The notes beneath the pieces are model-generated. The model had not been told where the DNA came from, ran no database searches, and worked only from the letters and a program-made list of their open reading frames with translations. A stretch of DNA of 64,000 nt from Haloechinothrix aidingensis (GTDB taxonomy: Bacteria; Actinomycetota; Actinomycetes; Mycobacteriales; Pseudonocardiaceae): assembly GCF_013450155.1 (NCBI RefSeq), contig NZ_JACCKD010000001.1:496001-560000 (forward strand), written 5' to 3'. This document shows positions 1 through 64,000 of the stretch, in pieces (the stretch's first letter is position 1; each line of letters opens with the position of its first letter). A program made the position numbers and the translations under genes.

Positions 1-451
1 GCAGCGAGCCGAGCCTGCCGCGGATGCCGGCCGGAGCGATCTCGGCGATGTAGGCCGGCGCGATCACCGAGGCCGCACCCACGGCGAGGCCACCGACCAC
101 GCGCCACGCGGTCAGGCTCCAGATGTCCAGCGCCGCGGCGGAGCCGATCGCGCTGACACTGAACAGCAGGCTGGCCATCAGCATCACGCGGATCCGCCCG
201 TAGCGGTTGGCGAGCGGCCCGGCGAACCACGCGCCGGCCGCGCAACCGAGCAGTGCCGAGGCGACCGAGAAACCCAGCAGCAGGGAGCCGGGGCCGAAGG
301 TCGTCTCGATGGCACCGACCGCACCGTTAATGACAGCGGTGTCGAAACCGAAGAGGAAGCCTCCGAGTGCGGCGACCCCGGCCACGAGGGCTGTGTGGAG
401 GGTTCTCGGCCCGGAAGGGTGGCGTCCCTTCGCGGTGGCGTCCGTGCTCAT
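1..451 (-). CDS. MFS sugar porter, N-terminal part (runs off left edge)
   Basis: Proton-coupled monosaccharide import across the cytoplasmic membrane is the family role. The ATG is at 451 and about 150 codons lie inside the window; the C-terminal two thirds is missing. Visible are TM1 with GGFLFGFDTAVINGA (about residues 30-44), the NRYGRIRV loop between TM2 and TM3, and the signature PAYIAEIAPAGIRGRL at the window edge, all typical of the XylE/GlcP/GLUT-like group. It diverges from the ROK regulator at 681, so that protein probably controls it. The sugar cannot be named from this fragment; the family call is firm. Confidence 0.9.
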   Translation of the reverse strand, partial: MSTDATAKGRHPSGPRTLHTALVAGVAALGGFLFGFDTAVINGAVGAIETTFGPGSLLLGFSVASALLGCAAGAWFAGPLANRYGRIRVMLMASLLFSVSAIGSAAALDIWSLTAWRVVGGLAVGAASVIAPAYIAEIAPAGIRGRLGSL

Positions 452-642
452 GCCGCACACCTCCGGCCGGGTTCTCGCTCTCCGTTGACCACGTCGGCGA
501 CCTCCTTGGCTCCCGTGTTCCAGCGTGCCGTTCCGGTGCGGGCACCCCCGGGGTGAGCGCGTGTCCCGCACATTCCGAGCCGTTAACCTAGAAGGGTCAT
601 TTGATCGTGTCAATATCTAATTCCTCGGAGAGGTTCCGGATA

Positions 643-665
643 ATTAGTACACAATCAGTATTAAT
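643..665. promoter_or_regulatory. Inverted repeat, candidate ROK operator
   Basis: ATTAGTAC and GTATTAAT form 8-bp arms (one mismatch) around a 7-bp spacer, in an AT-rich patch ending 15 bp before the ATG of the ROK gene and inside the divergent gap to the sugar porter. Position and symmetry suggest an autoregulatory operator; binding is inferred. Confidence 0.4.
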
Positions 666-680
666 TGATAGGCTGGGATC

Positions 681-1853
681 ATGCGAACCCGGCACGGCAG
701 CTCCCTGGAGGACCTGCGTCGCTTCAACCGCGGCACGATCCTCGACGCGCTCGCGACCTCGGGTGCGCTGAGCCGCGCGGACCTGGCGCGGGTGACGGGC
801 GTGTCCCGGGCCACGGTCTCCAGCCTGGTGCACGACATGCTCACCGACGGGCTCGTGGTCGAGGAACGTGGCAAGGGGACGCCGCACAAGGGGGGAAGCG
901 GCAGGCCGCCGATCCTGCTGCGGCTGGCGACGCCTCCCGGTGTCGTCGTCGGGGTCGATCTCGGGCACCGGCACATCCGTGTCGCGGTGGCCGAGCGCAC
1001 GTCGGTGATCCGGGCCGAACGCACCATCGCCTTCGACGTGGACCACGATGCCGCCGGGGCCCTGGACGCCGCCGCCCGGCTCACCGAGCAGGCGCTCGCG
1101 GAGGCGGGCCAGGACCTCGGGGGTGTGGCCGGGGTCGGGATGGGCGTACCCGGTCCGGTCGACTGGCGTTCCGGCAGGATCACGTCGGCGGTGCTGCCCA
1201 GCTGGCGGGGCCTGTCGCCCGGCGCCGAGCTGGAGCGCCGCCTCGGCCATCCCGTCTCGGTGGACAACGACGCCTACGCGGGCGCGCTCGGCGAGCTGAG
1301 CTACGGGGCCGCGCGGGGGTTCGATGACGTGATCTACGTGAAGGCGGCCGGGGGTGTGGGTGCCGGGCTGGTACTCGGTGGCAGGCTGCACAGGGGAACA
1401 TCGGGTATCGCCGGTGAGGTCGGTCATGTGCAGGTGCACGCGGACGGCCCTGTGTGCCGTTGCGGGAGCCGCGGATGCCTGGAGACCCAGGTCTCGGCAC
1501 CGAAGCTGATCCAGCTGCTGCAACCGGCGCACGAGGAGGAGCTGACCGTGGCGCGCATGCTGGAGCTGGGGCGGCAGGGTGACGCGGGGGCCAACCGCGT
1601 GCTCGACGACGCGGGGCGCACCATCGGCCGCGTCCTCGCGGACCTGTGCAACAGCCTCAACCCCGCGGCCGTGGTCGTCGGCGGCGACATCGGGCCCTCG
1701 CCCGCGCTGGTCAGCGGGATCCGCGACTCGGTCGACCGCTACGCCCAGCCGGATGCCGCCGCCGCGCTCCGGGTCACCGCGGGGGAGCTGGGTGACCGCG
1801 CCGAGGTCATGGGTGCGCTCGCGCTGGCCTTGAACGTCAGCGCCGCCGCGTGA
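681..1853 (+). CDS. ROK-family transcriptional repressor (XylR/NagC type)
   Basis: This is a sugar-responsive DNA-binding regulator of 390 residues, the usual length for regulatory ROK proteins. An N-terminal winged helix covers about residues 13-55 (RADLARVTGVSRATVSSLV), followed by the actin-like fold with VGVDLGHRHIRVAV near residue 92 and the zinc motif CRCGSRGCLE at about 259-268. It is transcribed away from a sugar porter, a common regulator-transporter pairing. The start at 681 lies 15 bp after a dyad that it may bind. A sugar kinase role is less likely because of the long N-terminal HTH extension. Confidence 0.93.
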   Translation: MRTRHGSSLEDLRRFNRGTILDALATSGALSRADLARVTGVSRATVSSLVHDMLTDGLVVEERGKGTPHKGGSGRPPILLRLATPPGVVVGVDLGHRHIRVAVAERTSVIRAERTIAFDVDHDAAGALDAAARLTEQALAEAGQDLGGVAGVGMGVPGPVDWRSGRITSAVLPSWRGLSPGAELERRLGHPVSVDNDAYAGALGELSYGAARGFDDVIYVKAAGGVGAGLVLGGRLHRGTSGIAGEVGHVQVHADGPVCRCGSRGCLETQVSAPKLIQLLQPAHEEELTVARMLELGRQGDAGANRVLDDAGRTIGRVLADLCNSLNPAAVVVGGDIGPSPALVSGIRDSVDRYAQPDAAAALRVTAGELGDRAEVMGALALALNVSAAA

Positions 1854-1914
1854 GTCGCACCGGGCATGTCCTCCCCGGCGGAGGGCGCGTCGCAGGCGCG
1901 GCTAGCGTGTGGCC

Positions 1915-2475
1915 ATGACCCGGCCGACTCGCGAGGACCTGGAAGCCGCCCGCGACAAGACCATTCCCGACGTGATCGCTGCCGATCTCGATGTGCTCTT
2001 CTGCGGGATCAACCCCGGGCTGTATTCGGGAGCGACCGGGTTCCACTTCGCGAGGCCGGGCAACCGGTTCTGGCCCGCGTTGCACCAGGCGGGTTTCACG
2101 CCACGACAGCTCCGTCCAGCTGAGCAGGACGAGCTGCTCAGCCATGGCGTCGGCATCACCAACCTCGTCGCACGCACGACCGCGCTGGCCGATGAGCTCC
2201 GCGAGGACGAGCTCCGCGACGGAGCCGAGCGCCTCGCGCGGCTGGCGGGGCAGTACCGCCCGCTGGCAGTCGCCGTCGTCGGGATCAGTGCGTATCGCGT
2301 GGCCTTCGCGCGGCCGAAGGCACGGGTCGGCAGGCAACCACACGACCTCGACGGCGCGGCGCTGTGGGCGCTGCCGAACCCGAGCGGTCTCAACGCGCAC
2401 TACCAGCTGCCCGCTCTCGCCGCGGAGTTCCGCGCGATCAGGCAGGCCGGTGCCACCGGGGAACGGTCCCGGTGA
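1915..2475 (+). CDS. mug: G/U mismatch-specific uracil DNA glycosylase (Mug/TDG)
   Basis: Base-excision repair enzyme that removes uracil or thymine opposite guanine. The N-terminal motif FCGINPGLYSGATGFHF (from about residue 30) and the C-terminal loop LPNPSGLNAHYQ (from about residue 152) are the two active-site motifs of the family. ATG 1915 is preferred; an in-frame GTG lies two codons upstream at 1909. The stop abuts the stop of the convergent deaminase with no gap between the genes. Confidence 0.93.
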   Translation: MTRPTREDLEAARDKTIPDVIAADLDVLFCGINPGLYSGATGFHFARPGNRFWPALHQAGFTPRQLRPAEQDELLSHGVGITNLVARTTALADELREDELRDGAERLARLAGQYRPLAVAVVGISAYRVAFARPKARVGRQPHDLDGAALWALPNPSGLNAHYQLPALAAEFRAIRQAGATGERSR

Positions 2476-2925
2476 TCAGCCATCGCCCGCCCCGACGTCC
2501 TCGTCCCAGACACCGGGGAACCGCTCGATGAACTCCCGCATCAGGCCGGCGCACTCGGCGTCGTCGAGTACGCGCACGTCGACGCCGTTGCGGGCGAGCA
2601 GGTCCTCTGTGGCCTCGAACGTCCGGTGCTCACCGATGACCACGCGGGGAATCCGGTACAGCAGCACCGCTCCGGCACACAGGTGACACGGCGACAGCGT
2701 GGTGTACAGGGTGGACCGCCGGTACACCGGCGGGGGAAGGCGACCGGCGTTCTCCAGGCAGTCGGTCTCGCCGTGCCGGATCACGCTGCCCCACTGCACG
2801 CGCCGGTTGCGCCCCACACCGAGCACGGAACCGTCCGCGACGAGGGCAGCGCCCACCGGGACCCCGCCCTCCGACAGGCCGGTGCGCGCCTGCTCGATCG
2901 CCAGGTTCATGAACTCCTCGTGCAT
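2476..2925 (-). CDS. Cytosine/nucleoside deaminase, Fcy1-like
   Basis: Zinc-dependent deaminase of 149 residues. Zinc and proton-shuttle residues are in HGETDCLENAGR (His51, Glu53) and SPCHLCAGA (Cys80, Cys83). The LENAGR context resembles yeast-type cytosine deaminase more than TadA, pointing to pyrimidine salvage; the substrate is inferred. The ATG at 2925 is used; an in-frame GTG at 2931 has a better-spaced AGGAGG and may be the true start. It lies 47 bp downstream of the Gfo/Idh gene on the same strand. Confidence 0.85.
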   Translation of the reverse strand: MHEEFMNLAIEQARTGLSEGGVPVGAALVADGSVLGVGRNRRVQWGSVIRHGETDCLENAGRLPPPVYRRSTLYTTLSPCHLCAGAVLLYRIPRVVIGEHRTFEATEDLLARNGVDVRVLDDAECAGLMREFIERFPGVWDEDVGAGDG

Positions 2926-2972
2926 CTCCACACCACGACCTCCTGACCGCTCGGTTCCGCGCATCGGACCGG

Positions 2973-3845
2973 TTACCGGTGCGCGCGCCGGCCCGCCGCG
3001 GCCAGGATGCGCTGCAGGTGCAGGCCGCGCCGGACATCGCAGGGGTGCTCGTGCTTGCCAGCGAGCACGTGCTCGACGAACTCGCCGAGCAGTGCCGCGT
3101 ACGCAGCCGCGGGATTCTCGGGCTTGCCCGAGACGGTGCGGTAACCGTGCCGGCCGTAGGCCGCGCATTCCAGCACCGTCGGCCGCATCGGCAGGGACAG
3201 CGACAGGGTCGCCGTGCTGGTGGCTCCGCAGGCGTGGGCGAGAAGCAGGTTCCACAGGTCGGGTTCGGTGTGCTCGGCGGCGAGCACCGAGGTAATCTCG
3301 CCGATGCCGGCGTCCAGCAGGTCGAGCGCGTGCGGTCCGATATCCGCGAGCGCGCCCCCCTCATGCCGCCACGGGGAGCCGTGCCCGCTCAGCAACGCGC
3401 CGGACAGCCAGCGCAGGCTCGCGCCTGCCCAGCCGTCGTGCGCGGCGAGCGAGTCCAGCCAGTCCCTGGTGCGCGACCAGTAGCGCAGCGTCAGCACCAT
3501 GACGGTCGTGACCCCGGCCGCGGCGTCTGCCAGCCGCTCGGCCGCGCCGACATCGCCTGCCAGCGGCTTCTCCAGGATGAGGTGCTTGCCAGCGCGGGCG
3601 GCGCGGAGGGCCAGCTCCGCTTGCACGGAAGGGGGGACGGCGAAGGCGACCGCGTCGCACCGCGCGAGTAGCTCGTCGACGGAGTCGCAGACCCGCGCGC
3701 CGGTGCCGGCCGCGAGCGCGGACGCCGCGTCCGGCCTGCGCGACCAGACCGCGGCCAGCGAGGTCCCCGGGTGCCGGGCCAGCCCGGGGGCGTGCACCGC
3801 GCTCGCCCACGGTCCCGCTCCGATCAGCCCGACACGGACAGCCAT
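2973..3845 (-). CDS. Gfo/Idh/MocA-family NAD(P)-dependent oxidoreductase
   Basis: Soluble dehydrogenase of 290 residues, substrate unknown but usually a sugar or cyclitol. A Rossmann nucleotide-binding motif GLIGAGPWA opens the protein and the family EKP motif (ILEKPLAG, residues 92-94) provides the catalytic lysine. ATG 3845 was chosen because the domain starts immediately there. It may be co-transcribed with the downstream deaminase. Confidence 0.88.
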   Translation of the reverse strand: MAVRVGLIGAGPWASAVHAPGLARHPGTSLAAVWSRRPDAASALAAGTGARVCDSVDELLARCDAVAFAVPPSVQAELALRAARAGKHLILEKPLAGDVGAAERLADAAAGVTTVMVLTLRYWSRTRDWLDSLAAHDGWAGASLRWLSGALLSGHGSPWRHEGGALADIGPHALDLLDAGIGEITSVLAAEHTEPDLWNLLLAHACGATSTATLSLSLPMRPTVLECAAYGRHGYRTVSGKPENPAAAYAALLGEFVEHVLAGKHEHPCDVRRGLHLQRILAAAGRRAHR

Positions 3846-3885
3846 ACCCCCATCCTGCCGCACCCCGTGCGGCGAGCGTGGAGGA

Positions 3886-3934
3886 GCCGAAGGTGGCACC
3901 CGGCTCCCTCTATGGAACGGAGGTCACCTTCGGC
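3886..3934. terminator. Hairpin downstream of the 3-hydroxyacyl-CoA dehydrogenase
   Basis: GCCGAAGGTG (3886-3895) and CACCTTCGGC (3925-3934) are perfect 10-bp arms around a 29-bp loop, between the end of the gene stopping at 3956 and the start at 3845. No U-tract is present, as is common in actinobacteria. A terminator role is inferred. Confidence 0.5.
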
Positions 3935-3955
3935 GCCCGCCTGCGCCGGGGTGGG

Positions 3956-4816
3956 TCAGCTGTATTCGTAGAAGCCGCGGCCGGACTTCTTACCGAGCAG
4001 GCCCGCGTCGACCATGCGAAGCAGCAGCGGCGGCGCCGAGTACAGCGGCTCCTTGAACTCGTCGTACATCGACTCGGTGATCGACTTGATCGTGTCCAGC
4101 CCGACGAGGTCGGCCAGCCGCAACGGACCCATCGGGTGCGCGGTGCCCAGCTCCATGCCGTGATCGATGTCCTCCGCGGAGGCGAAGCCCGACTCGAACA
4201 TCCGGATCGCCGACAGCAGGTACGGCACGAGCAGGGCGTTGACGATGAACCCTGCCCTGTCCTTCGAGCGGATCACGGTCTTGTTCAGCGTGTCGGCGAC
4301 GTAGCTGCGGGTGCGCTCGACCACCTTCTCGTCGGTGAGCAAGGACGGCACTAGCTCGACGAGCGGCAGCACGGGAACCGGGTTGAAGAAGTGCACCCCG
4401 ACCACGTGCTCGGCGCGGTTGGTCGCCATGCCGAGTTTCATGATCGGGATGGACGACGTGTTCGAGGCAAGGATGGCGTCGGGCTTGTCCACGACGGCGT
4501 CCAGCTGACCGAACAGGTCGACCTTGGCGGCCTCCTGCTCCACGATGGCCTCGACCACGAAGTCGGACTCGGCCAGCGCGCGCAGCTCCGTGGTGTAGCT
4601 CAGCCGGTCCTGCGCCTGACGTGCATCGTCCTCGCTGAGCTTGCCGCTGCGTACGGCACGCTGTAGGGACTTGTCGATGCGTGCCCGGCCTGCCTCCAGC
4701 GCCGACTCGTCCGTCTCCCGGACCGTGACGTGGCGACCGGCCCGTGCGTTGACCTCCGCGATCCCCGAGCCCATGAGCCCGGCACCCACGACGCCCACTC
4801 GTTCAATCTCGGACAC
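3956..4816 (-). CDS. 3-hydroxybutyryl-CoA dehydrogenase
   Basis: NAD(P)-dependent oxidation/reduction of 3-hydroxyacyl-CoA, cytosolic; 286 residues, normal for the monofunctional HbdA/FadB2 type. It has the Rossmann motif VGAGLMGSGIAE (residues 9-20), the catalytic region GVHFFNPVPVLPLVELV with His near residue 141, and the C-terminal domain ending in GKKSGRGFYEYS. The GTG start at 4816 has an AAGGAG six bases upstream. A paralogue lies at 40729. Confidence 0.94.
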   Translation of the reverse strand: MSEIERVGVVGAGLMGSGIAEVNARAGRHVTVRETDESALEAGRARIDKSLQRAVRSGKLSEDDARQAQDRLSYTTELRALAESDFVVEAIVEQEAAKVDLFGQLDAVVDKPDAILASNTSSIPIMKLGMATNRAEHVVGVHFFNPVPVLPLVELVPSLLTDEKVVERTRSYVADTLNKTVIRSKDRAGFIVNALLVPYLLSAIRMFESGFASAEDIDHGMELGTAHPMGPLRLADLVGLDTIKSITESMYDEFKEPLYSAPPLLLRMVDAGLLGKKSGRGFYEYS

Positions 4817-4948
4817 AGCTCACTCCTTCACAGCTTGCCCTGCCTGCTTCGCGCACAACGAATACCCGAAAGGGTGCGACCCGCGTACACACCACGAGCG
4901 CGAGAGTACGCCCCGGTCATCGGGACGACTCCCGCGCTCGTGACGCGT

Positions 4949-5155
4949 TCAGCTACGGTGCCCGTCCTCACCCTCGTACGGGTCGTACGAGTCGTAAGGG
5001 TCGTACGGGTCGTGGTACTGATCTTCGTTGTGGCCTTGGCCAGGCGACTTACCCGCCAACTCGCGCTCAAGGGCGTTTAAGTCTGTGGGGGGAGTGCGGT
5101 ACTTGAGCTCCCGGGCCACTTTCGCCTGCTTGGCCTTAGCTCGGCCGCGCCCCAT
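4949..5155 (-). CDS. DUF3073 family small protein
   Basis: A 68-residue protein opening MGRGRAKAKQAKVARELKY, the conserved actinobacterial DUF3073 signature (Rv0810c-like). The N-terminal half is basic. The C-terminus is an acidic low-complexity tract of DPY/DSY repeats encoded by near-repeated DNA at about 4974-5013. Function unknown. It carries one TTA leucine codon, rare in such genomes. It marks the left end of a conserved block that continues with ygfZ. Confidence 0.88.
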   Translation of the reverse strand: MGRGRAKAKQAKVARELKYRTPPTDLNALERELAGKSPGQGHNEDQYHDPYDPYDSYDPYEGEDGHRS

Positions 5156-5435
5156 GGCTCGACCCCCTCACACAGGGGCGGGGCGGCCGCGGGAAACGGC
5201 GGCCCCGCATCTCGTCTCGACAACTCTTTCCTGGCTCCTACCGTACCGTGTCCCCGCGGACGGACGCGACGCGGTTGGGGCATGAATCCGAATCGGGCGT
5301 TGCCCAGCGGTGTGGTGACCTGGATCAGTCCCGGAGTGTGATGCCGGACACGCGTGCGGGTGCCGGTTACCCGCCGAACCGGGGAACGGCCCGCCCGGCA
5401 GTCCCTCCGGCCACGGAACGTGCCACGATTGGAAC

Positions 5436-6332
5436 GTGCTCCGTCCGTACTCCGCGTACTTGCGGGTCTACGAACCACTGTCCGCGTTCAACGGGCAGGT
5501 CGACACCGCGACCATCGCCGAATCCGCACTCGACTCCGGTGAAGCGGAGCGTTACGAGCAGGCCATGTGGTTGCGTTCGCAGGCAGCCGCCACACCGACG
5601 CTGCTGCCTGCCGAGCTCACCGACGGGCGCCCGGAACCGGGCACGGCCACCGACATGCTGGTGTGCGAGCCGGAGGACGTTCCGGGTGGAGCCGACGCGG
5701 GTGTGGGACCCGGACCGTTGGTGTGCCCGCTCGAGCTGCGCGCCCGCTCGGCTGCGGCCCTTGTGAGCTTCCTCGGCGAGGCGCATCCTGCGCTGCGCTC
5801 GGTGATCGTGAGCGGGGCCGACGGGTCCGTGGAGTCGGTCCGCGCGCGGGCGAACGCGGTGCTGTCCGAGCGGGAGAGCTCGGCGATGCACGTGCTTTCG
5901 GTGAACTGGTCCGTCCCGCTGCCCTGGTTCACGCTGATCGACCCCGCCCAGCGCAAGCTCGTGCTGGGCTCGGGGGCGCACGACCCGGAGCGGGAGCTGT
6001 CCTGGCGAACGGCCATGGCGGACGCGCGCAGGAGGGTTGCCGAGGCCAGGGAGCTGGCCGAGCGCACCCTTGGCGACGAGGGGCCGACCCAGGTGCTGAT
6101 CGACACCGAGCGGTGGTTGACGGCGTTCCACCCCCACTCGGCCGTCGAGCTGGACTACGGCGGGCTCGTGCAGCTGATCGACGACGCCACGCTGGAGTCG
6201 GACACCTCGGCGGACGACGTGCACGCGATCGTGGCCGCGTTGCGTTCGGGGGATATCGAGCAGCTCACCGACCTGTTCCAGGAGCTGCGGGAGTACTGGG
6301 GCGCACTCGCCGCGCGGGAGCGCTACAACTGA
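5436..6332 (+). CDS. Conserved actinobacterial protein of unknown function
   Basis: 298 residues from a GTG start, no signal peptide or membrane segment. I recognise it only as a conserved actinobacterial family (DUF8083-like). The N-terminus (RPYSAYLRVYEPLSAF) and a charged helical C-terminus ending in LFQELREYWGALAARE are features of the family. Its last 10 bp overlap the convergent RsiG-like gene. No function is proposed. Confidence 0.7.
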   Translation: MLRPYSAYLRVYEPLSAFNGQVDTATIAESALDSGEAERYEQAMWLRSQAAATPTLLPAELTDGRPEPGTATDMLVCEPEDVPGGADAGVGPGPLVCPLELRARSAAALVSFLGEAHPALRSVIVSGADGSVESVRARANAVLSERESSAMHVLSVNWSVPLPWFTLIDPAQRKLVLGSGAHDPERELSWRTAMADARRRVAEARELAERTLGDEGPTQVLIDTERWLTAFHPHSAVELDYGGLVQLIDDATLESDTSADDVHAIVAALRSGDIEQLTDLFQELREYWGALAARERYN

Positions 6333-6886
6333 TCACCGCGTTCGGTGGCCAGTAGCTCGTCGACGGAGGCGTGGCCCGCGGCATAGCGGCTGGTGATCTC
6401 GGCGTTGAGCCGGTCGACAACGGCCTGGACCTGCTGCCTCCGCCCGGAGACAGAGGCTTCCTCGGTCAGGTAGGCATCCAGCCCCTCGGCGAGGGCGTCA
6501 TCCGACAGCGACTCGACGTCGGTCAGTCCGGCATCGGCGATGAGCGACTCCACCTGCCGCCTGCACTCACCGGTCCTGGTCGGCTCCATCGGTTGGTGCC
6601 GGCCGGGCCGCGCCGGGGTGTGGATCGCGTTCTTGGCCAGGATGGCCGTGAGCTGGTCGACCACGCTGTGCTGCCCGCCACTGGCGCGCCGGGTCTGCTC
6701 GGCGCGCACGATATCGATGCGCGCGTGCAGCATCCGCCGCAGGAAGGACAGGTCGGTCTCCTCTTGCGCCGCCTCGTCGCGCCGATCGCGCAGCTCGGTC
6801 AGCGGCATCTGGTCGATGCCGCTGGTGTAGTCCTCGCCGAGGACGCGGTCGATGCGCCGACGGCCGCCGGGCCGAACTTCGATCAC
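6323..6886 (-). CDS. rsiG: RsiG-like c-di-GMP-binding anti-sigma factor
   Basis: In Streptomyces, RsiG bound to c-di-GMP sequesters the sporulation sigma factor WhiG through two helical hairpins carrying the motif E-x3-S-x2-R-x3-Q-x3-D. The second copy here is exact (EASVSGRRQQVQAVVD). The first (ETDLSFLRRMLHARID) keeps E, S, R and D but has His for Gln. GTG 6886 has AGGA seven bases upstream and is preferred to a TTG at 6922. The homology call rests on the spaced motif and helical character. WhiG is not in the window. Confidence 0.75.
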   Translation of the reverse strand: MIEVRPGGRRRIDRVLGEDYTSGIDQMPLTELRDRRDEAAQEETDLSFLRRMLHARIDIVRAEQTRRASGGQHSVVDQLTAILAKNAIHTPARPGRHQPMEPTRTGECRRQVESLIADAGLTDVESLSDDALAEGLDAYLTEEASVSGRRQQVQAVVDRLNAEITSRYAAGHASVDELLATERGDQL

Positions 6887-6967
6887 GTGGTTATCCTGCT
6901 CCCGCGGGGTGCATGTTGCCAAGCGACTTCGGTAGGTATCACGCGGATGGCGGTGTGATTGCCGTGC

Positions 6968-8089
6968 TCACCCCTTCAGCTTGGACACGGCCTCCCGCCC
7001 CGGCGCGGGGCCTTCGCCGGGAACCGAGTCCGGGTCGATCGAGGCCTGTACCGGGTTCTCCTCGCTGCCGACCAGCAGCTCGGCGTCGGAGCGTACGGAA
7101 CGTTTCACCAGGCCGAGCGCGACAGGTCCGAGCTCGTAGTGCTGGACCACGGTGCCGAGCCTGCCGACGGTGCGTTCACCCGACCGGATCGGGTCGCCGG
7201 TCTCCGGCGTGATCTCGGGGGAACCGTCCAGATGGAGTAGCAGCAAGTTGCGGGGCGGCCTGCCCACGTTGAAGACCTTGGCGACGGTTTCCTGCCCGCG
7301 GTAGCAGCCCTTCGCGACGTGCGCGGCCGAACCGATCCAGTTCACCTCGTGCGGGATGGCGCGCTCGTCGGTGTCCACACCGTGGCGTGGCCGCACCGAC
7401 TCGACTCGCAGGGCATCGAAGGCCCACGAGCCCGCCGGGCGTGCCCCGGCGTCCGTGCAGCGCCGCCACAACGCGGTCAGCTCGGACCTCGGTACGAGCA
7501 GGTCCACCCGCCCGGAATGGGGCCACGGCATCCTGCGCGCGATCACGTCGCCCGCACCCGCCACCGCGTACGGCTCGGCACCGAGCTCGATGCCGAGCGC
7601 GGACAGCACCGAACCCGCCTCAGGGCCGAGCAGGCTGAGCACGGCTCGCTCCCCGGTGGCGTCGCGGACGGTGACATCGGACCAGAAGCGCATCGCGTCC
7701 AGGTACTGCAGCAGCGGCTGCTGGCCTCCCTTGGGCAGTGCGCTGGTCGCCAGGTTGCCCTGCTCGGTGTCCATCCAGACGACGCCGTCGTGGTGCGCGA
7801 GCACCAGGTGGGCCTCGATGTGTCCCTGGCTGTCCAGCACGAGTGCCTCGGTACCGGCACCGTCCGCCAGCTCGGTCACGTGCTGGGAGATCACCAGGTG
7901 CAGCCAGGACAGGCGTTCGCTGCCCTCGACGGCGTAGACCGCGCGGTGCGAGCGGTCGACGATCGCGACCGACCGGGCCGCCACCCGCTGCTCGGTGAAC
8001 GGGTCACCGAAGTGCCAGGGCACCCCTTCCTCGGGGTGGCCCTCCGGAGCGGGAATCGCGTCGTGTGTCTCGAGGATCGGGGAGGTCAA
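6968..8089 (-). CDS. ygfZ: YgfZ/GcvT-like folate-binding protein
   Basis: Tetrahydrofolate-dependent factor for assembly or repair of iron-sulfur enzymes. The family fingerprint KGCYRGQETVAKVFNVGRPPR lies near residue 258-278; the rest is the GcvT-like fold, 373 residues. The TTG start at 8089 is supported by AGGAG six bases upstream. It is divergent from pabC, the same arrangement as Rv0811c/Rv0812. Confidence 0.92.
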   Translation of the reverse strand: MTSPILETHDAIPAPEGHPEEGVPWHFGDPFTEQRVAARSVAIVDRSHRAVYAVEGSERLSWLHLVISQHVTELADGAGTEALVLDSQGHIEAHLVLAHHDGVVWMDTEQGNLATSALPKGGQQPLLQYLDAMRFWSDVTVRDATGERAVLSLLGPEAGSVLSALGIELGAEPYAVAGAGDVIARRMPWPHSGRVDLLVPRSELTALWRRCTDAGARPAGSWAFDALRVESVRPRHGVDTDERAIPHEVNWIGSAAHVAKGCYRGQETVAKVFNVGRPPRNLLLLHLDGSPEITPETGDPIRSGERTVGRLGTVVQHYELGPVALGLVKRSVRSDAELLVGSEENPVQASIDPDSVPGEGPAPGREAVSKLKG

Positions 8090-8296
8090 CCGTGTCTCCT
8101 AGCTGGTGGGGCGCGTGCCGGCCCGCGACCGCCGGCTGGTGGACAACCCTATGGTGTAGCCTGCCCTGGTTGTTCACCACCGTGGGTCGCCGGGACGTGC
8201 TGGTCGGGTGCCGCAGGCGGGCCCGCGGCCGCGGGTGCGAGCGGTCCGGTCTCCGCCGACCGGGCCGAGTAGCGCGACGGGACTACCCTGTCCATT

Positions 8297-9148
8297 ATGC
8301 GCGTACTCATCCACCTCGACGGATCCGTGGCCGACCCGGACACCCCGCAGGTCCGCGTGGACGACCTCGGCCTGCTCCGCGGCGACGGGGTCTTCGAGAC
8401 GGTCCTGGTCTCCGGCGGGCACGCCCGCGAGCTCGACAAGCACCTGGACCGGCTGGAGCGTTCGGCGGGCATGCTCGACATGGACACGCCGGACCGGCAG
8501 GCCTGGCAGCGAGCCGTGGCGGCGGCGATCGAGCGCTGGCCGGAAGGGTCCGAGATGGCGCTCAAGCTCGTCTACACCAGGGGGCTCGACTCCGACCCCG
8601 GCGCGGACCCTACAGCGTTCGCGCTGGGCATCGAGGTCAGCGAGGGACTGTTGCGGGCGCGTGCGGAGGGCATAGCGGTGGTCACCCTCGAGCGCGGGAT
8701 CGACACCGAGCTCGCCGAGCGCGCACCGTGGCTGCTGCTCGGCGCCAAGTCGCTGTCCTACGGGATCAACATGGCCGCGATGCGCGAGGCCGAACGGCGC
8801 GGGGCGGAGGACGTGATCTTCACCGCGGGCGACGGCACCGTGCTGGAAGGGCCGATCGCGAACGTCGTCGTGGCCGACGCCGGCACGCTGTACACGCCAC
8901 CGCCGAGCATCGGCATCCTGCCGGGAACCACGCAGGCAGGGTTGTTCCGCGCGGCCGAGCGGGCAGGCTGGAGCACGAAGATCGAGCCGTTGCGCCTCGA
9001 GGACCTGCGTGACGCCGACGGGGTCTTCCTGACCTCGTCCATCCGCAAGGTCACCCGGATACACACGCTGGACGGCGAGCAGCTACCGGACTCCCGCGCG
9101 CTGCACGCCGAGCTCGCCGCAGCCTACGAGTCCGAGTACCCCGGCTAG
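8297..9148 (+). CDS. pabC: 4-amino-4-deoxychorismate lyase (class IV aminotransferase)
   Basis: PLP enzyme that releases p-aminobenzoate and pyruvate from aminodeoxychorismate in folate synthesis; 283 residues. The catalytic lysine is Lys151 in LLGAKSLSYGINMAAMREA, and the cofactor-phosphate region is SIGILPGTTQ with LTSSIRKVTRI at the C-terminus. It sits next to folate-dependent ygfZ and in Rv0812-like context, which favours lyase over branched-chain or D-amino-acid aminotransferase activity. Confidence 0.85.
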   Translation: MRVLIHLDGSVADPDTPQVRVDDLGLLRGDGVFETVLVSGGHARELDKHLDRLERSAGMLDMDTPDRQAWQRAVAAAIERWPEGSEMALKLVYTRGLDSDPGADPTAFALGIEVSEGLLRARAEGIAVVTLERGIDTELAERAPWLLLGAKSLSYGINMAAMREAERRGAEDVIFTAGDGTVLEGPIANVVVADAGTLYTPPPSIGILPGTTQAGLFRAAERAGWSTKIEPLRLEDLRDADGVFLTSSIRKVTRIHTLDGEQLPDSRALHAELAAAYESEYPG

Positions 9149-9152
9149 GGGG

Positions 9153-9206
9153 CGAGCCGAATGACTCCTTCGGTACACCACAGGTACCCGAGGAGGCCTT
9201 CGGCTC
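9153..9206. terminator. Long imperfect hairpin between convergent genes
   Basis: Arms 9153-9176 and 9183-9206 pair over 24 positions with a few mismatches (CGAGCCGAA with TTCGGCTCG at the base, GGTAC with GTACC at the tip) and a 6-base loop. It lies four bases after the pabC stop and before a convergent gene, so a bidirectional terminator is likely. Confidence 0.6.
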
Positions 9207-9252
9207 GCGGTTGCCGGGAACGCGCGATCAATACGTCGTCGCACACCCCGGA

Positions 9253-9687
9253 TCACCGTCCGGTAGACAGGTGATGCACTGGCCGGTGGTAGTGCGGCCC
9301 ATGGAGTTGATCTTTCCAGCGGAGAGCTCTGGCGAGTTGTTCCGCGGTGAGCCCTGCTTGGCTGGCGAGTTGCTCAGGCGTGCGGGTGGGCACCGCCTGC
9401 GGGCAGTGGCGTGTCGCGCGACGAAGTTTGGCGTGCCAGAACTGCTCGTCATTCCATGTTCGGGTGCCGTAGTCCATGAGCCTGCTTGCGTGTTCGGTAC
9501 AGCAGGCGTGCGTACGGCGCCGTCCGTCGCGAGTGAAGTCCGTAGGGTCGACGTAGCTGGAATCGGCGACCACGATCTGGTGCAGGCTGGCTTCGAGTGC
9601 GGTGTGCCCGCACCATTCACAGAAGGCTTGCGGCCCGCGCGCGGCGGTCTTCATGGCGTGCTGGTACATGGTCATGGGTATGCTCAC
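9253..9687 (-). CDS. Putative zinc-binding/HTH-like protein, paralogue A
   Basis: 144 residues from GTG 9687; internal ATGs two and four codons on are alternatives. It has CEWCG near residue 23, then ACCTEHA, then WNDEQFWHAKLRRA and a C-terminal AGLTAEQLARALRW resembling a short HTH. The Cys/His spacing suggests a zinc ribbon. It is clearly related to the protein at 11585-12022, and the two flank a wax ester synthase. No known family is recognised; function unknown. Confidence 0.6.
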   Translation of the reverse strand: MSIPMTMYQHAMKTAARGPQAFCEWCGHTALEASLHQIVVADSSYVDPTDFTRDGRRRTHACCTEHASRLMDYGTRTWNDEQFWHAKLRRATRHCPQAVPTRTPEQLASQAGLTAEQLARALRWKDQLHGPHYHRPVHHLSTGR

Positions 9688-9823
9688 TGTGGGTCATAGG
9701 CGGTTCAGTGGTGTTCTGGCGTAACGGGCGAGTAGCCGAGCCGGACGCTGACCGGGCTCAGGTAGCGGCGTGGCCCGTGCGGGGGAGGGCTGTCGCAGTC
9801 GAAGCTCCATACCGGTAGCACTC

Positions 9824-10057
9824 CTAGCGCCGGGGTGGTTGCCACGGAAGCGCGGTCAGCGCCGCGGCGGCGACACCCGTGCTGATCAACGTGAGCCCGG
9901 TGATCTGACCCGCACCGAGCATTCCCAGTCTGTCGGGACCGCTGACGATGGTGACCAGTACGCCGGGGACGCCGGTCGCTACCGCTGTCACGGCCAATGC
10001 GGTGAGGACGGGCAGACGCGTGCGGCCATGACCTACTCGGGGTTGATGCACGGTCAT
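9824..10057 (-). CDS. Small two-TM membrane protein
   Basis: 77 residues with two hydrophobic segments (about residues 18-38 and 47-69) joined by a short loop. A GAAAGG lies upstream of ATG 10057. It starts 18 bp after the wax ester synthase stop and is probably its operon partner. No recognised family. Confidence 0.55.
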   Translation of the reverse strand: MTVHQPRVGHGRTRLPVLTALAVTAVATGVPGVLVTIVSGPDRLGMLGAGQITGLTLISTGVAAAALTALPWQPPRR

Positions 10058-10075
10058 GGCCGGCAACCTTTCTCG

Positions 10076-11536
10076 TTACGGCGTTGATCCGGATGAGCCC
10101 ATCTTCGTGATGGCCATCGGGTGTACCTGGCTGTTGTGTTCGGTCGCCTGTGCGCCGTTCGCGTGCAGGGACGCGGCCTCCTTGGCGATCTGTCCGCCGA
10201 GGCCGGTTACCCCGGGAAGGACCTGGGGGTCACTCAGCAGGCTGAGATGCACGGTGTCGCGGTGGATCGCCGCGGCGATCGCCAGTGCCTGCCCGGGCGC
10301 GAGGGGTGCGATGGGGTAGATCTCGTCCAGCTCGGCCTCGTCGAGCCGCAAGGTGGTACGGGGCACCGGGATGGTGCTGATCATGGTGTCGAACAGTAGG
10401 GCCGAGGCCTGCCCGAGTAGGGGCGTGGTCACGCGATGGGCGCCCGTCGGCAGCGCTTCGGCCAGCAGGGGGAATGCTCCGGGTCCGCGACCCGGCCCGC
10501 GGACCTTGTTGGCGTGCATGCTCGCCCGCACCGAGCGCAGCCGTTCGACCGGGTCCGTTTCGCGTACCGGCAGGTCACACAGGTAGCCGGAGAGCTGGTT
10601 CCCTCCGGTGCCGGTACCCCGGTGCCGGTGGCGCATGTTCACGGGGACGAATGCTCGCGGATGCCACCCGCGTGCCAGGGCCGCTGCGGCGTCGGTTTGG
10701 CGGATCCACCGGCCGATACCCCCGGCGATGCTCGATAGCACGACGTCGTTGAGCGTGCCTCCCACCCGGCGCCGTGCTTGTTGGAGGTGGTCGACAGGAA
10801 GCCGGATCAGGCTCGACCGGCGATGGGATGTACCGCCGAACAGGGTGGTGATCGGGGATTGGACGGCGCCGGGGCGCAGTGCGGACAGCGTCGCGCCGGT
10901 GATGCCGCCCAGACGGACTGCTTGTCCGGCACAACCTCCGGCGGTGCCGGCCAGCGCACCGAGTTCCCGCCGAGCCCGCTGCGGCCAGCCCAGTACCGTC
11001 CGGGCCCACGAGCCCGGCGGCGCCGTGGTGGTCTCGGCAGCCGTGCGTGGCGGCGGCACACGGTCGGTACCGTCATCGAGCAGGGCACCGGCCACGGCCC
11101 ACGTCCCCGCGGCATCGGCGAGAGCGTGGTGCAGCTTGAGAAGGACCGCGAACCGTCCATCGGCAACGCCCGCGAAGACATGTGCCTGCCAGGGCGGCCT
11201 GCCCATCGGCAACGGTTGAGTCATCGCCGCGGACACCGCGGACTCGAGCTGCTCCGGCGCACCCGGACGTGGCAACACGTGCGGGTGGATGTGCTGGTCG
11301 GGCTCGAAATGCGGATCACTCACCCACTCCCGGGACCCCGGCGGCCACCACCGCTCCCGCACCGTCGTGGCAAGCTGCGGTATCTCCGATGCACGCTCGG
11401 CGAGTAGCCGCCCGATCCGTGCCGGGTGTACGCGGCACCGCGGAGCGAACGTCAACACGGCACCCAGGTGCATGGGCCGCGTGCTTCCCTCCAGACACAG
11501 GAACGACACATCCAGCCCCCCGAGTTGCTGTGACAT
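10076..11536 (-). CDS. Wax ester synthase / diacylglycerol acyltransferase (WS/DGAT)
   Basis: Bifunctional acyltransferase that makes triacylglycerol or wax esters from acyl-CoA, membrane-associated; 486 residues. The N-terminus LGGLDVSFLCLEGSTRPMHLGAV and the active-site motif HHALADAAG near residue 135 (family HHxxxDG, here with Ala for the final Asp-Gly core, i.e. ADAAG) identify it, with the C-terminal NQLSGYLCDLPV and STIPVPRTT motifs. ATG 11536 has AAGGAG upstream. Activity is uncertain because of the active-site variation. Confidence 0.85.
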   Translation of the reverse strand: MSQQLGGLDVSFLCLEGSTRPMHLGAVLTFAPRCRVHPARIGRLLAERASEIPQLATTVRERWWPPGSREWVSDPHFEPDQHIHPHVLPRPGAPEQLESAVSAAMTQPLPMGRPPWQAHVFAGVADGRFAVLLKLHHALADAAGTWAVAGALLDDGTDRVPPPRTAAETTTAPPGSWARTVLGWPQRARRELGALAGTAGGCAGQAVRLGGITGATLSALRPGAVQSPITTLFGGTSHRRSSLIRLPVDHLQQARRRVGGTLNDVVLSSIAGGIGRWIRQTDAAAALARGWHPRAFVPVNMRHRHRGTGTGGNQLSGYLCDLPVRETDPVERLRSVRASMHANKVRGPGRGPGAFPLLAEALPTGAHRVTTPLLGQASALLFDTMISTIPVPRTTLRLDEAELDEIYPIAPLAPGQALAIAAAIHRDTVHLSLLSDPQVLPGVTGLGGQIAKEAASLHANGAQATEHNSQVHPMAITKMGSSGSTP

Positions 11537-11584
11537 CGTCGATCTCCTTCTGGCCGGTGACACGACAGGTGCGGCCGTCGGGGT

Positions 11585-12022
11585 TCAGCGCTCGCTCCGT
11601 GCACGCTGGCCGGGGATGTGGTGCGCGTTCACGGGCTCGTGATGTGCGGGCCAGCGCAACGCCCGGCTCAGTTGGTTCGGGCTGAGACCGGCCAACTGGG
11701 CGAAGCGCTCGACGGTGAGGCGTCCGCAAGGCCACAGGACAGCCGCGCGGCGTACCTTCTCGGCCCACAGTTGCTCGTCGATCCACGAGCACCGCCCCAG
11801 CTCGATCAGCTCATGGGCGTGTGCGGGAGTGCAGGCGTAAGCGAAGCGGATGCCGTCCTGGGCCGGGTCGGTGGCGTGTGCGTGACCGGAGTCGGGCACC
11901 ATCACGACGTAGAGATCGTCGTGCGGCCCGGGCGGGTAGCCACACCGTTCGCAGGAGACGGCGGTCTCCGGAGTAGTGGGCGGATCGGGGTGGAGATGGC
12001 AGGCATCATCAAAGCTCGACAC
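11585..12022 (-). CDS. Putative zinc-binding/HTH-like protein, paralogue B
   Basis: 145 residues from GTG 12022 with AGGAG nine bases upstream. Shares with paralogue A (9253-9687) a CExCG pair, an AC-x4-HA pair, W-x-DEQ-x-W-x2-K-x-RRA and a C-terminal AGLSPNQLSRALRW. It lies 48 bp upstream of the wax ester synthase on the same strand and could be a regulator or partner of that operon. Function unknown. Confidence 0.62.
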   Translation of the reverse strand: MSSFDDACHLHPDPPTTPETAVSCERCGYPPGPHDDLYVVMVPDSGHAHATDPAQDGIRFAYACTPAHAHELIELGRCSWIDEQLWAEKVRRAAVLWPCGRLTVERFAQLAGLSPNQLSRALRWPAHHEPVNAHHIPGQRARSER

Positions 12023-12346
12023 CGGAGGCTGCTCCTAGCCGCAGACGGAGTAAGGTCGCTGCCGCCGGGGTCTGGAGCGGAAGGATCGACCGTGATCACG
12101 AATATGCCCGTGGGAACCCGCTGGGGTTCCAGATCATTCCCGCCGGGCTTCCGGTCACTGCTGGCCGATCTTGTTCAAGGCTACATAGCATAGGTGCGCA
12201 GCGGCAACACGCGTCCGCGTGCTGGGCCGCGCCACCCGACTCGGGTTCGCTATCCGGGATGGACGGATCCGCAGCGAGATCCTGGACGTGGGCGACACCA
12301 GCGACAGGCCGTGATGCTCGTTCACGAGCCGGCTGCGTACGCTCGC
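12023..12346. other. 324-bp gap; possible gene remnant
   Basis: No intact gene is evident. On the plus strand a short frame around 12213-12313 reads RATRLGFAIRDGRIRSEILD before a stop and looks like the tail of a coding sequence, perhaps of an ECF-sigma/SnoaL type, with no start or body. A 33-codon GTG frame at 12091-12192 has a GGAAGG ahead of it but no recognisable product. The gap separates an inserted cassette from the conserved nitrobindin-cysA block. Confidence 0.25.
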
Positions 12347-12988
12347 TCAGCCTGCCACGCGCTGCAGGCGCGCCGAGACGTGTGGCTGCATCTCCTGGCC
12401 GGACATCGCGCGTTCCTCGACGTAGGCGAGGTCGCCGCTGCCGACGATGCCGTAGAGCCGCTTGGCGGCCGAGACGTCCTTCGCGCTGACCGTGCGAACC
12501 ACCGCGTCGGTCTCCAGCTCCCAGGATGTCTGGTTGCGGGGCGCGCCGTAGAACACCTCGACGATGCCGGTCATGTGGGCCAGTAACAGCTCGATGGAGT
12601 CGTCCGGCCGCGGGCGCCACCAGCCGACCTCGCGGGCCGCGGGACGGATCACCGCGCCGTCGGCGTCCAGCAGCCAGGAACGCGCCTCGTGGTAGAGGAA
12701 CGGCCGCCCGTCGTGCGCGATGGTGATCTGCTGGGCGAACCGCACCGGACCGTCGATGGTCGGGTAGTCCACCTCGCCCTCGCCGCGCCACACGCCGACC
12801 AGCGGGAGCAGCGCGAGGCAGGCGTCGTTGAGGTCAGCGCCCTCCCGCAGGTTCGCGGTGTCGCCGGGGACCGGCAACTCGTCGAACTCGGGGATGTTGC
12901 GCCCGCGGGTGTACTCGGCGCGGGCCGCCGCCGCTTCGACGGCCTCGTTACCGCTGCCGGGGGTCGGCGGGGTGGTGCTTTCCGTCAT
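12347..12988 (-). CDS. Nitrobindin-like heme-binding beta-barrel protein (THAP4/FABP-like)
   Basis: Ferric-heme lipocalin-like barrel that in homologues reacts with NO or peroxynitrite; 213 residues. The GxWxGxG opening ([13 protein letters not shown], about 65-77) and the proximal-ligand His near the C-terminus (MQPHVSARL) are present. Rv0813c-like position beside sseC and cysA. It is preceded by a 32-residue membrane peptide gene only 4 bp upstream, probably translated from the same message. Confidence 0.85.
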
Positions 12989-12992
12989 CTTC

Positions 12993-13091
12993 TCAGCGAT
13001 TGTCCGAGTACAGCCGGTAGACGACGTAGCCGGAGAACCACGTCGTCAACACCATTACGAGCAGCATCAGTGCGGTGAAGAAGATTTCCAC
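12993..13091 (-). CDS. 32-residue single-pass membrane peptide
   Basis: A GTG-started frame encodes a peptide beginning [19 protein letters not shown] and ending in YRLYSDNR: one hydrophobic helix (residues 3-25) with a charged tail. It is four bases upstream of the nitrobindin start on the same strand and downstream of a terminator hairpin, which suggests it is the first gene of that operon. Too short for routine gene calling. Membrane location is predicted; the role is unknown. Confidence 0.55.
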
Positions 13092-13125
13092 GCCGACCAG
13101 GATAGCTGGCGCGGCCCGCCGACGA

Positions 13126-13165
13126 CGTGAGGGTGGCCCCCGACGTTGCGGAGGCCACCCTCACG
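13126..13165. terminator. Strong hairpin terminator after sseC
   Basis: CGTGAGGGTGGCC (13126-13138) and GGCCACCCTCACG (13153-13165) are perfect 13-bp arms. It lies 24 bp after the sseC stop and before the membrane-peptide/nitrobindin unit, so it likely ends the cysA operon transcript. Confidence 0.75.
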
Positions 13166-13189
13166 GATGGTGCTGTGGGCCTGCCGGTG

Positions 13190-13495
13190 TCAGCTCACGG
13201 CGACCGGGACCTCGTACAGGCCCGGCTCACCGGTGCGGATCGAGGCCTCGCCGCTGCCGCTGGCGTGCAGCGCGCGGACCGTCCACTCGCCCGACGCCGC
13301 GTAGAACCGGAAGTCCCCGTCCGCGGAGGCCTGGACCTCACCGACGAAGTCACCGTCGCCGTTGAGCAGCCGCACGTAGGCCCCGCCGAGCGGGCCGTCG
13401 TTTCCTGTGATCTTGCCGGCGAGCACGACCTGCCCCTGGGTGTCGGTGTCCGCTGGGGTGGCCGTCTGGGCCGGCGCGCCGCAACCGTCGCTCAT
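13190..13495 (-). CDS. sseC: DUF1416 protein, SseC-like, partner of thiosulfate sulfurtransferase
   Basis: 101 residues opening MSDGCGAPAQTA followed by a Greek-key/CNA-B-like beta fold (GQVVLAGKITGNDGPLGGAYVRLL). In mycobacteria this family is always encoded beside cysA2/cysA3 rhodanese genes and is assigned to sulfur metabolism. Here its ATG is 2 bp after the cysA stop, so translation is probably coupled. Biochemical role not established. Confidence 0.85.
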   Translation of the reverse strand: MSDGCGAPAQTATPADTDTQGQVVLAGKITGNDGPLGGAYVRLLNGDGDFVGEVQASADGDFRFYAASGEWTVRALHASGSGEASIRTGEPGLYEVPVAVS

Positions 13496-13497
13496 GC

Positions 13498-14334
13498 TCA
13501 CTTCTCTCCCAACTCGATCGGCACGCCGACCAGCGAGCCGTACTCGGTCCACGATCCGTCGTAGTTCTTCACATCCTGCAGCCCCATCAGCTCACGCAGC
13601 GCGAACCAGGTGTGGCTGGAGCGCTCGCCGATGCGGCAGTAGGCGATGGTGGGCTTGGAGGTGTCGATGCCGGCTTCGGCGTACAGCTCGGCGAGCTCCT
13701 CGGCCGTCTTGAACGTGCCGTCCTCGTTGGCGGTCTTGGCCCACGGCACGTTCGCCGCCGAAGGGATGTGCCCGCTGCGCTGCGAGGACTCCTGCGGAAG
13801 GTGCGCGGGCGCGTTCAACTTGCCGGTGAACTCGTCGGGCGAGCGGACGTCGATGAGGTTCTTGGTGTTGATCGCGTCGACGACCTCGTCCCGGAACGCC
13901 CGGATGGACAGGTCCTGCTCGGAGGCGACGTAGTCCGTCTTCTCCCGCGTGGGGACCTCGGTGGTGAGCTCGCGGCCGTCCAGCTCCCACTTCTTGCGGC
14001 CGCCGTCGAGCAGCTTGACCGAGTCGTGGCCGTAGAGCTTGAAGTACCAGTACGCGTAGGCCGCGAACCAGTTGTTGTTCCCCCCGTAGAGGATGACCAG
14101 GTCATCATTGCTGATGCCCTTCTCGGACAGCAGCTTCTCGAAACCTGCCTTGTCGACGAAGTCGCGCCGGACAGGGTCCTGCAGCTCGTTCTTCCAGTCG
14201 ATACGCACCGCGCCAGGGATGTGCCCGCCGTCGTAGGCGGTGGTGTCCTCGTCGACCTCGACGAAGACCACGCCCGGTGTGCTGAGGTTCTCCTCGGCCC
14301 ACGCGGTGGTGACCAGAACGTCTTCACGGCTCAT
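13498..14334 (-). CDS. cysA: Thiosulfate sulfurtransferase (rhodanese), CysA2-like
   Basis: Tandem-rhodanese enzyme of 278 residues that transfers the sulfane sulfur of thiosulfate. The inactive N-terminal rhodanese domain carries DGGHIPGAVRIDW and ILYGGNNNWFAAYAYW. The C-terminal domain carries the active cysteine near residue 233 in YCRIGERSSHTWF. Operon order is leader peptide, DUF4395, cysA, sseC, as in Rv0815c context. Likely repressed when cysteine is plentiful, given the leader at 14881. Confidence 0.93.
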   Translation of the reverse strand: MSREDVLVTTAWAEENLSTPGVVFVEVDEDTTAYDGGHIPGAVRIDWKNELQDPVRRDFVDKAGFEKLLSEKGISNDDLVILYGGNNNWFAAYAYWYFKLYGHDSVKLLDGGRKKWELDGRELTTEVPTREKTDYVASEQDLSIRAFRDEVVDAINTKNLIDVRSPDEFTGKLNAPAHLPQESSQRSGHIPSAANVPWAKTANEDGTFKTAEELAELYAEAGIDTSKPTIAYCRIGERSSHTWFALRELMGLQDVKNYDGSWTEYGSLVGVPIELGEK

Positions 14335-14394
14335 GTCAGCGGTACTCTCTTTCTCCTTCTCGTGTGCCTACTTGTCGTATCGTGCGCGGTGAGC

Positions 14395-14835
14395 TCACGC
14401 CGCGTTCTCCCCGGACCGCGCCACGAACCGGCGGACGAGCGGGTACATCTCGCAGCCGAGGCAGTAGCCGAACGCGGCATTGAGGAACGCGGCGAGCAGG
14501 GCCAGGCCCGTGGCGACGATGCCCAACGCGGTGAGCCCGGTGGCGTAGCCGATGGTGCCCACAACAGCGAACGCGAACCCGACCCCCTGTGCGAACCGCG
14601 GTGGCGCGGGGTCCTCCCGGTCGGCCGGCGGCCCGAGGCGGGGTGCGACCACCGCCCGGTACAGCGTCGAGTAGGGAGAGTAGCGCAGCCCGGCGAAAGC
14701 GCCTGCGGCGAACACCACGGCTTGCGCGGCCAGTAGCGGCCACCAACCGGTGATCAGGACGACCGCGAGGACCACGGTGGTGATCCCAGCTGCGAATCGC
14801 GGACCACGTGGGTCGATGTGTTGGGTGGGTGACAT
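14395..14835 (-). CDS. DUF4395 integral membrane protein
   Basis: 146 residues with about four TM segments and a C-terminal CLGCEMYPLVRRF motif, a CxxC pair at the membrane face typical of DUF4395. A GAGAGGG precedes ATG 14835. It lies between a thioredoxin-like gene and cysA; a role in handling sulfane sulfur or in thiol exchange with the sulfurtransferase is inferred from this neighbourhood. Confidence 0.8.
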   Translation of the reverse strand: MSPTQHIDPRGPRFAAGITTVVLAVVLITGWWPLLAAQAVVFAAGAFAGLRYSPYSTLYRAVVAPRLGPPADREDPAPPRFAQGVGFAFAVVGTIGYATGLTALGIVATGLALLAAFLNAAFGYCLGCEMYPLVRRFVARSGENAA

Positions 14836-14864
14836 GACCCTCTCCCGGCAGTGGACGGACGGGT

Positions 14865-14892
14865 GTGCTCGTGCGGCGAACTACACGAGCAC
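14865..14892 (-). promoter_or_regulatory. Hairpin overlapping the end of the leader peptide
   Basis: GTGCTCGTG (14865-14873) and CACGAGCAC (14884-14892) are perfect 9-bp arms. In the transcript the 5' arm encodes the last Val-Leu-Val codons, the TAG lies in the loop, and the Cys24 codon (14898-14896) sits just upstream. A ribosome stalled at Cys24 would mask the hairpin, as expected for attenuation. Mechanism inferred. Confidence 0.5.
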
Positions 14893-14967
14893 CAGACACA
14901 GGCTGCTGCGCACGCGACAGAAGTCGATCGCGCGCCGCTGTGTCAGCATTCGTCGCTGTGGGTGCAT
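14881..14967 (-). CDS. Cysteine-responsive leader peptide of the sulfurtransferase operon
   Basis: A 28-residue ATG-started peptide containing LTQRRAIDFCRVRSSLC. This LTxRRxxDxCRVxSxLC pattern is that of the putative leader peptides seen upstream of sulfur-assimilation operons in Streptomyces and related actinomycetes. The two cysteines (17 and 24) would sense Cys-tRNA. Its stop is 45 bp before DUF4395-cysA-sseC, and a hairpin overlaps its last codons. No typical SD is obvious. Absent from standard ORF thresholds. Confidence 0.75.
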   Translation of the reverse strand: MHPQRRMLTQRRAIDFCRVRSSLCLVLV

Positions 14968-15062
14968 GGTCACGACACCGAGCCTACCGGCTCCGTCCTG
15001 ACTCCGGGAGCGGTGTCCACACCGTGGACACCCCGGGCAGGCTGCGTGGGCACCGTCACGTC

Positions 15063-15506
15063 CTAGGTGGCAGGGGACAGGTGCGGCCGGAGAGCGTGCA
15101 CCAGCGCGCCGGTGTCCGGGACACCGGTGACACGCAGCACCTCGGTGCCGGTGGAGTCGTAGGCGACCGTCGTCGGGGTGCGCAGCACGCCGAGGGCGGA
15201 CCCGACGCCGGGCTGCTCGGTGATGTCGATCGCGGCGTGGTGCAGGTCCGGCGAGCGCTCGGCCACCGCGGACAGCCGCGCATGTGCCTGACGGCACGGG
15301 GCGCACGCGGCCGAGGAAAGCTGGACGAGCGTGATCCTGCTCTCCGGGTCGATGGCTCGCACGACAGGGGCGGGTAGGTCCGCGGCTGCCGACGACCGGG
15401 CAGAACCCGGCCGGGTTAACCGGATCGAGCCATCGCGGGCGCGCAGCACGAGGCCGATCGCGATACCGACCGCGAAGATCACCAGCGTGATCACTAGTCC
15501 GGTCAT
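15063..15506 (-). CDS. Membrane-anchored thioredoxin-like protein (ThiX-like)
   Basis: 147 residues from ATG 15506 (GGAAGG nine bases upstream); an ATG at 15524 adds six residues. One N-terminal TM (residues 3-21) is followed by a thioredoxin fold with CAPC at residues 68-71 and the cis-proline loop RTPTTVAYD. It matches Rv0816c in context. Probably an extracytoplasmic or membrane-tethered thiol-disulfide protein that serves the adjacent sulfur operon; partner inferred. Confidence 0.82.
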   Translation of the reverse strand: MTGLVITLVIFAVGIAIGLVLRARDGSIRLTRPGSARSSAAADLPAPVVRAIDPESRITLVQLSSAACAPCRQAHARLSAVAERSPDLHHAAIDITEQPGVGSALGVLRTPTTVAYDSTGTEVLRVTGVPDTGALVHALRPHLSPAT

Positions 15507-15639
15507 CGCCGCGAGGCCTTCCATGCTGACGGGTTACGGGGACGAACGGCTCGGGCACCGCTCCCGTGCCACACACGGTACCCCGTCCGCGAGCCAGGAG
15601 CCCGCTGCTGCTGCGCGGCGTCCCGGACGGTTGCTCGTC

Positions 15640-16425
15640 TCAGGCGCCCTGGCCGAACCGGACGTCGCTGGCCTCCCCCTGGACGACCAGTGCCCCGCGC
15701 CGCACGGCGACCCCGGACGGGGTGACGCCGAACGGCAGGTTTCCCGGGTCGATCGTGGTCTCGAACTGCGGCAGGAAGGCGTTTCGCACCTCGTCGGGCA
15801 CCTCCACGGTGCCGCTGTCCGTGCCGAACTCGAGTCGCCTGGGGCCGACGCGCACGGATTCCCCCGTGAGCTCGATCAGGCCGTAGGCCACGACCTCCAC
15901 GTTCCGCTCGCCCGCGATATCGGTGGTCGCGGCGAGGCGGACACCGGCGGTGGAGCCGTACGCATCCGAGCCGCTGCCGGCGTCGTCCGCGGTCTCCCCC
16001 TCGCCTGTCAGCTCGTCGGTCGCGTCGTCGATACGCAGCTCGGGCAGCTTGAGAGCACGGCCGACATCGTCCTGGGTGATCGTCACCGTGCCTTCGAGCT
16101 CGCTGATGACGATCGCGTCGGTGTCGCCGCGCAGCACGTCGGGCAGGGGAGCGTGCACGTCCCGCAGCTCGGCGGCGAGGTCCAGCTCGCGCAGGACGTC
16201 CGTGACGGGCACGCCCTCCGCGTCGATGGAGATCCGCTGGTAGGTGCCACCGACCGCCTGGGGCGTGAAGGGGAACCCGTGGATCGTCACGTCCGGGTCC
16301 TCGGACAGCTCGAACTGCTCCCTTGCCTCCTGTGCGAGCCGGTCCTCGGCGACGGCCGCGAGAGCGAGATCCGCGCCGACGAGCAGTGCGGCGAGGACGA
16401 TGACAACGACGACGGCCTTCTTCAT
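15640..16425 (-). CDS. lmeA: DUF2993 protein, LmeA-like (lipomannan elongation factor)
   Basis: Exported protein of 261 residues; mycobacterial LmeA supports mannan elongation of lipomannan/LAM in the periplasm. The signal peptide starts KKAVVVVIVLAALLVGADLALA, and the DUF2993 core follows (IHGFPFTPQAVGGTYQRISID). ATG 16425 fits the signal peptide best; a longer frame to 16494 is possible. Rv0817c-equivalent position, divergent from glnR. A Gly/Ser/Asp linker near residues 140-155 is unusual. Confidence 0.8.
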   Translation of the reverse strand: MKKAVVVVIVLAALLVGADLALAAVAEDRLAQEAREQFELSEDPDVTIHGFPFTPQAVGGTYQRISIDAEGVPVTDVLRELDLAAELRDVHAPLPDVLRGDTDAIVISELEGTVTITQDDVGRALKLPELRIDDATDELTGEGETADDAGSGSDAYGSTAGVRLAATTDIAGERNVEVVAYGLIELTGESVRVGPRRLEFGTDSGTVEVPDEVRNAFLPQFETTIDPGNLPFGVTPSGVAVRRGALVVQGEASDVRFGQGA

Positions 16426-16682
16426 CACGAGTCCCCGGAGCTGCTCGGTTGTCTGGTACCGGCGCGCGTGCCGCGCGGTTGTTGCGCCCGCCATTCAATC
16501 ATCGACCACGTCCGGGCATGCCCGGAGACACGAGTCCTGCGAGGCGCCGCACAGGTATCGCACGGCGTTGTGAGCGTGTGACATGGGCTGCATCGCCGAT
16601 GTGCCCAGCGAGATCAGCGGTTATGCTCGTCCGGCAACGGCCGTGGTGCCGTGTGCGTAGAACGCCATGAGAACAAGGCGGT

Positions 16683-17465
16683 GTGTCCATGGGTATGGAC
16701 CTGTTGGTGTTGACGTCGGAGAAGGAAGCGACGACGCTTCTCCCCTCACTCGAGTTGCTGCCGCATGACGTGCGCGTGCGGCCACCCGAGGTCACGGCGC
16801 TGCTGGACGCCGGACGGCGAGATGTCACGCTCGTCGACGCGCGTAGCGACCTCGCCTCGGCGAAGAGCCTGTGCCGGCTGCTCAAGGGCGCGAACGAGGA
16901 CGCGGCTTCCCCGGTCATGGTGATCACCAACGAGGGTGGCCTGGTGGCCGTCAACGCCGAATGGCGTATCGACGACATCGTGTTGCCCGCCGCGGGGCCC
17001 GCCGAGCTCGATGCCAGGCTCCGGCTGGCGAGCACCCGGCAGTCCGCGGGCCCGCAGGCCGAGTCGGAACTGCGCGTCGGTGACCTGGTCATCGACGAGA
17101 ACACGTACACGGCGCGGCTGCGCAAGCGCACCCTGGAGCTCACCTACAAGGAGTTCGAGCTACTCAAGTACCTCGCGCAGCACGCGGGGCGTGTGTTCAC
17201 CCGCTCGCAGCTGTTGCAGGAAGTGTGGGGGTACGACTTCTTCGGTGGCACCCGCACCGTCGATGTGCACGTGCGGCGGCTGCGCGCCAAGCTCGGCCCC
17301 GAGCACGAGCAGATGATCGGCACCGTGCGCAATGTCGGCTACAAGTTCGACAGCCACCTCAAGTCGGCGGCGAGCAGGCAGCCGGAGCAGGTGGACGATG
17401 CCGAGCAGGTGGAGGCACCCGGCCCGGTGCCTGCGACGCGCACCGGATGGTCGCGCGCCGAGTAG
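16683..17465 (+). CDS. glnR: GlnR-like OmpR-family nitrogen response regulator
   Basis: Orphan regulator of nitrogen assimilation genes (glnA, amtB, nir) in actinomycetes. 260 residues from GTG 16683 (ATG 16689 or 16695 possible). The receiver domain is atypical with Asp52 in TLVDARSDL. The C-terminal winged helix runs from about residue 130 to 225 and includes [12 protein letters not shown] and [15 protein letters not shown]. No sensor kinase gene is adjacent. lmeA-glnR-mshD order is conserved with Rv0817c-Rv0819. Confidence 0.9.
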
Positions 17466-17533
17466 GGCGACCGGCTCGTGTGCGGCGTCGGTGAGGGCGC
17501 GGACGCTCCGGCACGGACCAGTAGGCTGGCACG

Positions 17534-18451
17534 ATGCCGCATGTCGTGTGGGTCGATGAGCTGAACGCCGAACATCAGCCGGAGGTTCGCGAGCTGCTGC
17601 GCGCGGTGCGCGCCAGCGACGGGCGCCCGGATCCCGGACCGGGCGGGGGCCTTCCGGAGGACCTGTCCACGGGGCCGTACGCCCTGGCGTACCGGGATGC
17701 CGAGCTGGTCGGATTCGCACAGCTGGACCAGCGGGGTGACGCGTTCGGCCGGGAGGTCGCCGAACTGTTCGTGCACCCCGAACATCGGGGGCGAGGCCAC
17801 GGTGGCTCGCTGGCCGCCGCGGTGACGGAACGGGCGAGCCGGACGCTGCGCTACTGGTCGCACGGCGATCACCCGGCGGCCGCCCGCATCGCCCGCCGTG
17901 CCGGTCTGCGCAGGGTGCGCGAGCTTCTGCGCATGCGTGCCGACCTCACATCGTGCACGCTCGACGAGCCGCGGTTGCCCGCGGATGTACGGGTGCGCAC
18001 CTTCGTGCCCGGGCAGGATGAGCGCGCGGTGATCGACGTCAACGCGCGCGCGTTCGCCTGGCACCCGGAGCAAGGCGCGCTGACCGTCGGCGAGCTGCGT
18101 GAGACCGAGCAGCAGGACTGGTTCGACCCCGAGGGGTTCTTCCTCGCCGAGGAGCCGGAGGGGTCGGCCGGTGGGCTGCTCGGCTTCCACTGGACGAAGG
18201 TGCACCCCCCGGACCCGGACGGGCGTGACGTCGAGGTGGGGGAGGTGTACGTGGTCGGCGTGGACCCTCGCGCGCACGGTCGCGGGCTCGGTACGGCGCT
18301 GACCCTGGCAGGGCTGCGTTACCTCGACCGGCGAGGGCTGCGTGAGGTGATCCTGTACGTGGAGGGGGACAACCCCGCGGCGATCACCGTGTACAACCGT
18401 CTCGGCTTCGGCACCGAGAGCACCGACGTGCAGTACGAGCTCGCACGTTGA
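17534..18451 (+). CDS. mshD: Mycothiol synthase
   Basis: Acetyl-CoA:Cys-GlcN-Ins acetyltransferase, last step of mycothiol synthesis; 305 residues with two GNAT domains. Acetyl-CoA loops are HPEHRGRGHGGSLAAAV (about 83-98) in the first domain and DPRAHGRGLGTALTLAGL (about 243-260) in the second, which carries the catalytic activity in the family. ATG 17534. The gene establishes that the host makes mycothiol. Confidence 0.95.
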   Translation: MPHVVWVDELNAEHQPEVRELLRAVRASDGRPDPGPGGGLPEDLSTGPYALAYRDAELVGFAQLDQRGDAFGREVAELFVHPEHRGRGHGGSLAAAVTERASRTLRYWSHGDHPAAARIARRAGLRRVRELLRMRADLTSCTLDEPRLPADVRVRTFVPGQDERAVIDVNARAFAWHPEQGALTVGELRETEQQDWFDPEGFFLAEEPEGSAGGLLGFHWTKVHPPDPDGRDVEVGEVYVVGVDPRAHGRGLGTALTLAGLRYLDRRGLREVILYVEGDNPAAITVYNRLGFGTESTDVQYELAR

Positions 18452-18523
18452 GCGACGAGCCGTCACCGGGAGTGCACCGCACCACTCACGGTTGGGGTGT
18501 TGTACCGCTCACAATCGAGGTGT

Positions 18524-18545
18524 GTTCACCGTCCGTTTACCTCGA
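18524..18545 (+). promoter_or_regulatory. PHO box upstream of pstS
   Basis: GTTCACC at 18524 and GTTTACC at 18535 form two direct-repeat units spaced exactly 11 bp, the layout of the PhoP-binding PHO box of Streptomyces. It lies 160 bp before pstS. PhoP binding and phosphate-starvation induction are inferred from this match. Confidence 0.7.
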
Positions 18546-18704
18546 TGGGGTGAGCCGTCTACCCCGGATGCTTAACGTGGGCGGCATCGTGGCCATGAAG
18601 GACCATGCACGAACCGCGCCTGTGGATCGGCTGTATGGAATGGCCCCCGGACATACGAGCCCGACATGGCCGCGGTCAACGCGGACGCACTTGGAGGAGT
18701 ACCT

Positions 18705-19817
18705 GTGCTGAGCACGCGCAGTATGCGGACAGCCGGCCTGGTCGCGAGCGTCGCCCTGCTCGCAGCGGCCTGCGGCAGTGACGAGAACGTCGGCCAGACC
18801 GGCGTGGACGCCCCCGAGATCGACTGCAAGGGCGCGGAGACCCTGGCCGCCAGCGGTTCCAGCGCGCAGGCCAACGCCATGACCCGGTTCATCAACGTCT
18901 ACCAGGCGGCGTGCGAGAACCACACGGTGAACTACAACTCGAGCGGTTCCGGAGCGGGCGTGAGCGACTTCCTCGCCGCGCAGACGGAGTTCGGTGGCTC
19001 GGACTCGCCGCTGGACGCCGAGGCCGGAGAGGTCGCCGACGCCAGGGAGCGCTGCGGCGGCAACGACCCGTGGCACCTGCCAGCGGTCTTCGGTCCTATC
19101 GCGATCTCCTACAACCTCGAGGGTGTCCAGGACGGCATCGCGCTGGACGGGCCCACTCTCGGCAAGATCTTCAGCGGGGAGGTCACCAGCTGGGACGACC
19201 CGGCGATCGCGGAGCTCAACGAGGGCGTGGAGCTTCCGGACCAGGACATCACGGTCATCTTCCGCAGCGACGAGTCTGGCACGACGGACAACTTCCAGCA
19301 GTACTTGCAGACCGCCGCGGGTGACGACTGGGGCCAGGGCGCCGGCAAGACCTTCAACGGCGGCGTCGGCGAGGGCGCCAAGGGCAACGAGGGCACCGCC
19401 TCGGCCGTGGCGAGCACCCCGGGAGCGGTCAGCTACAACGAGTGGTCCTTCGCGCAACAGCGGGACCTGCAGATGGCAAGCGTCATCAACTCCGGTGGTG
19501 GCGAGCCGGTCGAGCTGACGGTGGAGAGCGCGGGCGCCGCGATCGATGCCGCCGAGTTCGCGGGTGACGGCAACGACCTCAGGCTCGACCTCGACTCGAT
19601 CTACGGGACGGAGACGGAGGGGGCCTACCCCCTCGTGCTGGCGACCTACGAGATCGTCTGCTCCACCTACCCCGACACCGAGGTGGCCGAGGCGGTCAAG
19701 ACCTTCTTGAGTGTGGCGGTGACCGATGGCCAGCAGAATCTCGAGGAACACGGCTACATCCCGCTGCCGTCGAAGTTCGAGGAGCGGATGACAACCGCGG
19801 TCGAAGCCATCTCCTGA
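18705..19817 (+). CDS. pstS: Phosphate ABC transporter substrate-binding lipoprotein
   Basis: High-affinity inorganic phosphate receptor anchored outside the membrane; 370 residues. The GTG at 18705 has GGAGGAG five bases upstream. The lipobox is LLAAAC with the lipidated Cys23. Phosphate-binding segments include LAASGSSAQ, SSGSGAGVSDF and RSDESGTTDNF. First gene of pstSCAB; a PHO box lies upstream and a long hairpin separates it from pstC. Confidence 0.96.
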   Translation: MLSTRSMRTAGLVASVALLAAACGSDENVGQTGVDAPEIDCKGAETLAASGSSAQANAMTRFINVYQAACENHTVNYNSSGSGAGVSDFLAAQTEFGGSDSPLDAEAGEVADARERCGGNDPWHLPAVFGPIAISYNLEGVQDGIALDGPTLGKIFSGEVTSWDDPAIAELNEGVELPDQDITVIFRSDESGTTDNFQQYLQTAAGDDWGQGAGKTFNGGVGEGAKGNEGTASAVASTPGAVSYNEWSFAQQRDLQMASVINSGGGEPVELTVESAGAAIDAAEFAGDGNDLRLDLDSIYGTETEGAYPLVLATYEIVCSTYPDTEVAEAVKTFLSVAVTDGQQNLEEHGYIPLPSKFEERMTTAVEAIS

Positions 19818-19865
19818 CCGCGCTATCATCCGATCGCCACGCATGAGTGACGTCCCGACGACCGG

Positions 19866-19909
19866 GTCACGTCCCGGCCACCGGAGTGCTCCGGAGGCCG
19901 GGACGTGAC
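19866..19909 (+). promoter_or_regulatory. Long intercistronic hairpin burying the pstC start
   Basis: GTCACGTCCCGGCC (19866-19879) pairs perfectly with GGCCGGGACGTGAC (19896-19909); inside, CCGGA pairs with TCCGG around loop GTGC, with a single A/A mismatch. The 3' arm contains both GGAGG and the GTG of pstC. It could stabilise pstS mRNA, attenuate transcription or lower pstC translation; which is untested. Confidence 0.75.
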
Positions 19910-20948
19910 CGACGAGAATGAGGTCATGACGAACACCTCGGCAGACTCACGGAAGGGCCAAGGGGGCGACCCCGGCGCCGAACCACCGGCGTCGTCGTGG
20001 CTCGGGCAGGGAGAGGCGGCCAAGCACCGCAGGGCCGACGCGCTCTTCCGGTGGCTCGCCACCGGATCCGGTATCGCGGTGGTGTCGGCCGTCTCGCTGA
20101 TCGGGGTGTTCCTCCTCGTGCAGGCCTGGCCCTCGCTGCAGGCCAACAACGCGAACTTCCTGTTCAGCAGCGAGTTCGACACCCGGGACGCGGAGAACCT
20201 GCGATTCGGTATCCGCGACCTGCTAGTCGTGACGGTGATGTCGTCGGCATTCGCTCTGGTGATCGCGATGCCGCTGGCACTCGGCATCGCCCTGTTCCTG
20301 ACCCAGTACGCCCCGCCCGCCGTGCGTCGCCCGTTCGGCTACATCATCGACACCTTGGCCGCCGTGCCGTCGATCGTGTACGGCCTGTGGGGCATCTTCG
20401 TGCTCGGGCCGTTCCTGGTCCCGGTGGCGTTGTGGATGAACCGGAACCTCGGCTGGATCCCGATCTTCGCGACCGGCAACGTCTCGATCAAGGGTGGCGG
20501 GACGATCTTCACGGCCGGGATCGTGCTCGCGGTGATGATCCTGCCGATCATCACCTCGGTGACCAGGGAAGTGTTCCGGCAGACCCCGGTCAAGCACATC
20601 GAGGGCGCTCTCGCCCTCGGGGCGACCAGGTGGGAGATGATCAGGACGACCGTGCTCCCGTTCGGCCGCAGCGGCTACATCGCAGGCTCCATGCTCGGGC
20701 TCGGCAGGGCACTCGGCGAGACCGTGGCCGTACTGGTCGTGCTGCGCATCGCCTCGTCGCCGGCTACGTTCAGCATCTTCGACGGCGGGTACACGTTCGC
20801 ATCGCTCATCGCGTCCGCCGCGCACGAGTTCGTCCACCCCTTGCCGACCGGCGCGTACATCGCAGCCGGGCTCGTGCTGTTCATCCTCACGTTCGTGGTG
20901 AACGCGATCGCACGGACAATCGCCAACGGAAAGATGCAGCGGCTGTGA
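19905..20948 (+). CDS. pstC: Phosphate ABC transporter permease PstC
   Basis: Inner-membrane channel subunit, 347 residues and about six TM helices after a hydrophilic N-terminus of about 45 residues. The EAA-type loop [20 protein letters not shown] contacts PstB, followed by [12 protein letters not shown] 19905 has GGAGG seven bases upstream but lies in a strong hairpin; ATG 19926 is an alternative outside it. Its stop overlaps the GTGACC start region of pstA. Confidence 0.94.
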
Positions 20949-20950
20949 CC

Positions 20951-21856
20951 ATGACCACGGATACCCTGCAAAGCGCCGAGCGCGCCTCGCCGTTCCAGCA
21001 CCTCAGCGGCGTGCGCAAGGCCAAGAACTACCTGGCGAGCGTGCTGGTCACCTGCTCGTTCCTCATCGCGCTGATCCCGCTCGGCTGGCTGCTGGTCACG
21101 GTCGTCACCAAGGGCTACCGAGCCCTGGTCTCGGAGCGGTGGTTCACGCACTCGCTCAGCGGCGTGATGCCCGAGCAGTTCGCGGGCGGCATTTACCACG
21201 CGCTCTACGGGAGCATCGCCCAGGGCGTGATGTGCGCGATCATCGCGATCCCGCTCGGCGTCTTCACCGGCATCTACCTCGCGGAGTACGGGCGGGGCTG
21301 GCTGGCCAGGTCGGTGACGTTCATGGTGGACATCCTCTCGGGTGTGCCGTCCATCGTGGCCGCGCTGTTCATCTTCGCGTTGTGGATCAGCGTCTTCGGC
21401 TTCCCGAAGAGCGCCTTCGCGGTCTCGCTGGCACTCGTCCTGCTGATGCTTCCGATCGTGATCCGGTCGACGGAGGAGATGCTCCGGCTCGTTCCCGACC
21501 AGCTCAGGGAAGCCAGCTACGCGCTCGGCGTTCCCCAGTGGAAGACGATCGTCAAGGTCGTGCTCCCCACGGCGTACTCCGGGATGGTGACCGGCATGAT
21601 GCTCGCGATGGCGCGCGTTCTCGGGGAGACGGCGCCTGTCCTGGTGCTGGTCGGGTACAGCCGATCGATCAACTACAACGTGTTCGACGGCAATATGGCC
21701 TCGCTGCCACTGACGATCATGAATGAGTTGCTCAACCCGGAGCCCGCAGGCGTCGCCAGGATGTGGGGAGCGGCGCTGACATTGATCCTGCTCGTGATGA
21801 TTTTCAACCTGATGGCGGCCGTGCTCTCACGGTTCTCCGCCGTGAAGTCCAGTTGA
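20951..21856 (+). CDS. pstA: Phosphate ABC transporter permease PstA
   Basis: Second channel subunit, 301 residues with about six TM helices and the EAA loop REASYALGVPQWKTIVKVVLP followed by MLAMARVLGETAPVL. ATG 20951 is used; GTG 20945 would overlap the pstC stop and is also possible, consistent with coupling. The very long open frame upstream in this register is only the shadow of pstC. Confidence 0.94.
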   Translation: MTTDTLQSAERASPFQHLSGVRKAKNYLASVLVTCSFLIALIPLGWLLVTVVTKGYRALVSERWFTHSLSGVMPEQFAGGIYHALYGSIAQGVMCAIIAIPLGVFTGIYLAEYGRGWLARSVTFMVDILSGVPSIVAALFIFALWISVFGFPKSAFAVSLALVLLMLPIVIRSTEEMLRLVPDQLREASYALGVPQWKTIVKVVLPTAYSGMVTGMMLAMARVLGETAPVLVLVGYSRSINYNVFDGNMASLPLTIMNELLNPEPAGVARMWGAALTLILLVMIFNLMAAVLSRFSAVKSS

Positions 21857-21870
21857 GGCGGTAACAGACG

Positions 21871-22647
21871 ATGGCGAAGCGAATCGACGTCAAGGACGTC
21901 AACATCTACTACGGCAAGTTCCGTGCCGTGGACGATGTGACGCTGCACGTGCCACCGAAGCAGGTAACGGCCTTCATCGGTCCGTCGGGGTGTGGCAAGT
22001 CCACTATGCTGCGCACGCTCAACCGGATGCACGAGGTCGTACCGGGGGCCCGCGTGGAGGGCCAGGTACTGCTGGACGGCGAGAACATCTACGCCTCGTC
22101 GGTCGACCCGGTGCAGGTGCGTCGGACCGTCGGCATGGTCTTCCAGAGCCCGAACCCGTTCCCCACGATGTCGATCAGAGACAACGTGGTCGCCGGGCTG
22201 AAGCTCGCGGGAACGCGGAACAAGAAGCAGCTCGACGAGATCGCGGAGCAGGCGCTGCGGGGCGCGAACCTGTGGAACGAGGTCAAGGACCGGCTGAGCA
22301 AGCCTGGTGGGGGGCTGTCGGGTGGGCAGCAGCAGCGCCTGTGCATCGCGCGTGCGATCGCGGTGCAGCCGGACGTGCTGTTGATGGACGAGCCGTGCTC
22401 GGCGCTGGACCCGATCTCCACACTGGCGATCGAGGACCTGATCAGCGAGTTGAAGAAGGACTACACGATCGTCATCGTCACGCACAACATGCAGCAGGCA
22501 GCCCGGGTCTCGGACGAGACAGGGTTCTTCAACGTGCCCGGCGTCGGCGAGCCCGGCAGGCTCGTCGAGTTCAACGACACCGAGAAGATCTTCTCCAACC
22601 CCGACGAGCAAGCCACGGAAGACTACATATCCGGCCGCTTCGGCTGA
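21871..22647 (+). CDS. pstB: Phosphate ABC transporter ATPase
   Basis: Energises phosphate uptake; 258 residues. Walker [10 protein letters not shown] (37-45), signature LSGGQQQR near 149, Walker B VLLMDEP near 170 and the switch histidine in IVTHNMQQA are intact. It starts 14 bp after pstA and ends the pstSCAB operon, 31 bp from the convergent phoU stop. Confidence 0.97.
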
Positions 22648-22678
22648 TCCCCGCGCCCAGCGCCGGGTCGGTGCCCTG

Positions 22679-23353
22679 CTACAGGTCCTCGTCGCTGTTG
22701 TAGCCGGGCATCTTGCCGGTGACGACGAAGATCATCCGGTTGGCGACCGATACGGCGTGGTCGGCGTAGCGCTCGTAGAAGCGGCCGAGCAGCGTGGTGT
22801 CCACGGCGGCGGCGACCCCGTGCGGCCAGTTCTTGTCCATGATGACGGTGAACAGGTGGCGGTGGATGTTGTCGACCTCGTCGTCGGCGGACTCCAGAGC
22901 GCGAGCGGCGTCCACGTCGGTCGTCTTGATGATCTCCTCGGTCTGGCGGGCCAGCCGCACCGCGACCTTGCCCATCTCCGCGAAGTACGGGGTCACCTCG
23001 GGGGGCAACACCGGGTCGGGGTGCCGGCGGCGGGCGGTGCGCGCGACGTGCAGCGCCAGGTCCCCCATGCGTTCGAGGCTCTCGGCGGCGTGGATCACCG
23101 CGAGTACCTTACGCAGCTCGGTCGCCACCGGAGCCTGCAGGGCAAGCAGCGAGTACGCCTGCTCCTCGCACTGCGCGCGAGTGTCGTCGACGTGCTCGTC
23201 GTCACTGATGACCTGTTCAGCGAGCTGCAGGTCGGTCTCCAGCAGTGACTTGGTCGCCAGCTCCATCGCATTCGCGACCATCCCGGACATGCTGGCCAGT
23301 TTGTCTGCGAGCCGGTCCAGCTCGACGTGGTAAGCCTCGCGCATGGTGACCAT
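22679..23353 (-). CDS. phoU: Phosphate transport regulator PhoU
   Basis: Modulates Pst activity and phosphate signalling to the two-component system; 224 residues with two PhoU three-helix repeats. The motif ESLERMGDLALHVARTARRR marks repeat 1, and RFYERYADHAVSVANRMIFVVTG repeat 2 (quoted in parts). Unlike E. coli it is convergent with pstB rather than last in the operon, as in Rv0820/Rv0821c. Confidence 0.94.
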   Translation of the reverse strand: MVTMREAYHVELDRLADKLASMSGMVANAMELATKSLLETDLQLAEQVISDDEHVDDTRAQCEEQAYSLLALQAPVATELRKVLAVIHAAESLERMGDLALHVARTARRRHPDPVLPPEVTPYFAEMGKVAVRLARQTEEIIKTTDVDAARALESADDEVDNIHRHLFTVIMDKNWPHGVAAAVDTTLLGRFYERYADHAVSVANRMIFVVTGKMPGYNSDEDL

Positions 23354-23480
23354 TTTACGGCTCTACCCGGCACACTGCCGTGCCGCCGGGTAAACAACGA
23401 GGGAATTTCTCGTCGAGGGCGCGGGAGCGCGTGGTGACGGGCACGGCGCGACGGGCCGGGTGACGGTCCGGCGGCCGCCC

Positions 23481-24065
23481 TCACCGGTCCCCGTGCACGG
23501 CGCCGTGCCGGTCGCCGAGCAGCGCGGGGACGGCGAAACGTTCGATCATGCGGCGTTCCTCGGCCTCGTCCCGGCCCGGGTTGCTGAGCAGCGAGATGAT
23601 GATACGCAGCAACCAGTTGGCCCTGTCCTGGTTGTCCCGGTCCGTGGGGTCGCCGAAGAAGGCGGCGCACAGGGACTGGATCACCGGGGAGGACCCGGCT
23701 AGCTCGCCGGTGACGCCGCTGTCCGGGTGGGTGAACCAGGCTGCCAGCGCCGGCGTGTCGCGCACCTCCCGCAGCGCGCCACGGATCGCCTCGGCCAGGC
23801 GAAAGGCGGGGTCGGCGATCGCACCGACCTGCTCGGCGATGCGGTGCGCGAGCCGCCGTGTCTGCCGGTGCATGAAGGCGACGCGCACCTCGTGCTTGCC
23901 GTCGAAGTAGCGGTACAGCGTGGCCCGGGAGCAGCCTGCGGCCGTGGCGATGTGGCTCATCTCGGTGGCAGCCACCCCGCGCTCGGCGAAGACCCGCTCG
24001 GCGGCGTCCAGGATCCGTTCGGCCGCCAGCTCGGTGCGTTCGGTGCGCAGCCACGGTGTGCTCAT
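23481..24065 (-). CDS. TetR-family regulator linked to P450
   Basis: 194 residues with an N-terminal HTH (ILDAAERVFAERGVAATEMSH, then AAGCSRATLYRYF). ATG 24065 overlaps the P450 stop by four bases, indicating one operon and translational coupling. A dyad over the P450 start (25272-25290) is a plausible autoregulatory site. The ligand is unknown. Confidence 0.85.
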   Translation of the reverse strand: MSTPWLRTERTELAAERILDAAERVFAERGVAATEMSHIATAAGCSRATLYRYFDGKHEVRVAFMHRQTRRLAHRIAEQVGAIADPAFRLAEAIRGALREVRDTPALAAWFTHPDSGVTGELAGSSPVIQSLCAAFFGDPTDRDNQDRANWLLRIIISLLSNPGRDEAEERRMIERFAVPALLGDRHGAVHGDR

Positions 24066-25279
24066 GCCGTGCCCCCGAGGTAGCAGGGCAGGCTCTGGTA
24101 ACGCCGCACGTAGTGGCCGCCGGCGAACACCCCGCGGGTGGCGTCGACCTCGAAGCGGGGGTGCCTGGTGAGCAGCTCCTCCAGCGCGACGCGGGCCTGC
24201 AGGCGGGCGGCGGACGCGCCGATGCAATGGTGCGGTCCGACGCTGAACGAGAGGATGTGCCGCGGCCTGCGGGTGATGTCCAGGCTCTCGGCGTCCGGGC
24301 CGTACTGGCGCGGGTCCCGGTTGGCCGAGGCATACAGCAGCAGCACCTTGCGGCCCGCGGGGACGGTTGTGCCGTGCAGCTCGACGTCCCGTGTCGTGGT
24401 GCGCGCCAGGCCTTGCACCGGGCTGGTCAGCCGCAGCAGCTCGTCGATGGCGTCCGGGATGAGCGCCGGGTCCTCGGCGAGGGTGTCACGCTGTTCCGGA
24501 TGGTCGGTCAGTAGCTCGGCCCCGGGGCCGAGCAGGCCGGTCGTGGTGTCGTTCCCGCCCGCGACCATGGTGAACGCGAACCCGAGGATGCGGATCAGGC
24601 CGTGCTCCTCGTCGTCGCCGAAGACGCGGATCAGGTCGGAGATGGTGTCGTCGGCTGGTTCGGCGCGGCGGCGCCGGACGAGGTGCTGGAAGTAGTCGAA
24701 CAGCTCGCCGACCGAATCGCGGGCGGTGAGCGGCCCGCCGTGGGCGTTGGCCGCCACGATGTCGTCGGTCCAGCGGTCGAACTTCGCCCGGTCGGCCGGT
24801 GGAACCCCGAGGTAGTGCGCGACGACGAAGCTCGGCATCGGCTTGAACAGCTCGGCGACGATGTCCACCTCGTCGCGCCCGGCGAGCCGCTCCAACCGCT
24901 CGATGACGAACGAACGCACCGCGGGCTCGATCGACTCCACCCGGCGCGGCGTGAACCCCTTGCTGATCAGCCTACGGAACGCGGTGTGCTCGGGCGGGTC
25001 GAGGAACACCATGGGTGTGGCGGCGTCCAGCCCGGCCGCTTCCTGGTCGCCGTAGGTGAAGGTCAGCCCCTGCGCCGAGGAGAACGTGGCGGTGTCCCGC
25101 GCGGCGGCGGACACGTCGGCGTAGCGGGACAGCACCCAGAAGTCACCCCGCTCGACGTGATGGACCGGGTCGTGTTCGCGCAGGTACGCGTACATCCCGA
25201 ACGGGTCCCGCCACGGCTCACCCGATCGCGCCGCGAACCCGTGAAACGTAGCTGCTTCCATGTCTTGAGAGTGAGACAT
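24062..25279 (-). CDS. Cytochrome P450 monooxygenase
   Basis: Soluble class I bacterial P450, 405 residues from ATG 25279 (ATG 25300 or 25261 are alternatives). I-helix AGGNDTTTG, K-helix ExxR (ELLR), and heme loop FSVGPHHCIG with thiolate Cys352 are intact. No ferredoxin or reductase gene is adjacent. With its TetR it interrupts the phoU-LCP order seen in mycobacteria, suggesting an acquired two-gene unit. Substrate unknown. Confidence 0.93.
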   Translation of the reverse strand: MSHSQDMEAATFHGFAARSGEPWRDPFGMYAYLREHDPVHHVERGDFWVLSRYADVSAAARDTATFSSAQGLTFTYGDQEAAGLDAATPMVFLDPPEHTAFRRLISKGFTPRRVESIEPAVRSFVIERLERLAGRDEVDIVAELFKPMPSFVVAHYLGVPPADRAKFDRWTDDIVAANAHGGPLTARDSVGELFDYFQHLVRRRRAEPADDTISDLIRVFGDDEEHGLIRILGFAFTMVAGGNDTTTGLLGPGAELLTDHPEQRDTLAEDPALIPDAIDELLRLTSPVQGLARTTTRDVELHGTTVPAGRKVLLLYASANRDPRQYGPDAESLDITRRPRHILSFSVGPHHCIGASAARLQARVALEELLTRHPRFEVDATRGVFAGGHYVRRYQSLPCYLGGTA

Positions 25280-25290
25280 AAATGGTCTCA
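25272..25290. promoter_or_regulatory. Dyad overlapping the P450 start, candidate TetR operator
   Basis: TGAGAC and GTCTCA are perfect 6-bp arms around a 7-bp AT-rich spacer, covering the ATG at 25279. The only nearby regulator is the TetR protein encoded at the operon's end. Binding is inferred. Confidence 0.45.
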
Positions 25291-25388
25291 TGTCAAACAT
25301 CGGACTTCAGGCGCACTGCGCGGGCGCGCGAGCGTGGCGAGGGTGCTGGACCGGCGTGCTCGCCGCGGTTCGCGTCCGGACCCCGAGC

Positions 25389-27476
25389 TCAGGAGTCGGT
25401 ACCGGGGAGCGGCTCGTTGCGTATCAGCGCCCCGAAGAGCTCACTGGCTTCGCCTTCGAGGAGGACCTCGTTGCCGCGTGCGTTCGAGAATCCCGTGGTG
25501 GGCACGGTGATGAAGTCGATCGATTCGACCCCGGTCGACTTCAGCGAGTGGACGAGCGTGAGCATGTCGTCCATCGCGACGTTGTCCCCGAACGTGGCGT
25601 TGGTGAACGCGGTGACGAAACGCTTCATCCTGCGCGGGTCGAGGACGACGTCCCTGGACACCGCCGAGTTCAGCAGCGCGGAGATGAACTGCTGCTGGCG
25701 CTGCATGCGCCCGTAGTCGGACGTCGGGTCGCCGTGTACGTGCCTGGCACGGACGAAGTCGAGCGCTCGTGTTCCGGAGAGGACGTGCGTGCCCGGCTCG
25801 TCGATGACGACCCCGAGCACATCGTCGATGATGGGCTCCTCCACCGTGACCGGGACCCCGCCCACGGCGTCGACCATACCGGTGAACCCGCGGAAGTCGA
25901 CGCCGACGAAATGGTTCACCCGCAGTCCGGAGATGCCTTGGATGACCTTGGTGACGCAGCGCGGTCCGCCCATGGAGTACGCTTCCGCGAGCTTGACCTG
26001 CTCGGCCTCGTGCACGGTCTCGGCGGAGTACTCCCGCGTCTTGTCGTCCCACTGCTCGCAGCCGTCCAGGTCGATCTCGAGGTCACGGGGGAAGGAGACG
26101 AAAACCGCGCGGTCCTCGCCCGCGGGGACGTGCGCGAGCATGATGGTGTCCGCACGCGACCCGGCGATGTCCTCCTCGGTTCCGTGCCCGGCCTCCGCGT
26201 CGAGCCCTTCGCGGGTGTCCGAGCCGATGATCAGGTAATTCGAGTCCCCCTGCTGGGCGGCTGCGTCCTGGATCGCCGGGGAGTCGGGGTCGAGGGCGGA
26301 GACCTCGTCGAACCGGTCGTCGTAGTAGGCGATACCTCCCCACGCGCCCCCGACGGCGAGCACGACGATCATCGCGAGGATGAACACCGCCGCCCGCGTG
26401 GCGAGCAGCGTCCGGTTGCGCGTGCGCCTGCGCTTCTCCTGCAGGCGGGTGAGTACCGGCCGGTCCGGCGTCTCCGTGGCAGCCTCGCCTGCTTCGTCGT
26501 CCTCGTGCGGATCCGGGTCGTCACCGCCGCTGTGGCCGGGGTCGGGCTCCACGGCCGTAGCGGCCCGCTGGTCGGCGGCCCGCGCGCGTTCCGGGGGCAT
26601 GCGGGCAGTGACGGTCGGCAGTACGTCGGTGACCTCGACGACGTCGAGCCCCGGTACCTCGCCGTCCGGCCCGTGCTCGTCGCTGTTCCCGGAATCGGTG
26701 TCGACGACCGACCTCACCAGCGCCGGAGCCAGCACGTGGCGTGTCACGCTGCTGGAGTCCTGCGCGGACAGGTGCGCGGGCGACTCCTCGTGCGAGATGT
26801 TCAGCGGCCCGAGCAGCGACCCCGCGTGACCGTGCTGCGCGGGCCGTTGCGGTGCCCTGCCGCGTGGTGCGGGCGGCCGGGACGCGGGTCCGCCGCGTTG
26901 CCGGGCCTGCGGGCCCTGCGGGGGCGGGGCATGGTGCGGGACGGCGTTTCGCTGGGGAGGCGATCTTCGGGGTGGGGGCGGGGGTGGTTCGGCCGGTGCT
27001 TGCGGGCGCCGTGCTGCCGGGGGTGGTTGCGGAGTGGTACGTGGTTCCCATCCCTGGGGCGGTTGCGGGCCCGTGGGTGGTCGGGGCCCGCCGGGAGGTC
27101 CCTGCGGGGCCGCGGGCGGCCCGTGCCGGCTGCGCTGTGTATCCCCGGCAGGTGCCTGCGGTGGCCGTGCCTGCGGGGGTGGAGGTTGCGCGGCCTGTGG
27201 AGGTTGCGTGGCCTGCGGAGGTTGCGGGGCCTGTGGAGGTTGCGGGGTAGCCGGTGGTGGGAAGTCGGGCCGCTTGCCGGTGAGCCGGTGAATGAGGTCG
27301 GCGGCGTTGACGCCGTCGCTGGTGTCCTGCGCGCGGCGACGGCCACCCCCGTCGTCGCGCGCGGGCGGGGGAGGGGAGGGCGGCGTGTTCCCGGCAGGCC
27401 GGGGTGGTTGCTGGTTCGGGTGTCGCGCGCCGGGCGGCTGGGGGCCGGTGCCCGACGTTCGCGGGTCGTCTGGCAC
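25389..27476 (-). CDS. LytR-CpsA-Psr (LCP) family protein with long proline-rich N-terminus
   Basis: LCP enzymes transfer glycopolymers such as arabinogalactan onto peptidoglycan outside the cell. 695 residues: cytoplasmic Pro/Gln-rich region (about 1-230), acidic linker, one TM near 365-388, and an LCP domain from about 405 with SRADTIMLAHV, SFPRDLEIDL and DFVRARHV arginines. GTG 27476 has GGGAGG five bases upstream. The N-terminal low-complexity part is unusually long and carries PPQA repeats. Rv0822c-like position. Confidence 0.9.
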   Translation of the reverse strand: MPDDPRTSGTGPQPPGARHPNQQPPRPAGNTPPSPPPPARDDGGGRRRAQDTSDGVNAADLIHRLTGKRPDFPPPATPQPPQAPQPPQATQPPQAAQPPPPQARPPQAPAGDTQRSRHGPPAAPQGPPGGPRPPTGPQPPQGWEPRTTPQPPPAARRPQAPAEPPPPPPRRSPPQRNAVPHHAPPPQGPQARQRGGPASRPPAPRGRAPQRPAQHGHAGSLLGPLNISHEESPAHLSAQDSSSVTRHVLAPALVRSVVDTDSGNSDEHGPDGEVPGLDVVEVTDVLPTVTARMPPERARAADQRAATAVEPDPGHSGGDDPDPHEDDEAGEAATETPDRPVLTRLQEKRRRTRNRTLLATRAAVFILAMIVVLAVGGAWGGIAYYDDRFDEVSALDPDSPAIQDAAAQQGDSNYLIIGSDTREGLDAEAGHGTEEDIAGSRADTIMLAHVPAGEDRAVFVSFPRDLEIDLDGCEQWDDKTREYSAETVHEAEQVKLAEAYSMGGPRCVTKVIQGISGLRVNHFVGVDFRGFTGMVDAVGGVPVTVEEPIIDDVLGVVIDEPGTHVLSGTRALDFVRARHVHGDPTSDYGRMQRQQQFISALLNSAVSRDVVLDPRRMKRFVTAFTNATFGDNVAMDDMLTLVHSLKSTGVESIDFITVPTTGFSNARGNEVLLEGEASELFGALIRNEPLPGTDS
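27189..27248. repeat. 18-bp tandem repeats inside the LCP gene
   Basis: About three near-identical units of the type GGCCTGTGGAGGTTGCGG encode the repeated Pro-Pro-Gln-Ala stretch of the LCP N-terminus. Copy number is likely to vary between strains. Confidence 0.7.
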
Positions 27477-27708
27477 TCAGCCTCCCTTCGCCGTATGCGT
27501 CCACGACGCGGTGCACGTCGTAGTTACGTCGCGCATGGATCGCGGTAAATAGTACTGCTGTTGAACCTTGGTGACGACACTATCGGGTGTATTCGCACAC
27601 TGCGAGTTACTCAGCGTCCGGTCGGCCCGTTCGTTGGCCGGGCTGGTGGTCGCGGCCTGGCCGGGTCAGCAGGGGGCGCATTCGCCCCGGGAAACCCGCG
27701 CCGCGCCG

Positions 27709-28650
27709 TCAGCGGCAGTCGTCGTCGAGACCCGCGAGCCGGATCGCCCCGTCCTTACGGTAAGCCACCGTGTTACGCCCGGACCGTTTGGCCGCGTACA
27801 GCAGGTCGTCGGCGCGACGGAGCTGGCGTTCGGCGTCGTTGGTCTCCGGGCGGACGGTGCCCACGCCGCTGCGAATCGCGTGGTGCACCAGGCCCGCGCT
27901 GACGGTCACGTGCAGGCCGTCGGCGAGCGTGGGCCACGGGTGGTCGGCCACGCGTGCGCGCGTGCGCTCCAGAGTGGTCACAGCCTGGCGTGCGCTGATG
28001 TTCGGTAGTACGAGTACGAACTCCTCACCTCCGTAGCGGGCGCAGAAACCCCCGTCGGGTAACTCGGCCTGCAGCAGGGACACCACTCGCTGCAGCACCC
28101 TGTCCCCGAGCGCGTGCCCGTAGGTGTCGTTGACGTCCTTGAAATGGTCGAGGTCGATCAGTGCGATCGCGACCCCGCGTTCGATGTCGACCTGGTCGGC
28201 GAGCAGGTCGACGAGCTGCCTGTGCAGGTAGCGCCGGTTGTAGGTCGCGGTCAGCTCGTCCCGCATGCTCGCGTCGAGCGCTTGCTCATGCGCTTTGCGC
28301 AACTCGGCGACCTCACGCTGGTGCTGCTCGGGAAGCCGGAGTGCGCCGCAGTCGTGGTCACGTGCCAGCCGCAACGCGGTCTGCAGGTGCGCGTAGGCCC
28401 CCTCCCAGTTCTGCTGCGCCGCGAGCAGGTTGGCGATCGACTCGTGGAGCTCGACGAGATCGACGGGGTAAGCGGGCAGCGAGGGTCGAGCTCCGAATCC
28501 CTGTAGGTCGTTGTCGACCGCGTAGTCCACCTGCCGCGGGGGAGTCGCACGGCCGCGCGCGGCGTACTCGCGCCCCGCTTCGGTGGCTGCCTGCACCTCA
28601 CCCGTCCCGATCGCGCTCAGTCGATGTGGCACCGTACCTGCCTCTCTCAC
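27709..28650 (-). CDS. GGDEF-domain diguanylate cyclase
   Basis: Makes c-di-GMP. 313 residues: N-terminal helical, TPR-like region (about 60-130, with ESIANLLAAQQNWEGAYAHLQTAL), then GGDEF domain from about 135 with DLDHFKDVNDTYGHALGD and the intact active site RYGGEEF (GGEEF near 206-210). The RxxD inhibitory site five residues before GGEEF is absent. No TM segment. May supply the nucleotide read by the RsiG-like protein at 6323; that link is inferred. Confidence 0.9.
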   Translation of the reverse strand: MREAGTVPHRLSAIGTGEVQAATEAGREYAARGRATPPRQVDYAVDNDLQGFGARPSLPAYPVDLVELHESIANLLAAQQNWEGAYAHLQTALRLARDHDCGALRLPEQHQREVAELRKAHEQALDASMRDELTATYNRRYLHRQLVDLLADQVDIERGVAIALIDLDHFKDVNDTYGHALGDRVLQRVVSLLQAELPDGGFCARYGGEEFVLVLPNISARQAVTTLERTRARVADHPWPTLADGLHVTVSAGLVHHAIRSGVGTVRPETNDAERQLRRADDLLYAAKRSGRNTVAYRKDGAIRLAGLDDDCR

Positions 28651-28883
28651 GTGAACGTTCTCGTCCAGCAGGAGGCGCAGCTTGAGGTATTAGGACGCCC
28701 AACGACCCAATATCACCCGAAAGGCGGGCAACCTTTCGCAGGTCAGGTGAATATGATTACCGTAAGTGCACAACCATTCGCACATGCATTCGGATGCGCG
28801 GCGCCCCTTCACGACCTCGCGTGGGGTCGCCGAGGAGAACCAGCGGGCCCGTCGAGCACGCGCACCCCTGGCTCGAGCCGGGC

Positions 28884-30026
28884 TCAACCACCCGAGTGCA
28901 TGACCTCCGCGGCGGTGGGCACGCACCGGTCGTCCGGGTCGTCCAGCCAACCGTGCGGCAGCACCACCCTGGAGGCCGTGCCCTGCCGCCCGCGCGGCCC
29001 TTCGGCCTCGGAGGGGAACGGGACGTCGGCGTCCAGCTTGCCGAGCAGGTCGTCCAGCTCGGCGAGCGAGGACACCCTGGCGAGCGACTGGCGCAGCTCA
29101 CCCCCGACGGGGAAACCGCGGAAGTACCAGGCCATGTGCTTGCGCAGGTCGCGCATGCCCTTGTCCTCACCGTCGTGCTCGGCGAGCAGCTCGGCGTGCC
29201 TGCGAAGCACGCGCGCGACCTCACCGAGCGTGGGCCCCTCCGGTACGGGCCTGCCCGCGAACACCGCCTCGAGCTCGCCGAACAGCCACGGCCGGCCGAG
29301 GCATCCCCTGCCGACGACCACTCCGTCGCATCCGGTTTCGGACATCATGCGCGGGGCGTCGGAGGCGGCGAAGATGTCGCCGTTGCCGAGTACCGGAACG
29401 GTGGTCACCGCTTCCTTCAGCGCCGCGATCGCCGACCAGTCGGCCTGGCCCGAGTAACGCTGGGCCGCGGTGCGGGCGTGCAGTGCCACCGCGGAGGCAC
29501 CCTCGGCCTCGGCGATCCGCCCCGCGTCCAGGTGCGTGTGGTGGCCGTCGTCGATGCCGATGCGGAACTTCACCGTCACAGGGATGCCCGCGGGTTCGGC
29601 GGCGCGCACAGCTGCGGCGACGACGTCTCCGAACAGCTTGCGCTTGAACGGCAGGGCCGCACCGCCGCCCTTGCGGGTGACCTTGGGTACCGGGCAGCCG
29701 AAGTTCATGTCGATGTGGTCGGCGAGGTTCTCCTCGGCCACCATGCGGGCCGCGCGGTACATGGTCTCCGGGTCGACCCCGTAGAGCTGCATCGAGCGTG
29801 GGTATTCGGCGCGATCGAAGGTGACCAGGTGCATCGTGCCGGGGTGCCGCTCGACGAGTGCCCGGTTGGTGATCATCTCGCAGACGTACAGGCCTGCCCC
29901 GTACTCGCGGCACAGCCTGCGGAAGGCGACGTTGGTGATGCCGGCCATCGGGGCGAGCACCACCGGCGGATCGACCTGGTACGGGCCGATCCGCAGGGTC
30001 GTTGGGGGAGCCGACGGAGCCACCAT
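28884..30026 (-). CDS. dusB: tRNA-dihydrouridine synthase, DusB-like
   Basis: FMN- and NADPH-dependent reduction of uridine in tRNA; about 380 residues. LAPMAGITNVAFRRLCREYG at the N-terminus, catalytic Cys near 111 in MNFGCPVPKVTRKGGGAAL, then KFRIGIDD, HARTAAQRYSG and GNGDIF. Either ATG 30026 or the next codon GTG 30023, which is better spaced from AGGAG, is the start. Rv0823c equivalent and the right end of the conserved block. Confidence 0.93.
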   Translation of the reverse strand: MVAPSAPPTTLRIGPYQVDPPVVLAPMAGITNVAFRRLCREYGAGLYVCEMITNRALVERHPGTMHLVTFDRAEYPRSMQLYGVDPETMYRAARMVAEENLADHIDMNFGCPVPKVTRKGGGAALPFKRKLFGDVVAAAVRAAEPAGIPVTVKFRIGIDDGHHTHLDAGRIAEAEGASAVALHARTAAQRYSGQADWSAIAALKEAVTTVPVLGNGDIFAASDAPRMMSETGCDGVVVGRGCLGRPWLFGELEAVFAGRPVPEGPTLGEVARVLRRHAELLAEHDGEDKGMRDLRKHMAWYFRGFPVGGELRQSLARVSSLAELDDLLGKLDADVPFPSEAEGPRGRQGTASRVVLPHGWLDDPDDRCVPTAAEVMHSGG

Positions 30027-30104
30027 GCTCCTATTGTCTCCGGTCTCCGCGCAGGCGGTCGCGGTGGCCCGCGCAGCGGGGTGCCGGCAAGTACGGTCCG
30101 GGAC

Positions 30105-30629
30105 ATGGCCCTTGGAGTGTGCCTGCTGTTCGACCGCGCGACCGAACGCGCCCTTCGGGGGCTGTGGGACAGGTTGGAGGCACGTGGGATACCGACGCTG
30201 CGCTCGCACACACACGGCCTGCACGTGCCGCACATGTCCTACGTCGTGTTGCTGCGCTGGGACCTGGACGCGGTGCGCGCGGCGGTGCACGGTCTCGGTG
30301 ACGGTGGCCCGTTCGAGGTCACGTTCGACGCGCTCGGCACCTTCCGCCGTGGGCGGGCCTGCCTGGTTCCGGCGGTACCTCCCGACCTGGTGACGCGCCA
30401 GCAGGCGGTGGTCGAGGCGGCACGCGCTACGGGGGCCCTGGTGCACATGCACTACGAGCGCGGCCGGTGGTTGCCGCACGCCTCGCTCGCGCCACGTGCG
30501 CAGGCCGGCTGGCTGCCCACCGTGGCAACGGCGGTCTACGAGGTTCTCCCGCTCACCGCGCGGGTCGAGCGCGCCGCCCTGATCGACAGCTCGACCGGCC
30601 GGGTGTGGCCGCTGAGCACGGTGCCGTGA
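30105..30629 (+). CDS. 2H phosphoesterase / 2'-5' RNA ligase-like protein
   Basis: 174 residues with two H-x-S motifs, HMS at residue 43 and HAS at residue 125, spaced as in the LigT/2H superfamily with Ser in place of Thr. Predicted cyclic phosphodiesterase or RNA-end enzyme; substrate unknown. Divergent from dusB with a 78-bp gap. Confidence 0.7.
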   Translation: MALGVCLLFDRATERALRGLWDRLEARGIPTLRSHTHGLHVPHMSYVVLLRWDLDAVRAAVHGLGDGGPFEVTFDALGTFRRGRACLVPAVPPDLVTRQQAVVEAARATGALVHMHYERGRWLPHASLAPRAQAGWLPTVATAVYEVLPLTARVERAALIDSSTGRVWPLSTVP

Positions 30630-30684
30630 CCGGACCCGGGGCCCGTGCCGATCGAGCCGTGGCCGGTGAGCTTAGCCTTGGTCC

Positions 30685-31140
30685 GTGCCGGATCACGACG
30701 AGGACGAGACCGAGAAGCAGCGCCTCGCGCGCAACGTCAACGAACTGCTCGGCGAGCTGCGCGTCGCCCAGACCGGCGTGCAGATCCTGTTCGGGTTCTT
30801 GCTCGCCGTGGCGTTCACCCCGCTGTTCCGCAAGGCCAGTGGCTTCGAGCAGGGGCTGCACCTGGCGGCCGTGCTGCTGGCCGTGCTCGCCACGGCGATG
30901 CTGAGCGCCCCGGCGGCCTGGCACCGTGTGCTGTTCCGCTCCGGCCGCCGGCACGAGATCCTGCGGTACGGCAACCGCCTCGTACTGGTCGGCCTGGTAT
31001 GCATCGCGCTCGCGGTCACAGCGACGATCGCGCTCATGGTCAAAGTGATCTTCGGCCTCGTCCCGATGATCGTGATCGCGACCCTTGTCGCGCTGGTGTT
31101 CGCCACAGCCTGGTTCTTCGCCCCGCTGCGGTTGCGTTGA
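30685..31140 (+). CDS. DUF6328-type four-TM membrane protein
   Basis: 151 residues from GTG 30685. A charged N-terminus (DEDETEKQRLARNVNELLGELRVA) is followed by four hydrophobic helices. It matches my memory of DUF6328; function unknown. It begins 55 bp after the 2H protein on the same strand and may share its message. Confidence 0.7.
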   Translation: MPDHDEDETEKQRLARNVNELLGELRVAQTGVQILFGFLLAVAFTPLFRKASGFEQGLHLAAVLLAVLATAMLSAPAAWHRVLFRSGRRHEILRYGNRLVLVGLVCIALAVTATIALMVKVIFGLVPMIVIATLVALVFATAWFFAPLRLR

Positions 31141-31161
31141 CTGCCGGCAGGGGCGAGCCGG

Positions 31162-31377
31162 TCAGCCGGGGTCTTCCAGCCGGAAGCCGACTTTCATGCA
31201 GACCTGGTAGTGCGCGACCTCGCCGTTCTCGATATGGCCTCGAATCTCGGAGACCTCGAACCAGTCGAGACCGCGGAGTGTCTGGCCCGCGCGCCGGACC
31301 CCGCCGCGGATCGCGTCGTCGATGCTCTCACCGGAGCTGCCGACGATCTCGGTGACCCGGTAGGTGTGCTCGGGCAT
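31162..31377 (-). CDS. Dodecin flavin-storage protein
   Basis: 71 residues, the standard length of dodecin, which forms a hollow dodecamer binding flavins or CoA. YRVTEIVGSSGESIDDAI and the LRGLDWFEVSEIRGHI strand with the flavin-stacking Trp39 are characteristic. A GAGGAGG precedes ATG 31377. Convergent with the DUF6328 gene. Confidence 0.92.
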   Translation of the reverse strand: MPEHTYRVTEIVGSSGESIDDAIRGGVRRAGQTLRGLDWFEVSEIRGHIENGEVAHYQVCMKVGFRLEDPG

Positions 31378-31493
31378 GGGCGCCTCCTCGTACGAGTCAC
31401 GTGGCTGTAGTGCCGCTGTATGCGTACAGCCGGGCTTCGGACGGCCCGGCCAGTCATTGTCGGGGCTGCGTGGCGCTGGCGCATCCGGAGTGC

Positions 31494-31844
31494 TCACTCC
31501 GCGGAATCGGCGGCGTCGAGCCGGGCGACGACCCGTTCGGAGATGGTGCGCAGGGTATCCAGCTCCGCCTCGGTGAGGTGGTCGAACAGCAGCAGGCGGA
31601 CGGTCTCGGTGTGCTTCGGCGCGGCCCGCTCGATGACGTCCCGGCCGGTGGCGGTGAGCATGACGTAGGCGCCGCGCGCGTCGGCGCGGTCGGTGAGCTG
31701 CGCGAGGACGTCGAAGTCGGCGAGAGAGAGCCCGGAGTCGCGCTGCAGCTGCCTGTTCAGCCGCGCGGCCAACTGCCCGTGCATCGCCAGGAAGCTGCGC
31801 CAGGTGCGCTGCTCGCTCTTGGAGAGCCATCGGGTACCGGCCAT
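31494..31844 (-). CDS. MarR-family regulator with the DNA-binding core deleted
   Basis: 116 residues from ATG 31844, versus roughly 150-160 for MarR proteins. The dimerisation helices (WRSFLAMHGQLAARLNRQLQ) and DFDVLAQLTDR are joined directly to ADARGAYVMLTATGRDVIE. The stretch normally between them, holding the HTH recognition helix and most of the wing (about 40-45 residues), is missing without a frameshift. It probably cannot bind DNA normally. Divergent from the dioxygenase it would have regulated. Confidence 0.75.
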   Translation of the reverse strand: MAGTRWLSKSEQRTWRSFLAMHGQLAARLNRQLQRDSGLSLADFDVLAQLTDRADARGAYVMLTATGRDVIERAAPKHTETVRLLLFDHLTEAELDTLRTISERVVARLDAADSAE

Positions 31845-31867
31845 ATGCCGGCAGCCTACCGCAGTTG

Positions 31868-31913
31868 TTGACATGTCATCTACATCCGCTACCATAAAGT
31901 TGATAGTTCAACT
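31868..31913 (+). promoter_or_regulatory. Promoter and dyad operator of the dioxygenase gene
   Basis: TTGACA (31868-31873) and TACCAT (31890-31895) are spaced 16 bp. Just downstream AGTTGA and TCAACT (31898-31913) form a perfect dyad with a 4-bp spacer; TGACATGTCA (31869-31878) is a second palindrome over the -35. The layout suits repression by a MarR protein. Confidence 0.5.
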
Positions 31914-32016
31914 ACATTGCCCGCTCCCCGTGCGGAGTGGCCGGTTGGACGAAGGAATACGACACTGAGGTCGGCACGCGCCCGGCGCCTGCCGGAAGGA
32001 TCGAGGTGATGCGATC

Positions 32017-33021
32017 ATGGCGATCGCGACCAGCGGGCTGCACCACGTGACAGCGATCGGTGGTGACCCGCAGCGCAACGTGGACTTCTACCTGCGCACG
32101 CTCGGGCTGCGCATGGTCAAGACGACGGTCAACTTCGACGATCCCGGCACGTATCACCTGTACTACGGCGACGAGGCGGGACGACCCGGTAGCTTGCTCA
32201 CCTTCTTCCCCTGGAAGGGCGTGCCCGGCGGCCGCCACGGCGCCGGCCAGGCCACCACGACGTCGTTCTCCGTGCCGGAGGACTCGATCGGCTGGTGGAA
32301 GCAGCACCTGGAGGCGGCCGGTGTGGAGACCAGCAGGGTGCGCACCGCGGACAGCGAGGAGGCGCTGACCTTCCACGACCCGGACGGGCTTGCCATCTCC
32401 CTGGTAGCACACCCGCAGGGGGACCCGCGTGAGCCGTGGGACACCCCGGCGGTGCCCGCCGAACGCGCGATCCGCGGGCTGCACTCGGTCACCCTCTCGG
32501 TACGCGACGAGGAGTCCACCGCGGGAATGTTCACCGACGGGCTGGGGCTGCGGTTCTCGCACCAGGACGGCAACAGGTTCCGCTTCGAAGCGGGCGAGGG
32601 TGGTCCGGGAACCATCGTGGACGTTCTCGTCACGCCGGACGCGCCGCAGGGCCTCGTCGCGGGCGGGACGGTGCATCACGTCGCGTGGCGGGTCCCGGAC
32701 GATGCGACGCAGCGAGCCTGGCGTGCGGAGCTTGCCGGTAAGGGTGTTCAGGTGACCTCGATCCTGGACAGGCAGTACTTCCACTCGATCTACTTCCGCG
32801 AACCGGGAGGCACCCTCCTCGAGCTGGCCACCGAGGACATCGGGTTCACAGCCGACGAGCCACTGCTCGAGCTCGGACGCTCCCTCAAGCTGCCGCCGTG
32901 GCTGGAGCCGGACCGCGCGCAGATCGAGGCCGCGTTGCCCGCGCTGAACCTGCCGGACGAGAACAACCCGGAGGTGGCCGAGGCCATCGCCGCACGGGAA
33001 GGAGCCGCTGAGCGAGGATGA
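32017..33021 (+). CDS. VOC-fold ring-cleaving dioxygenase, MhqO/MhqA-like
   Basis: 334 residues with two vicinal-oxygen-chelate modules: GLHHVTAIGGDPQRNVDFYL near the start and GLHSVTLSVRDEES near residue 150. Metal ligands include His in HHVTAIGG and VHHVAWRV and Glu in LLELATED. Homologues are induced by quinones and hydroquinones. The MarR/dioxygenase/esterase set resembles the Bacillus mhq genes, but both partners here are damaged. Confidence 0.85.
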   Translation: MAIATSGLHHVTAIGGDPQRNVDFYLRTLGLRMVKTTVNFDDPGTYHLYYGDEAGRPGSLLTFFPWKGVPGGRHGAGQATTTSFSVPEDSIGWWKQHLEAAGVETSRVRTADSEEALTFHDPDGLAISLVAHPQGDPREPWDTPAVPAERAIRGLHSVTLSVRDEESTAGMFTDGLGLRFSHQDGNRFRFEAGEGGPGTIVDVLVTPDAPQGLVAGGTVHHVAWRVPDDATQRAWRAELAGKGVQVTSILDRQYFHSIYFREPGGTLLELATEDIGFTADEPLLELGRSLKLPPWLEPDRAQIEAALPALNLPDENNPEVAEAIAAREGAAERG

Positions 33022-33430
33022 CGACACACCAGCTGTCCCTCGAGCACCGGTTCGTCGACGGTGACCCTGCCGGTCCCGTGCTGTTGCTGCTGCACGGGAC
33101 GGGGGTGGTCCCGATGACCTGCTCCCGGTGGCCGCGGAGTTGAGCCCGGAGTCGGCCGCGCTCGCCCTACTGCGTCCGGACGCGCTCCGCGAGGTCGCGG
33201 CGTTCGCGGCGATGCTGCCGCACCCGGAGCCGCCCGCGCACGACCTCACCGGCACTCGCGTGTTCCTGTCGAACGGCACGCGCGACCCGATGGCGCCGGT
33301 GGACTCGACCGACCGCCTGGTGACGCTGCTCCGGGAGCGGTCGGCCGAGGTACGCACGCACCGGCACGAGGGTGGTCACGAGCTCACGCCCGAGGGGCTG
33401 CGCGAGGCCAAGGAGTGGCTGGCAGGCTGA
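33018..33430 (+). pseudogene. Carboxylesterase/phospholipase (MhqD-like) pseudogene
   Basis: The ATG overlaps the dioxygenase stop (ATGA). The frame begins MTTHQLSLEHRFVDG and reaches LLLLHGTG, then shifts near 33100-33116 in a G-rich run and stops at 33143. The correct frame resumes as DDLLPVAAELSPESAAL. It then jumps straight to LLRPDALREVAAF; the middle with the nucleophile-elbow serine is absent. The catalytic Asp (NGTRDPM) and His (EGGHELTPEG) remain. Both a frameshift and a large deletion make it non-functional. Confidence 0.75.
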
Positions 33431-33471
33431 GGCGCCCTCGCTCCCTCCCGCTACGCGGTGGCGCCGCTCAG
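33427..33471 (+). terminator. Hairpin after the esterase remnant
   Basis: CTGAGGCGCC (33427-33436) pairs with GGCGCC-x2-TCAG (33460-33471) with a small bulge and a 23-base loop, beginning inside the stop region. Likely terminator of the dioxygenase transcript. Confidence 0.4.
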
Positions 33472-33657
33472 CGAGGTGGGCATGCGCATCCGTCGCCGGT
33501 GGTCCGCGATCGCCGAACGGTGGAACGGCCTGCGCCCGCCACCCGGCGACGGGGCGTGAGGTGTGCGTGCCGACGGTGCTGACCGGCCGATGCGTACCGG
33601 CCCGCTGTGGCGGGTAGCCGGGTCGTGTCCGAGCAGTAGCCGACGAGGGAGCCGAGT

Positions 33658-34797
33658 ATGCGGGCAGTTGTGTACCAGGGTGCCCATGATGTGCAGGTGG
33701 AGCAGGTGCCGGACCCGGAGCTCGAACAGCCGACCGATGCGCTGGTCCGGATCACCTCCACGGCGATCTGCGGATCCGATCTGCACATGTACGAGGGGCG
33801 TACGGTCGCCGAACCGGGGATCGTGTTCGGTCACGAGAACATGGGCATCGTCGAGGACACCGGATCCGGCGTGACGAGTGTGCGGCGCGGTGACCGGGTG
33901 AGCCTGCCGTTCAACGTGGCCTGCGGATTCTGCCGCAACTGTTTCGCGGGGGACACCGCCTTCTGCCTCACCGTCAACCCGCCCGGCGCGGGCGGCGCGT
34001 ACGGCTACGTAGGCATGGGGCCGTACCGCGGTGGGCAGGCAGAGTACCTGCGGGTGCCGTTCGCGGACTTCAACTGCTTGACACTGCCGCCGGGAGACGA
34101 GCACGAGGACGACTTCGCCATGCTCGCCGACATCTTCCCGACCGGGTACCACGCTACGGAGCTGGCCGATGTCTCCCCCGGTGAGACCGTCGCGGTCTAC
34201 GGGGCGGGGCCGGTCGGCCTGATGGCCGTGTACTCCGCGATCCTGCGCGGTGCCTCCGAGGTTTACGCCGTGGACAAGGTCGGTGACCGGCTGCGGCTGG
34301 CCGAGCAGGTCGGTGCCGTCCCTGTCGACTTCTCCACACAGGACGCTCCTGGCGAGATCGTCGAGCGGACCAAGGGTGGTGTCGACAAGGGCGTCGACGC
34401 GGTGGGCTACCAGGCGACGGTCTCCGGTGGACAGGAGCAACCCGCGATCGTGCTCAACGACTTGATCGCCACCGTGCGCCCCACGGGTGCGATCGGCGTT
34501 GTGGGCCTGTACCTGCCCGAGGACCCGGGTGCGCCGAGTGAGGAAGCCGCGCGGGGCAGGCTGCTGATCGAGATGGGCCGCTTCTTCGAGAAGGGCCTGC
34601 GGATGGGAAGTGGCCAGGCCAACGCCAAGGCCTACAACCGGCAGCTGCGTGACCTGATCGTCGCGGGTCGTGCCCGGCCGAGCTTCGTGGCCTCGCGGCG
34701 GATGCCGCTCGCCGAGGCCCCGGAGGCCTATGCCCGCTTCGACCGGCGCGAGGAAGGCTACTCGAAGGTCGTGCTCGAGCCTCAACCGTCGAAGTAG
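33658..34797 (+). CDS. Zinc alcohol dehydrogenase, glutathione-independent formaldehyde dehydrogenase type
   Basis: 379-residue medium-chain dehydrogenase. Catalytic zinc ligands Cys38 (AICGSDLHMYEG) and His-Glu in GHENMG near 59-60; structural zinc cysteines in CGFCRNCFAGDTAFC (about 90-104); Rossmann motif GAGPVGLMAVYSAILRGA. The FdhA-like long C-terminal half (LPEDPGAPSEEA, FFEKGLRMGSGQANAKAYN) favours NAD-dependent formaldehyde or aldehyde oxidation. It overlaps the convergent TetR gene by 16 bp. Confidence 0.88.
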   Translation: MRAVVYQGAHDVQVEQVPDPELEQPTDALVRITSTAICGSDLHMYEGRTVAEPGIVFGHENMGIVEDTGSGVTSVRRGDRVSLPFNVACGFCRNCFAGDTAFCLTVNPPGAGGAYGYVGMGPYRGGQAEYLRVPFADFNCLTLPPGDEHEDDFAMLADIFPTGYHATELADVSPGETVAVYGAGPVGLMAVYSAILRGASEVYAVDKVGDRLRLAEQVGAVPVDFSTQDAPGEIVERTKGGVDKGVDAVGYQATVSGGQEQPAIVLNDLIATVRPTGAIGVVGLYLPEDPGAPSEEAARGRLLIEMGRFFEKGLRMGSGQANAKAYNRQLRDLIVAGRARPSFVASRRMPLAEAPEAYARFDRREEGYSKVVLEPQPSK

Positions 34798-35378
34798 CGC
34801 TGCACGACCGGTCCGACCAGGGCGACCAGCTCGTCGAGCGGCGTCGAGGCGAGTGGTTCGAGCTCGAGGACGTAGCGCGCCAGCGCGAGCCCGATCATGT
34901 GCGAGACGGCGGCCTCGGCGCGCAGCTCGGCATCCGGCCCCTGCACTGATGGAGTGACGCGGGGCACCATCACGCGGGTGCCGAACTGGCGAAGGAGTGC
35001 CGCGGCGGACTCGTGTGCCATCGCGGAGCGCAGCAACGCGAGCATCGGCTCCCTGTGGCTCGGCTCCTCCCATATGCCGAAGAACGTGCGCACCAACCGT
35101 TCCCCCCGGTGCTCCCGGGAGACCGTGGCCATCGCGGCGGCCACGTCGTCCGGGTCGAACGGCAGCTCCACCGCCGCGACGAACAGCTGCTCCTTGTTGC
35201 CGAAGTAGTGGTGCAGCAGGGCCGCGTTGACACCGGCCCTGGTGGCGATGCCTCGCATGGAGGCGATCTCGTAGCCGCGTTCGGCGAACTCGGTGCGAGC
35301 GGCCTCGAGGATCTGGCTGCGTGTGTCGGGACTGCCCGGACGCCTGCCCGAGCGCCCCCGCTGGTGTGGCGCGGTCAC
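34782..35378 (-). CDS. TetR-family regulator downstream of RND exporter
   Basis: 198 residues. HTH: ILEAARTEFAERGYEIASMRG then AGVNAALLHHYFGNKEQLF. It starts 12 bp after the stop of the RND exporter gene on the same strand, so it probably represses that operon including itself. Its 3' end overlaps the alcohol dehydrogenase gene. Confidence 0.87.
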   Translation of the reverse strand: MTAPHQRGRSGRRPGSPDTRSQILEAARTEFAERGYEIASMRGIATRAGVNAALLHHYFGNKEQLFVAAVELPFDPDDVAAAMATVSREHRGERLVRTFFGIWEEPSHREPMLALLRSAMAHESAAALLRQFGTRVMVPRVTPSVQGPDAELRAEAAVSHMIGLALARYVLELEPLASTPLDELVALVGPVVQRYFDG

Positions 35379-35390
35379 GGTGCAGCCATC

Positions 35391-37736
35391 CTAGCCGCGG
35401 CCGGATCCGTCATGGCTGCGCGCCCACAGCACCAGCATCCCCGGAGCGACCAGCGTGGCGGCGAGCAGCGCGAACGCGATCGCCGCGCCACCGAGCACGC
35501 CGAGGGACCGGATAGGGGGCAGGTTCGACAACGACAGCACGACCAGCGCCCCGAGGGTGGTCAGCGCCGAGCCCGCGAGCGCGCCGCCGGTGTTGCGCAG
35601 CGTCCTCGCGATCGCGTCCCCGGCGCTCGCGCAACGCCGGTCTTCGGTGAACCGGTTCACGACGTGCACCCCGTACGGGACACCGATACCGATCGCGATC
35701 GCGGTGAGCGTCGCGGTCAGCGCGTTGAAGCTGATGCCGAGCAGCCACATCGTGCCGAGGGTCCACGAAGCGCCTGCCACGGCGGGGGTCATCGCGATCA
35801 CCCCGAGTACCGGCCTGCGGTACGCCGCCGTGTAGTACGCGACCAGCAGTCCCAGCACCACGGACAGGGTCAGCGCGATGGCCCGGGCCTGGAACCGGCC
35901 GAGGTCGTCGTTCATGCCGTTGACGATGATCGGCTCGCTGGTGACGGTGACGCTCGCCCCTGTATCGGAGACGGGGGCGAACGCGTTCTCGATCTCCGCG
36001 CGCAGCCGCTCGGCTCCGGAGTCGCCCGCGGTCGTGCGGATGTGCACGAGTCCGGCGCGGTCGTCCGCGGAGAGGAACTGCCCGACCTGTTGCTCGCCGA
36101 CGGTTCCGCGGAGCCGCTCGTAGACCGCGGCGAGGTCTCCTTCACCGGTGACGTCCGCACCGGTACGCGCCGCGAGCGAGACAACCGACGTCGCTTGCGG
36201 CGTGCCGCCCACGGTGCGTACGCCCGGCACGTCCGCCAGGTTGCCGTGCGCCCGTCGGATGGCCGCCGTGAGCTCGCCGTCGGTGAAGTCGCCGTCGACG
36301 ACCGCGTAGGTCGTCTCGGTGACGCCGGAGCCGAAGAGCTCCTTCTGGTGCGTCAGTGTCGCTTCGATGTCCGAGCCGGTGGGGACGAAGTCGTCCCTGT
36401 CGAACTCGGTATCCAGGTCCGTGGCGGCCAGCAGGGATCCGAGCGTCAGTAGGGTGGCCACCGCGAGCCCGAGCGCCGGTGCCCGGCGCGCCAGCGTGAC
36501 GGGAGCGCCTGCGAGGCGCCCCAGCCCGATCTCCCGCACCCTTCCGGGCTGCCGGGCTCCACCGTGGTCTCGCAGTACACGGGCTGCGGGGACGAGCAGC
36601 GTCATGATCGCGAACGCGCACAGCACGCCGACCGCGACGAAGACCCCGAAGTCGGCGATCATGGGCAGCGGGGCGGTCGCTGTGGTCGCGAACCCGGCCG
36701 CGGTGGCCACTGTGGCCAGCATGAGTGCGATGCCGACGGTGCGAAGGGCGCCGCCGGCGGCATCGGCGGGGTTCTCACCAGCGGCGCGCTGCTCGCGGTA
36801 GCGGGCCGTGAGGTGGACGGAGTAGTCGATGCCCAGGCCGACCAGCAGTACGGGCACGATGATGGCCAGCTGGGTCAGCGGTCCGGTCCAGCCCAGATGC
36901 GCGGGACCGAGCACCGCGGCGATCCCGAACGTCCATACCACGGTGCACAGCAGCCCGGCGAACCCGACGGCCACATCGAACACCGACCGGTACATCAGCG
37001 CCAGCACGGCCAGCACCACGAGGAGCGCGATCGCGAACAGCATCGGCGCCTCGGACTGCACGGCGTCCAGCATCCCGGAGTCGAACAGCCCGAGGCTGAA
37101 GACCGTGACGCGCATGTCACCCAGCGCGGCAGGCTCGGGGTCCTCGAACGCCGCCTGTACGCGCTCGCCCGCCTCGATGCGTTCGGACTTGGCCAGCTCC
37201 TGGTCGATACCGAGCACGAGCACCATGGCGCGAGCGCTGCCATCCTCGAGATCGACATCATCGGAGACCAGGGTCGCCAGCCGCGGGTTCGAGGTGATCA
37301 GCTCGGCTGTGGACGCGGCGAGCGTGTCGTCGCCGACCGCGGTCGGATCCACCCCCTGCTCCCGTAGCGCGGCACCGAGGGAGCTCACGTGCGGCCCACC
37401 GCGATCACCGTCGCGGACATCGGCGCCGAGTGCGTCGGTGGCGATGTCCGTGGCCTGCGCCGCGGCGCCGAATCCGGCTCCGGTGAGGATGTTCGCGCCG
37501 GGGCCGGCGTCCAGGATCACCTGCACGGTGGCCGAGGGATCGACGAAGTCCTCCTGGGCCCGGTCCAGGGCTTGTGCGGCTTCCGCGTCGTCCCGCCCCA
37601 GCTGCGTGATGTCGACTTCGAACTCGTTGGTCGATGCCAGTACCGCGAAGCCGAGCGTGGCGACGACGAGCGCCGTGAGCACCGAACGGGGGTGGCGCGT
37701 GCCTGCGGCCTCGAGCCGGCTGAGAAGTATCCGCAT
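35391..37736 (-). CDS. RND-superfamily exporter (MMPL/HAE3 type)
   Basis: 781 residues, about 12 TM helices in two halves with large extracytoplasmic loops. Each half contains the sterol-sensing-like core: LLVGLGIDYSVHLTARYREQ in the first and IAIGIGVPYGVHVVNRFTED in the second. Likely exports lipids or hydrophobic compounds; the substrate is unknown. ATG 37736 follows a good promoter 45-70 bp upstream. Operon with the TetR gene. Confidence 0.88.
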   Translation of the reverse strand: MRILLSRLEAAGTRHPRSVLTALVVATLGFAVLASTNEFEVDITQLGRDDAEAAQALDRAQEDFVDPSATVQVILDAGPGANILTGAGFGAAAQATDIATDALGADVRDGDRGGPHVSSLGAALREQGVDPTAVGDDTLAASTAELITSNPRLATLVSDDVDLEDGSARAMVLVLGIDQELAKSERIEAGERVQAAFEDPEPAALGDMRVTVFSLGLFDSGMLDAVQSEAPMLFAIALLVVLAVLALMYRSVFDVAVGFAGLLCTVVWTFGIAAVLGPAHLGWTGPLTQLAIIVPVLLVGLGIDYSVHLTARYREQRAAGENPADAAGGALRTVGIALMLATVATAAGFATTATAPLPMIADFGVFVAVGVLCAFAIMTLLVPAARVLRDHGGARQPGRVREIGLGRLAGAPVTLARRAPALGLAVATLLTLGSLLAATDLDTEFDRDDFVPTGSDIEATLTHQKELFGSGVTETTYAVVDGDFTDGELTAAIRRAHGNLADVPGVRTVGGTPQATSVVSLAARTGADVTGEGDLAAVYERLRGTVGEQQVGQFLSADDRAGLVHIRTTAGDSGAERLRAEIENAFAPVSDTGASVTVTSEPIIVNGMNDDLGRFQARAIALTLSVVLGLLVAYYTAAYRRPVLGVIAMTPAVAGASWTLGTMWLLGISFNALTATLTAIAIGIGVPYGVHVVNRFTEDRRCASAGDAIARTLRNTGGALAGSALTTLGALVVLSLSNLPPIRSLGVLGGAAIAFALLAATLVAPGMLVLWARSHDGSGRG

Positions 37737-37777
37737 CGGCGCTCGCTCCCGTCGGCTGGTCGGACGGCCGGGTAGCG

Positions 37778-37806
37778 ATGCTAGTGCCGTGCCACACACA
37801 AGTCAA
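37778..37806 (-). promoter_or_regulatory. Sigma-70 type promoter of the RND exporter
   Basis: On the minus strand TTGACT (37806-37801) and TAGCAT (37783-37778) are separated by 17 bp. The expected transcription start is about 35 bp before the exporter ATG. Confidence 0.55.
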
Positions 37807-37877
37807 CGCATGTTTAATTCTTTCCCGGCGGCGAGTGCCTGTGGGGCGGGATACGATCGGATCGTGGTGGTGAGCCG

Positions 37878-38852
37878 ATGAGCAATACCGAGACCGACCC
37901 TGTGGAGCTGGCCTGCCGTACGCGGGTAGCCACGCCGGGCAGAGTGGAGGTACTCAGCGCGCGGTCGGTGCCGTTGGGCGGGCAGCGTGCGATGCGCGTG
38001 CGCCGTACGTTGCCGCAGCGTGCTCGTTCGCTGGTCGGCCCGTGGTGTTTCGCCGACCAGTTCGGACCCGATGAGATCGCCGAGACGGGCGGTGTCGACG
38101 TACCACCGCACCCGCACACCGGGCTGCAGACCGTCACCTGGCTGTTCGCGGGCGAGATCGAGCATCGGGACAGCTCGGGTGTGCACGCGCTGGTGCGTCC
38201 CGGCGAGTTGAACCTGATGACCGGTGGCCGAGGTATCTGCCATTCGGAGGTGGCTACGCGGGGCGGCCCCATCCTGCACGGGGTGCAGCTGTGGGTGGCC
38301 CTGCCCGACGAGCACCGCGACGCCCCACGGGACTTCCAGCATCATGTCCCCGAGCCGGTCCGGCTCGACGGCGCCACGGTGCGGGTGTTCCTCGGCGAGC
38401 TGGCCGGAGTCACCTCACCCGCGCGTGCCTTCTCCCCGCTACTGGGTGCGGAGCTGGTACTGGCCCCGTCGGCCGTGCTGACGCTGGATGTCGACGCCGC
38501 GTTCGAACACGGGGTCCTCGCCAGCACGGGTGGTGTCACCGTCGCGGGCACGGAGCTCGATGCCGGAGACCTCGGATATCTCGGCACCGGCACGCGTTCG
38601 GTCACGGTCGCCAACCGGTCCACGGAGCCGGCCCGGGCCATCCTGCTCGGCGGGGAGCCGTTCGGTGCGGAGATCGTCATGTGGTGGAACTTCGTAGGCC
38701 GCAGTCACGAGGAGATCGTCGGTTTCGCCGGGGAGTGGGAGCAGGAGTCCGAGCGGTTCGGCCGTGTGGAGGGGTACTCGGGCAGTACCCCGCGGCTGCC
38801 GGTGCCCCCGCTGCCCGGCACCCGGCTCAAGCCGCGCGGCAATCCGGGTTGA
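37878..38852 (+). CDS. Pirin-family bicupin
   Basis: 324-residue cupin with the metal site HPHTGLQTVTWL (His77, His79) plus the later His and Glu in GGRGICHSEV, matching pirin/YhhW, some of which have quercetinase activity. The C-terminal cupin ends in GRSHEEIVGFAGEWEQESERFG. The stop TGA at 38850 is formed by the first bases of a palindromic repeat. Confidence 0.88.
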   Translation: MSNTETDPVELACRTRVATPGRVEVLSARSVPLGGQRAMRVRRTLPQRARSLVGPWCFADQFGPDEIAETGGVDVPPHPHTGLQTVTWLFAGEIEHRDSSGVHALVRPGELNLMTGGRGICHSEVATRGGPILHGVQLWVALPDEHRDAPRDFQHHVPEPVRLDGATVRVFLGELAGVTSPARAFSPLLGAELVLAPSAVLTLDVDAAFEHGVLASTGGVTVAGTELDAGDLGYLGTGTRSVTVANRSTEPARAILLGGEPFGAEIVMWWNFVGRSHEEIVGFAGEWEQESERFGRVEGYSGSTPRLPVPPLPGTRLKPRGNPG

Positions 38853-38927
38853 ATGACGCTTTCAGTCCGCCTCGTGGGCTGAAAGCGTCATTCAACCACC
38901 CGTATGGAGCGAAAGCGTCATTCAGCG
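38849..38927. repeat. Palindromic repeat, copy 1 plus an extra half copy
   Basis: TTGAATGACGCTTTCAG (38849-38865) pairs perfectly with CTGAAAGCGTCATTCAA (38879-38895). A further arm GAAAGCGTCATTCAGCG follows at 38911-38927. Located between convergent genes; both genes take their stop codon from repeat sequence. Related copies lie at 42338 and 45865. Confidence 0.88.
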
Positions 38928-39385
38928 CGCCGGTTGTGCCGGGGTGACCGGCGCACCACCTCGAGGGGGAGTACCACCGCGACGGCGACCACGACGTGCA
39001 TGACGGTGAGCGCGATGGCGGTGCCGGTGCCGGCTTCGGCCGCGAAGATGCCCGCGATCGTCGCCAGCGCGAGTGCCGCACCGATGACCTGAGCGGTCCG
39101 GAGTACCCAGGTCCACCAGCTGGCGAGGAGGACAGCAAGCGCCGTCCCGACGGCCAGCGGCACCGTGGAGAAGAGCAGGATCATCCCCGCTGTCACCTCG
39201 TCCGAGCCGGACTCGCCCGCGACGAGGAACGTGGCTCCCGCCAGCTGCCCGATGAGGTACAGCGCCAGGTTGACCAGTCCGGACAGTACGACGCCGACGG
39301 CGATCGCCTGCCACGGGTTGATCCGGTGAGCGAGGCGGGTGGGTGTGGATTCCGTGCTCTGCTGTGCTGCGTATGTCTGTGTCAT
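38918..39385 (-). CDS. DUF6069-like four-TM membrane protein
   Basis: 155 residues with about four TM helices (NPWQAIAVGVVLSGLVNLALYL and three others). I match it tentatively to DUF6069, function unknown. ATG 39385; the Shine-Dalgarno is weak. The TGA stop lies inside the extra half copy of the palindromic repeat. Confidence 0.68.
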   Translation of the reverse strand: MTQTYAAQQSTESTPTRLAHRINPWQAIAVGVVLSGLVNLALYLIGQLAGATFLVAGESGSDEVTAGMILLFSTVPLAVGTALAVLLASWWTWVLRTAQVIGAALALATIAGIFAAEAGTGTAIALTVMHVVVAVAVVLPLEVVRRSPRHNRRAE

Positions 39386-39621
39386 GACGCCAAGCGTCCA
39401 ACTTCGAGTAAGGTAGAAGTCAATACGTTGTGTGTCCCGTCTCAACCGCGTCGGCTCGGTGTCCGCCCGCCGTGCCGGTAGCGGCTCGTGTGGCGGGCTC
39501 GGACCGCTGCGTGCCGCGCATCCCGTTCGTCCGCGCGCCGACGCCGGGCATACGCTGGCACCAGCTGTGTGGCCGCGGGAGGCGATGCCGCGTGCCGCTA
39601 CCCCGACAGGAAAGAGGCGCC

Positions 39622-40656
39622 ATGACGGTCGAGTCCACCGAGTTGGCCAACCGGCTGCTCGACGCGCAGGTGGAGTTCATTCTCGGCGAGCTGACCGGCG
39701 ACCGCCTGGCGGAGGTCGTTGCCAGAGACGTGGACGACCTGCTCGGTGTCGCGGCGACGACCACGCTCGCCGACCTAGTGGACCGGGAACGGGTGAAGGC
39801 CACCGCGAACACGATCCTGGACAAGCCGGCGGGCAGCGCCGTCATCGACCCCATGGTCACCGGCATCGCCGACGCGGTCTACCGGCATGCCGCCAACGAC
39901 GAGCACCAGCTCGGCGAGGTCGTCGAGCGGGAACACGTGGAAGCGCTGGTGACCAAGGTTCTCGGGATGCGTTCCCTGCACGAGGAGATCCTGCGACGGC
40001 TCGGTGACAGTCCGGTGGTGGCCACCGTGGCGTCCTGGTTCGTCACCAAGCTGGTGGCCGATGTGATGCAGCAGAACCGCGAGCTCGCCGAGCGGGTGCC
40101 TGGCGTGGCCTCACTGCTGTCGGTCGGCGAGCGCGCGACCAGCAAGGTGCGCGGTGCGACCTCGCGCCACCTCGATCAGTTGCTCGGCGATATGGCGGGC
40201 AAGGGGACCCAGCTCGCGCTGCGCCGGGTGAGTGGCGCGATCCGGCACACCGTCGACGAGGCGCCGTTGCACGAGGCGGCGATGGAGGTGTGGGACCTGC
40301 ACGCCGAGGACACGGTCAGCGGGTTGCGCGACTATCTCAGCCGCGAGGACCTCCTCGAGCTGGCCGGGATCGGCAGCGAGATCTGGGCGATCCTGCGCGA
40401 CACCGAGTACTTCCGCACCATGATCGCGGCCGGAGTCGACGTCTTCTTCGACACCTACGGTGGTTACACCGTTACCGCGCTCCTCGGCGAGCTCGGCCTG
40501 AGCAGGGACGATCTGGTGACCGAGGTGCAGCGTTACGCCCCTGCCGTTGTCGGTGCGCTGAACGCGGACGGGCAGCTGGCCGAGCTGGTCCGGCGCAGGC
40601 TGGAGCCGTTCTTCCACTCCGAGGCCGTGCTCGGAATGCTGGCGGGCACGCGTTGA
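39622..40656 (+). CDS. Conserved soluble helical protein, function unknown
   Basis: 344 residues, almost entirely predicted alpha-helical, with no TM segment or signal. Recurrent VxREHVEALV and VDRERVKATA-type segments suggest internal duplication. AAAGAGG precedes ATG 39622. I recognise only a conserved actinobacterial hypothetical protein. Confidence 0.65.
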   Translation: MTVESTELANRLLDAQVEFILGELTGDRLAEVVARDVDDLLGVAATTTLADLVDRERVKATANTILDKPAGSAVIDPMVTGIADAVYRHAANDEHQLGEVVEREHVEALVTKVLGMRSLHEEILRRLGDSPVVATVASWFVTKLVADVMQQNRELAERVPGVASLLSVGERATSKVRGATSRHLDQLLGDMAGKGTQLALRRVSGAIRHTVDEAPLHEAAMEVWDLHAEDTVSGLRDYLSREDLLELAGIGSEIWAILRDTEYFRTMIAAGVDVFFDTYGGYTVTALLGELGLSRDDLVTEVQRYAPAVVGALNADGQLAELVRRRLEPFFHSEAVLGMLAGTR

Positions 40657-40728
40657 GCGAGCGGTACGGCGGCCGAGGTCGTTCCGGGGGCTCGGGCGTG
40701 TGTGGTGGAGCGTGGAACGGAGGAACGC

Positions 40729-41619
40729 ATGAGTATGTCCGCAGCAGGCACCGGCGCGCGCGGTGACGGTACGGCACCAGGCAGTGTCGGCGTGCTCGGT
40801 GGCGGCCGCATGGGGGCCGGCATCGCGCAGGTGTTCGCCGCGCGAGGCGCGCGGGTCGCCGTGCTGGAGAGCGGAACCGGCGAGGTGGAGGCGGCCCGAG
40901 AGCGGGTGCGAACCGGGCTCGCCCGTGCCGCCGAGCGCGGCATGCTCGACGAAGAGCCGGAGGACGTGCTGGCCAGGGTCCGGTTCGTTACGTCCGTGAC
41001 CGAGCTGGCCGGGGACAGCGAGCTGGTCGTGGAGGCGGTCCCCGAACGTGCCGACCTGAAGGTGCGGCTGCTCGCCGATGCCGAGCGGTCGGTACCGGCA
41101 GGGACGGTTCTTGCCAGCAACACCAGCTCACTGTCCATCGCCGAGCTGTCCACGGCGCTGGAAGATCCCTCGCGCTTTCTCGGGATGCACTTCTTCAACC
41201 CGGTACCGGTGTCCGAACTGGTCGAGCTGGTCGTCGCGCCGCACACCTCGGATGCGACACGGGACCGGGCGCGGGCCTGGGTACGCGCGTTGGGCAAGAC
41301 GGAGGTGGTGATACGCGACTCGCCGGGGTTCGCGACCAGCAGGCTGGGGGTGACGCTCGGGCTCGAGGCTGTCCGCATGCTCGAGGAAGGGGTCGCCGAC
41401 GCTCAGTCCATCGACACGGCGATGGAGCTGGGGTACCGGCATCCGATGGGGCCGCTGCGTTCCACCGACCTGGTCGGCCTCGATGTCCGGTTGGCGGTGG
41501 CCGAGTACCTCAGCGGCACGCTCGGTGACCGGTTCACCCCGCCCCGGCTGTTGCGGGACAAGGTCGACCGTGGCGAGCTGGGGCGCAAGTCCGGGCAGGG
41601 TTTCTATCCCTGGTCATGA
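40729..41619 (+). CDS. 3-hydroxyacyl-CoA dehydrogenase family protein
   Basis: 296 residues; paralogue of the protein at 3956. NAD motif GVLGGGRMGAGIAQVFAARG, catalytic region LGMHFFNPVPVSELVELV, and C-terminal ELGRKSGQGFYPWS. GGAGG five bases before ATG 40729. Chain-length preference cannot be read from sequence. Confidence 0.92.
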   Translation: MSMSAAGTGARGDGTAPGSVGVLGGGRMGAGIAQVFAARGARVAVLESGTGEVEAARERVRTGLARAAERGMLDEEPEDVLARVRFVTSVTELAGDSELVVEAVPERADLKVRLLADAERSVPAGTVLASNTSSLSIAELSTALEDPSRFLGMHFFNPVPVSELVELVVAPHTSDATRDRARAWVRALGKTEVVIRDSPGFATSRLGVTLGLEAVRMLEEGVADAQSIDTAMELGYRHPMGPLRSTDLVGLDVRLAVAEYLSGTLGDRFTPPRLLRDKVDRGELGRKSGQGFYPWS

Positions 41620-41915
41620 CGAGGGTCGTGCTGGTGGCCGCCCCGCAGGGCCCGGTGCTCGCCGGTGCGTCCGGCCCCTCGTTCCGGCCGCGCGGAGCAC
41701 ATCGGATAGTCGCTGGTGCGCGGGGGTAGCTGCGCACCGGCTTCGGGCGTGGCACGGGACAGCGTACCGCCGGGAGGCGGCTGCACCGCGAGTACGGGAC
41801 GAGCGCCGTGTGGCCGGTCGAGCGAATCGTCCTTTTCATCGGACCGTTCGAGGTCCATCATGGGTGTATCGGCGTCGTCGCAGGTGGACGATCCGAGATG
41901 ACGAGGAGGTTCGTG

Positions 41916-42332
41916 ATGGAAGTCGTTGTCCTCATCGGTCGCATACTGTTCGCGATTCTGTTCGTCGGTTCCGGGGTCAATCACCTCATGCAGGTCAACG
42001 GTATGACCGGTTACGCTCAGTCCCGAGGAGTGCCGCTGCCGAAGGTGGCTGTGGTGGTCTCCGGCATTGTGATCATCATCGGTGGCCTGTCGGTGCTGCT
42101 CGGCATCTGGGCCGACCTGGGTGCCCTGCTGCTGCTCATCCATGTGGTGCTCTCGGCAGCGCTCATGCACACGTTCTGGACGGAGACGGACGAGCAGGCA
42201 CGTCAGGGCGAGATGACCCATTTCATGAAGAACGTCGGATTGGCGGGTGCGGCGCTGATGCTGTTCGCATTCTTCGCCTACGTCGACGATCTCGGCCTGA
42301 CCATAACGGGACCGCTGTTCTCCCTCAGCTAG
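41916..42332 (+). CDS. DoxX-family membrane protein
   Basis: 138 residues with four TM helices and the family N-terminus LIGRILFAILFVGSGVNHL; the DoxX loop FWTETDEQARQGEMTHFMKN matches the group. GAGGAGG precedes ATG 41916. DoxX-like proteins are linked to redox or quinone chemistry, function unsettled. A palindromic repeat follows six bases after the stop. Confidence 0.85.
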   Translation: MEVVVLIGRILFAILFVGSGVNHLMQVNGMTGYAQSRGVPLPKVAVVVSGIVIIIGGLSVLLGIWADLGALLLLIHVVLSAALMHTFWTETDEQARQGEMTHFMKNVGLAGAALMLFAFFAYVDDLGLTITGPLFSLS

Positions 42333-42337
42333 GGATA

Positions 42338-42388
42338 CGCTGAATGACGCTTTCAGTCCACGAGATGGATTGAAAGCGTCATTCAGCG
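42338..42388. repeat. Palindromic repeat, copy 2 (hairpin terminator-like)
   Basis: Arms 42338-42360 and 42366-42388 pair over 23 bp with a single G-T, closing a 5-base loop; core CTGAATGACGCTTTCA. It sits between the convergent DoxX and ccdA genes and contains the ccdA stop codon (42383-42385). Confidence 0.9.
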
Positions 42389-43234
42389 CATGAGGCGGGA
42401 GCGGCGTCGCGCGGCGAGGGTCGTGAGTAGGACGACGGCGGCGAGCACGGCGAGCAGCGGTAGCGCGCCGATGGAATCCACAATAGATGCGAACGCCTGC
42501 TGCACGGCGGTTACCGAGCCGACGATGGGGTCGCTCACCTCGCCACCGAAGTGGAACAACCGGATCTCGTAGACGCCGTAGTACACGACGTAGCCGCCCG
42601 CGAGCACGAGCAAGGCGCCCGCGGTGCGGTGAATGGCACCCAGCGCTCCCCGGACCCGCGCGACCACCTGCGTGCCCGCGACCGCGACGGCGACGGCGAG
42701 GACCCCGACCACCAGCGCCATACCCGCCCCGTAGGCGAGGAACGCGAGTATGCCGTCGGCTACCGAGCCGGCACGGAACGTCTGCCCGGTCACCGCGAGG
42801 AACGGCCCGACGGTGCAGGACAGTGAGGCGACGGCATACGCGATGCCGTACCCGAGCATCGAGCGAAGCTGCCCGGTGGGCTTTCCCACGGTGGGTTTGG
42901 GCAGCAGCAGGGTCAGGTCCCGCCCGGTGAGCAGCCAGACACCGATGGCGACCAGCGCCGCGCCCACGACCACGGTCACGGCAGGGAGGTACCGCTGCAC
43001 CTGCCCCGCGAGCGGGGAGATGACCAGGCCGAAGCTCCCGAAGACGAGCAGGAAACCGAACGCCATGGCCGAGGTCGCCGCCAGTGCCCGGTAGACCGCC
43101 CGCGTCCTGCTGGGCCGCTCGCCGTCACCGAGCACGACCAGCGCGAGGTAGGCGGGCAACATCGCGAAACCGCACGGGTTGAACGCCGCGACCAGCCCGG
43201 CCGCCAGCGCGAAGGCGAGGATCCCGCTGTCCAT
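42383..43234 (-). CDS. ccdA: CcdA/DsbD-like thiol-disulfide membrane transporter
   Basis: Moves reducing equivalents from cytoplasm to extracytoplasmic thioredoxin-like proteins. 283 residues, six to seven TM helices, paired cysteines in FNPCGFAMLPAYLAL and SLSCTVGPFL. Stop lies in palindromic repeat copy 2. It follows the TlpA-like lipoprotein gene by 11 bp; together they form a likely extracytoplasmic reduction pathway. Confidence 0.9.
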   Translation of the reverse strand: MDSGILAFALAAGLVAAFNPCGFAMLPAYLALVVLGDGERPSRTRAVYRALAATSAMAFGFLLVFGSFGLVISPLAGQVQRYLPAVTVVVGAALVAIGVWLLTGRDLTLLLPKPTVGKPTGQLRSMLGYGIAYAVASLSCTVGPFLAVTGQTFRAGSVADGILAFLAYGAGMALVVGVLAVAVAVAGTQVVARVRGALGAIHRTAGALLVLAGGYVVYYGVYEIRLFHFGGEVSDPIVGSVTAVQQAFASIVDSIGALPLLAVLAAVVLLTTLAARRRSRLMR

Positions 43235-43245
43235 GATCGCGATAC

Positions 43246-43821
43246 TCAGGACCCGGCCAGGTCACTGAGCCGTTGATCAAGCTCGTCCTCGCCGACCGTG
43301 CCACGGACCACGTCGACCTCACCGGAAGCGTCGACGAACGCGTACGCGGGCTGGCGTGTCACGCCGAACGCTGTCCACACCTCGCGGTCCGCGTCGTTGA
43401 TGTGCTCGAACGTACCGAGCTCGTAGTCGGTCACGAAGTCCCGCATGGCCGAGACGTCGTCGTCGGCCGCGACGCCGACGAAGTCGACCTGCTCACCGTG
43501 CGTGGCGTGCGCCTCGGCCAGGGCAGGAGCCTCCGACTGGCAGATCGTGCACCACGGTGTCCAGAACCAGAACATCGCCGCCCCGCCTGCGAAGTCCTCG
43601 CCGCGGATGTCCTCGCCGCGGATGTCCTCGCCGTTCACCGTCTGCGCGGAGAACCGCAATGGCTCGGCGGGCGCGCCCTCCTGCGGCCCGTCCTGCTGTT
43701 GAGTACCGTCCCCGGTTCCGGTATCGGCGCCCGTGCGATCGTCCTCGGTCGAGGTCCCGCAGGAAGCGAGGACGAGCAGCCCCGCGGTGAGGAGCCCCGC
43801 CGCGCCTGCGCGATGTCGCAC
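43246..43821 (-). CDS. TlpA-like thioredoxin-fold lipoprotein
   Basis: 191 residues from GTG 43821 with GGGAGG five bases upstream. The lipobox LLVLASC gives an extracytoplasmic membrane anchor, followed by an acidic Gly/Gln linker and a redoxin domain with WCTIC as active site and the cis-Pro loop VTRQPAYAF. Likely reduced by the adjacent CcdA. An odd GEDIRGEDIRGEDF repeat precedes the active site. Confidence 0.88.
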   Translation of the reverse strand: MRHRAGAAGLLTAGLLVLASCGTSTEDDRTGADTGTGDGTQQQDGPQEGAPAEPLRFSAQTVNGEDIRGEDIRGEDFAGGAAMFWFWTPWCTICQSEAPALAEAHATHGEQVDFVGVAADDDVSAMRDFVTDYELGTFEHINDADREVWTAFGVTRQPAYAFVDASGEVDVVRGTVGEDELDQRLSDLAGS

Positions 43822-44137
43822 CTGTACCTCCCGTGATCGCGTGTGTGCACAATCCGGTTCCTGGCCCGCGCCGTTCGCCGGTCCGACAGGCCGGGACTCC
43901 CCCATTCAACCGCATAGCCGCGAGATCAGCACAGCAGTGTCGGCAGGCTGACACAACGTGGTCGCCGCGCCCCTCGCAGGAGCTTGTGGGGTCCGGTCGG
44001 CGCGGGCAGGGATCTGATCAACGGGTTCGCGACGCGTGCTCGCCGCGGGTATCTCGTATCGTGGGGCGGCGGACCGGCGCCGCGCCACGAGCCCGGTCCG
44101 GTGGGCGCGGCAGGCGTGCGATGGAAGGGGTGCGGCC
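43822..44137. other. 316-bp divergent intergenic region
   Basis: Lies between divergent genes starting at 43821 and 44138. I see no conserved gene, tRNA or clear promoter pair; GGAAGGGG at the right end is the Shine-Dalgarno of the DUF427 gene. Confidence 0.4.
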
Positions 44138-44938
44138 ATGTCACTCGCCGTGGGGCGCGGACCGTTCGGCGAGCGCCCGGCGGGCGCGTCCAACCTGCCC
44201 GGCCTGCCTGCGACAGTCCTGTACCTGGAGGACCGGCCACGGCGGGTCAGGGCCGTGCTGGGTGGGGAGACGGTCGCTGACACCGACAGGGTGAAGCTGT
44301 TGCACGAGACCGGGACCCCGGCGGTGTACTACTTCCCGGCAGGCGATGTGCGCACCGAGCTACTGCGACCGTCCGGCACACGCACGGTCAGCGAGGTGAA
44401 GGGCACCGCGGTGTACTACTCGGTGGCCGCGGGCGGGAAGGTCGCTGCCGACGCGTGCTGCGCCTACCCGGACCCGCCCCCGGAAGCGCCGCCGCTGTCC
44501 GGGTACCTGGCGTTTACCTGGGAAGCGATGGATGCCTGGTTCGAGGAGGACGAGCGGGTCCACCTGGAGCCGCGCGACCCGTACCACCGCGTCGATGTGC
44601 TGGCCGGCTCCCGCCGCGTGTGCGTCGAGGTGGCGGGCCGCGTCCTTGCCGACAGCGGGCGCCCGCTGGTCGTCTACGAGACCGGGGCGCGCCCGCGCTA
44701 CTACCTACCGGCCGACGACGTCGATGCCGGCGTGCTGGTGGCCGGCCCGACCACGAGCCGTTGCCAGTACAAGGGCCTCGCCACCTACTGGACCGTCGAG
44801 TCGGCCGAAGGCCGGGTCCATGACCTCGCGTGGACCTATGCCGAGCCGAACGCCGAGGCCGCGCGCCTGGCCGGGCACATCTGTTTCCGCCAGGAACGCG
44901 CGGAGGTCACGGTGACCGTGGACGGCCGCACCGCGTGA
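44138..44938 (+). CDS. Tandem DUF427-domain protein
   Basis: 266 residues with two DUF427 barrels. Domain 1 about 35-125 (VRAVLGGETVADTDRVKLLHETG, VKGTAVYYSV), domain 2 about 150-245 (YKGLATYWTVESAEG, DLAWTYAEP). GGAAGGGG precedes ATG 44138. The biochemical role is unknown. A single-domain DUF427 protein lies nearby at 45422. Confidence 0.85.
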   Translation: MSLAVGRGPFGERPAGASNLPGLPATVLYLEDRPRRVRAVLGGETVADTDRVKLLHETGTPAVYYFPAGDVRTELLRPSGTRTVSEVKGTAVYYSVAAGGKVAADACCAYPDPPPEAPPLSGYLAFTWEAMDAWFEEDERVHLEPRDPYHRVDVLAGSRRVCVEVAGRVLADSGRPLVVYETGARPRYYLPADDVDAGVLVAGPTTSRCQYKGLATYWTVESAEGRVHDLAWTYAEPNAEAARLAGHICFRQERAEVTVTVDGRTA

Positions 44939-44971
44939 GTACCCGCAGGGCCCGCACCGCGCTCGATCGGG

Positions 44972-45358
44972 CTATTGCTCGCAGTAGCGCTTCAGCCCGG
45001 TGAGTCCCTCCTCGATCGCGGGCCCGAGGGTCTCGGCGAGCGAGTCGGGCGTGATCTCGGTGCTGTAGAGGACGAGCGCTTCCTCACCGTCCTCCAGGAC
45101 GTCGACGGTCCCCAGGTGGGACTCGACGGGGAGGCCGCCGGTGATGCGGTACTGGAAGCGCCTGAGCTGCGGGTCGTTGGTGACGATCTCTTCCTCGATC
45201 GGCGTGCCGTCGGCCAGCTCGCAGTGACGGCTGTCGCCCGAGGCCGATGAGGTCGCGATCGCGGGAAACCACGCCGATATGTTCCCGGCGTCACTGACGA
45301 CGTCCCAGACCTCCTGGGCAGGCCGGTCGATCGTGGTCTGTGTGCGCAGCGTTGTCAT
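44972..45358 (-). CDS. SRPBCC (polyketide cyclase/START-like) protein
   Basis: 128 residues, single SRPBCC domain (TTIDRPAQEVWDVVSDAGNISAWFPAI), a hydrophobic-ligand-binding fold common in actinomycetes. No catalytic residues can be assigned. Minus strand, upstream of it lies the DUF427 gene at 45422. Confidence 0.82.
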   Translation of the reverse strand: MTTLRTQTTIDRPAQEVWDVVSDAGNISAWFPAIATSSASGDSRHCELADGTPIEEEIVTNDPQLRRFQYRITGGLPVESHLGTVDVLEDGEEALVLYSTEITPDSLAETLGPAIEEGLTGLKRYCEQ

Positions 45359-45421
45359 TCCGTTCCTTCCGTAACGCTCGGGGTCTTCCGGTTCACAGGT
45401 CGGGCTCGCCTGCCGCCCGGA

Positions 45422-45775
45422 TCACGTCCGGCGTGCGCCGAGGCGTGCGAGCAAGCCGCGTACGGGGCCTCGCTCCGCCGCGGGCTCACGCGTGCCGTCG
45501 ATGGTGACCTGCCCGCCGAAAGCGACGTGGTTCTTGATCCGGAGGGCGAGTGGTGACGGGTGGGGGTAACGCCACGCGAGGTCCGGCCCGATGTCGTCGC
45601 CGAGGATGATGTTGTGGTACCTCGCCACGCCCTTCCAGGGGCACAGGGTCTTCGATGGACTGTCCCCGAAGTACTCGCTGTACACGGAGTCCGGCGGGAA
45701 GTAATGGTTGCCTTCGAGACGGATCGTGCGGGGCGTCTCAGCGAGCACGACACCGTTCCACACCGCGCGCATCAT
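45422..45775 (-). CDS. Single DUF427-domain protein
   Basis: 117 residues: MRAVWNGVVLAETPRTIRLEGNHYF, TLCPWKGVARYHNIILG and DLAWRYPHP are the family motifs. ATG 45775 or the next codon ATG 45772; GAGG lies upstream. Followed 63 bp later by the SRPBCC gene. Confidence 0.85.
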   Translation of the reverse strand: MMRAVWNGVVLAETPRTIRLEGNHYFPPDSVYSEYFGDSPSKTLCPWKGVARYHNIILGDDIGPDLAWRYPHPSPLALRIKNHVAFGGQVTIDGTREPAAERGPVRGLLARLGARRT

Positions 45776-45864
45776 CGCACTCACCTCTCTCCGGACGGTA
45801 CAACCAGTGCAACCACCGGGCGCGCCGCACGGCGGCAGGACTGTCATCGCGCTGACACCTATCG

Positions 45865-45913
45865 GCTGAATGACGCTTTCAGTCCACCCGAAGGACTGAG
45901 GGCGTCATTCAGC
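45865..45913. repeat. Palindromic repeat, copy 3
   Basis: Arms 45865-45885 and 45893-45913 pair over 21 bp with two G-T pairs and a 7-base loop; core GCTGAATGACGCTTTCAG. It lies between two minus-strand genes and holds the stop codon (45909-45911) of the gene on its right. Confidence 0.88.
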
Positions 45914-46496
45914 GTCGACCGGCCGGCCAGGTGAGCAGTGGAGCGTTGATCACGACGTCGGTCCGTTCGGCGGACAGCTCGCCCGCCTCGATCGCGTCCT
46001 CGACCTCGCCCGCCGAGGTGAGTAACCGTGGCCCGGCGCTCGTGCCGTCCTCGTTCCACGTCAGCAGCACCAGGCGCCGCAGCGGGGTGTAGCCGTCGTC
46101 CCCGGGGGCGGTGTCGAACACATCGGGCTGGAACTCCAGCGGGCCGCGAGGTCCGTCGGGCCGCACGCCGTTGGTGAACACGTAGACCGGGCCGAGCGCG
46201 GACTCCGGGGCCTCGGCCAGCTCGGGCACGGTGGTCACCGGCGAGCCCATCATGTCGGTCAGCAGCTCGGAGATCTCCGGGTCGGAGGACTCCGGGTGCG
46301 CGAAGAGGACCCGCTCCCCCTCGTAGTAAGCCGCCACGGGCGGGAAGCGCGGCGCCTCCCCTGCCATACCGTCCATACCCGCTCCGCCGTCGCTGGTCGA
46401 CATATCTTCCTGACCGAGCCCGTAGACCCACCAGGTGCCGAACCCGAGTACGGCCACCGCGATGATCACCGCGACCCCGATCCATCCCTTTGTCAT
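45909..46496 (-). CDS. Membrane-anchored conserved protein (DUF7482-like)
   Basis: 195 residues: N-terminal TM (IGVAVIIAVAVLGFGTWWVYG), Met/Asp/Gly-rich linker with MSTSDGG and GMDGMAGE, and a C-terminal globular domain with RRLVLLTWNEDG and DVVINAPLLTW. Met/Asp-rich linkers can bind metals but that is only a suggestion. Family assignment tentative; function unknown. Confidence 0.65.
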   Translation of the reverse strand: MTKGWIGVAVIIAVAVLGFGTWWVYGLGQEDMSTSDGGAGMDGMAGEAPRFPPVAAYYEGERVLFAHPESSDPEISELLTDMMGSPVTTVPELAEAPESALGPVYVFTNGVRPDGPRGPLEFQPDVFDTAPGDDGYTPLRRLVLLTWNEDGTSAGPRLLTSAGEVEDAIEAGELSAERTDVVINAPLLTWPAGRR

Positions 46497-46732
46497 GTGT
46501 TCGAGCCCTGTCCTGTGCCGGTATCCCTTCCGGCGAGCACGGTAGAACCTTGACCTCGCTGGAACGTCAAACTCGGCTCCCGCGGCGAACGGCGGGAATG
46601 GACAGGGCATCACGCGATGCGCGCCGGCGGCCGGGCGGCGCGTTCGTTTCGAACGGCCGCCGTGCCGTGCGAAACTCGGATCATGGTGTATGAACCGGAC
46701 CGGCACGGAACGGCGTCCACGAGGCGGCAACC

Positions 46733-48547
46733 GTGAGCTCGTCCCACCCGATCGAGGACTACGCGCTCATCGGCGACACCGAGACGGCAGCGCTGGTGTG
46801 CCGGTCCGGCAGCATCGACTGGCTGTGCCTGCCGCAGTTCGACGCGCGGGCCTGTTTCGCCGCCCTGCTCGGTGACGCGACCAACGGCCGGTGGCTGCTG
46901 GCACCCGCCGCGGAGGTCACCGCCGTGCGGCGCCGTTACCGGCCGGGCACGCTGGTGCTCGAGACCGAGTTCGACACGGCCGAGGGAACCGTACGGGTGG
47001 TCGACGCGATGCCGCCCCGCCCGGCCGACGGGCGGGCGCGCCACGATGTGGTGCGCCTTGTGGAAGGCGTGGCCGGGCGCGTCGCCGTGACCATGGAGCT
47101 GGTCATCCGCTTCGACTACGGCTCGCTCGTGCCCTGGGTGACCCGCCGGGACGGGCGGCTCCGGGCCGTGGCCGGTCCGGACGCGATCACCCTGGCCTCG
47201 CCGGTCGAGGTGCACGGGCGCGACCTGAGGACGGTGTGCGACTTCACGGTCGAACCCGGCGAGCAGGTGCCCTTCGAGCTGGTGTGGCATCGTTCCCACG
47301 AACCTGCCCCGCCGCAGGGGGACGTGCCGGGGGCCGTGGAAGCCACCACGCAGTGGTGGCAGCAGTGGTCGGGGCACAGCATCTACCAGGGTGACTACGC
47401 CGAGGCCGTGCAGCGCTCGTTGATCACCCTGAAGGCGCTGACGTACCGGCCCACCGGCGCGATCGTGGCCGCTCCCACGACGTCGCTGCCCGAGCAGCCC
47501 GGTGGGGAGCGTAACTGGGACTACCGCTACGCGTGGCTGCGCGACGCCACCTTCGCCCTGCAGGCGCTGATGCAGGGCGGTTACCGGGAGGAGTCCGTGG
47601 CGTGGCGGGACTGGCTGCTCCGCGCGGTGGCGGGCGACCCCAAGCGGCTGCAGATCATGTACGGCATAGCCGGGGAGCACCGGCTGCCCGAGCTGACCCT
47701 GGACTGGCTGTCCGGGTACGCGGACTCCAGGCCGGTGCGTATCGGTAACGCCGCATCCACCCAGCGCCAGCACGACGTGTACGGCGAGGTCATGGACGCC
47801 CTGCACTACGCGCGTGAGGTCGGTATCGATCCGGAACCGGAGGCATGGTCCCTGCAGCGCGCGCTGTTGAGCGATCTCGAGTCCCGGTGGAACGAGCCGG
47901 ACGAGGGTATCTGGGAGATCCGCGGTACACCCCAGCACTTCACCCACTCCAAGGTCATGGCGTGGGTGGCATTCGACCGCGCGGTCACTGCCGTCGAGCG
48001 GCACGGGCTCGACGGGCCCGTGGAACACTGGCGCGAGCTCCGGTCCGCCATCCACGCCGAGGTCTGCGCCAAGGGGTACAACGCCGAACGCAACACGTTC
48101 ACCCAGGTCTACGGGGGCACGGATGTCGACGCGAGCCTGCTGCTGATCCCCATCGTGGGTTTCCTGCCCGCAGACGACCCCCGGGTGGCAGGCACCGTGG
48201 ACGCGGTCATCGCCGATCTCTCGGTCGACGAAACGTGCGTGCTGCGCTACCCGGAACATTCCGGTGTGGACGGCCTACCCGAGGGTGAGGGCGCCTTCCT
48301 GCTGTGCTCCTTCTGGCTGGTCGACGCGCTGGTGCTGCTCGGAAGGTACGAGGAGGCGAGGGCACGATTCGAGCGCCTGCTCGCGGTGCGCAACGACGTC
48401 GGGCTGCTGGCGGAGGAGTACGCGCCACCCTTCGGTCAGCTGGGCAACTTCCCGCAGGCGTTCAGCCACATCGGACTGATCAGCTCAGCCTGCAACCTCG
48501 CGCGTGAGCGGGGACCGGCCAGCGAGCGCGCGGGCAGGCACGCCTGA
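46733..48547 (+). CDS. Glycoside hydrolase family 15 protein (trehalase/glucoamylase-like)
   Basis: 604 residues. N-terminal beta-sandwich (IEDYALIGDTETAALVCRSGSIDWLC) and C-terminal (alpha/alpha)6 barrel (RNWDYRYAWLRDATFALQAL). Putative catalytic acids are in EPDEGIWEIRG and LLAEEYAP. Actinomycete relatives include alpha,alpha-trehalases; the specificity is not decided here. Cytosolic, with no signal peptide. Confidence 0.9.
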   Translation: MSSSHPIEDYALIGDTETAALVCRSGSIDWLCLPQFDARACFAALLGDATNGRWLLAPAAEVTAVRRRYRPGTLVLETEFDTAEGTVRVVDAMPPRPADGRARHDVVRLVEGVAGRVAVTMELVIRFDYGSLVPWVTRRDGRLRAVAGPDAITLASPVEVHGRDLRTVCDFTVEPGEQVPFELVWHRSHEPAPPQGDVPGAVEATTQWWQQWSGHSIYQGDYAEAVQRSLITLKALTYRPTGAIVAAPTTSLPEQPGGERNWDYRYAWLRDATFALQALMQGGYREESVAWRDWLLRAVAGDPKRLQIMYGIAGEHRLPELTLDWLSGYADSRPVRIGNAASTQRQHDVYGEVMDALHYAREVGIDPEPEAWSLQRALLSDLESRWNEPDEGIWEIRGTPQHFTHSKVMAWVAFDRAVTAVERHGLDGPVEHWRELRSAIHAEVCAKGYNAERNTFTQVYGGTDVDASLLLIPIVGFLPADDPRVAGTVDAVIADLSVDETCVLRYPEHSGVDGLPEGEGAFLLCSFWLVDALVLLGRYEEARARFERLLAVRNDVGLLAEEYAPPFGQLGNFPQAFSHIGLISSACNLARERGPASERAGRHA

Positions 48548-48562
48548 CGGATTCGCGGCCCC

Positions 48563-49795
48563 TCAACCCGGTGTGCTGATGAAGGCGTCGAGCGGTTCGA
48601 GGTGCCACGGGTCCTCCGTGGCGCAATCGTGCGGCAGCCACTTGCGGGCGTCGCGCGCACCCATCTCGATGAGCTCGGTGAGGAACTCGGAGTCGAAGAA
48701 AAGGTAGCTCAGCAGCTCACCACGCCCGGCGCCGCCCGGTCCCAGCAGCCGGTTGAGCAGCAGGAAGTCGGGGTTGCGCAGGCCCTTGAGCCCGCCGTAC
48801 CTGGACCGGAAGATCTCGACGGCGAGCTCGCCGATCGCGTTGCGCGGGGGTCCGATGAAGATGTACGGGACCTGCCGGTAGGCGGGCTTGCCCCGTGTCC
48901 GCCGGTACCTGTGCGCACCGGGAGCCTCTCCGGTGAAGAAGGTGTTGACGTTGCCGAGCATGCGCATGTCCTCGATCAGCGGGTCGACGAGGTCGCCTTG
49001 CAGCAGGTTGACGGCTCCGTCGCCCAGGCTCGGCGGGCCGCTGTCGTGGCGGCCGGGATCGTCGACGGGCGTGGTTACCGAGGAGGTCCCCAGTACGACA
49101 ACCCGGTCGGCGCCGAGGTCGAGGGCGGGTTTCAGCGGGGTGTTGAGCCTGGTACTGCCGTCGATGTACCAGCCGCGTGCCTGGTCCGGGTGGTCGATGT
49201 GTACCGACGGGAACAGCATCGGGATCGCGGCGGACGCGCGGATGTGTTCGAGACCGACCTGGCAGCGCACGTAGTCCAGCACGTGCGAACGGTGATCCGG
49301 TAACGGCGCGTTCGCGTCGCAGAAGACCACGCTGCGGCCGGTCCAGACGGCGGTTCCGATCACCGCGAGGATGGTGTCGTCGCTGTTGTCGAGGTTGGAC
49401 CGCAAGATGTCCCAGTCGAGCCATTCGCGCAGGTTCGCCGCGAGCGGGCTCGGGTCGAGCAGGCTGGTCATCCGGAGGGCGGGAAGGGACAGGAGCTCAC
49501 CGACGGATCGCGCGGCCAGCCGGGGGATCTGCTGGAAGATCAGCGGCCGGATGACGTGACCGATGTCGAGCTGGCGCCAGTGCTCCAGCAGGCCCGCGAC
49601 AGCGGCCTCGGCGCCCAGGTGCGCGGTCGCGGCCAGGTACGTAGCGTTGATCGCGCCGACGCTGCTGCCGACCAGGAGGCGAGGTCGCTGCCCGCGGCGT
49701 TCGAGTTCGGGAAGCAGCACAGACAGCGCTCCGGCCTCGTACGCGCCACGCGCGCCACCACCCGCCAGGACCAGCCCCACACGCTCGTCGCTCAT
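48563..49795 (-). CDS. Patatin-like phospholipase
   Basis: 410 residues with Ser/Asp dyad: oxyanion motif GGGARGAYE, nucleophile GSSVG (Ser45) and Asp in GWYIDGSTRLNTP near 212. The C-terminal half after about 290 is not part of the core fold. Predicted intracellular lipid acyl hydrolase. Convergent with the GH15 gene (15-bp gap). Confidence 0.9.
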   Translation of the reverse strand: MSDERVGLVLAGGGARGAYEAGALSVLLPELERRGQRPRLLVGSSVGAINATYLAATAHLGAEAAVAGLLEHWRQLDIGHVIRPLIFQQIPRLAARSVGELLSLPALRMTSLLDPSPLAANLREWLDWDILRSNLDNSDDTILAVIGTAVWTGRSVVFCDANAPLPDHRSHVLDYVRCQVGLEHIRASAAIPMLFPSVHIDHPDQARGWYIDGSTRLNTPLKPALDLGADRVVVLGTSSVTTPVDDPGRHDSGPPSLGDGAVNLLQGDLVDPLIEDMRMLGNVNTFFTGEAPGAHRYRRTRGKPAYRQVPYIFIGPPRNAIGELAVEIFRSRYGGLKGLRNPDFLLLNRLLGPGGAGRGELLSYLFFDSEFLTELIEMGARDARKWLPHDCATEDPWHLEPLDAFISTPG

Positions 49796-50118
49796 GACGC
49801 ATCCACGATCCGGCCGGCCGGCCACGTGATGGGGGCACGGTACTCCCGGTGCGTTCCCGCTGCGCGCGGCCGAGCCGGCACCGTCACGAGTCTGTTCAGC
49901 ACAGCGGCCTCCTAACCGGCCTCCCGGCTCCGTGCCGGGGGAACACGTGCGTGACCGGGTTGTCCGGCGCGATTGTCAGGATGGCGACAGTGACATCACC
50001 ACATCGGAGGTTCCTGGCCGCGCCGACCCTTGCACGCTAGCGCTGGCCGCTCGATCGTGGCCATAGCATGTGTGCCGGTAGCCCGGCTTGTTCCCCGGCA
50101 CGGGTGAAGGAGGGATCG
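49796..50118. other. 323-bp intergenic region
   Basis: Between a minus-strand patatin gene and the plus-strand lipoprotein gene. No supported gene; only a 19-codon frame at 49981-50040. GAAGGAGGG just before 50119 is the lipoprotein Shine-Dalgarno. Confidence 0.4.
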
Positions 50119-50562
50119 ATGCGTTCCGGCCGCGTCCCGGCCGTGCTCACTGCCGTGCTCATCGCCGTCGCCGCGTGCGGTGCGAACGGCGACGACAGCG
50201 ATGGGCCCGGCCCGGCCGACAGCACCGTTGCCGGCTCGGAGGAAACCGCGGGAAGCGAGCAGCGTTACCCCGACGTCATCGATGTGGCGGTCGAGCGGAA
50301 CGGGGGTTCGTTCTCGTTCGAGGTCACGATCAGTTCCCCGTACGACACCGCGGAGCGCTACGCGGACGGCTGGCGGGTCAAGGACGAGGACGGGAACGTC
50401 TACGGCGAGCACACGCTGATGCACGACCATGCCGGGGAGCAGCCGTTCACCCGCACCCAGGACGGCGTGGAGATACCCGCCGACGTCCGGGAGGTGATCG
50501 TGGAGGGGCGGGACAAGCGGTACGGCTACGGAGGTGAGACCGAGACCGTCGTCGTCCGGTGA
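50119..50562 (+). CDS. Small secreted lipoprotein, function unknown
   Basis: 147 residues. Signal peptide with lipobox IAVAAC, acidic linker, then a compact domain ([24 protein letters not shown], ending [13 protein letters not shown]). GGAGGG precedes ATG 50119. It precedes the MerR-type promoter of the metal ATPase and may be metal-related, but nothing in it proves that. Confidence 0.72.
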
Positions 50563-50631
50563 CGTCCGCGCCGGTTCCCGCGGTGCACGAGGGCGATCCG
50601 CGCCCGCTTGCCGTACGACCGTTGCCTCGCC

Positions 50632-50663
50632 TTGACCTTCCAGTCGAGTGGAAGGATTACCGT
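50632..50663 (+). promoter_or_regulatory. MerR-type promoter of the metal ATPase
   Basis: TTGACC (50632-50637) and TACCGT (50658-50663) are 20 bp apart, the over-long spacer typical of MerR-activated promoters. Perfect arms CCTTCCA (50636-50642) and TGGAAGG (50649-50655) form the operator between them. The activator is most likely the MerR protein at 53031. Confidence 0.82.
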
Positions 50664-50729
50664 AACCCTGTTCCCCTGCCGAGCCGGGCGGGGACGGCAC
50701 GGCAGGCAGCGACGGCAGGAGGTGCGGCG

Positions 50730-53009
50730 ATGGCTACGGACGGGGACGGGACGGCCTCGCTGCGGATGAAGATCGGGGGGATGTCCTGCTCGTTCTGCAC
50801 GAGCACGATCCGTACCGCATACGAGCGCATCGACGGGGTGCGGGAGGTGGGGGTGTCGCTGGCCCATGAGGAGGGGCTGGTGAAGTACGACCCCGCCAAG
50901 GTCAGCGAGGACCACCTCAAGCGGACGCTGCACGACATCGGTTACACCTACCGGGACCCGGACAAGGTCGCCGGCTTCGAGGAGGAGGAAGCCGAGCTGG
51001 CCCAGGCCCGTAACCGGCTGATCGCGGCCGGGACGTTCACGGGCATCACCCTGGTGTTGATGTTGCTGGGGATGGAGCCGTTCGCCACGGTGCTGGCACA
51101 TCCGATGCTGCCGTGGGTGATGCTGGCGCTTGCCGCGGAGACCATGTTCGTCACCGGCTGGTTCATCAAGAAGATGGCGTTCGCCTCGCTGCGGCGGCGG
51201 ATCTTCAACCAGCACGTGTTGCTGGAGTTCGCGGCCTTCGCGGGACTGGTCGGTGGGTTGCTCGGCGTGTTCGTGAACCCGGAGTTCCCCGCGGGCCACT
51301 TCTTCGCGGTGGCCACCTTCGTCACCACGTACCACATCCTGTCGGACTACGTGTCCAAGGTGGTGCGGACGCGCTCCTCGCAGGCGATCCGCAAGCTGCT
51401 TGACCTGCAGCCCAACGACGCCCGGGTCATCCGCGACGGGTTCGAGCAGGATGTGCCGGTGGACGAGGTCGCCATCGGCGAGCTGGTGCGGGTGCGCCCC
51501 GGGGAGTCGATCCCGGTGGACGGTGCGGTTACCGAGGGAGCCTCGGCGGTGGACCAGTCGCTGGTCACCGGCGAGCCCATCCCCGAGGAGAAGGTGGCAG
51601 GCGACGAGGTGATCGGCGGCTCGGTGAACCGGACCGGCACCCTCGTGCTGCGCGTCTCGCGGGTCGGTCAGGAGTCGTTCCTTGCCCGGGTCGCGCGTTC
51701 CATCGAGGAGGCCCGCGCCCTGCGGCCAGGGGTCCTGCAGCTGATGGACGTGATCCTCAAGCACTTCGTGCGCGTGGTGCTCACAGCCGCCGCACTGGCG
51801 TTCGGCTTGTGGGTGGTCGGCCCGATCTTCTGGGCAGGCGGTCCCGACTGGTTCCGCGCGGTGTTCGCCACACTCGCGGTGCTGGTGATGGGCTACCCGT
51901 GCGCGCTGGGCATGGCCACACCGCTGGCGATGATCCGTGGCGGGGGCATGGCTGCCGAGCGCGGCATCCTCATGCGCTCCGGCGAGGCCTTCCAGATCAT
52001 GAGCCGGCTGCGCACCGTCGTGCTGGACAAGACAGGCACGATCACGCGCGGCGAGCCGGGCGTGGAGACCGTGGTCGCCGTCGGTGACTACCGCGATGCG
52101 GATGTGCTGGGCTGGGCAGCCACGGTGGAGGCGGCCAGCGAGCATCCGCTGGCCCGCGCGATCGAGGACGCGGCCGAGGCCCGCGAACTGCCGCTCGGTG
52201 ATGCCGGGGAGTTCGGCGCCCACCCCGGGCGCGGCGTCGAAGCGACGGTCGACGGGGCGCGCATCTTGGTGGGCAAGCCGGCCTTTCTGGCCGAGCAGGG
52301 CATCGACGTCGCTGCTGCCGACGAGTACCGCGAACGGCTGGAAAGCGGCGGCCGGACCGTGGTCGCCGTCGCCAGGGACGGGGTCCTGGTCGGGCTGGTC
52401 GGTGTCGCCGACACCGTCAAGGCCGACGCCGCCGAGGCCGTGTCCGGCATGCGCGAGCTCGGGCTGACTCCGGTGATGATCACGGGTGACAACGAGCGCA
52501 CCGCACGTGCTGTGGCCGAGCAGGTGGGGATCGAGCGGGTGTTCGCGCAGGTGCTGCCCGAGGAGAAGGCCAACCGGGTACGCGAGCTGCAACAGCAGGG
52601 CCGGCGCGTGGCGATGGTCGGCGACGGCATCAACGACGCCCCCGCGCTGACCCAGGCCGATATCGGTTTCGCGATCGGCGCGGGCACCGATATCGCGATC
52701 GAGTCCGCCGACATCGTCGTCATGGGTGATCGGCTGGGTTCGGTGACCGATGCTCACCGGATCGGGGTGAACTCCTACGCCAAGACCAAACAGAACCTGG
52801 CGCTGGCCTTCGCGTTCAACGGCATCGGCATCCCGGTGGCCATCACGGGCCTGCTGCATCCGATCTGGGCCATGGTCGCGATGGTGGCCAGCGTGACCGC
52901 GGTGCTGACCAACTCCTTCGCGGGCAGCGCCCTGCGCCGCGTTACCGGCGCGGCGCGGGACTCGGAACGCGATGGCAGGTGGGATGCGGGCACACTGGAA
53001 ACGGCGTGA
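50730..53009 (+). CDS. Heavy-metal P1B-type ATPase with YPC motif
   Basis: Metal exporter of 759 residues. N-terminal HMA domain with GGMSCSFC (Cys20, Cys23). Actuator motif LVTGEP, phosphorylation site DKTGT (Asp433), SEHPLARAI and [10 protein letters not shown] are all intact. The membrane metal site reads [11 protein letters not shown] (Tyr389-Pro-Cys391), so the first Cys of the usual CPC is replaced by Tyr, which makes the metal hard to predict. GGAGG precedes ATG 50730. Operon with MerR under a 20-bp-spacer promoter. Confidence 0.93.
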
Positions 53010-53030
53010 GCCGTGCGGGCGGGAGGTACG

Positions 53031-53459
53031 ATGTTGATCGGGCAGTTGGCCGAGCGTGCCGGGGTGAACCCGAAGACGATCCGGTACTACGAGGAGATCG
53101 GCATCCTGGCCGCTCCGGAACGCACGCATGCCGGGTACCGGGTGTACGACGAGTCCAACGTCGAACTCGTCACGTTCGTCAAGGCTGCCCAGCGACTGGG
53201 GCTGCGGCTGGACGAGATCAAGGAGATCCTGGCCTTCCGCGAGCGCGGCGAGCAGCCCTGCGCGTACGTGCGGGACGTCCTGCGGCGCGAGGTCGGCGAG
53301 ATCGACGACCGGATCGCCGAGCTCCAGCGGCTACGGGACGAGCTGAGCGCGCTGGACCGGCTCGCCGATGCCGAACCCGGACCGGGCGACGGCGACTCCG
53401 GCCCGTGCCCGTTGATCGGGCACGCACGCGAGAGCCCGCGCACGGCACGCACCCCCTGA
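53031..53459 (+). CDS. MerR-family metal-responsive activator
   Basis: 142 residues with an N-terminal MerR HTH (LIGQLAERAGVNPKTIRYYEEIGIL), a dimerisation helix and candidate metal ligands Cys77 (GEQPCAYV) and Cys126 (SGPCPLIG). The layout is nearer ZntR/CueR-type sensors than stress-type MerR. GGGAGG four bases before ATG 53031. Expected to open the promoter at 50632; the metal is unknown. Confidence 0.88.
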   Translation: MLIGQLAERAGVNPKTIRYYEEIGILAAPERTHAGYRVYDESNVELVTFVKAAQRLGLRLDEIKEILAFRERGEQPCAYVRDVLRREVGEIDDRIAELQRLRDELSALDRLADAEPGPGDGDSGPCPLIGHARESPRTARTP

Positions 53460-53557
53460 GGGAGCGAGTGTCCGTGTCGGGCACATATCCGGTGGGTACC
53501 CGGGGGCGATGGAGCCGCTGCGCGTAGCGGCGGCTCGCTCGAGAAGGAGGTACCGCG

Positions 53558-54043
53558 ATGTCCGTCACCGATGAGCTGCTGACCAACAACGCGCAGTACG
53601 CGCGAGACTTCTCCGGGCCCCTCCCGTTGCCGCCGTCCAGGAACGTCGCGGTTGTCGCGTGCATGGACGCGCGTCTCAACGTGTACGGGATGCTCGGACT
53701 GCGCGAGGGCGAGGCGCACGTCATCCGGAACGCCGGCGGCGTCGTCACCGACGACGTGATCCGTTCGCTGGTGATCAGTCAGCGACTGCTGGGTACCGAG
53801 GAGATCATCCTGATTCACCACACCGACTGCGGGATGCTGACGTTCAGCGACGATGAGTTCCGCCAATCGATACAGCAGGAGGTGGGGATCAAGCCGCCCT
53901 GGGCCGCCGAGGCCTTCGCCGACCTGGAAGGCGACGTGCGGCAGTCGATCGCCCGCATCGCCAACAGCCCGTTCGTCCCGAAAGCCGATGGCGTGCGCGG
54001 GTTCGTCTTCGACGTCAGCAGCGGGGAGCTGAACGAGGTCTAG
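53558..54043 (+). CDS. Beta-class carbonic anhydrase
   Basis: 161 residues, short Rv1284-like form. Zinc ligands Cys35 (with Asp37-Ala-Arg39 in CMDARLNVYGML), His88 and Cys91 (HHTDCGML) are present, as is EGEAHVIRNAGGVVTDD. AAGGAGG precedes ATG 53558. It lies between the MerR gene and tRNA-Sec without obvious functional link. Confidence 0.92.
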   Translation: MSVTDELLTNNAQYARDFSGPLPLPPSRNVAVVACMDARLNVYGMLGLREGEAHVIRNAGGVVTDDVIRSLVISQRLLGTEEIILIHHTDCGMLTFSDDEFRQSIQQEVGIKPPWAAEAFADLEGDVRQSIARIANSPFVPKADGVRGFVFDVSSGELNEV

Positions 54044-54250
54044 CGCTCCGGCGACGGCGGTGACCCAGGTAGCGAGATCGAGCGTTCCGGCCTCGCGCTC
54101 GGGGGATGTCGTTGCCCGAAGGAAATCGAGGAAACTCACCAGGCCGGATTCGACCTCATGGCATGCGGCGGCCCGGCGGGGAAGGTAGTCTCGCCTCCGG
54201 AACCGCGCATGTGGTCACAACCGCGGTTCGGGTGGGGTCCCTCGCCCCTG

Positions 54251-54342
54251 GGAGGCGCATCCGGCCTGGTGGCCGGCACGGTCTTCAAAACCGATGAACG
54301 GCAGGCACTGTCGTTGGCGGGTTCGATTCCCGTTCGCCTCCG
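54251..54342 (+). tRNA. selC: tRNA-Sec (anticodon TCA)
   Basis: Acceptor stem GGAGGCG/CGCCTCC, a 6-bp D stem CCGGCC/GGCCGG with 4-base loop TGGT, anticodon loop CTTCAAA with TCA at 54285-54287, an 8-bp extra arm AACGGCAG/CTGTCGTT, and T arm GCGGG-TTCGATT-CCCGT, giving about 13 stacked acceptor/T pairs. The six-pair D stem and very long variable arm are diagnostic of selenocysteine tRNA. CCA is not encoded. It lies 48 bp before selA. Confidence 0.95.
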
Positions 54343-54390
54343 CTCAGCCGTCGCGGGGATGATCCCGCGGTTACAGCCAGGAGCACGGTC

Positions 54391-55683
54391 ATGGATGATC
54401 CGCGGCGGCGCATTCCGAGAACGGATGCGCTCCTCGCCGAGCCCCGGTTCGTGAAGGCCGGGCACGACCTCGGGCACGAGCTCGTCAAGTCCGTGATCGT
54501 GACGGCGCAGTCCCGCGCCCGCGCCGGGGAGATCAGCCCCGAGGAGGTCGCCGAGGAGGCACTCGCGGCGTTACCCGCGACCGCGGGGTCGCTGCGGCCC
54601 GTGCTGAACGCTACCGGCGTCGTCGTACACACCAACCTGGGCCGCGCCCCGCTCTCCTCGGCAGCCAGGGACGCGGTGCTGGCCGCGAGCGGGAACACCG
54701 ACGTCGAGTTCGACCTGGCCACCGGGCAGCGGGCGCGGCGCGGGCGGGGCGCGCTCGCCGCGTTGGCCGAGAAGGTGCCCGACGCAGGCGGGGTGCACGT
54801 GGTCAACAACAACGCCGCCGCGTTGCTGCTGTGCGCGCTCGCCCTCGCCCCTGGCAGGGAGATCGTGATCAGCAGGGGAGAGCTCGTCGAGATCGGCGAC
54901 GGGTTCCGTATCCCCGAACTGCTGGCCAGCACCGGCGCGGTGCTGCGCGAGGTGGGCACCACCAACCGCACCACGTCGCGCGACTATGCCGAGGCGATCG
55001 GTGCCGATACCGGCTTCGTGCTCAAGGTACACCCGTCCAACTTCCGCGTCACCGGGTTCACCGCCGAGGCGAGCGTCGCCGAGCTCGCCCGGTTGGATGT
55101 ACCGGTCGTGGCCGACATCGGTTCGGGGCTGCTCCATCCTCACTCCTCGTTGCCCGAGGAACCCGATGCCACGAGCATGCTGCGTGCCGGTGCCGATCTC
55201 GTCGTCGCCAGTGGCGACAAGCTGCTCGGCGGGCCACAGGCGGGGCTGGTACTCGGCGATCGCTCGCTGGTCGAGCACCTGCGCAGGCATCCAGCCGCCC
55301 GAGGGCTGCGGGTGGACAAGCTGACCCTGGCCGCGCTGGAGGCGACACTGCGCGGGCCGGCACCACCGGTGCGCGCAGCCCTCGACGCCGAGTACGCGGG
55401 CGTGCGTGCCCGCGCCGAGCACCTCGCCGGTAGTCTGGCCGCCCGCGGCGTCGATGCCACCACTGTGGACTCCTCCGCGGCGATCGGTGGTGGGGGAGCG
55501 CCCGGCGCCGTGCTGGAAAGCGCCTCGGTGAGCCTGCCGTCCGGCTACGCCGAGCGGTTGCGTGCGGCCGATCCTCCCGTGGTCGGCAGGGTCGAGGACG
55601 GCCGTTGCCTTCTCGACCTGCGCACGATCGATCCGGGTGACGACGAGTGCCTGCGGGAGGTGGTGTCGCGGTGTACGTCGTAG
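54391..55683 (+). CDS. selA: L-seryl-tRNA(Sec) selenium transferase
   Basis: PLP enzyme converting Ser-tRNA(Sec) to Sec-tRNA(Sec) with selenophosphate; 430 residues. NATGVVVHTNLGRAPLS is the N-terminal fingerprint; the PLP lysine is Lys277 in ASGDKLLGGPQAG. ATG 54391. It contains a TTA leucine codon (codon 61, 54571-54573). selB overlaps its last 13 bp. selD, needed for selenophosphate, is not in the window. Confidence 0.96.
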   Translation: MDDPRRRIPRTDALLAEPRFVKAGHDLGHELVKSVIVTAQSRARAGEISPEEVAEEALAALPATAGSLRPVLNATGVVVHTNLGRAPLSSAARDAVLAASGNTDVEFDLATGQRARRGRGALAALAEKVPDAGGVHVVNNNAAALLLCALALAPGREIVISRGELVEIGDGFRIPELLASTGAVLREVGTTNRTTSRDYAEAIGADTGFVLKVHPSNFRVTGFTAEASVAELARLDVPVVADIGSGLLHPHSSLPEEPDATSMLRAGADLVVASGDKLLGGPQAGLVLGDRSLVEHLRRHPAARGLRVDKLTLAALEATLRGPAPPVRAALDAEYAGVRARAEHLAGSLAARGVDATTVDSSAAIGGGGAPGAVLESASVSLPSGYAERLRAADPPVVGRVEDGRCLLDLRTIDPGDDECLREVVSRCTS

Positions 55684-57425
55684 CCACCGCGGGACATGTC
55701 GACCACGGCAAGTCGACCCTGGTCAGGGAGCTGACCGGGATGGAGCCGGACCGCCTCGCCGAGGAACGGCGCCGCGCGCTCACCGTCGATCTCGGTTTCG
55801 TGTGGACGGAGCTCGACGGTCGGGTGCTCGCGTTCGTGGACGTTCCCGGTCACGAGAGGTTCGTGGCGAACATGCTCACCGGTGTCGGGCCGGTGACCGC
55901 GGTACTCTTCGTGGTCTCCGCTGAGGAGGGCTGGCAGGCGCAGTCGACCGAGCACCTGGCGGCGCTGGACGCGTTCGGTGTCCGGCACGGCCTGCTCGTG
56001 GTCACCAAGTCCGACCGCGCCGAGGCGGAACCCGTGCTGCGCGACGCGCGGGAACGGATCGCGCGCACCTCGCTCGGACACGTCCCGGCGCTGGCGGTCA
56101 GCGCGCACAGCGGCGCCGGGCTCGACCGGCTACGCGAGGAGCTCGTCGGCATGGTCGGCAGGTTGCCGCCCGCGGATCGCGAGGCCGATGTGCGGTTGTG
56201 GGTCGACCGGTCGTTCACGGTGCGCGGCGCGGGCACGGTCATCACGGGCACGCTCGGCGCGGGTACGCTGCGCGTCGGGGATGAGCTGGCGCTGACGGGA
56301 AGCGAGCAGCGCGCGGCGGTCCGCGGGCTGCAGTCGCTCGGAAGGGACCGTGCCGAGGTCGCTGCCGTGGCCCGGGTCGCCGTGAACCTGCGCGGTGTCG
56401 GCCGCGAGCACATCCAGCGCGGCCATGCGCTGCTCACCCCCGGCGCGTGGCGGCATACCACCGAGGTCGACGCCCGCGTACGCGACGAGGCCGCGGCCGA
56501 CCTGCACCGGGACCTGGTGCTGCACATCGGTGCCGCGGCCGTACCGTGCCGCGTACGCGCGCTGGGAACGGACACGGTGCGGCTCGCGCTGGCCGCGGAG
56601 GTTCCGCTGGCCGCGGGCGACACGGGACTGCTGCGCGACCCCGGCGAACACCGCATCCCGGCCGGAGTGGAGGTACTCGACGCGCACCCGCCGCGGCTGC
56701 GCGGTCGCGGGGCGGCAGCGGCGCGGGCGGCCGTGCTCGATGCCGGCGAGGAGGCCCGTGCCTACGTGCGCCGTCACGGGGCCGTACCAGTGCGTGAGCT
56801 GGAAATTCTCGGCTGGCAGCTGCCGGGATCCAGGGTCGGCGACTGGGCCGTGGACGACGACCTGCTCGCCGGGCTGCCGGCACGCGTGAGTGAACGGGTC
56901 ACCGAGTGGGCCTCGGCCAACCCCCTGGCCGCGGGTATGCCGATCGAATCGCTGCGCAAGGCGCTCGGCGTGCCGGGCGAGGTATTGTCCGCCGTGCTGC
57001 CGGAGACCGGCCTCGACGTGCAGGACGGGCGCGTGCGCAGGCCCGGCGCGGTCGGGTCCCTGCCAGAGGCTGTCGAGCGGGCGGTACGTGACCTGGAGAG
57101 CAGCCTCGCCGAGCAGCCCTTCCGGGCCCCGGAAGCCGGCGACCTCGCCGCGCTCGGGCTCGGCGCCCGTGAACTGGCGGCCGCGGAGCGAGCGGGCAGG
57201 CTGGTGCGGATCGCCGACGGTGTGGTGCTCACCCCGGACGCCCTGCATCGGGCTGCGCGCGAACTCACCGCGCTGGATCCGCCGTTCACGGTGAGCGAGG
57301 TGCGCCGCGCGCTCGGCACCACCCGCCGCGTGGCCGTGCCACTGCTGGAGCGACTCGACGGCGAGGGCGTCACCGAACGGTTACCGGACAACACGCGGAG
57401 GCTGGCGGGTTTCCCGCGGAGGTGA
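55671..57425 (+). CDS. selB: Selenocysteine-specific elongation factor SelB
   Basis: GTPase that delivers Sec-tRNA to UGA codons followed by a SECIS hairpin; 584 residues. EF-Tu-like domains 1-3 with GHVDHGKSTL (7-16), DVPGHE and VTKSDRAE. Winged-helix C-terminal region from about 370 that binds SECIS RNA. The GTG at 55671 overlaps selA. A TTA codon occurs at 57381-57383. Its stop is 40 bp from the convergent selenoprotein gene. Confidence 0.96.
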   Translation: MYVVATAGHVDHGKSTLVRELTGMEPDRLAEERRRALTVDLGFVWTELDGRVLAFVDVPGHERFVANMLTGVGPVTAVLFVVSAEEGWQAQSTEHLAALDAFGVRHGLLVVTKSDRAEAEPVLRDARERIARTSLGHVPALAVSAHSGAGLDRLREELVGMVGRLPPADREADVRLWVDRSFTVRGAGTVITGTLGAGTLRVGDELALTGSEQRAAVRGLQSLGRDRAEVAAVARVAVNLRGVGREHIQRGHALLTPGAWRHTTEVDARVRDEAAADLHRDLVLHIGAAAVPCRVRALGTDTVRLALAAEVPLAAGDTGLLRDPGEHRIPAGVEVLDAHPPRLRGRGAAAARAAVLDAGEEARAYVRRHGAVPVRELEILGWQLPGSRVGDWAVDDDLLAGLPARVSERVTEWASANPLAAGMPIESLRKALGVPGEVLSAVLPETGLDVQDGRVRRPGAVGSLPEAVERAVRDLESSLAEQPFRAPEAGDLAALGLGARELAAAERAGRLVRIADGVVLTPDALHRAARELTALDPPFTVSEVRRALGTTRRVAVPLLERLDGEGVTERLPDNTRRLAGFPRR

Positions 57426-57465
57426 GAGCGGCGGCACGGCTGCCGGGCTCACGGCCGCGGGCCAC

Positions 57466-58215
57466 TCACGAGCCGCCGGTATCCCCGCGTGCCCACAACT
57501 CCTTGGCGTTGTCGAACTCCTGGACGGCGCGTGGGCCGTTACGCAGTAACCGTTCCTGGAAGTGCCTGTGGTCGACAGGGCGGAACTCGAGCTGCTCCGT
57601 CACGTACGGTGCCCGTCCGGTCCCTCGGGGGACCTGGGCGTACGCGTCGAGATAACGGTCCAGGAAGGACTCGACGTTCGACGCGTTCGTCCAGTTGGCC
57701 TTGTAGACGACGCGCCCGCCGCGACCGATGACCCATGTCATGTTGGGCATGCTGCCGTAGGCGCGGTGCACGGTACCGGAGATATCGTCCACAAGGATGT
57801 TCCTGCGGATCCCACCCTCGTCCCGGAGTAGCCGGGCGTGCTCGAGCTTGCGCTCGAACGTGTCGTGGTGCGGTACGCGCTCACCAGGGTGCGCCTCGCG
57901 CGTGTAGACGAACACCCACTCGACCTCGGTGCGGCGGCCGGCCGCTTTGTCAAGCAGAGGACCCTCTGCGAAACAGTACGGTCAAGTGAACGAGCCGAAC
58001 TCCATGACGAGCGGTCTCGCGCGCCACAGCTCGGAAAGCTCGACCCGCGCGCCGTCCTCCAGCCGCAACAGCGTGTAGTCCTTCGCCTGCTCGCCCGCGC
58101 CCATGGCGTCCCGGAAGGCTGCCTCCGCGTGTCGCTCGCCGCCTTCGGCGATGTGCTGGTCGAAATTCGGGTAGTTGTACGGACCCGGCCCATCCGGGAC
58201 GGCCTGCTCGTTCAT
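57466..58215 (-). CDS. Selenoprotein: iodothyronine-deiodinase-like thioredoxin-fold protein (TGA = Sec78)
   Basis: The full reading is 249 residues from ATG 58215 (GGGAG eight bases upstream) through an in-frame TGA at 57984-57982 to the stop at 57466. Around the TGA the protein reads MEFGSFT-Sec-PYCFAEGPLL. FGSxTUP is the active-site context of deiodinase-family selenoproteins, and a U-x-x-C pair (Sec78, Cys81) is formed. After it come WVFVYTREAHPGE, RRNILVDDISGTVHRAYG and MPNMTWVIGRGGRVVYK, the thioredoxin-fold segments of the family. A 6-bp hairpin follows the TGA. Last gene of the redox operon, facing selB. Substrate unknown. Confidence 0.93.
57954..57969 (-). promoter_or_regulatory. SECIS-like hairpin of the deiodinase-like gene
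   Basis: In the mRNA GCAGAG pairs with CUCUGC around loop GGUC. Counting the U of UGA as 1, the stem spans bases 16-31 and the loop is bases 22-25. From memory the E. coli fdhF SECIS exposes GGU at bases 22-24, so position and loop sequence agree. Sits inside the coding sequence as bacterial SECIS elements do. Confidence 0.8.
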
Positions 58216-58285
58216 CGTGTGCGCTCCCACCTCGCCGTCGTCGGGTGCAGGTAAGCCGTTACCACCGGCCGGACATCTCGCCGGT

Positions 58286-58759
58286 TCAGGCGACCTCTGT
58301 GGTGTACTCGGTGCTGATGGTGATCGCATCGCGGATGCTGCGCGCTACCGGGCACTTGTCCGCGTGGAAACCGTGCACGCGCTCGACGACCGAAGTGTCC
58401 ACATCGGAATCGACGATCAACCGGTAGCGGGCGTGTATCCGTTTGATCACCAGTACCTTTCCGTCCAGCTCGATCTCGCCTTCCGCATCGACCCGGAGAC
58501 GACCGCCTCCGGCGGGGATCCCGCGCGCTTCGAGCGCGCCCCCGAAAGTACCGACCAGTCAACCGGCGGCGGCCGCCACAACGTAGTCCAGTGTGGTCGC
58601 ATGCGGTGTGTTCTGTTCCGGTGAAACGCCGTAGTGCTCGGCTACCTCACCGTGCACGCCGAACGCCACCGGATCCGCCTCGCCAGGGACACTTGCCCAG
58701 CGTAACGGTCCCTGGTCCCTGTCGACACTGACCTTCGACCGGTAAGCGACCTCTCCCAT
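58286..58759 (-). CDS. Selenoprotein: OsmC/Ohr-family peroxidase-like protein (TGA = Sec67)
   Basis: 157 residues from ATG 58759 through an in-frame TGA at 58561-58559 to the stop at 58286. The TGA falls in TTLDYVVAAAAG-Sec-LVGTFGGALE, the helix that carries the first catalytic cysteine of OsmC proteins. The second catalytic cysteine is conserved (HADKCPVARSI, Cys136). OsmC/Ohr enzymes reduce organic hydroperoxides with thiol reductants; a Sec form is expected to be more reactive. Conventional translation would end after 66 residues. A SECIS-like hairpin follows the TGA. Confidence 0.93.
58528..58548 (-). promoter_or_regulatory. SECIS-like hairpin of the OsmC gene
   Basis: Bases 14-34 after the UGA (U = 1) fold as CUU-(U)-CGGG pairing with CUCG-AAG, with a single bulged U at base 17 and an apical loop starting G22-G23. 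E. coli fdhF SECIS also has a bulged U17 and loop G22-G23. A competing GCGCGC/GCGCGC stem lies at bases 23-39. Confidence 0.6.
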
Positions 58760-58858
58760 GCTCTGACACCCTCCTTCTCGCACGTTCCCCGGCGCAGGCC
58801 GGTCCACTGGTAACCGTGACCGTGTTCACCATAGGCGCCACATGCGGGCCGTGTCTCC

Positions 58859-60250
58859 TCATGACGTACCGCCTCCGACCTTCCTGGCGGTGCGGCCGCC
58901 GTGCTCGCCGAAGAACTGGGCCGCTGCCTGCTGCACGGCCATCGACCAGGTGGGGTAGGCGTGCACGGTCTGGGCGAGCCTGCCGGTGAACATCCCCGCC
59001 GTCATCGCAAGCGCGGGCTCGCCGATCAGCTCACCGGCCCGCTCGGCGACGATGCTGGCGCCGAGGAGCTTCCCTCCACCGAGGTCGCCGAGCAGGCGCC
59101 GGGGTCCGGTGATGAGCTTGATGAAGCCGGTGGTGGCCTCCGCGGCGATCGCCCGGTCCACCTCGCTCATCGGAAGGTAGGCCACGCGGGCCTTGGGGTC
59201 GTTCACCTCGTGCTCGAGCAGGCCGACCGTGGCGATCTCGGGGTCGGTGAAGATCACGCGCGGTATCGCGGCCGAGCTGAACGCGGGCCTGCGGGTGCGG
59301 CGCAGGGCCGCACCCGCGGCGACACGACCCATGGCGTAGGCCGCGTGGGTGTTGTCGAACAGCCCGGTCACATCGCCTGCGGCGAAGACACCGGCCGCGG
59401 AGGTCTCCTGGTGCCTGTCCACGATGACGGCCCCTGCCCGGTCCGTGCTCACTCCCGCTGCTTCCAGCTCGAGCGTGCCGGTGACCGGAGCACGACCGGT
59501 GGCGACCAGCAGCCGGTGTGTGTCGATCCGCGCTGTCGCGGAGCGGAGCGTGATCCGGTGACCGTCCCCGCGGATCGACTCGACGCGGGTTCCGGTGTGC
59601 ACGGTGACGCCTTCCGAGGTGAGGAGGTCCGCGACGAGCGCGGAGGCCTCCGGGTCGCCGTCCGGGAGCAGCCTGCCCGCCTCCTCGACGAGGGACACCT
59701 CGACGCCGAACCGGGCGAAGGCTTGCGCCAGTTCGCAGCCGACGGCGCCGCCGCCGAGAACGGCGAGTGACGAGGGCCGCTCGTCCAGCTCGAAGACGGT
59801 GTCCGTCGTCAGCGCAGGCGTGCCGTCCAGGCCCTCGATGGGCGGTACCAGCGGGGCCGCCCCGGTCGCGATGACGATTCGCGGTGCGCGCAGCACGTGC
59901 CCGTCCACCTCGATCCGGTCACGAGCGACGAACCGGGCGCGCCCGCGCAGCACCTCGATACCGTTTTCCCGGAGTGCTGCCTCGTCCTCGGTGGCGGCGA
60001 CCCGGGTCACCGCGTCGCGCACGCGAGCCATCGCCTTGCCGAACGGGAGCCCGTCCGCGGCTGCCTCGATCAGGGTCTTGGACGGCACGCATCCGGTGAA
60101 GGTGCAGTCCCCGCCGGGTGCGCCTTCGGTGACCAGCAGTGTGGTCGCGCCGTCCGCGACGGCCCTGCTCGCGGTGGCCAGGCCGGCGGCGCCGCCGCCG
60201 AGGACGATCAGGTCGTAGCCTGCCGGGACCGCTACCGCCACGGTGGCCAC
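58859..60250 (-). CDS. FAD-dependent pyridine nucleotide-disulfide oxidoreductase
   Basis: 463 residues. FAD motif VLGGGAAGLATASRA, redox-active CTFTGC (Cys49, Cys54), NAD(P) motif LGGGAVGCELAQAF and second FAD motif VFAAGDVTG. It resembles mercuric or mycothione reductase-like enzymes, but it lacks the C-terminal vicinal cysteines of MerA and has HAYPTWS instead of the usual HAHPTxxE. GTG 60250 overlaps the glutaredoxin gene by 19 bp. Likely supplies electrons to the glutaredoxin or the two selenoproteins; substrate unproven. Confidence 0.88.
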   Translation of the reverse strand: MATVAVAVPAGYDLIVLGGGAAGLATASRAVADGATTLLVTEGAPGGDCTFTGCVPSKTLIEAAADGLPFGKAMARVRDAVTRVAATEDEAALRENGIEVLRGRARFVARDRIEVDGHVLRAPRIVIATGAAPLVPPIEGLDGTPALTTDTVFELDERPSSLAVLGGGAVGCELAQAFARFGVEVSLVEEAGRLLPDGDPEASALVADLLTSEGVTVHTGTRVESIRGDGHRITLRSATARIDTHRLLVATGRAPVTGTLELEAAGVSTDRAGAVIVDRHQETSAAGVFAAGDVTGLFDNTHAAYAMGRVAAGAALRRTRRPAFSSAAIPRVIFTDPEIATVGLLEHEVNDPKARVAYLPMSEVDRAIAAEATTGFIKLITGPRRLLGDLGGGKLLGASIVAERAGELIGEPALAMTAGMFTGRLAQTVHAYPTWSMAVQQAAAQFFGEHGGRTARKVGGGTS

Positions 60251-60579
60251 CAGCGTGATCGGTGCTCCTGCCGTGGTTGCTCGGGGAGGATGCCGGGCGC
60301 GTACGTCCGTACGGCCTCGAGGACCTCCCTGCTTCCGGGGTTCACCATCGCGTGACCACCGACGAACACGGTGGGGACCGTCTCGTTGCCGCCTGCGACG
60401 GCGCGGACGGTCGCCGCGGCGTCGCGGTCGTCCCAGATGTCGATCTCACGCAACGGTACCCGTTTACGCGCGAGCTGCTTGCGCAGCAACGCGCTGAACG
60501 GGCACCCCGGGCGCGTGTAGAACTCCACGGCCGTCCTGTCCGGCTCCGCCGCGGAGCCGTCCGGGCCTTCTGTACTCAT
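60232..60579 (-). CDS. Glutaredoxin-like protein (monothiol CPFS), first gene of the selenoprotein operon
   Basis: 115 residues; glutaredoxin fold with VEFYTRPGCPFSALLRKQL (Cys26, no second Cys), the TVPTVFVGG cis-Pro loop and GSREVLEAV. Mycoredoxin-like proteins in mycothiol producers have the same fold. Pro-Trp-rich basic tail HRSRWWPPWR. AGGG upstream of ATG 60579. Its gene overlaps the FAD oxidoreductase gene, indicating coupling. Confidence 0.87.
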   Translation of the reverse strand: MSTEGPDGSAAEPDRTAVEFYTRPGCPFSALLRKQLARKRVPLREIDIWDDRDAAATVRAVAGGNETVPTVFVGGHAMVNPGSREVLEAVRTYAPGILPEQPRQEHRSRWWPPWR

Positions 60580-60710
60580 GTGTACGTCCCTAACCAGGTC
60601 GCCGACCCGTAGCGAGCGCAGCCGGTGTGCTCTGCCGTCGTCCGTACCGGCTCCACCTTTCCCGCTCGGCTACTGCCGTCCAGTCCAGCATGACCGTCGA
60701 TCACACCTCG

Positions 60711-60735
60711 GGAACAGTGTCAGCTGAGGAACAGT
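60711..60735. repeat. GGAACAGT direct repeats between divergent promoters
   Basis: GGAACAGT at 60711-60718 and 60728-60735, with the palindrome TCAGCTGA between them, in the gap between the selenoprotein operon and the hydrolase gene. Could be a regulator site, or -35 elements of ECF-sigma promoters (GGAAC). Low certainty. Confidence 0.3.
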
Positions 60736-60796
60736 ATCGGTGATCACCCGGCACTCGAGCGGCGTGTCCCGGGCAGCACGCGGGTAGTCTCGGGCA

Positions 60797-61681
60797 ATGG
60801 ACAGAGCGTTGCCGGACACGGTCATGGAGTGGGCGAACGGGGGACGGCTGGTCGACACCGCGCCCGGGCGGGTCTTCGTGCACCGATCCGACGGTTCGGC
60901 GCCGTACCTCGTGTTCCTGCACGGGTACCCCACCTGCGGGTACGACTTCCGGCAGGTGATCGATCGCCTGCCGCACCGGGCCACACTCGCGCCGGACTTC
61001 CTCGGTTTCGGCCTGTCGGACAAGCCGCGCCCGCACCGGTACGGCATCCTCGAGCACGCCGACGTGGTGGAGGAGGTCCTCGCGGCGCACGGCTCCGACG
61101 AGGCCGACATCGTCGCGCACGACATGGGTACGTCCGTGGCGACCGAGCTGATGGCGCGCGAACTCGCTGGCACCCTCTCGTTCCGGTTGCGGCGGGTGGT
61201 CCTGTCCAACGGCGGCGTCATCATCGAGCGGGCCAGCCTCCGGCTGATCCAGCGGGCCCTGCTGAGCCCGTTGGGGCCGCTGGTCTCCCGGCTGTCCAAC
61301 CGGCGCATGTTCGCTCAGCAGCTCGGGCGGCTGTTCTCCGCGCACCACCCCCTCGACCGGCGGGAAGCCGCGGCGCAGTGGGCGCTGGTCAGCAACGCGG
61401 GCGGCCACCGCATCGCACACCTGCTGTGCCGTTACGTGCGCGAACGCTCGTACTACGCGCGGCGCTGGCACGGCGCGATCGGCTCGTGGGAGGGGACGCT
61501 CGGCTTCCTGTGGGGGCTGCGGGACCCCGTCGCGACCGGGCACGTCCTCAACGGGCTGCGCGAGCTGCGCCCGTCGGCTCCCGTGGTCGAGCTGGCCGAG
61601 CTCGGTCACTACCCCCAGCTGGAAGACCCTGAGGCATTCACCGAGGCGATGCTGCGCTTGCTGGACGACCGTTCGTCGTGA
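60797..61681 (+). CDS. Alpha/beta hydrolase with Asp nucleophile (epoxide hydrolase/haloalkane dehalogenase-like)
   Basis: 294 residues. LHGYPTCGYDF carries the oxyanion region, and the nucleophile elbow reads AHDMGTSVA with Asp109 instead of Ser, as in epoxide hydrolases and haloalkane dehalogenases. The base His is in ELGHYPQLEDPE. Divergent from the selenoprotein operon; a shared dehalogenation theme with the deiodinase-like gene is speculation. Confidence 0.85.
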   Translation: MDRALPDTVMEWANGGRLVDTAPGRVFVHRSDGSAPYLVFLHGYPTCGYDFRQVIDRLPHRATLAPDFLGFGLSDKPRPHRYGILEHADVVEEVLAAHGSDEADIVAHDMGTSVATELMARELAGTLSFRLRRVVLSNGGVIIERASLRLIQRALLSPLGPLVSRLSNRRMFAQQLGRLFSAHHPLDRREAAAQWALVSNAGGHRIAHLLCRYVRERSYYARRWHGAIGSWEGTLGFLWGLRDPVATGHVLNGLRELRPSAPVVELAELGHYPQLEDPEAFTEAMLRLLDDRSS

Positions 61682-61939
61682 TCGCCCATAGCATCGCGGT
61701 ACTCCACATCGCCGGGCCGGATCGCCGTGCGCGGGAACGTGTCGTGACCGAGGACGCGCAGCCCGGATTCCGGGATCGCACACCCTCTTCGAGGAGCAGG
61801 GGGTTGTAGCGAGGTCTGCCTGGACTGAGCTGTATCAGATGCGGAAGTGTTTATCAGGCAATGTGTTATGTGTCACACTTCTGGGTGTATGTCGGGCGGT
61901 GCTGTCCGGGCCGCCCGGGTTGGAGAACGGAGGCCACTG

Positions 61940-63301
61940 ATGACGGTCCGAACCCGGTATCGCTACCCGGCCCTGCTCAGTGCCCCGCTCCTGCTGGCGG
62001 CCGGCCTCAGCGGGCTGACGGCATCGGCCCAGGAGGCCGACACGATCACGCACACCGACAACATCCAGCTGGACGACAGGTCCCCGTTCGCCTACGGCAC
62101 CGACCTCGCCTTCAACGGTGACCTGGTCGCGGCCGGGGCGGGCGCGTGGGAGGAGGACGCCCGCTCGGACAGCGGGGTGCGCATCTTCGAACGGAACAGC
62201 GATGGCAGCCTCGACGAGCTGTCCTTCCTGAACTGCTCGGCCTGGCATGCCGACGTCGACTGGGTGCAGGGGCGCTACATCGTGCAGTCCAGCGACAACG
62301 AGGCGGACAACTCGACGTGCGAACCGGGCAGGAACTCCGCGGGAATCCGCGTCATCGACGCCGAGAACCCGCGCCGCCCCTCCTCGGTCGGGTTCGCCGA
62401 GACGATTCACGGCTCGCACAACCTCACCGCTGTCGGCGACACCGGGCTGGTCTACAACTCCTCCTACAACCTGGGTGACCCCACCGACGTCGACGGGCTG
62501 TCCATCATCGACGTTGCGGCGGACCCGGAGGATCCCCCTGTCCGCTTCCTCGAGTTCCCGGACGCGGACAGCAGCTCCGCGCATCCGGAGATGACGAACA
62601 ACAGCGGCACGATGCCCACCTCGCCCGGCTGCCACGACATCGGCCTCGACCTCGACCACGACAGGGCCTTCTGTGCCGGGATCACCGAGACCATGATCTG
62701 GGACATCTCCGACCCGCGTAACCCGGCGATCGAGACGATCATCCACAATCCCGACGTCTCGATCCACCACGGCGCGCAGGCCAACCAGGACGGCGACGTG
62801 CTGCTGGTGCAGGACGAGTGGCTCGGCGCGGCGGGAGCCAACTCGGGGTGCCTGGCGCCGCACCAGCCGTCCGGAACCATCTGGTTCTACGACATCAGCG
62901 ACCCGGACAACCCGCAGCCGCGGTCCTACTGGTCGGCGCCCGAGCCCGACCCGACCGCCGACTTCTGCACGACACACTTCTTCGGCACCTTCGAGATGCC
63001 CATCGACGGCGAGCAGCACGACATGGTGGTCACCTCCTACTACCAGCACGGGGTGTGGGTCGCCGACTTCACCGACCCGGCTTCGGTCGAGACACACGCG
63101 TTCTACGAGCCGGACGGTGCGAACTTCTGGAGTGCCTACCCCTACAAGGGGCGCCTCTATGCGAACAGTTTCTCCCCGGCGACGTTGACCGGCTCCGATC
63201 CGGCGTCGGCCGACAAGGGCGGTATCTGGACGTTCCGGCTGGACGGCTACGGCGAGGACGTCGGCGAGCATCCCGGACGGCCCGCGCACGCGGGACCGTA
63301 G
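61940..63301 (+). CDS. Secreted LVIVD-repeat beta-propeller protein
   Basis: 453 residues from ATG 61940 (GGAGG six bases upstream). Signal peptide ending near GLTASAQEA. Repeated blades of the type GIRVIDAENPRRPSSVG, LSIIDVAADPEDPP, TMIWDISDPRNPAI and IWFYDISDPDNPQP are LVIVD repeats. Several paired cysteines and His residues (SCTVH-free, but NCSAWHADVDW, PGCHDIGLDLDHD, HHGAQ) hint at metal or disulfide sites. Extracellular; function unknown. Confidence 0.85.
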   Translation: MTVRTRYRYPALLSAPLLLAAGLSGLTASAQEADTITHTDNIQLDDRSPFAYGTDLAFNGDLVAAGAGAWEEDARSDSGVRIFERNSDGSLDELSFLNCSAWHADVDWVQGRYIVQSSDNEADNSTCEPGRNSAGIRVIDAENPRRPSSVGFAETIHGSHNLTAVGDTGLVYNSSYNLGDPTDVDGLSIIDVAADPEDPPVRFLEFPDADSSSAHPEMTNNSGTMPTSPGCHDIGLDLDHDRAFCAGITETMIWDISDPRNPAIETIIHNPDVSIHHGAQANQDGDVLLVQDEWLGAAGANSGCLAPHQPSGTIWFYDISDPDNPQPRSYWSAPEPDPTADFCTTHFFGTFEMPIDGEQHDMVVTSYYQHGVWVADFTDPASVETHAFYEPDGANFWSAYPYKGRLYANSFSPATLTGSDPASADKGGIWTFRLDGYGEDVGEHPGRPAHAGP

Positions 63302-63333
63302 GAGGCGACACCGTCCCGCCCGGTCGCCCGGGG

Positions 63334-64000
63334 TCACGCGGGCCGGTGGGCCACGACCCTGCGCAGCGGCAGGGGGAGACGGTGCCCGGGGCGGGCCCGT
63401 CCCGCCAGCCTGCGCTTGGCATCGGCGATGCGCCGCTCGTCGTGACCGGGCAGGTAGAGGCCGTCGATCAGTAGCTCCACACTCTCCGGTGTGGACAACT
63501 CGAGGGTGAACACCCGTCGCTGCTCAGAGCCGACCGCGAACCCGTGCTCGCGCAGGATCGTCCCCAGGCCGTCGCGCGCCTCCGGAGTGGGCCACGGCTG
63601 GCTGCGGATACCGAGCGCGCGCATGAGCCCTGTCCAGCGGAGCCATCCGGTCGGGTGTGGAGCCAGCCGGGACGGGACGAGGGCGACGAGCGTGCCCCCG
63701 GGTCGCAGCACACGGTGGACCTCGGCCAGCACGGGCTCGATCGGTGCGAACAGCGGGAAGCACAGCGCGGCGCAGACCGCGTCGACGGAGCCGGTGCCCA
63801 GCGGCAGCGCGTCGGCTCGGGCGCGGAGTACGGGCCCGCGGCCCGCACGGGCGGCAGCGGACAGCTCCCCCGCGGAGCTGTCCACTCCCAGCCAGCGAGC
63901 GTGCGGGAGCACGTCACGGGTGGGTGCCGAACCGCACGCCAGGTCCAGTACCGGGCCGGACGTGCCGTGCAGGGGCTCGACCAGCCAGCCGTACGGTGAA
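63334..64000 (-). CDS. Class I SAM-dependent methyltransferase, 5' end outside window
   Basis: The frame is open to the right edge, so the start is missing. Motif I VLDLACGSAPTRDVLP, then WLGVDSS (motif II), LPLGTGSVDAVCAALCF (motif III region) and VLRPGGTLVALVP. Similar to Methyltransf_11 enzymes; substrate unknown. About 222 codons are present, probably most of the protein. Confidence 0.87.
   Translation of the reverse strand, partial: SPYGWLVEPLHGTSGPVLDLACGSAPTRDVLPHARWLGVDSSAGELSAAARAGRGPVLRARADALPLGTGSVDAVCAALCFPLFAPIEPVLAEVHRVLRPGGTLVALVPSRLAPHPTGWLRWTGLMRALGIRSQPWPTPEARDGLGTILREHGFAVGSEQRRVFTLELSTPESVELLIDGLYLPGHDERRIADAKRRLAGRARPGHRLPLPLRRVVAHRPA

Follow-up and report, generated by a model that had tools for sequence, protein, structure and literature searches.

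Dispersed REP-like hairpins at gene 3' ends of Haloechinothrix aidingensis and their probable change in place relative to H. alba

Results

Hairpins and adjoining genes

The window (the whole stretch of 64,000 nucleotides analysed) contained three hairpin elements and the genes adjoining them (Table 1), and the gene names were supported by the Pfam domains Pirin, DUF6069, DsbD_TM and DUF7482. Seven matches to TGAATGACGCTTTCAG were found with up to three mismatches, where 0.23 were expected, and seven were reached in none of 100 shuffles. The three hairpins described in the first-pass annotation are therefore real, although the positions given there were 1–3 bases off. Its half copy at 38911 does hold the repeat but is not a separate copy; it starts 30 bp after the second arm and is thus the third arm of a single three-arm element. 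The stop codons of the pirin, DUF6069, ccdA and DUF7482 genes all lay within the element, as had been annotated. The predicted RNA folds of the three hairpins were -49.5, -40.6, and -39.3 kcal/mol (z -8.6, -10.1, and -9.0, respectively). A known RNA family was set aside as their identity, since the sole Rfam match in the window was a tRNA-Sec at 54251–54341.

Table 1. Hairpin elements, repeat matches and adjoining genes in the window.
Feature	Position	Strand	Remarks
Matches to TGAATGACGCTTTCAG	38850, 38879, 38909, 42341, 42370, 45867, 45896	+, -, -, +, -, +, -	up to three mismatches
Pirin gene	37878..38852	+	stop 38850-38852, the left arm's first TGA
Three-arm element (+--)	38850..38924	.	15-bp arms 38850-38864 (+), 38880-38894 (-), 38910-38924 (-)
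DUF6069 gene	38918..39385	-	stop 38918-38920, the third arm's second TGA; start codon per gene caller
DoxX-family gene	41898..42332	+	own TAG stop, element 8 nt beyond
Two-arm element (+-), 45 bp	42341..42385	.	convergent gap between DoxX and ccdA-like genes
ccdA-like gene (DsbD_TM)	42383..43234	-	stop 42383-42385, the right arm's first TGA
Two-arm element (+-), 45 bp	45867..45911	.	between DUF7482 3' end and DUF427 gene 5' end, both genes on -
DUF7482 gene	45909..46496	-	stop 45909-45911, the right arm's first TGA; start codon per gene caller

Architecture and copy number

On genome-wide search the dispersed element proposed in the first-pass annotation proved to be a family of at least 74 copies. 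GAATGACGC occurred 124 times in the host genome against 7 times for the reversed control, and at least 74 distinct hairpins were counted from 143 strand-matches of model R1; this number is a lower bound because 150 of 1442 candidates were scored. The unit consisted of a 15-bp arm and a 15-bp spacer, and a copy could be written as (+ arm)n-loop-(- arm)m on a 30-bp grid. The stem of about 20 bp or more formed an almost perfect hairpin on either strand, with a loop of 7 nt, and the arm itself was quasi-palindromic (CTGAA-N7-TTCAG). In H. alba, where no order was required in counting, 34 elements were '+-', 14 were '++-', 9 were '+--', and one each was '+++-' and '+---'; each of these 59 elements had a single inversion centre, and the arm spacing was exactly 30 bp in 84 of 86 cases. 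Within 979,546 host bases, picked largely around elements, 136 arms were found in multi-arm elements and none alone; one solitary arm is known outside those bases (L027). DNA-uptake-like single sites, for which the Neisseria DUS serves as the model, were set aside given the absence of lone arms from the host DNA examined.

Gene 3' ends and stop codons

Genes were called with a home-made caller trained on the host genome. Among the 74 host copies, 29 lay in convergent gaps, 35 in co-directional gaps, 9 between divergent starts, and 1 within an ORF. The convergent placement which the first-pass annotation had proposed to measure was found in 29/73 copies against 50/335 control junctions (p 6e-6), the controls being 400 kb of hand-picked stretches at round coordinates, without listed hairpins, that are usable for junction types and not for element density. 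The upstream gene's 3' end was the nearer one in 33 of the 35 co-directional copies. All 64 elements having a flanking 3' end had one inside or at most 30 nt away, so that the preference for gene ends was borne out.

Measured from the outer element edges, 25 of the 93 flanking 3' ends were at the first TGA of an arm and 15 at the second TGA, giving 40 stops in an arm; a further 29 were at 2–10 nt, 21 at 11–30 nt, and 3 farther. With the two-arm core as the reference, only 35/93 were flush, third-arm stops being missed. A stop was contained in 35 elements, five of which contained two. In H. alba, 76 flanking 3' ends (59 elements, called genes on both sides) comprised 33 flush, 40 at 2–30 nt, and 3 farther, and at 10 of 10 loci from other Pseudonocardiaceae genomes a gene 3' end was found 2–27 nt from the element. 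Because TGAATGA in the arm gives a stop codon in two of the three reading frames, the arm can act as a stop or as a back-up. The back-up case was seen at C14:45849, where the host gene ends in TAG but H. alba has CAA and its gene ends in the TGA of the element.

Terminator features

At least four T in the first 9 nt were found in only 2 of 148 element flanks; control windows gave only 7/342, so T runs are rare everywhere in host DNA. No terminator-like sites were found in 37500–47000. The missing T-tract and the lack of such sites speak against a classical intrinsic (Rho-independent) terminator. Of the earlier suggestion of terminator and stop in one, the stop was thus upheld by 40/93 3' ends and the classical terminator was not. 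A terminator role leaves the 9 of 73 copies between divergent starts unexplained.

Comparison of arms and loops with H. alba

The element was present at 49 of the 50 compared H. alba sites, part of that DNA having been chosen for holding elements. The one site without it kept a CAGC like that of the element's end, with no clear target duplication. Arm number differed between the two species in 22 of the 49 elements. Matched arm changes numbered 39 against 8.6 by permutation (maximum 19, n=5000), and the single-sided changes (90) were more numerous than the matched ones. The cross-genome alignment A2 contained 33 double-change cells against 11.4 (0/500), whereas covariation in alignment A1, made of 20 copies picked by exact arm, was no better than in shuffles; the permutation and shuffle controls leave the relatedness of copies in. 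The paired changes of the arms exceeded chance. The arms varied little in H. alba, where 34/49 hairpins were perfect, and the loops varied.

Of the 49 host/H. alba loop pairs, 22 matched better inverted and 26 better direct, with 1 tie (22/48 informative); the better-inverted class takes in weak margins, though many flips are clear. In the better orientation, mean loop identity was 0.794 in the orthologous pairs and 0.577 in non-orthologs, a difference matched by 0/5000 permutations. With an identity cut-off of 85%, 14 of the 49 loops were inverted and 13 direct; the corresponding shares in non-orthologs were 7.4% and 9.4%. As a control, 57 other stem-loops with an equal-length ortholog were taken, 11 were dropped for a stem less than 80% paired in H. 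alba, and of the 46 kept one was inverted (p 3e-7 versus element loops); most of these have shorter stems, so the excess of inversions may reflect stem length. Control stem-loops with a score of at least 13 gave 1/9 inverted, and a looser control gave 2/13 better inverted with 1 tie. All three pairs in which the host and H. alba both have a three-arm element kept the array order while the loop was better inverted, in one of them weakly (0.57 vs 0.43), so the loop is the part that flips. Neither these flips nor the 30-bp arrangement of the arms had been noted in the first-pass annotation.

Taxonomic range and transposase

The element was found in 59 of 150 Pseudonocardiaceae genomes and in none of 295 other genomes sampled across the phylum, and so far it has been found only in this family. 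The REP-type transposase suggested for a search was looked for as the Y1 (RAYT) domain PF01797, which was not found in the host or H. alba. It was present in 32 of the 150 Pseudonocardiaceae genomes, 6 of which had R1 matches where about 8 were expected, and it occurred together with R2 in 9 where about 13 were expected. With PF01797 missing from both species and not associated with the element over 150 genomes, a REP/RAYT system was rejected.

Discussion

In the wide sense the element is REP-like, with 74 dispersed copies of which one is in a called gene. Like the GTAG and CGTC REP super-families, as far as the available part of PMC3733652 describes them, it is a short dispersed palindrome by gene 3' ends, mostly in convergent and co-directional gaps; it often supplies the stop codon of flanking ORFs, as the termini of GTAG REPs do, and like the CGTC REPs it has no dedicated transposase. 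It differs from both in its longer stem (5–13 and 8–9 bp in the REPs of the same partial source), in its (+)n(-)m arms on a 30-bp grid, and in a loop that flips between sister species. No unpaired GTAG or CGTC tag was seen at the stem end, the stem pairing throughout, CGTC included. The word "Actinobacteria" does not occur in the available main text of PMC3733652. With REPINs/BIMEs and their RAYT (PMC2817692, PMC3116915) it shares a composite build of regularly spaced palindromic modules, but no RAYT was found for it, each of the 59 H. alba elements has one inversion centre, and nothing in the species pair points to current mobility. It also resembles the U-less (I-shaped) mycobacterial terminators, which in the available text of PMC12288462 are hairpins without a U-tail at most 50 bp from the stop codon; unlike these, it is one sequence family at many loci, and any termination at it is putative. 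Two studies cited in PMC12288462 have titles that conflict over the need for a U-tract in mycobacterial terminators.

We think it somewhat probable that the element is a dispersed REP-like hairpin with a role in mRNA at gene 3' ends, now changing in place mainly by template switching. Transcribed from either side, the hairpin would form the mRNA 3' end, either as a U-less bidirectional terminator or as a barrier against 3' exonucleases and readthrough, and a ribosome entering the arm would meet TGAATGA as stop or back-up stop. Both arm homogenisation (39 vs 8.6 matched changes) and loop inversion (22/48) were found; together they are known as the signature of template switching during replication, here near saturation. 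DNA polymerase may switch template between inverted arms, homogenising the arms and flipping the loop, and slippage or recombination between direct arms may add or remove 30-bp units; current transposition is probably not the route of change. The described template-switch mutations at inverted repeats likewise show arm homogenisation, paired changes, and loop or spacer inversion, but in the portions of PMC8794818, PMC8604942, and PMC7202029 available they are separate events at many loci, whereas in the present case almost half the members of a single repeat family are affected between two sister species.

A mobile miniature element of the REP/MITE type, with its transposase in trans, is a possible explanation to which we would give a minor chance. 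The gene-end bias would then be one of survivorship: copies inserted in genes or promoters would have been lost, and those in gene tails would be tolerated thanks to TGAATGA. Loop and spacer motifs are common to the dispersed copies, so dispersal must have occurred at some time; copies between divergent starts and within an ORF agree with mobility, as do the REP termini known, from the consulted part of PMC3733652, to supply stop codons. Against it stand the lack and non-association of PF01797, the site without the element, and the sharing of 49/50 compared sites, which also fails to support recent insertion at gene ends, insertion there being one of two options in the first-pass annotation. 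Random gene-tail insertion, moreover, predicts about one third of ends read through, but none of the 40 flush ends was, bar one deeply internal copy.

It is rather unlikely that the copies are DNA sites of a nucleoid, supercoiling or anchoring protein on a 30-bp grid, placed at gene ends to avoid interference with transcription. The spacing kept regardless of arm orientation, the near-constant arms and variable loops of H. alba, and the quasi-palindromic arm suit such a protein, but the arms change in pairs across genomes and no arm stood alone in the DNA picked largely around elements. Equally doubtful is active upkeep by a trans-acting factor that binds arms on the 30-bp grid or switches strands at arms; the factor would keep arms uniform and flip loops far above ordinary hairpins in H. 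alba, and would have weakened in the host, where arms drifted with pairing partly kept. A dedicated recombinase that flips the loop as a tiny invertible switch is very improbable, for although the flip frequency is near 50% against 1/46 in other stem-loops, known invertible segments are far longer than one of 7–15 bp, and a hairpin outside the family (L083:2632-2677) was flipped too. Template switching in yeast and in rRNA genes also gives arm homogenisation with spacer inversion, according to the available sections of PMC8604942 and PMC8794818.

No description of a REP-like family in Pseudonocardiaceae was found in the open PMC literature. Our study adds such a family, without the transposase that often accompanies these repeats. 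The two-frame TGAATGA arm is an example of a dispersed repeat serving as stop and back-up stop for neighbour genes. The 49 orthologous hairpins, nearly half of them better matched with the loop inverted, are a naturally occurring data set for measuring template switching at scale; should active upkeep prove true, the repeats would record such switching across the whole genome.

Hairpin Elements in the Window and the Genome

The element contained 15-bp arms on a 30-bp grid, one or more plus arms being followed by a 7-nt loop and one or more minus arms. In the window, TGAATGACGCTTTCAG with up to three mismatches was found seven times against 0.23 expected. The first-pass annotation had described three hairpins and a half copy; three elements were found, and the half copy was the third arm of the first one, 30 bp past its second arm. 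The stop codons of the four genes that it had named (pirin, the DUF6069-like gene, ccdA and the DUF7482-like gene) did lie inside element arms, and the names of the genes adjoining the window elements were supported by Pfam.

Features located in the window, with RNA folding of the elements
Feature	Position	Energy (kcal/mol)	z-score	Basis
Three-arm element (+ - -)	38850-38924	-49.5	-8.6	TGAATGACGCTTTCAG matches
Two-arm element	42341-42385	-40.6	-10.1	TGAATGACGCTTTCAG matches
Two-arm element	45867-45911	-39.3	-9.0	TGAATGACGCTTTCAG matches
Hairpin related to the GAGCCGAAGG family	9152-9208
Selenocysteine tRNA	54251-54341			Rfam RF01852, 80.2 bits

The genome of Haloechinothrix aidingensis (4.84 Mb, 15 contigs) contained 124 occurrences of GAATGACGC, and seven of the reversed control. 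A covariance model built from 20 of its copies (R1) gave 143 strand-matches, representing at least 74 distinct places; the number 74 is a lower bound, since scoring covered 150 of the 1442 candidates. A second hairpin family, GAGCCGAAGG, was matched 143 times compared with 73 for the reversed control, and many of the matches listed were inverted pairs 43 bp apart.

When the search was begun at the hairpin core, 67 arrays of the '+-' type, four '+--' and three '++-' were found, and the arm spacing was exactly 30 in 76 of 81 cases. In the sister species H. alba, where arms were clustered with no order required, 34 '+-', 14 '++-', nine '+--', one '+++-' and one '+---' arrays were found, with a spacing of exactly 30 in 84/86. 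Matched two-sided arm changes occupied 39 positions against 8.6 by permutation in the 69 of 74 H. aidingensis hairpins of standard length, together with three unmatched double changes and 90 single-sided ones. The cross-genome alignment contained 33 double-change cells compared with 11.4 in shuffles, 0 of 500 of which reached the observed number; covariation in the alignment of the 20 H. aidingensis copies alone was not above shuffles. This arm grammar and excess pairing were observed directly.

Position Relative to Genes

Genes were called in 979,546 bases of the H. aidingensis genome with a home-made codon-model caller. The 74 elements were present in 29 convergent, 35 co-directional and nine divergent gaps, and one was inside an ORF. 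All 64 elements having a flanking 3' end had one inside them or within 30 nt. The arm carries TGAATGA, and among the 93 flanking 3' ends, measured from the outer edges, 25 used its first TGA and 15 its second (40 stops inside the element, or 35 when measured from the two-arm core), whereas the remaining stops were found 2-10 nt (29), 11-30 nt (21) or further (3) before the element. A stop was inside 35 of the 74 elements, five of which contained two. In co-directional gaps the upstream 3' end was the nearer one in 33/35.

Control junctions from 400 kb, picked by hand, comprised 239 co-directional, 50 convergent and 46 divergent. The convergent share of elements (29/73) exceeded that of these junctions (50/335; p 6e-6), whereas the divergent share was not significantly low (9/73 vs 44/221 gaps of at least 45 bp; p 0.16). 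The claimed gene-end element was real and above chance, and its position was observed directly. Of the 50 control convergent gaps, 13 contained a hairpin of other sequence scoring at least 10 (the random-window 99th percentile was 9), so a hairpin between convergent gene ends is nothing out of the ordinary in this genome. The nine divergent elements lay between two gene starts; at C8:635634-635684, the called starts were 30 and 19 nt away, which leaves room only for a promoter overlapping the hairpin.

In H. alba, the 59 elements that had a called gene on each side were distributed as 26 convergent, 24 co-directional, eight divergent and one inside; of 76 flanking 3' ends, 33 stopped inside the element, 40 at 2-30 nt and three further away. 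In other Pseudonocardiaceae genomes, a gene 3' end lay 2-27 nt from the element at 10/10 loci and inside it at none of the ten.

Comparison with H. alba

Both flanks were located for 50 of the 74 elements, the other 24 being unmatched because only part of the H. alba genome was compared. The element was present at 49 of these 50 sites, a count biased toward presence by the last 20 stretches, which were selected for holding it; in earlier contig tiling the element was present at 25/25 two-sided syntenic sites. The single site without it retained CAGC, resembling the element end. Flanks were mostly 90-97% identical.

Arm number was unequal in 22 of the 49 ortholog pairs, and at least three arms were found at five H. 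aidingensis and 23 H. alba loci, the latter count including one locus of two elements around a gene absent from H. aidingensis. Loop centres aligned better inverted in 22 pairs and directly in 26, with one tie. Loop identity reached 85% inverted in 14 pairs and directly in 13, compared with 7.4% and 9.4% of non-orthologous pairs; in the better orientation it averaged 0.794 for orthologs and 0.577 for non-orthologs (0/5000 permutations). The loop at C8:437027 was a perfect flip (ACGAGAC vs GTCTCGT). Other stem-loops were inverted in 1/46, and in 2/13 in a smaller test with looser criteria. In all three pairs where both species had three arms, the array order was kept and the loop matched better inverted, weakly so in one. 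If flips were random in time, 22/48 would correspond to about one flip for each element after the two species separated, with a wide interval. Shared sites and loops in both orientations were seen directly.

Perfect hairpins numbered 34 in H. alba and nine in H. aidingensis among the 49 pairs. H. alba arms were closer to the consensus and its arrays longer; of 735 arm positions, 86 were changed in H. aidingensis vs 22 in H. alba, about four times as many. At C57:71864-72850 of H. alba a gene lay between two elements, and the orthologous place (C8:663792) had one element, which looks like loss or gain of the gene by recombination between elements.

Stop Codons

The arm provides a stop in two of three frames. 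Read-through in the third frame by genes ending inside the element was not found, except for one deeply internal copy (C1:37720-37770, in a called ORF of 1431 nt), which had the same place and an identical loop in H. alba. The stop class was unchanged in 58 of 62 compared 3' ends (own stop 34, first TGA 15, second TGA nine). At C8:389546, the H. aidingensis gene stops at the element's TGA and its H. alba counterpart at an own stop 8 nt before. At C14:45849, the TAG found 9 nt before the element is CAA in H. alba, where the gene ends at the element's TGA; this is a back-up stop in action. The second TGA was used in H. aidingensis and the first in H. alba at C9:432975, and gene content differed at C8:663792, one of the four 3' ends with changed class.

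Owing to TGAATGA, the element serves as a stop or back-up stop for neighbouring genes. A T-tract followed the hairpin in only 2/148 flanks (7/342 control windows), and a scan of 37500-47000 in the window gave no terminator-like sites. Mycobacterial U-less hairpins near stops have been discussed as terminators, and the studies cited in that discussion disagree (PMC12288462).

Distribution and Proposed Mechanism

The full hairpin pattern with three free loop bases retrieved eight stretches from GTDB contigs, a set that may omit records very near the window, and all were from H. alba DSM 45207, a member of Pseudonocardiaceae. R1 matched 39 of 150 Pseudonocardiaceae genomes, the cross-genome model (R2) matched 59 of 150, spread over 26 of 46 genera, and among 296 phylum genomes the sole match was H. 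aidingensis itself; with 39, 39 and 20 candidates scored per genome, respectively, weak families could be missed. PF01797, the profile of the REP-type (RAYT) transposase, was present in 32 of the 150 genomes, in 6/39 of those matched by R1 (about 8 expected) and in 9/59 of those matched by R2 (about 13 expected).

REPs adjoining 3' ends and supplying stop codons are already known (PMC3733652). The present family is REP-like, without a detected RAYT, and its loops flip between sister species. Template switching may be its mutational engine, as supported by the arm homogenisation and spacer inversion described for this process in published work (PMC8604942; PMC8794818; PMC7202029). At the 3' end of the mRNA, the element would act as a hairpin in the RNA, working from both sides.
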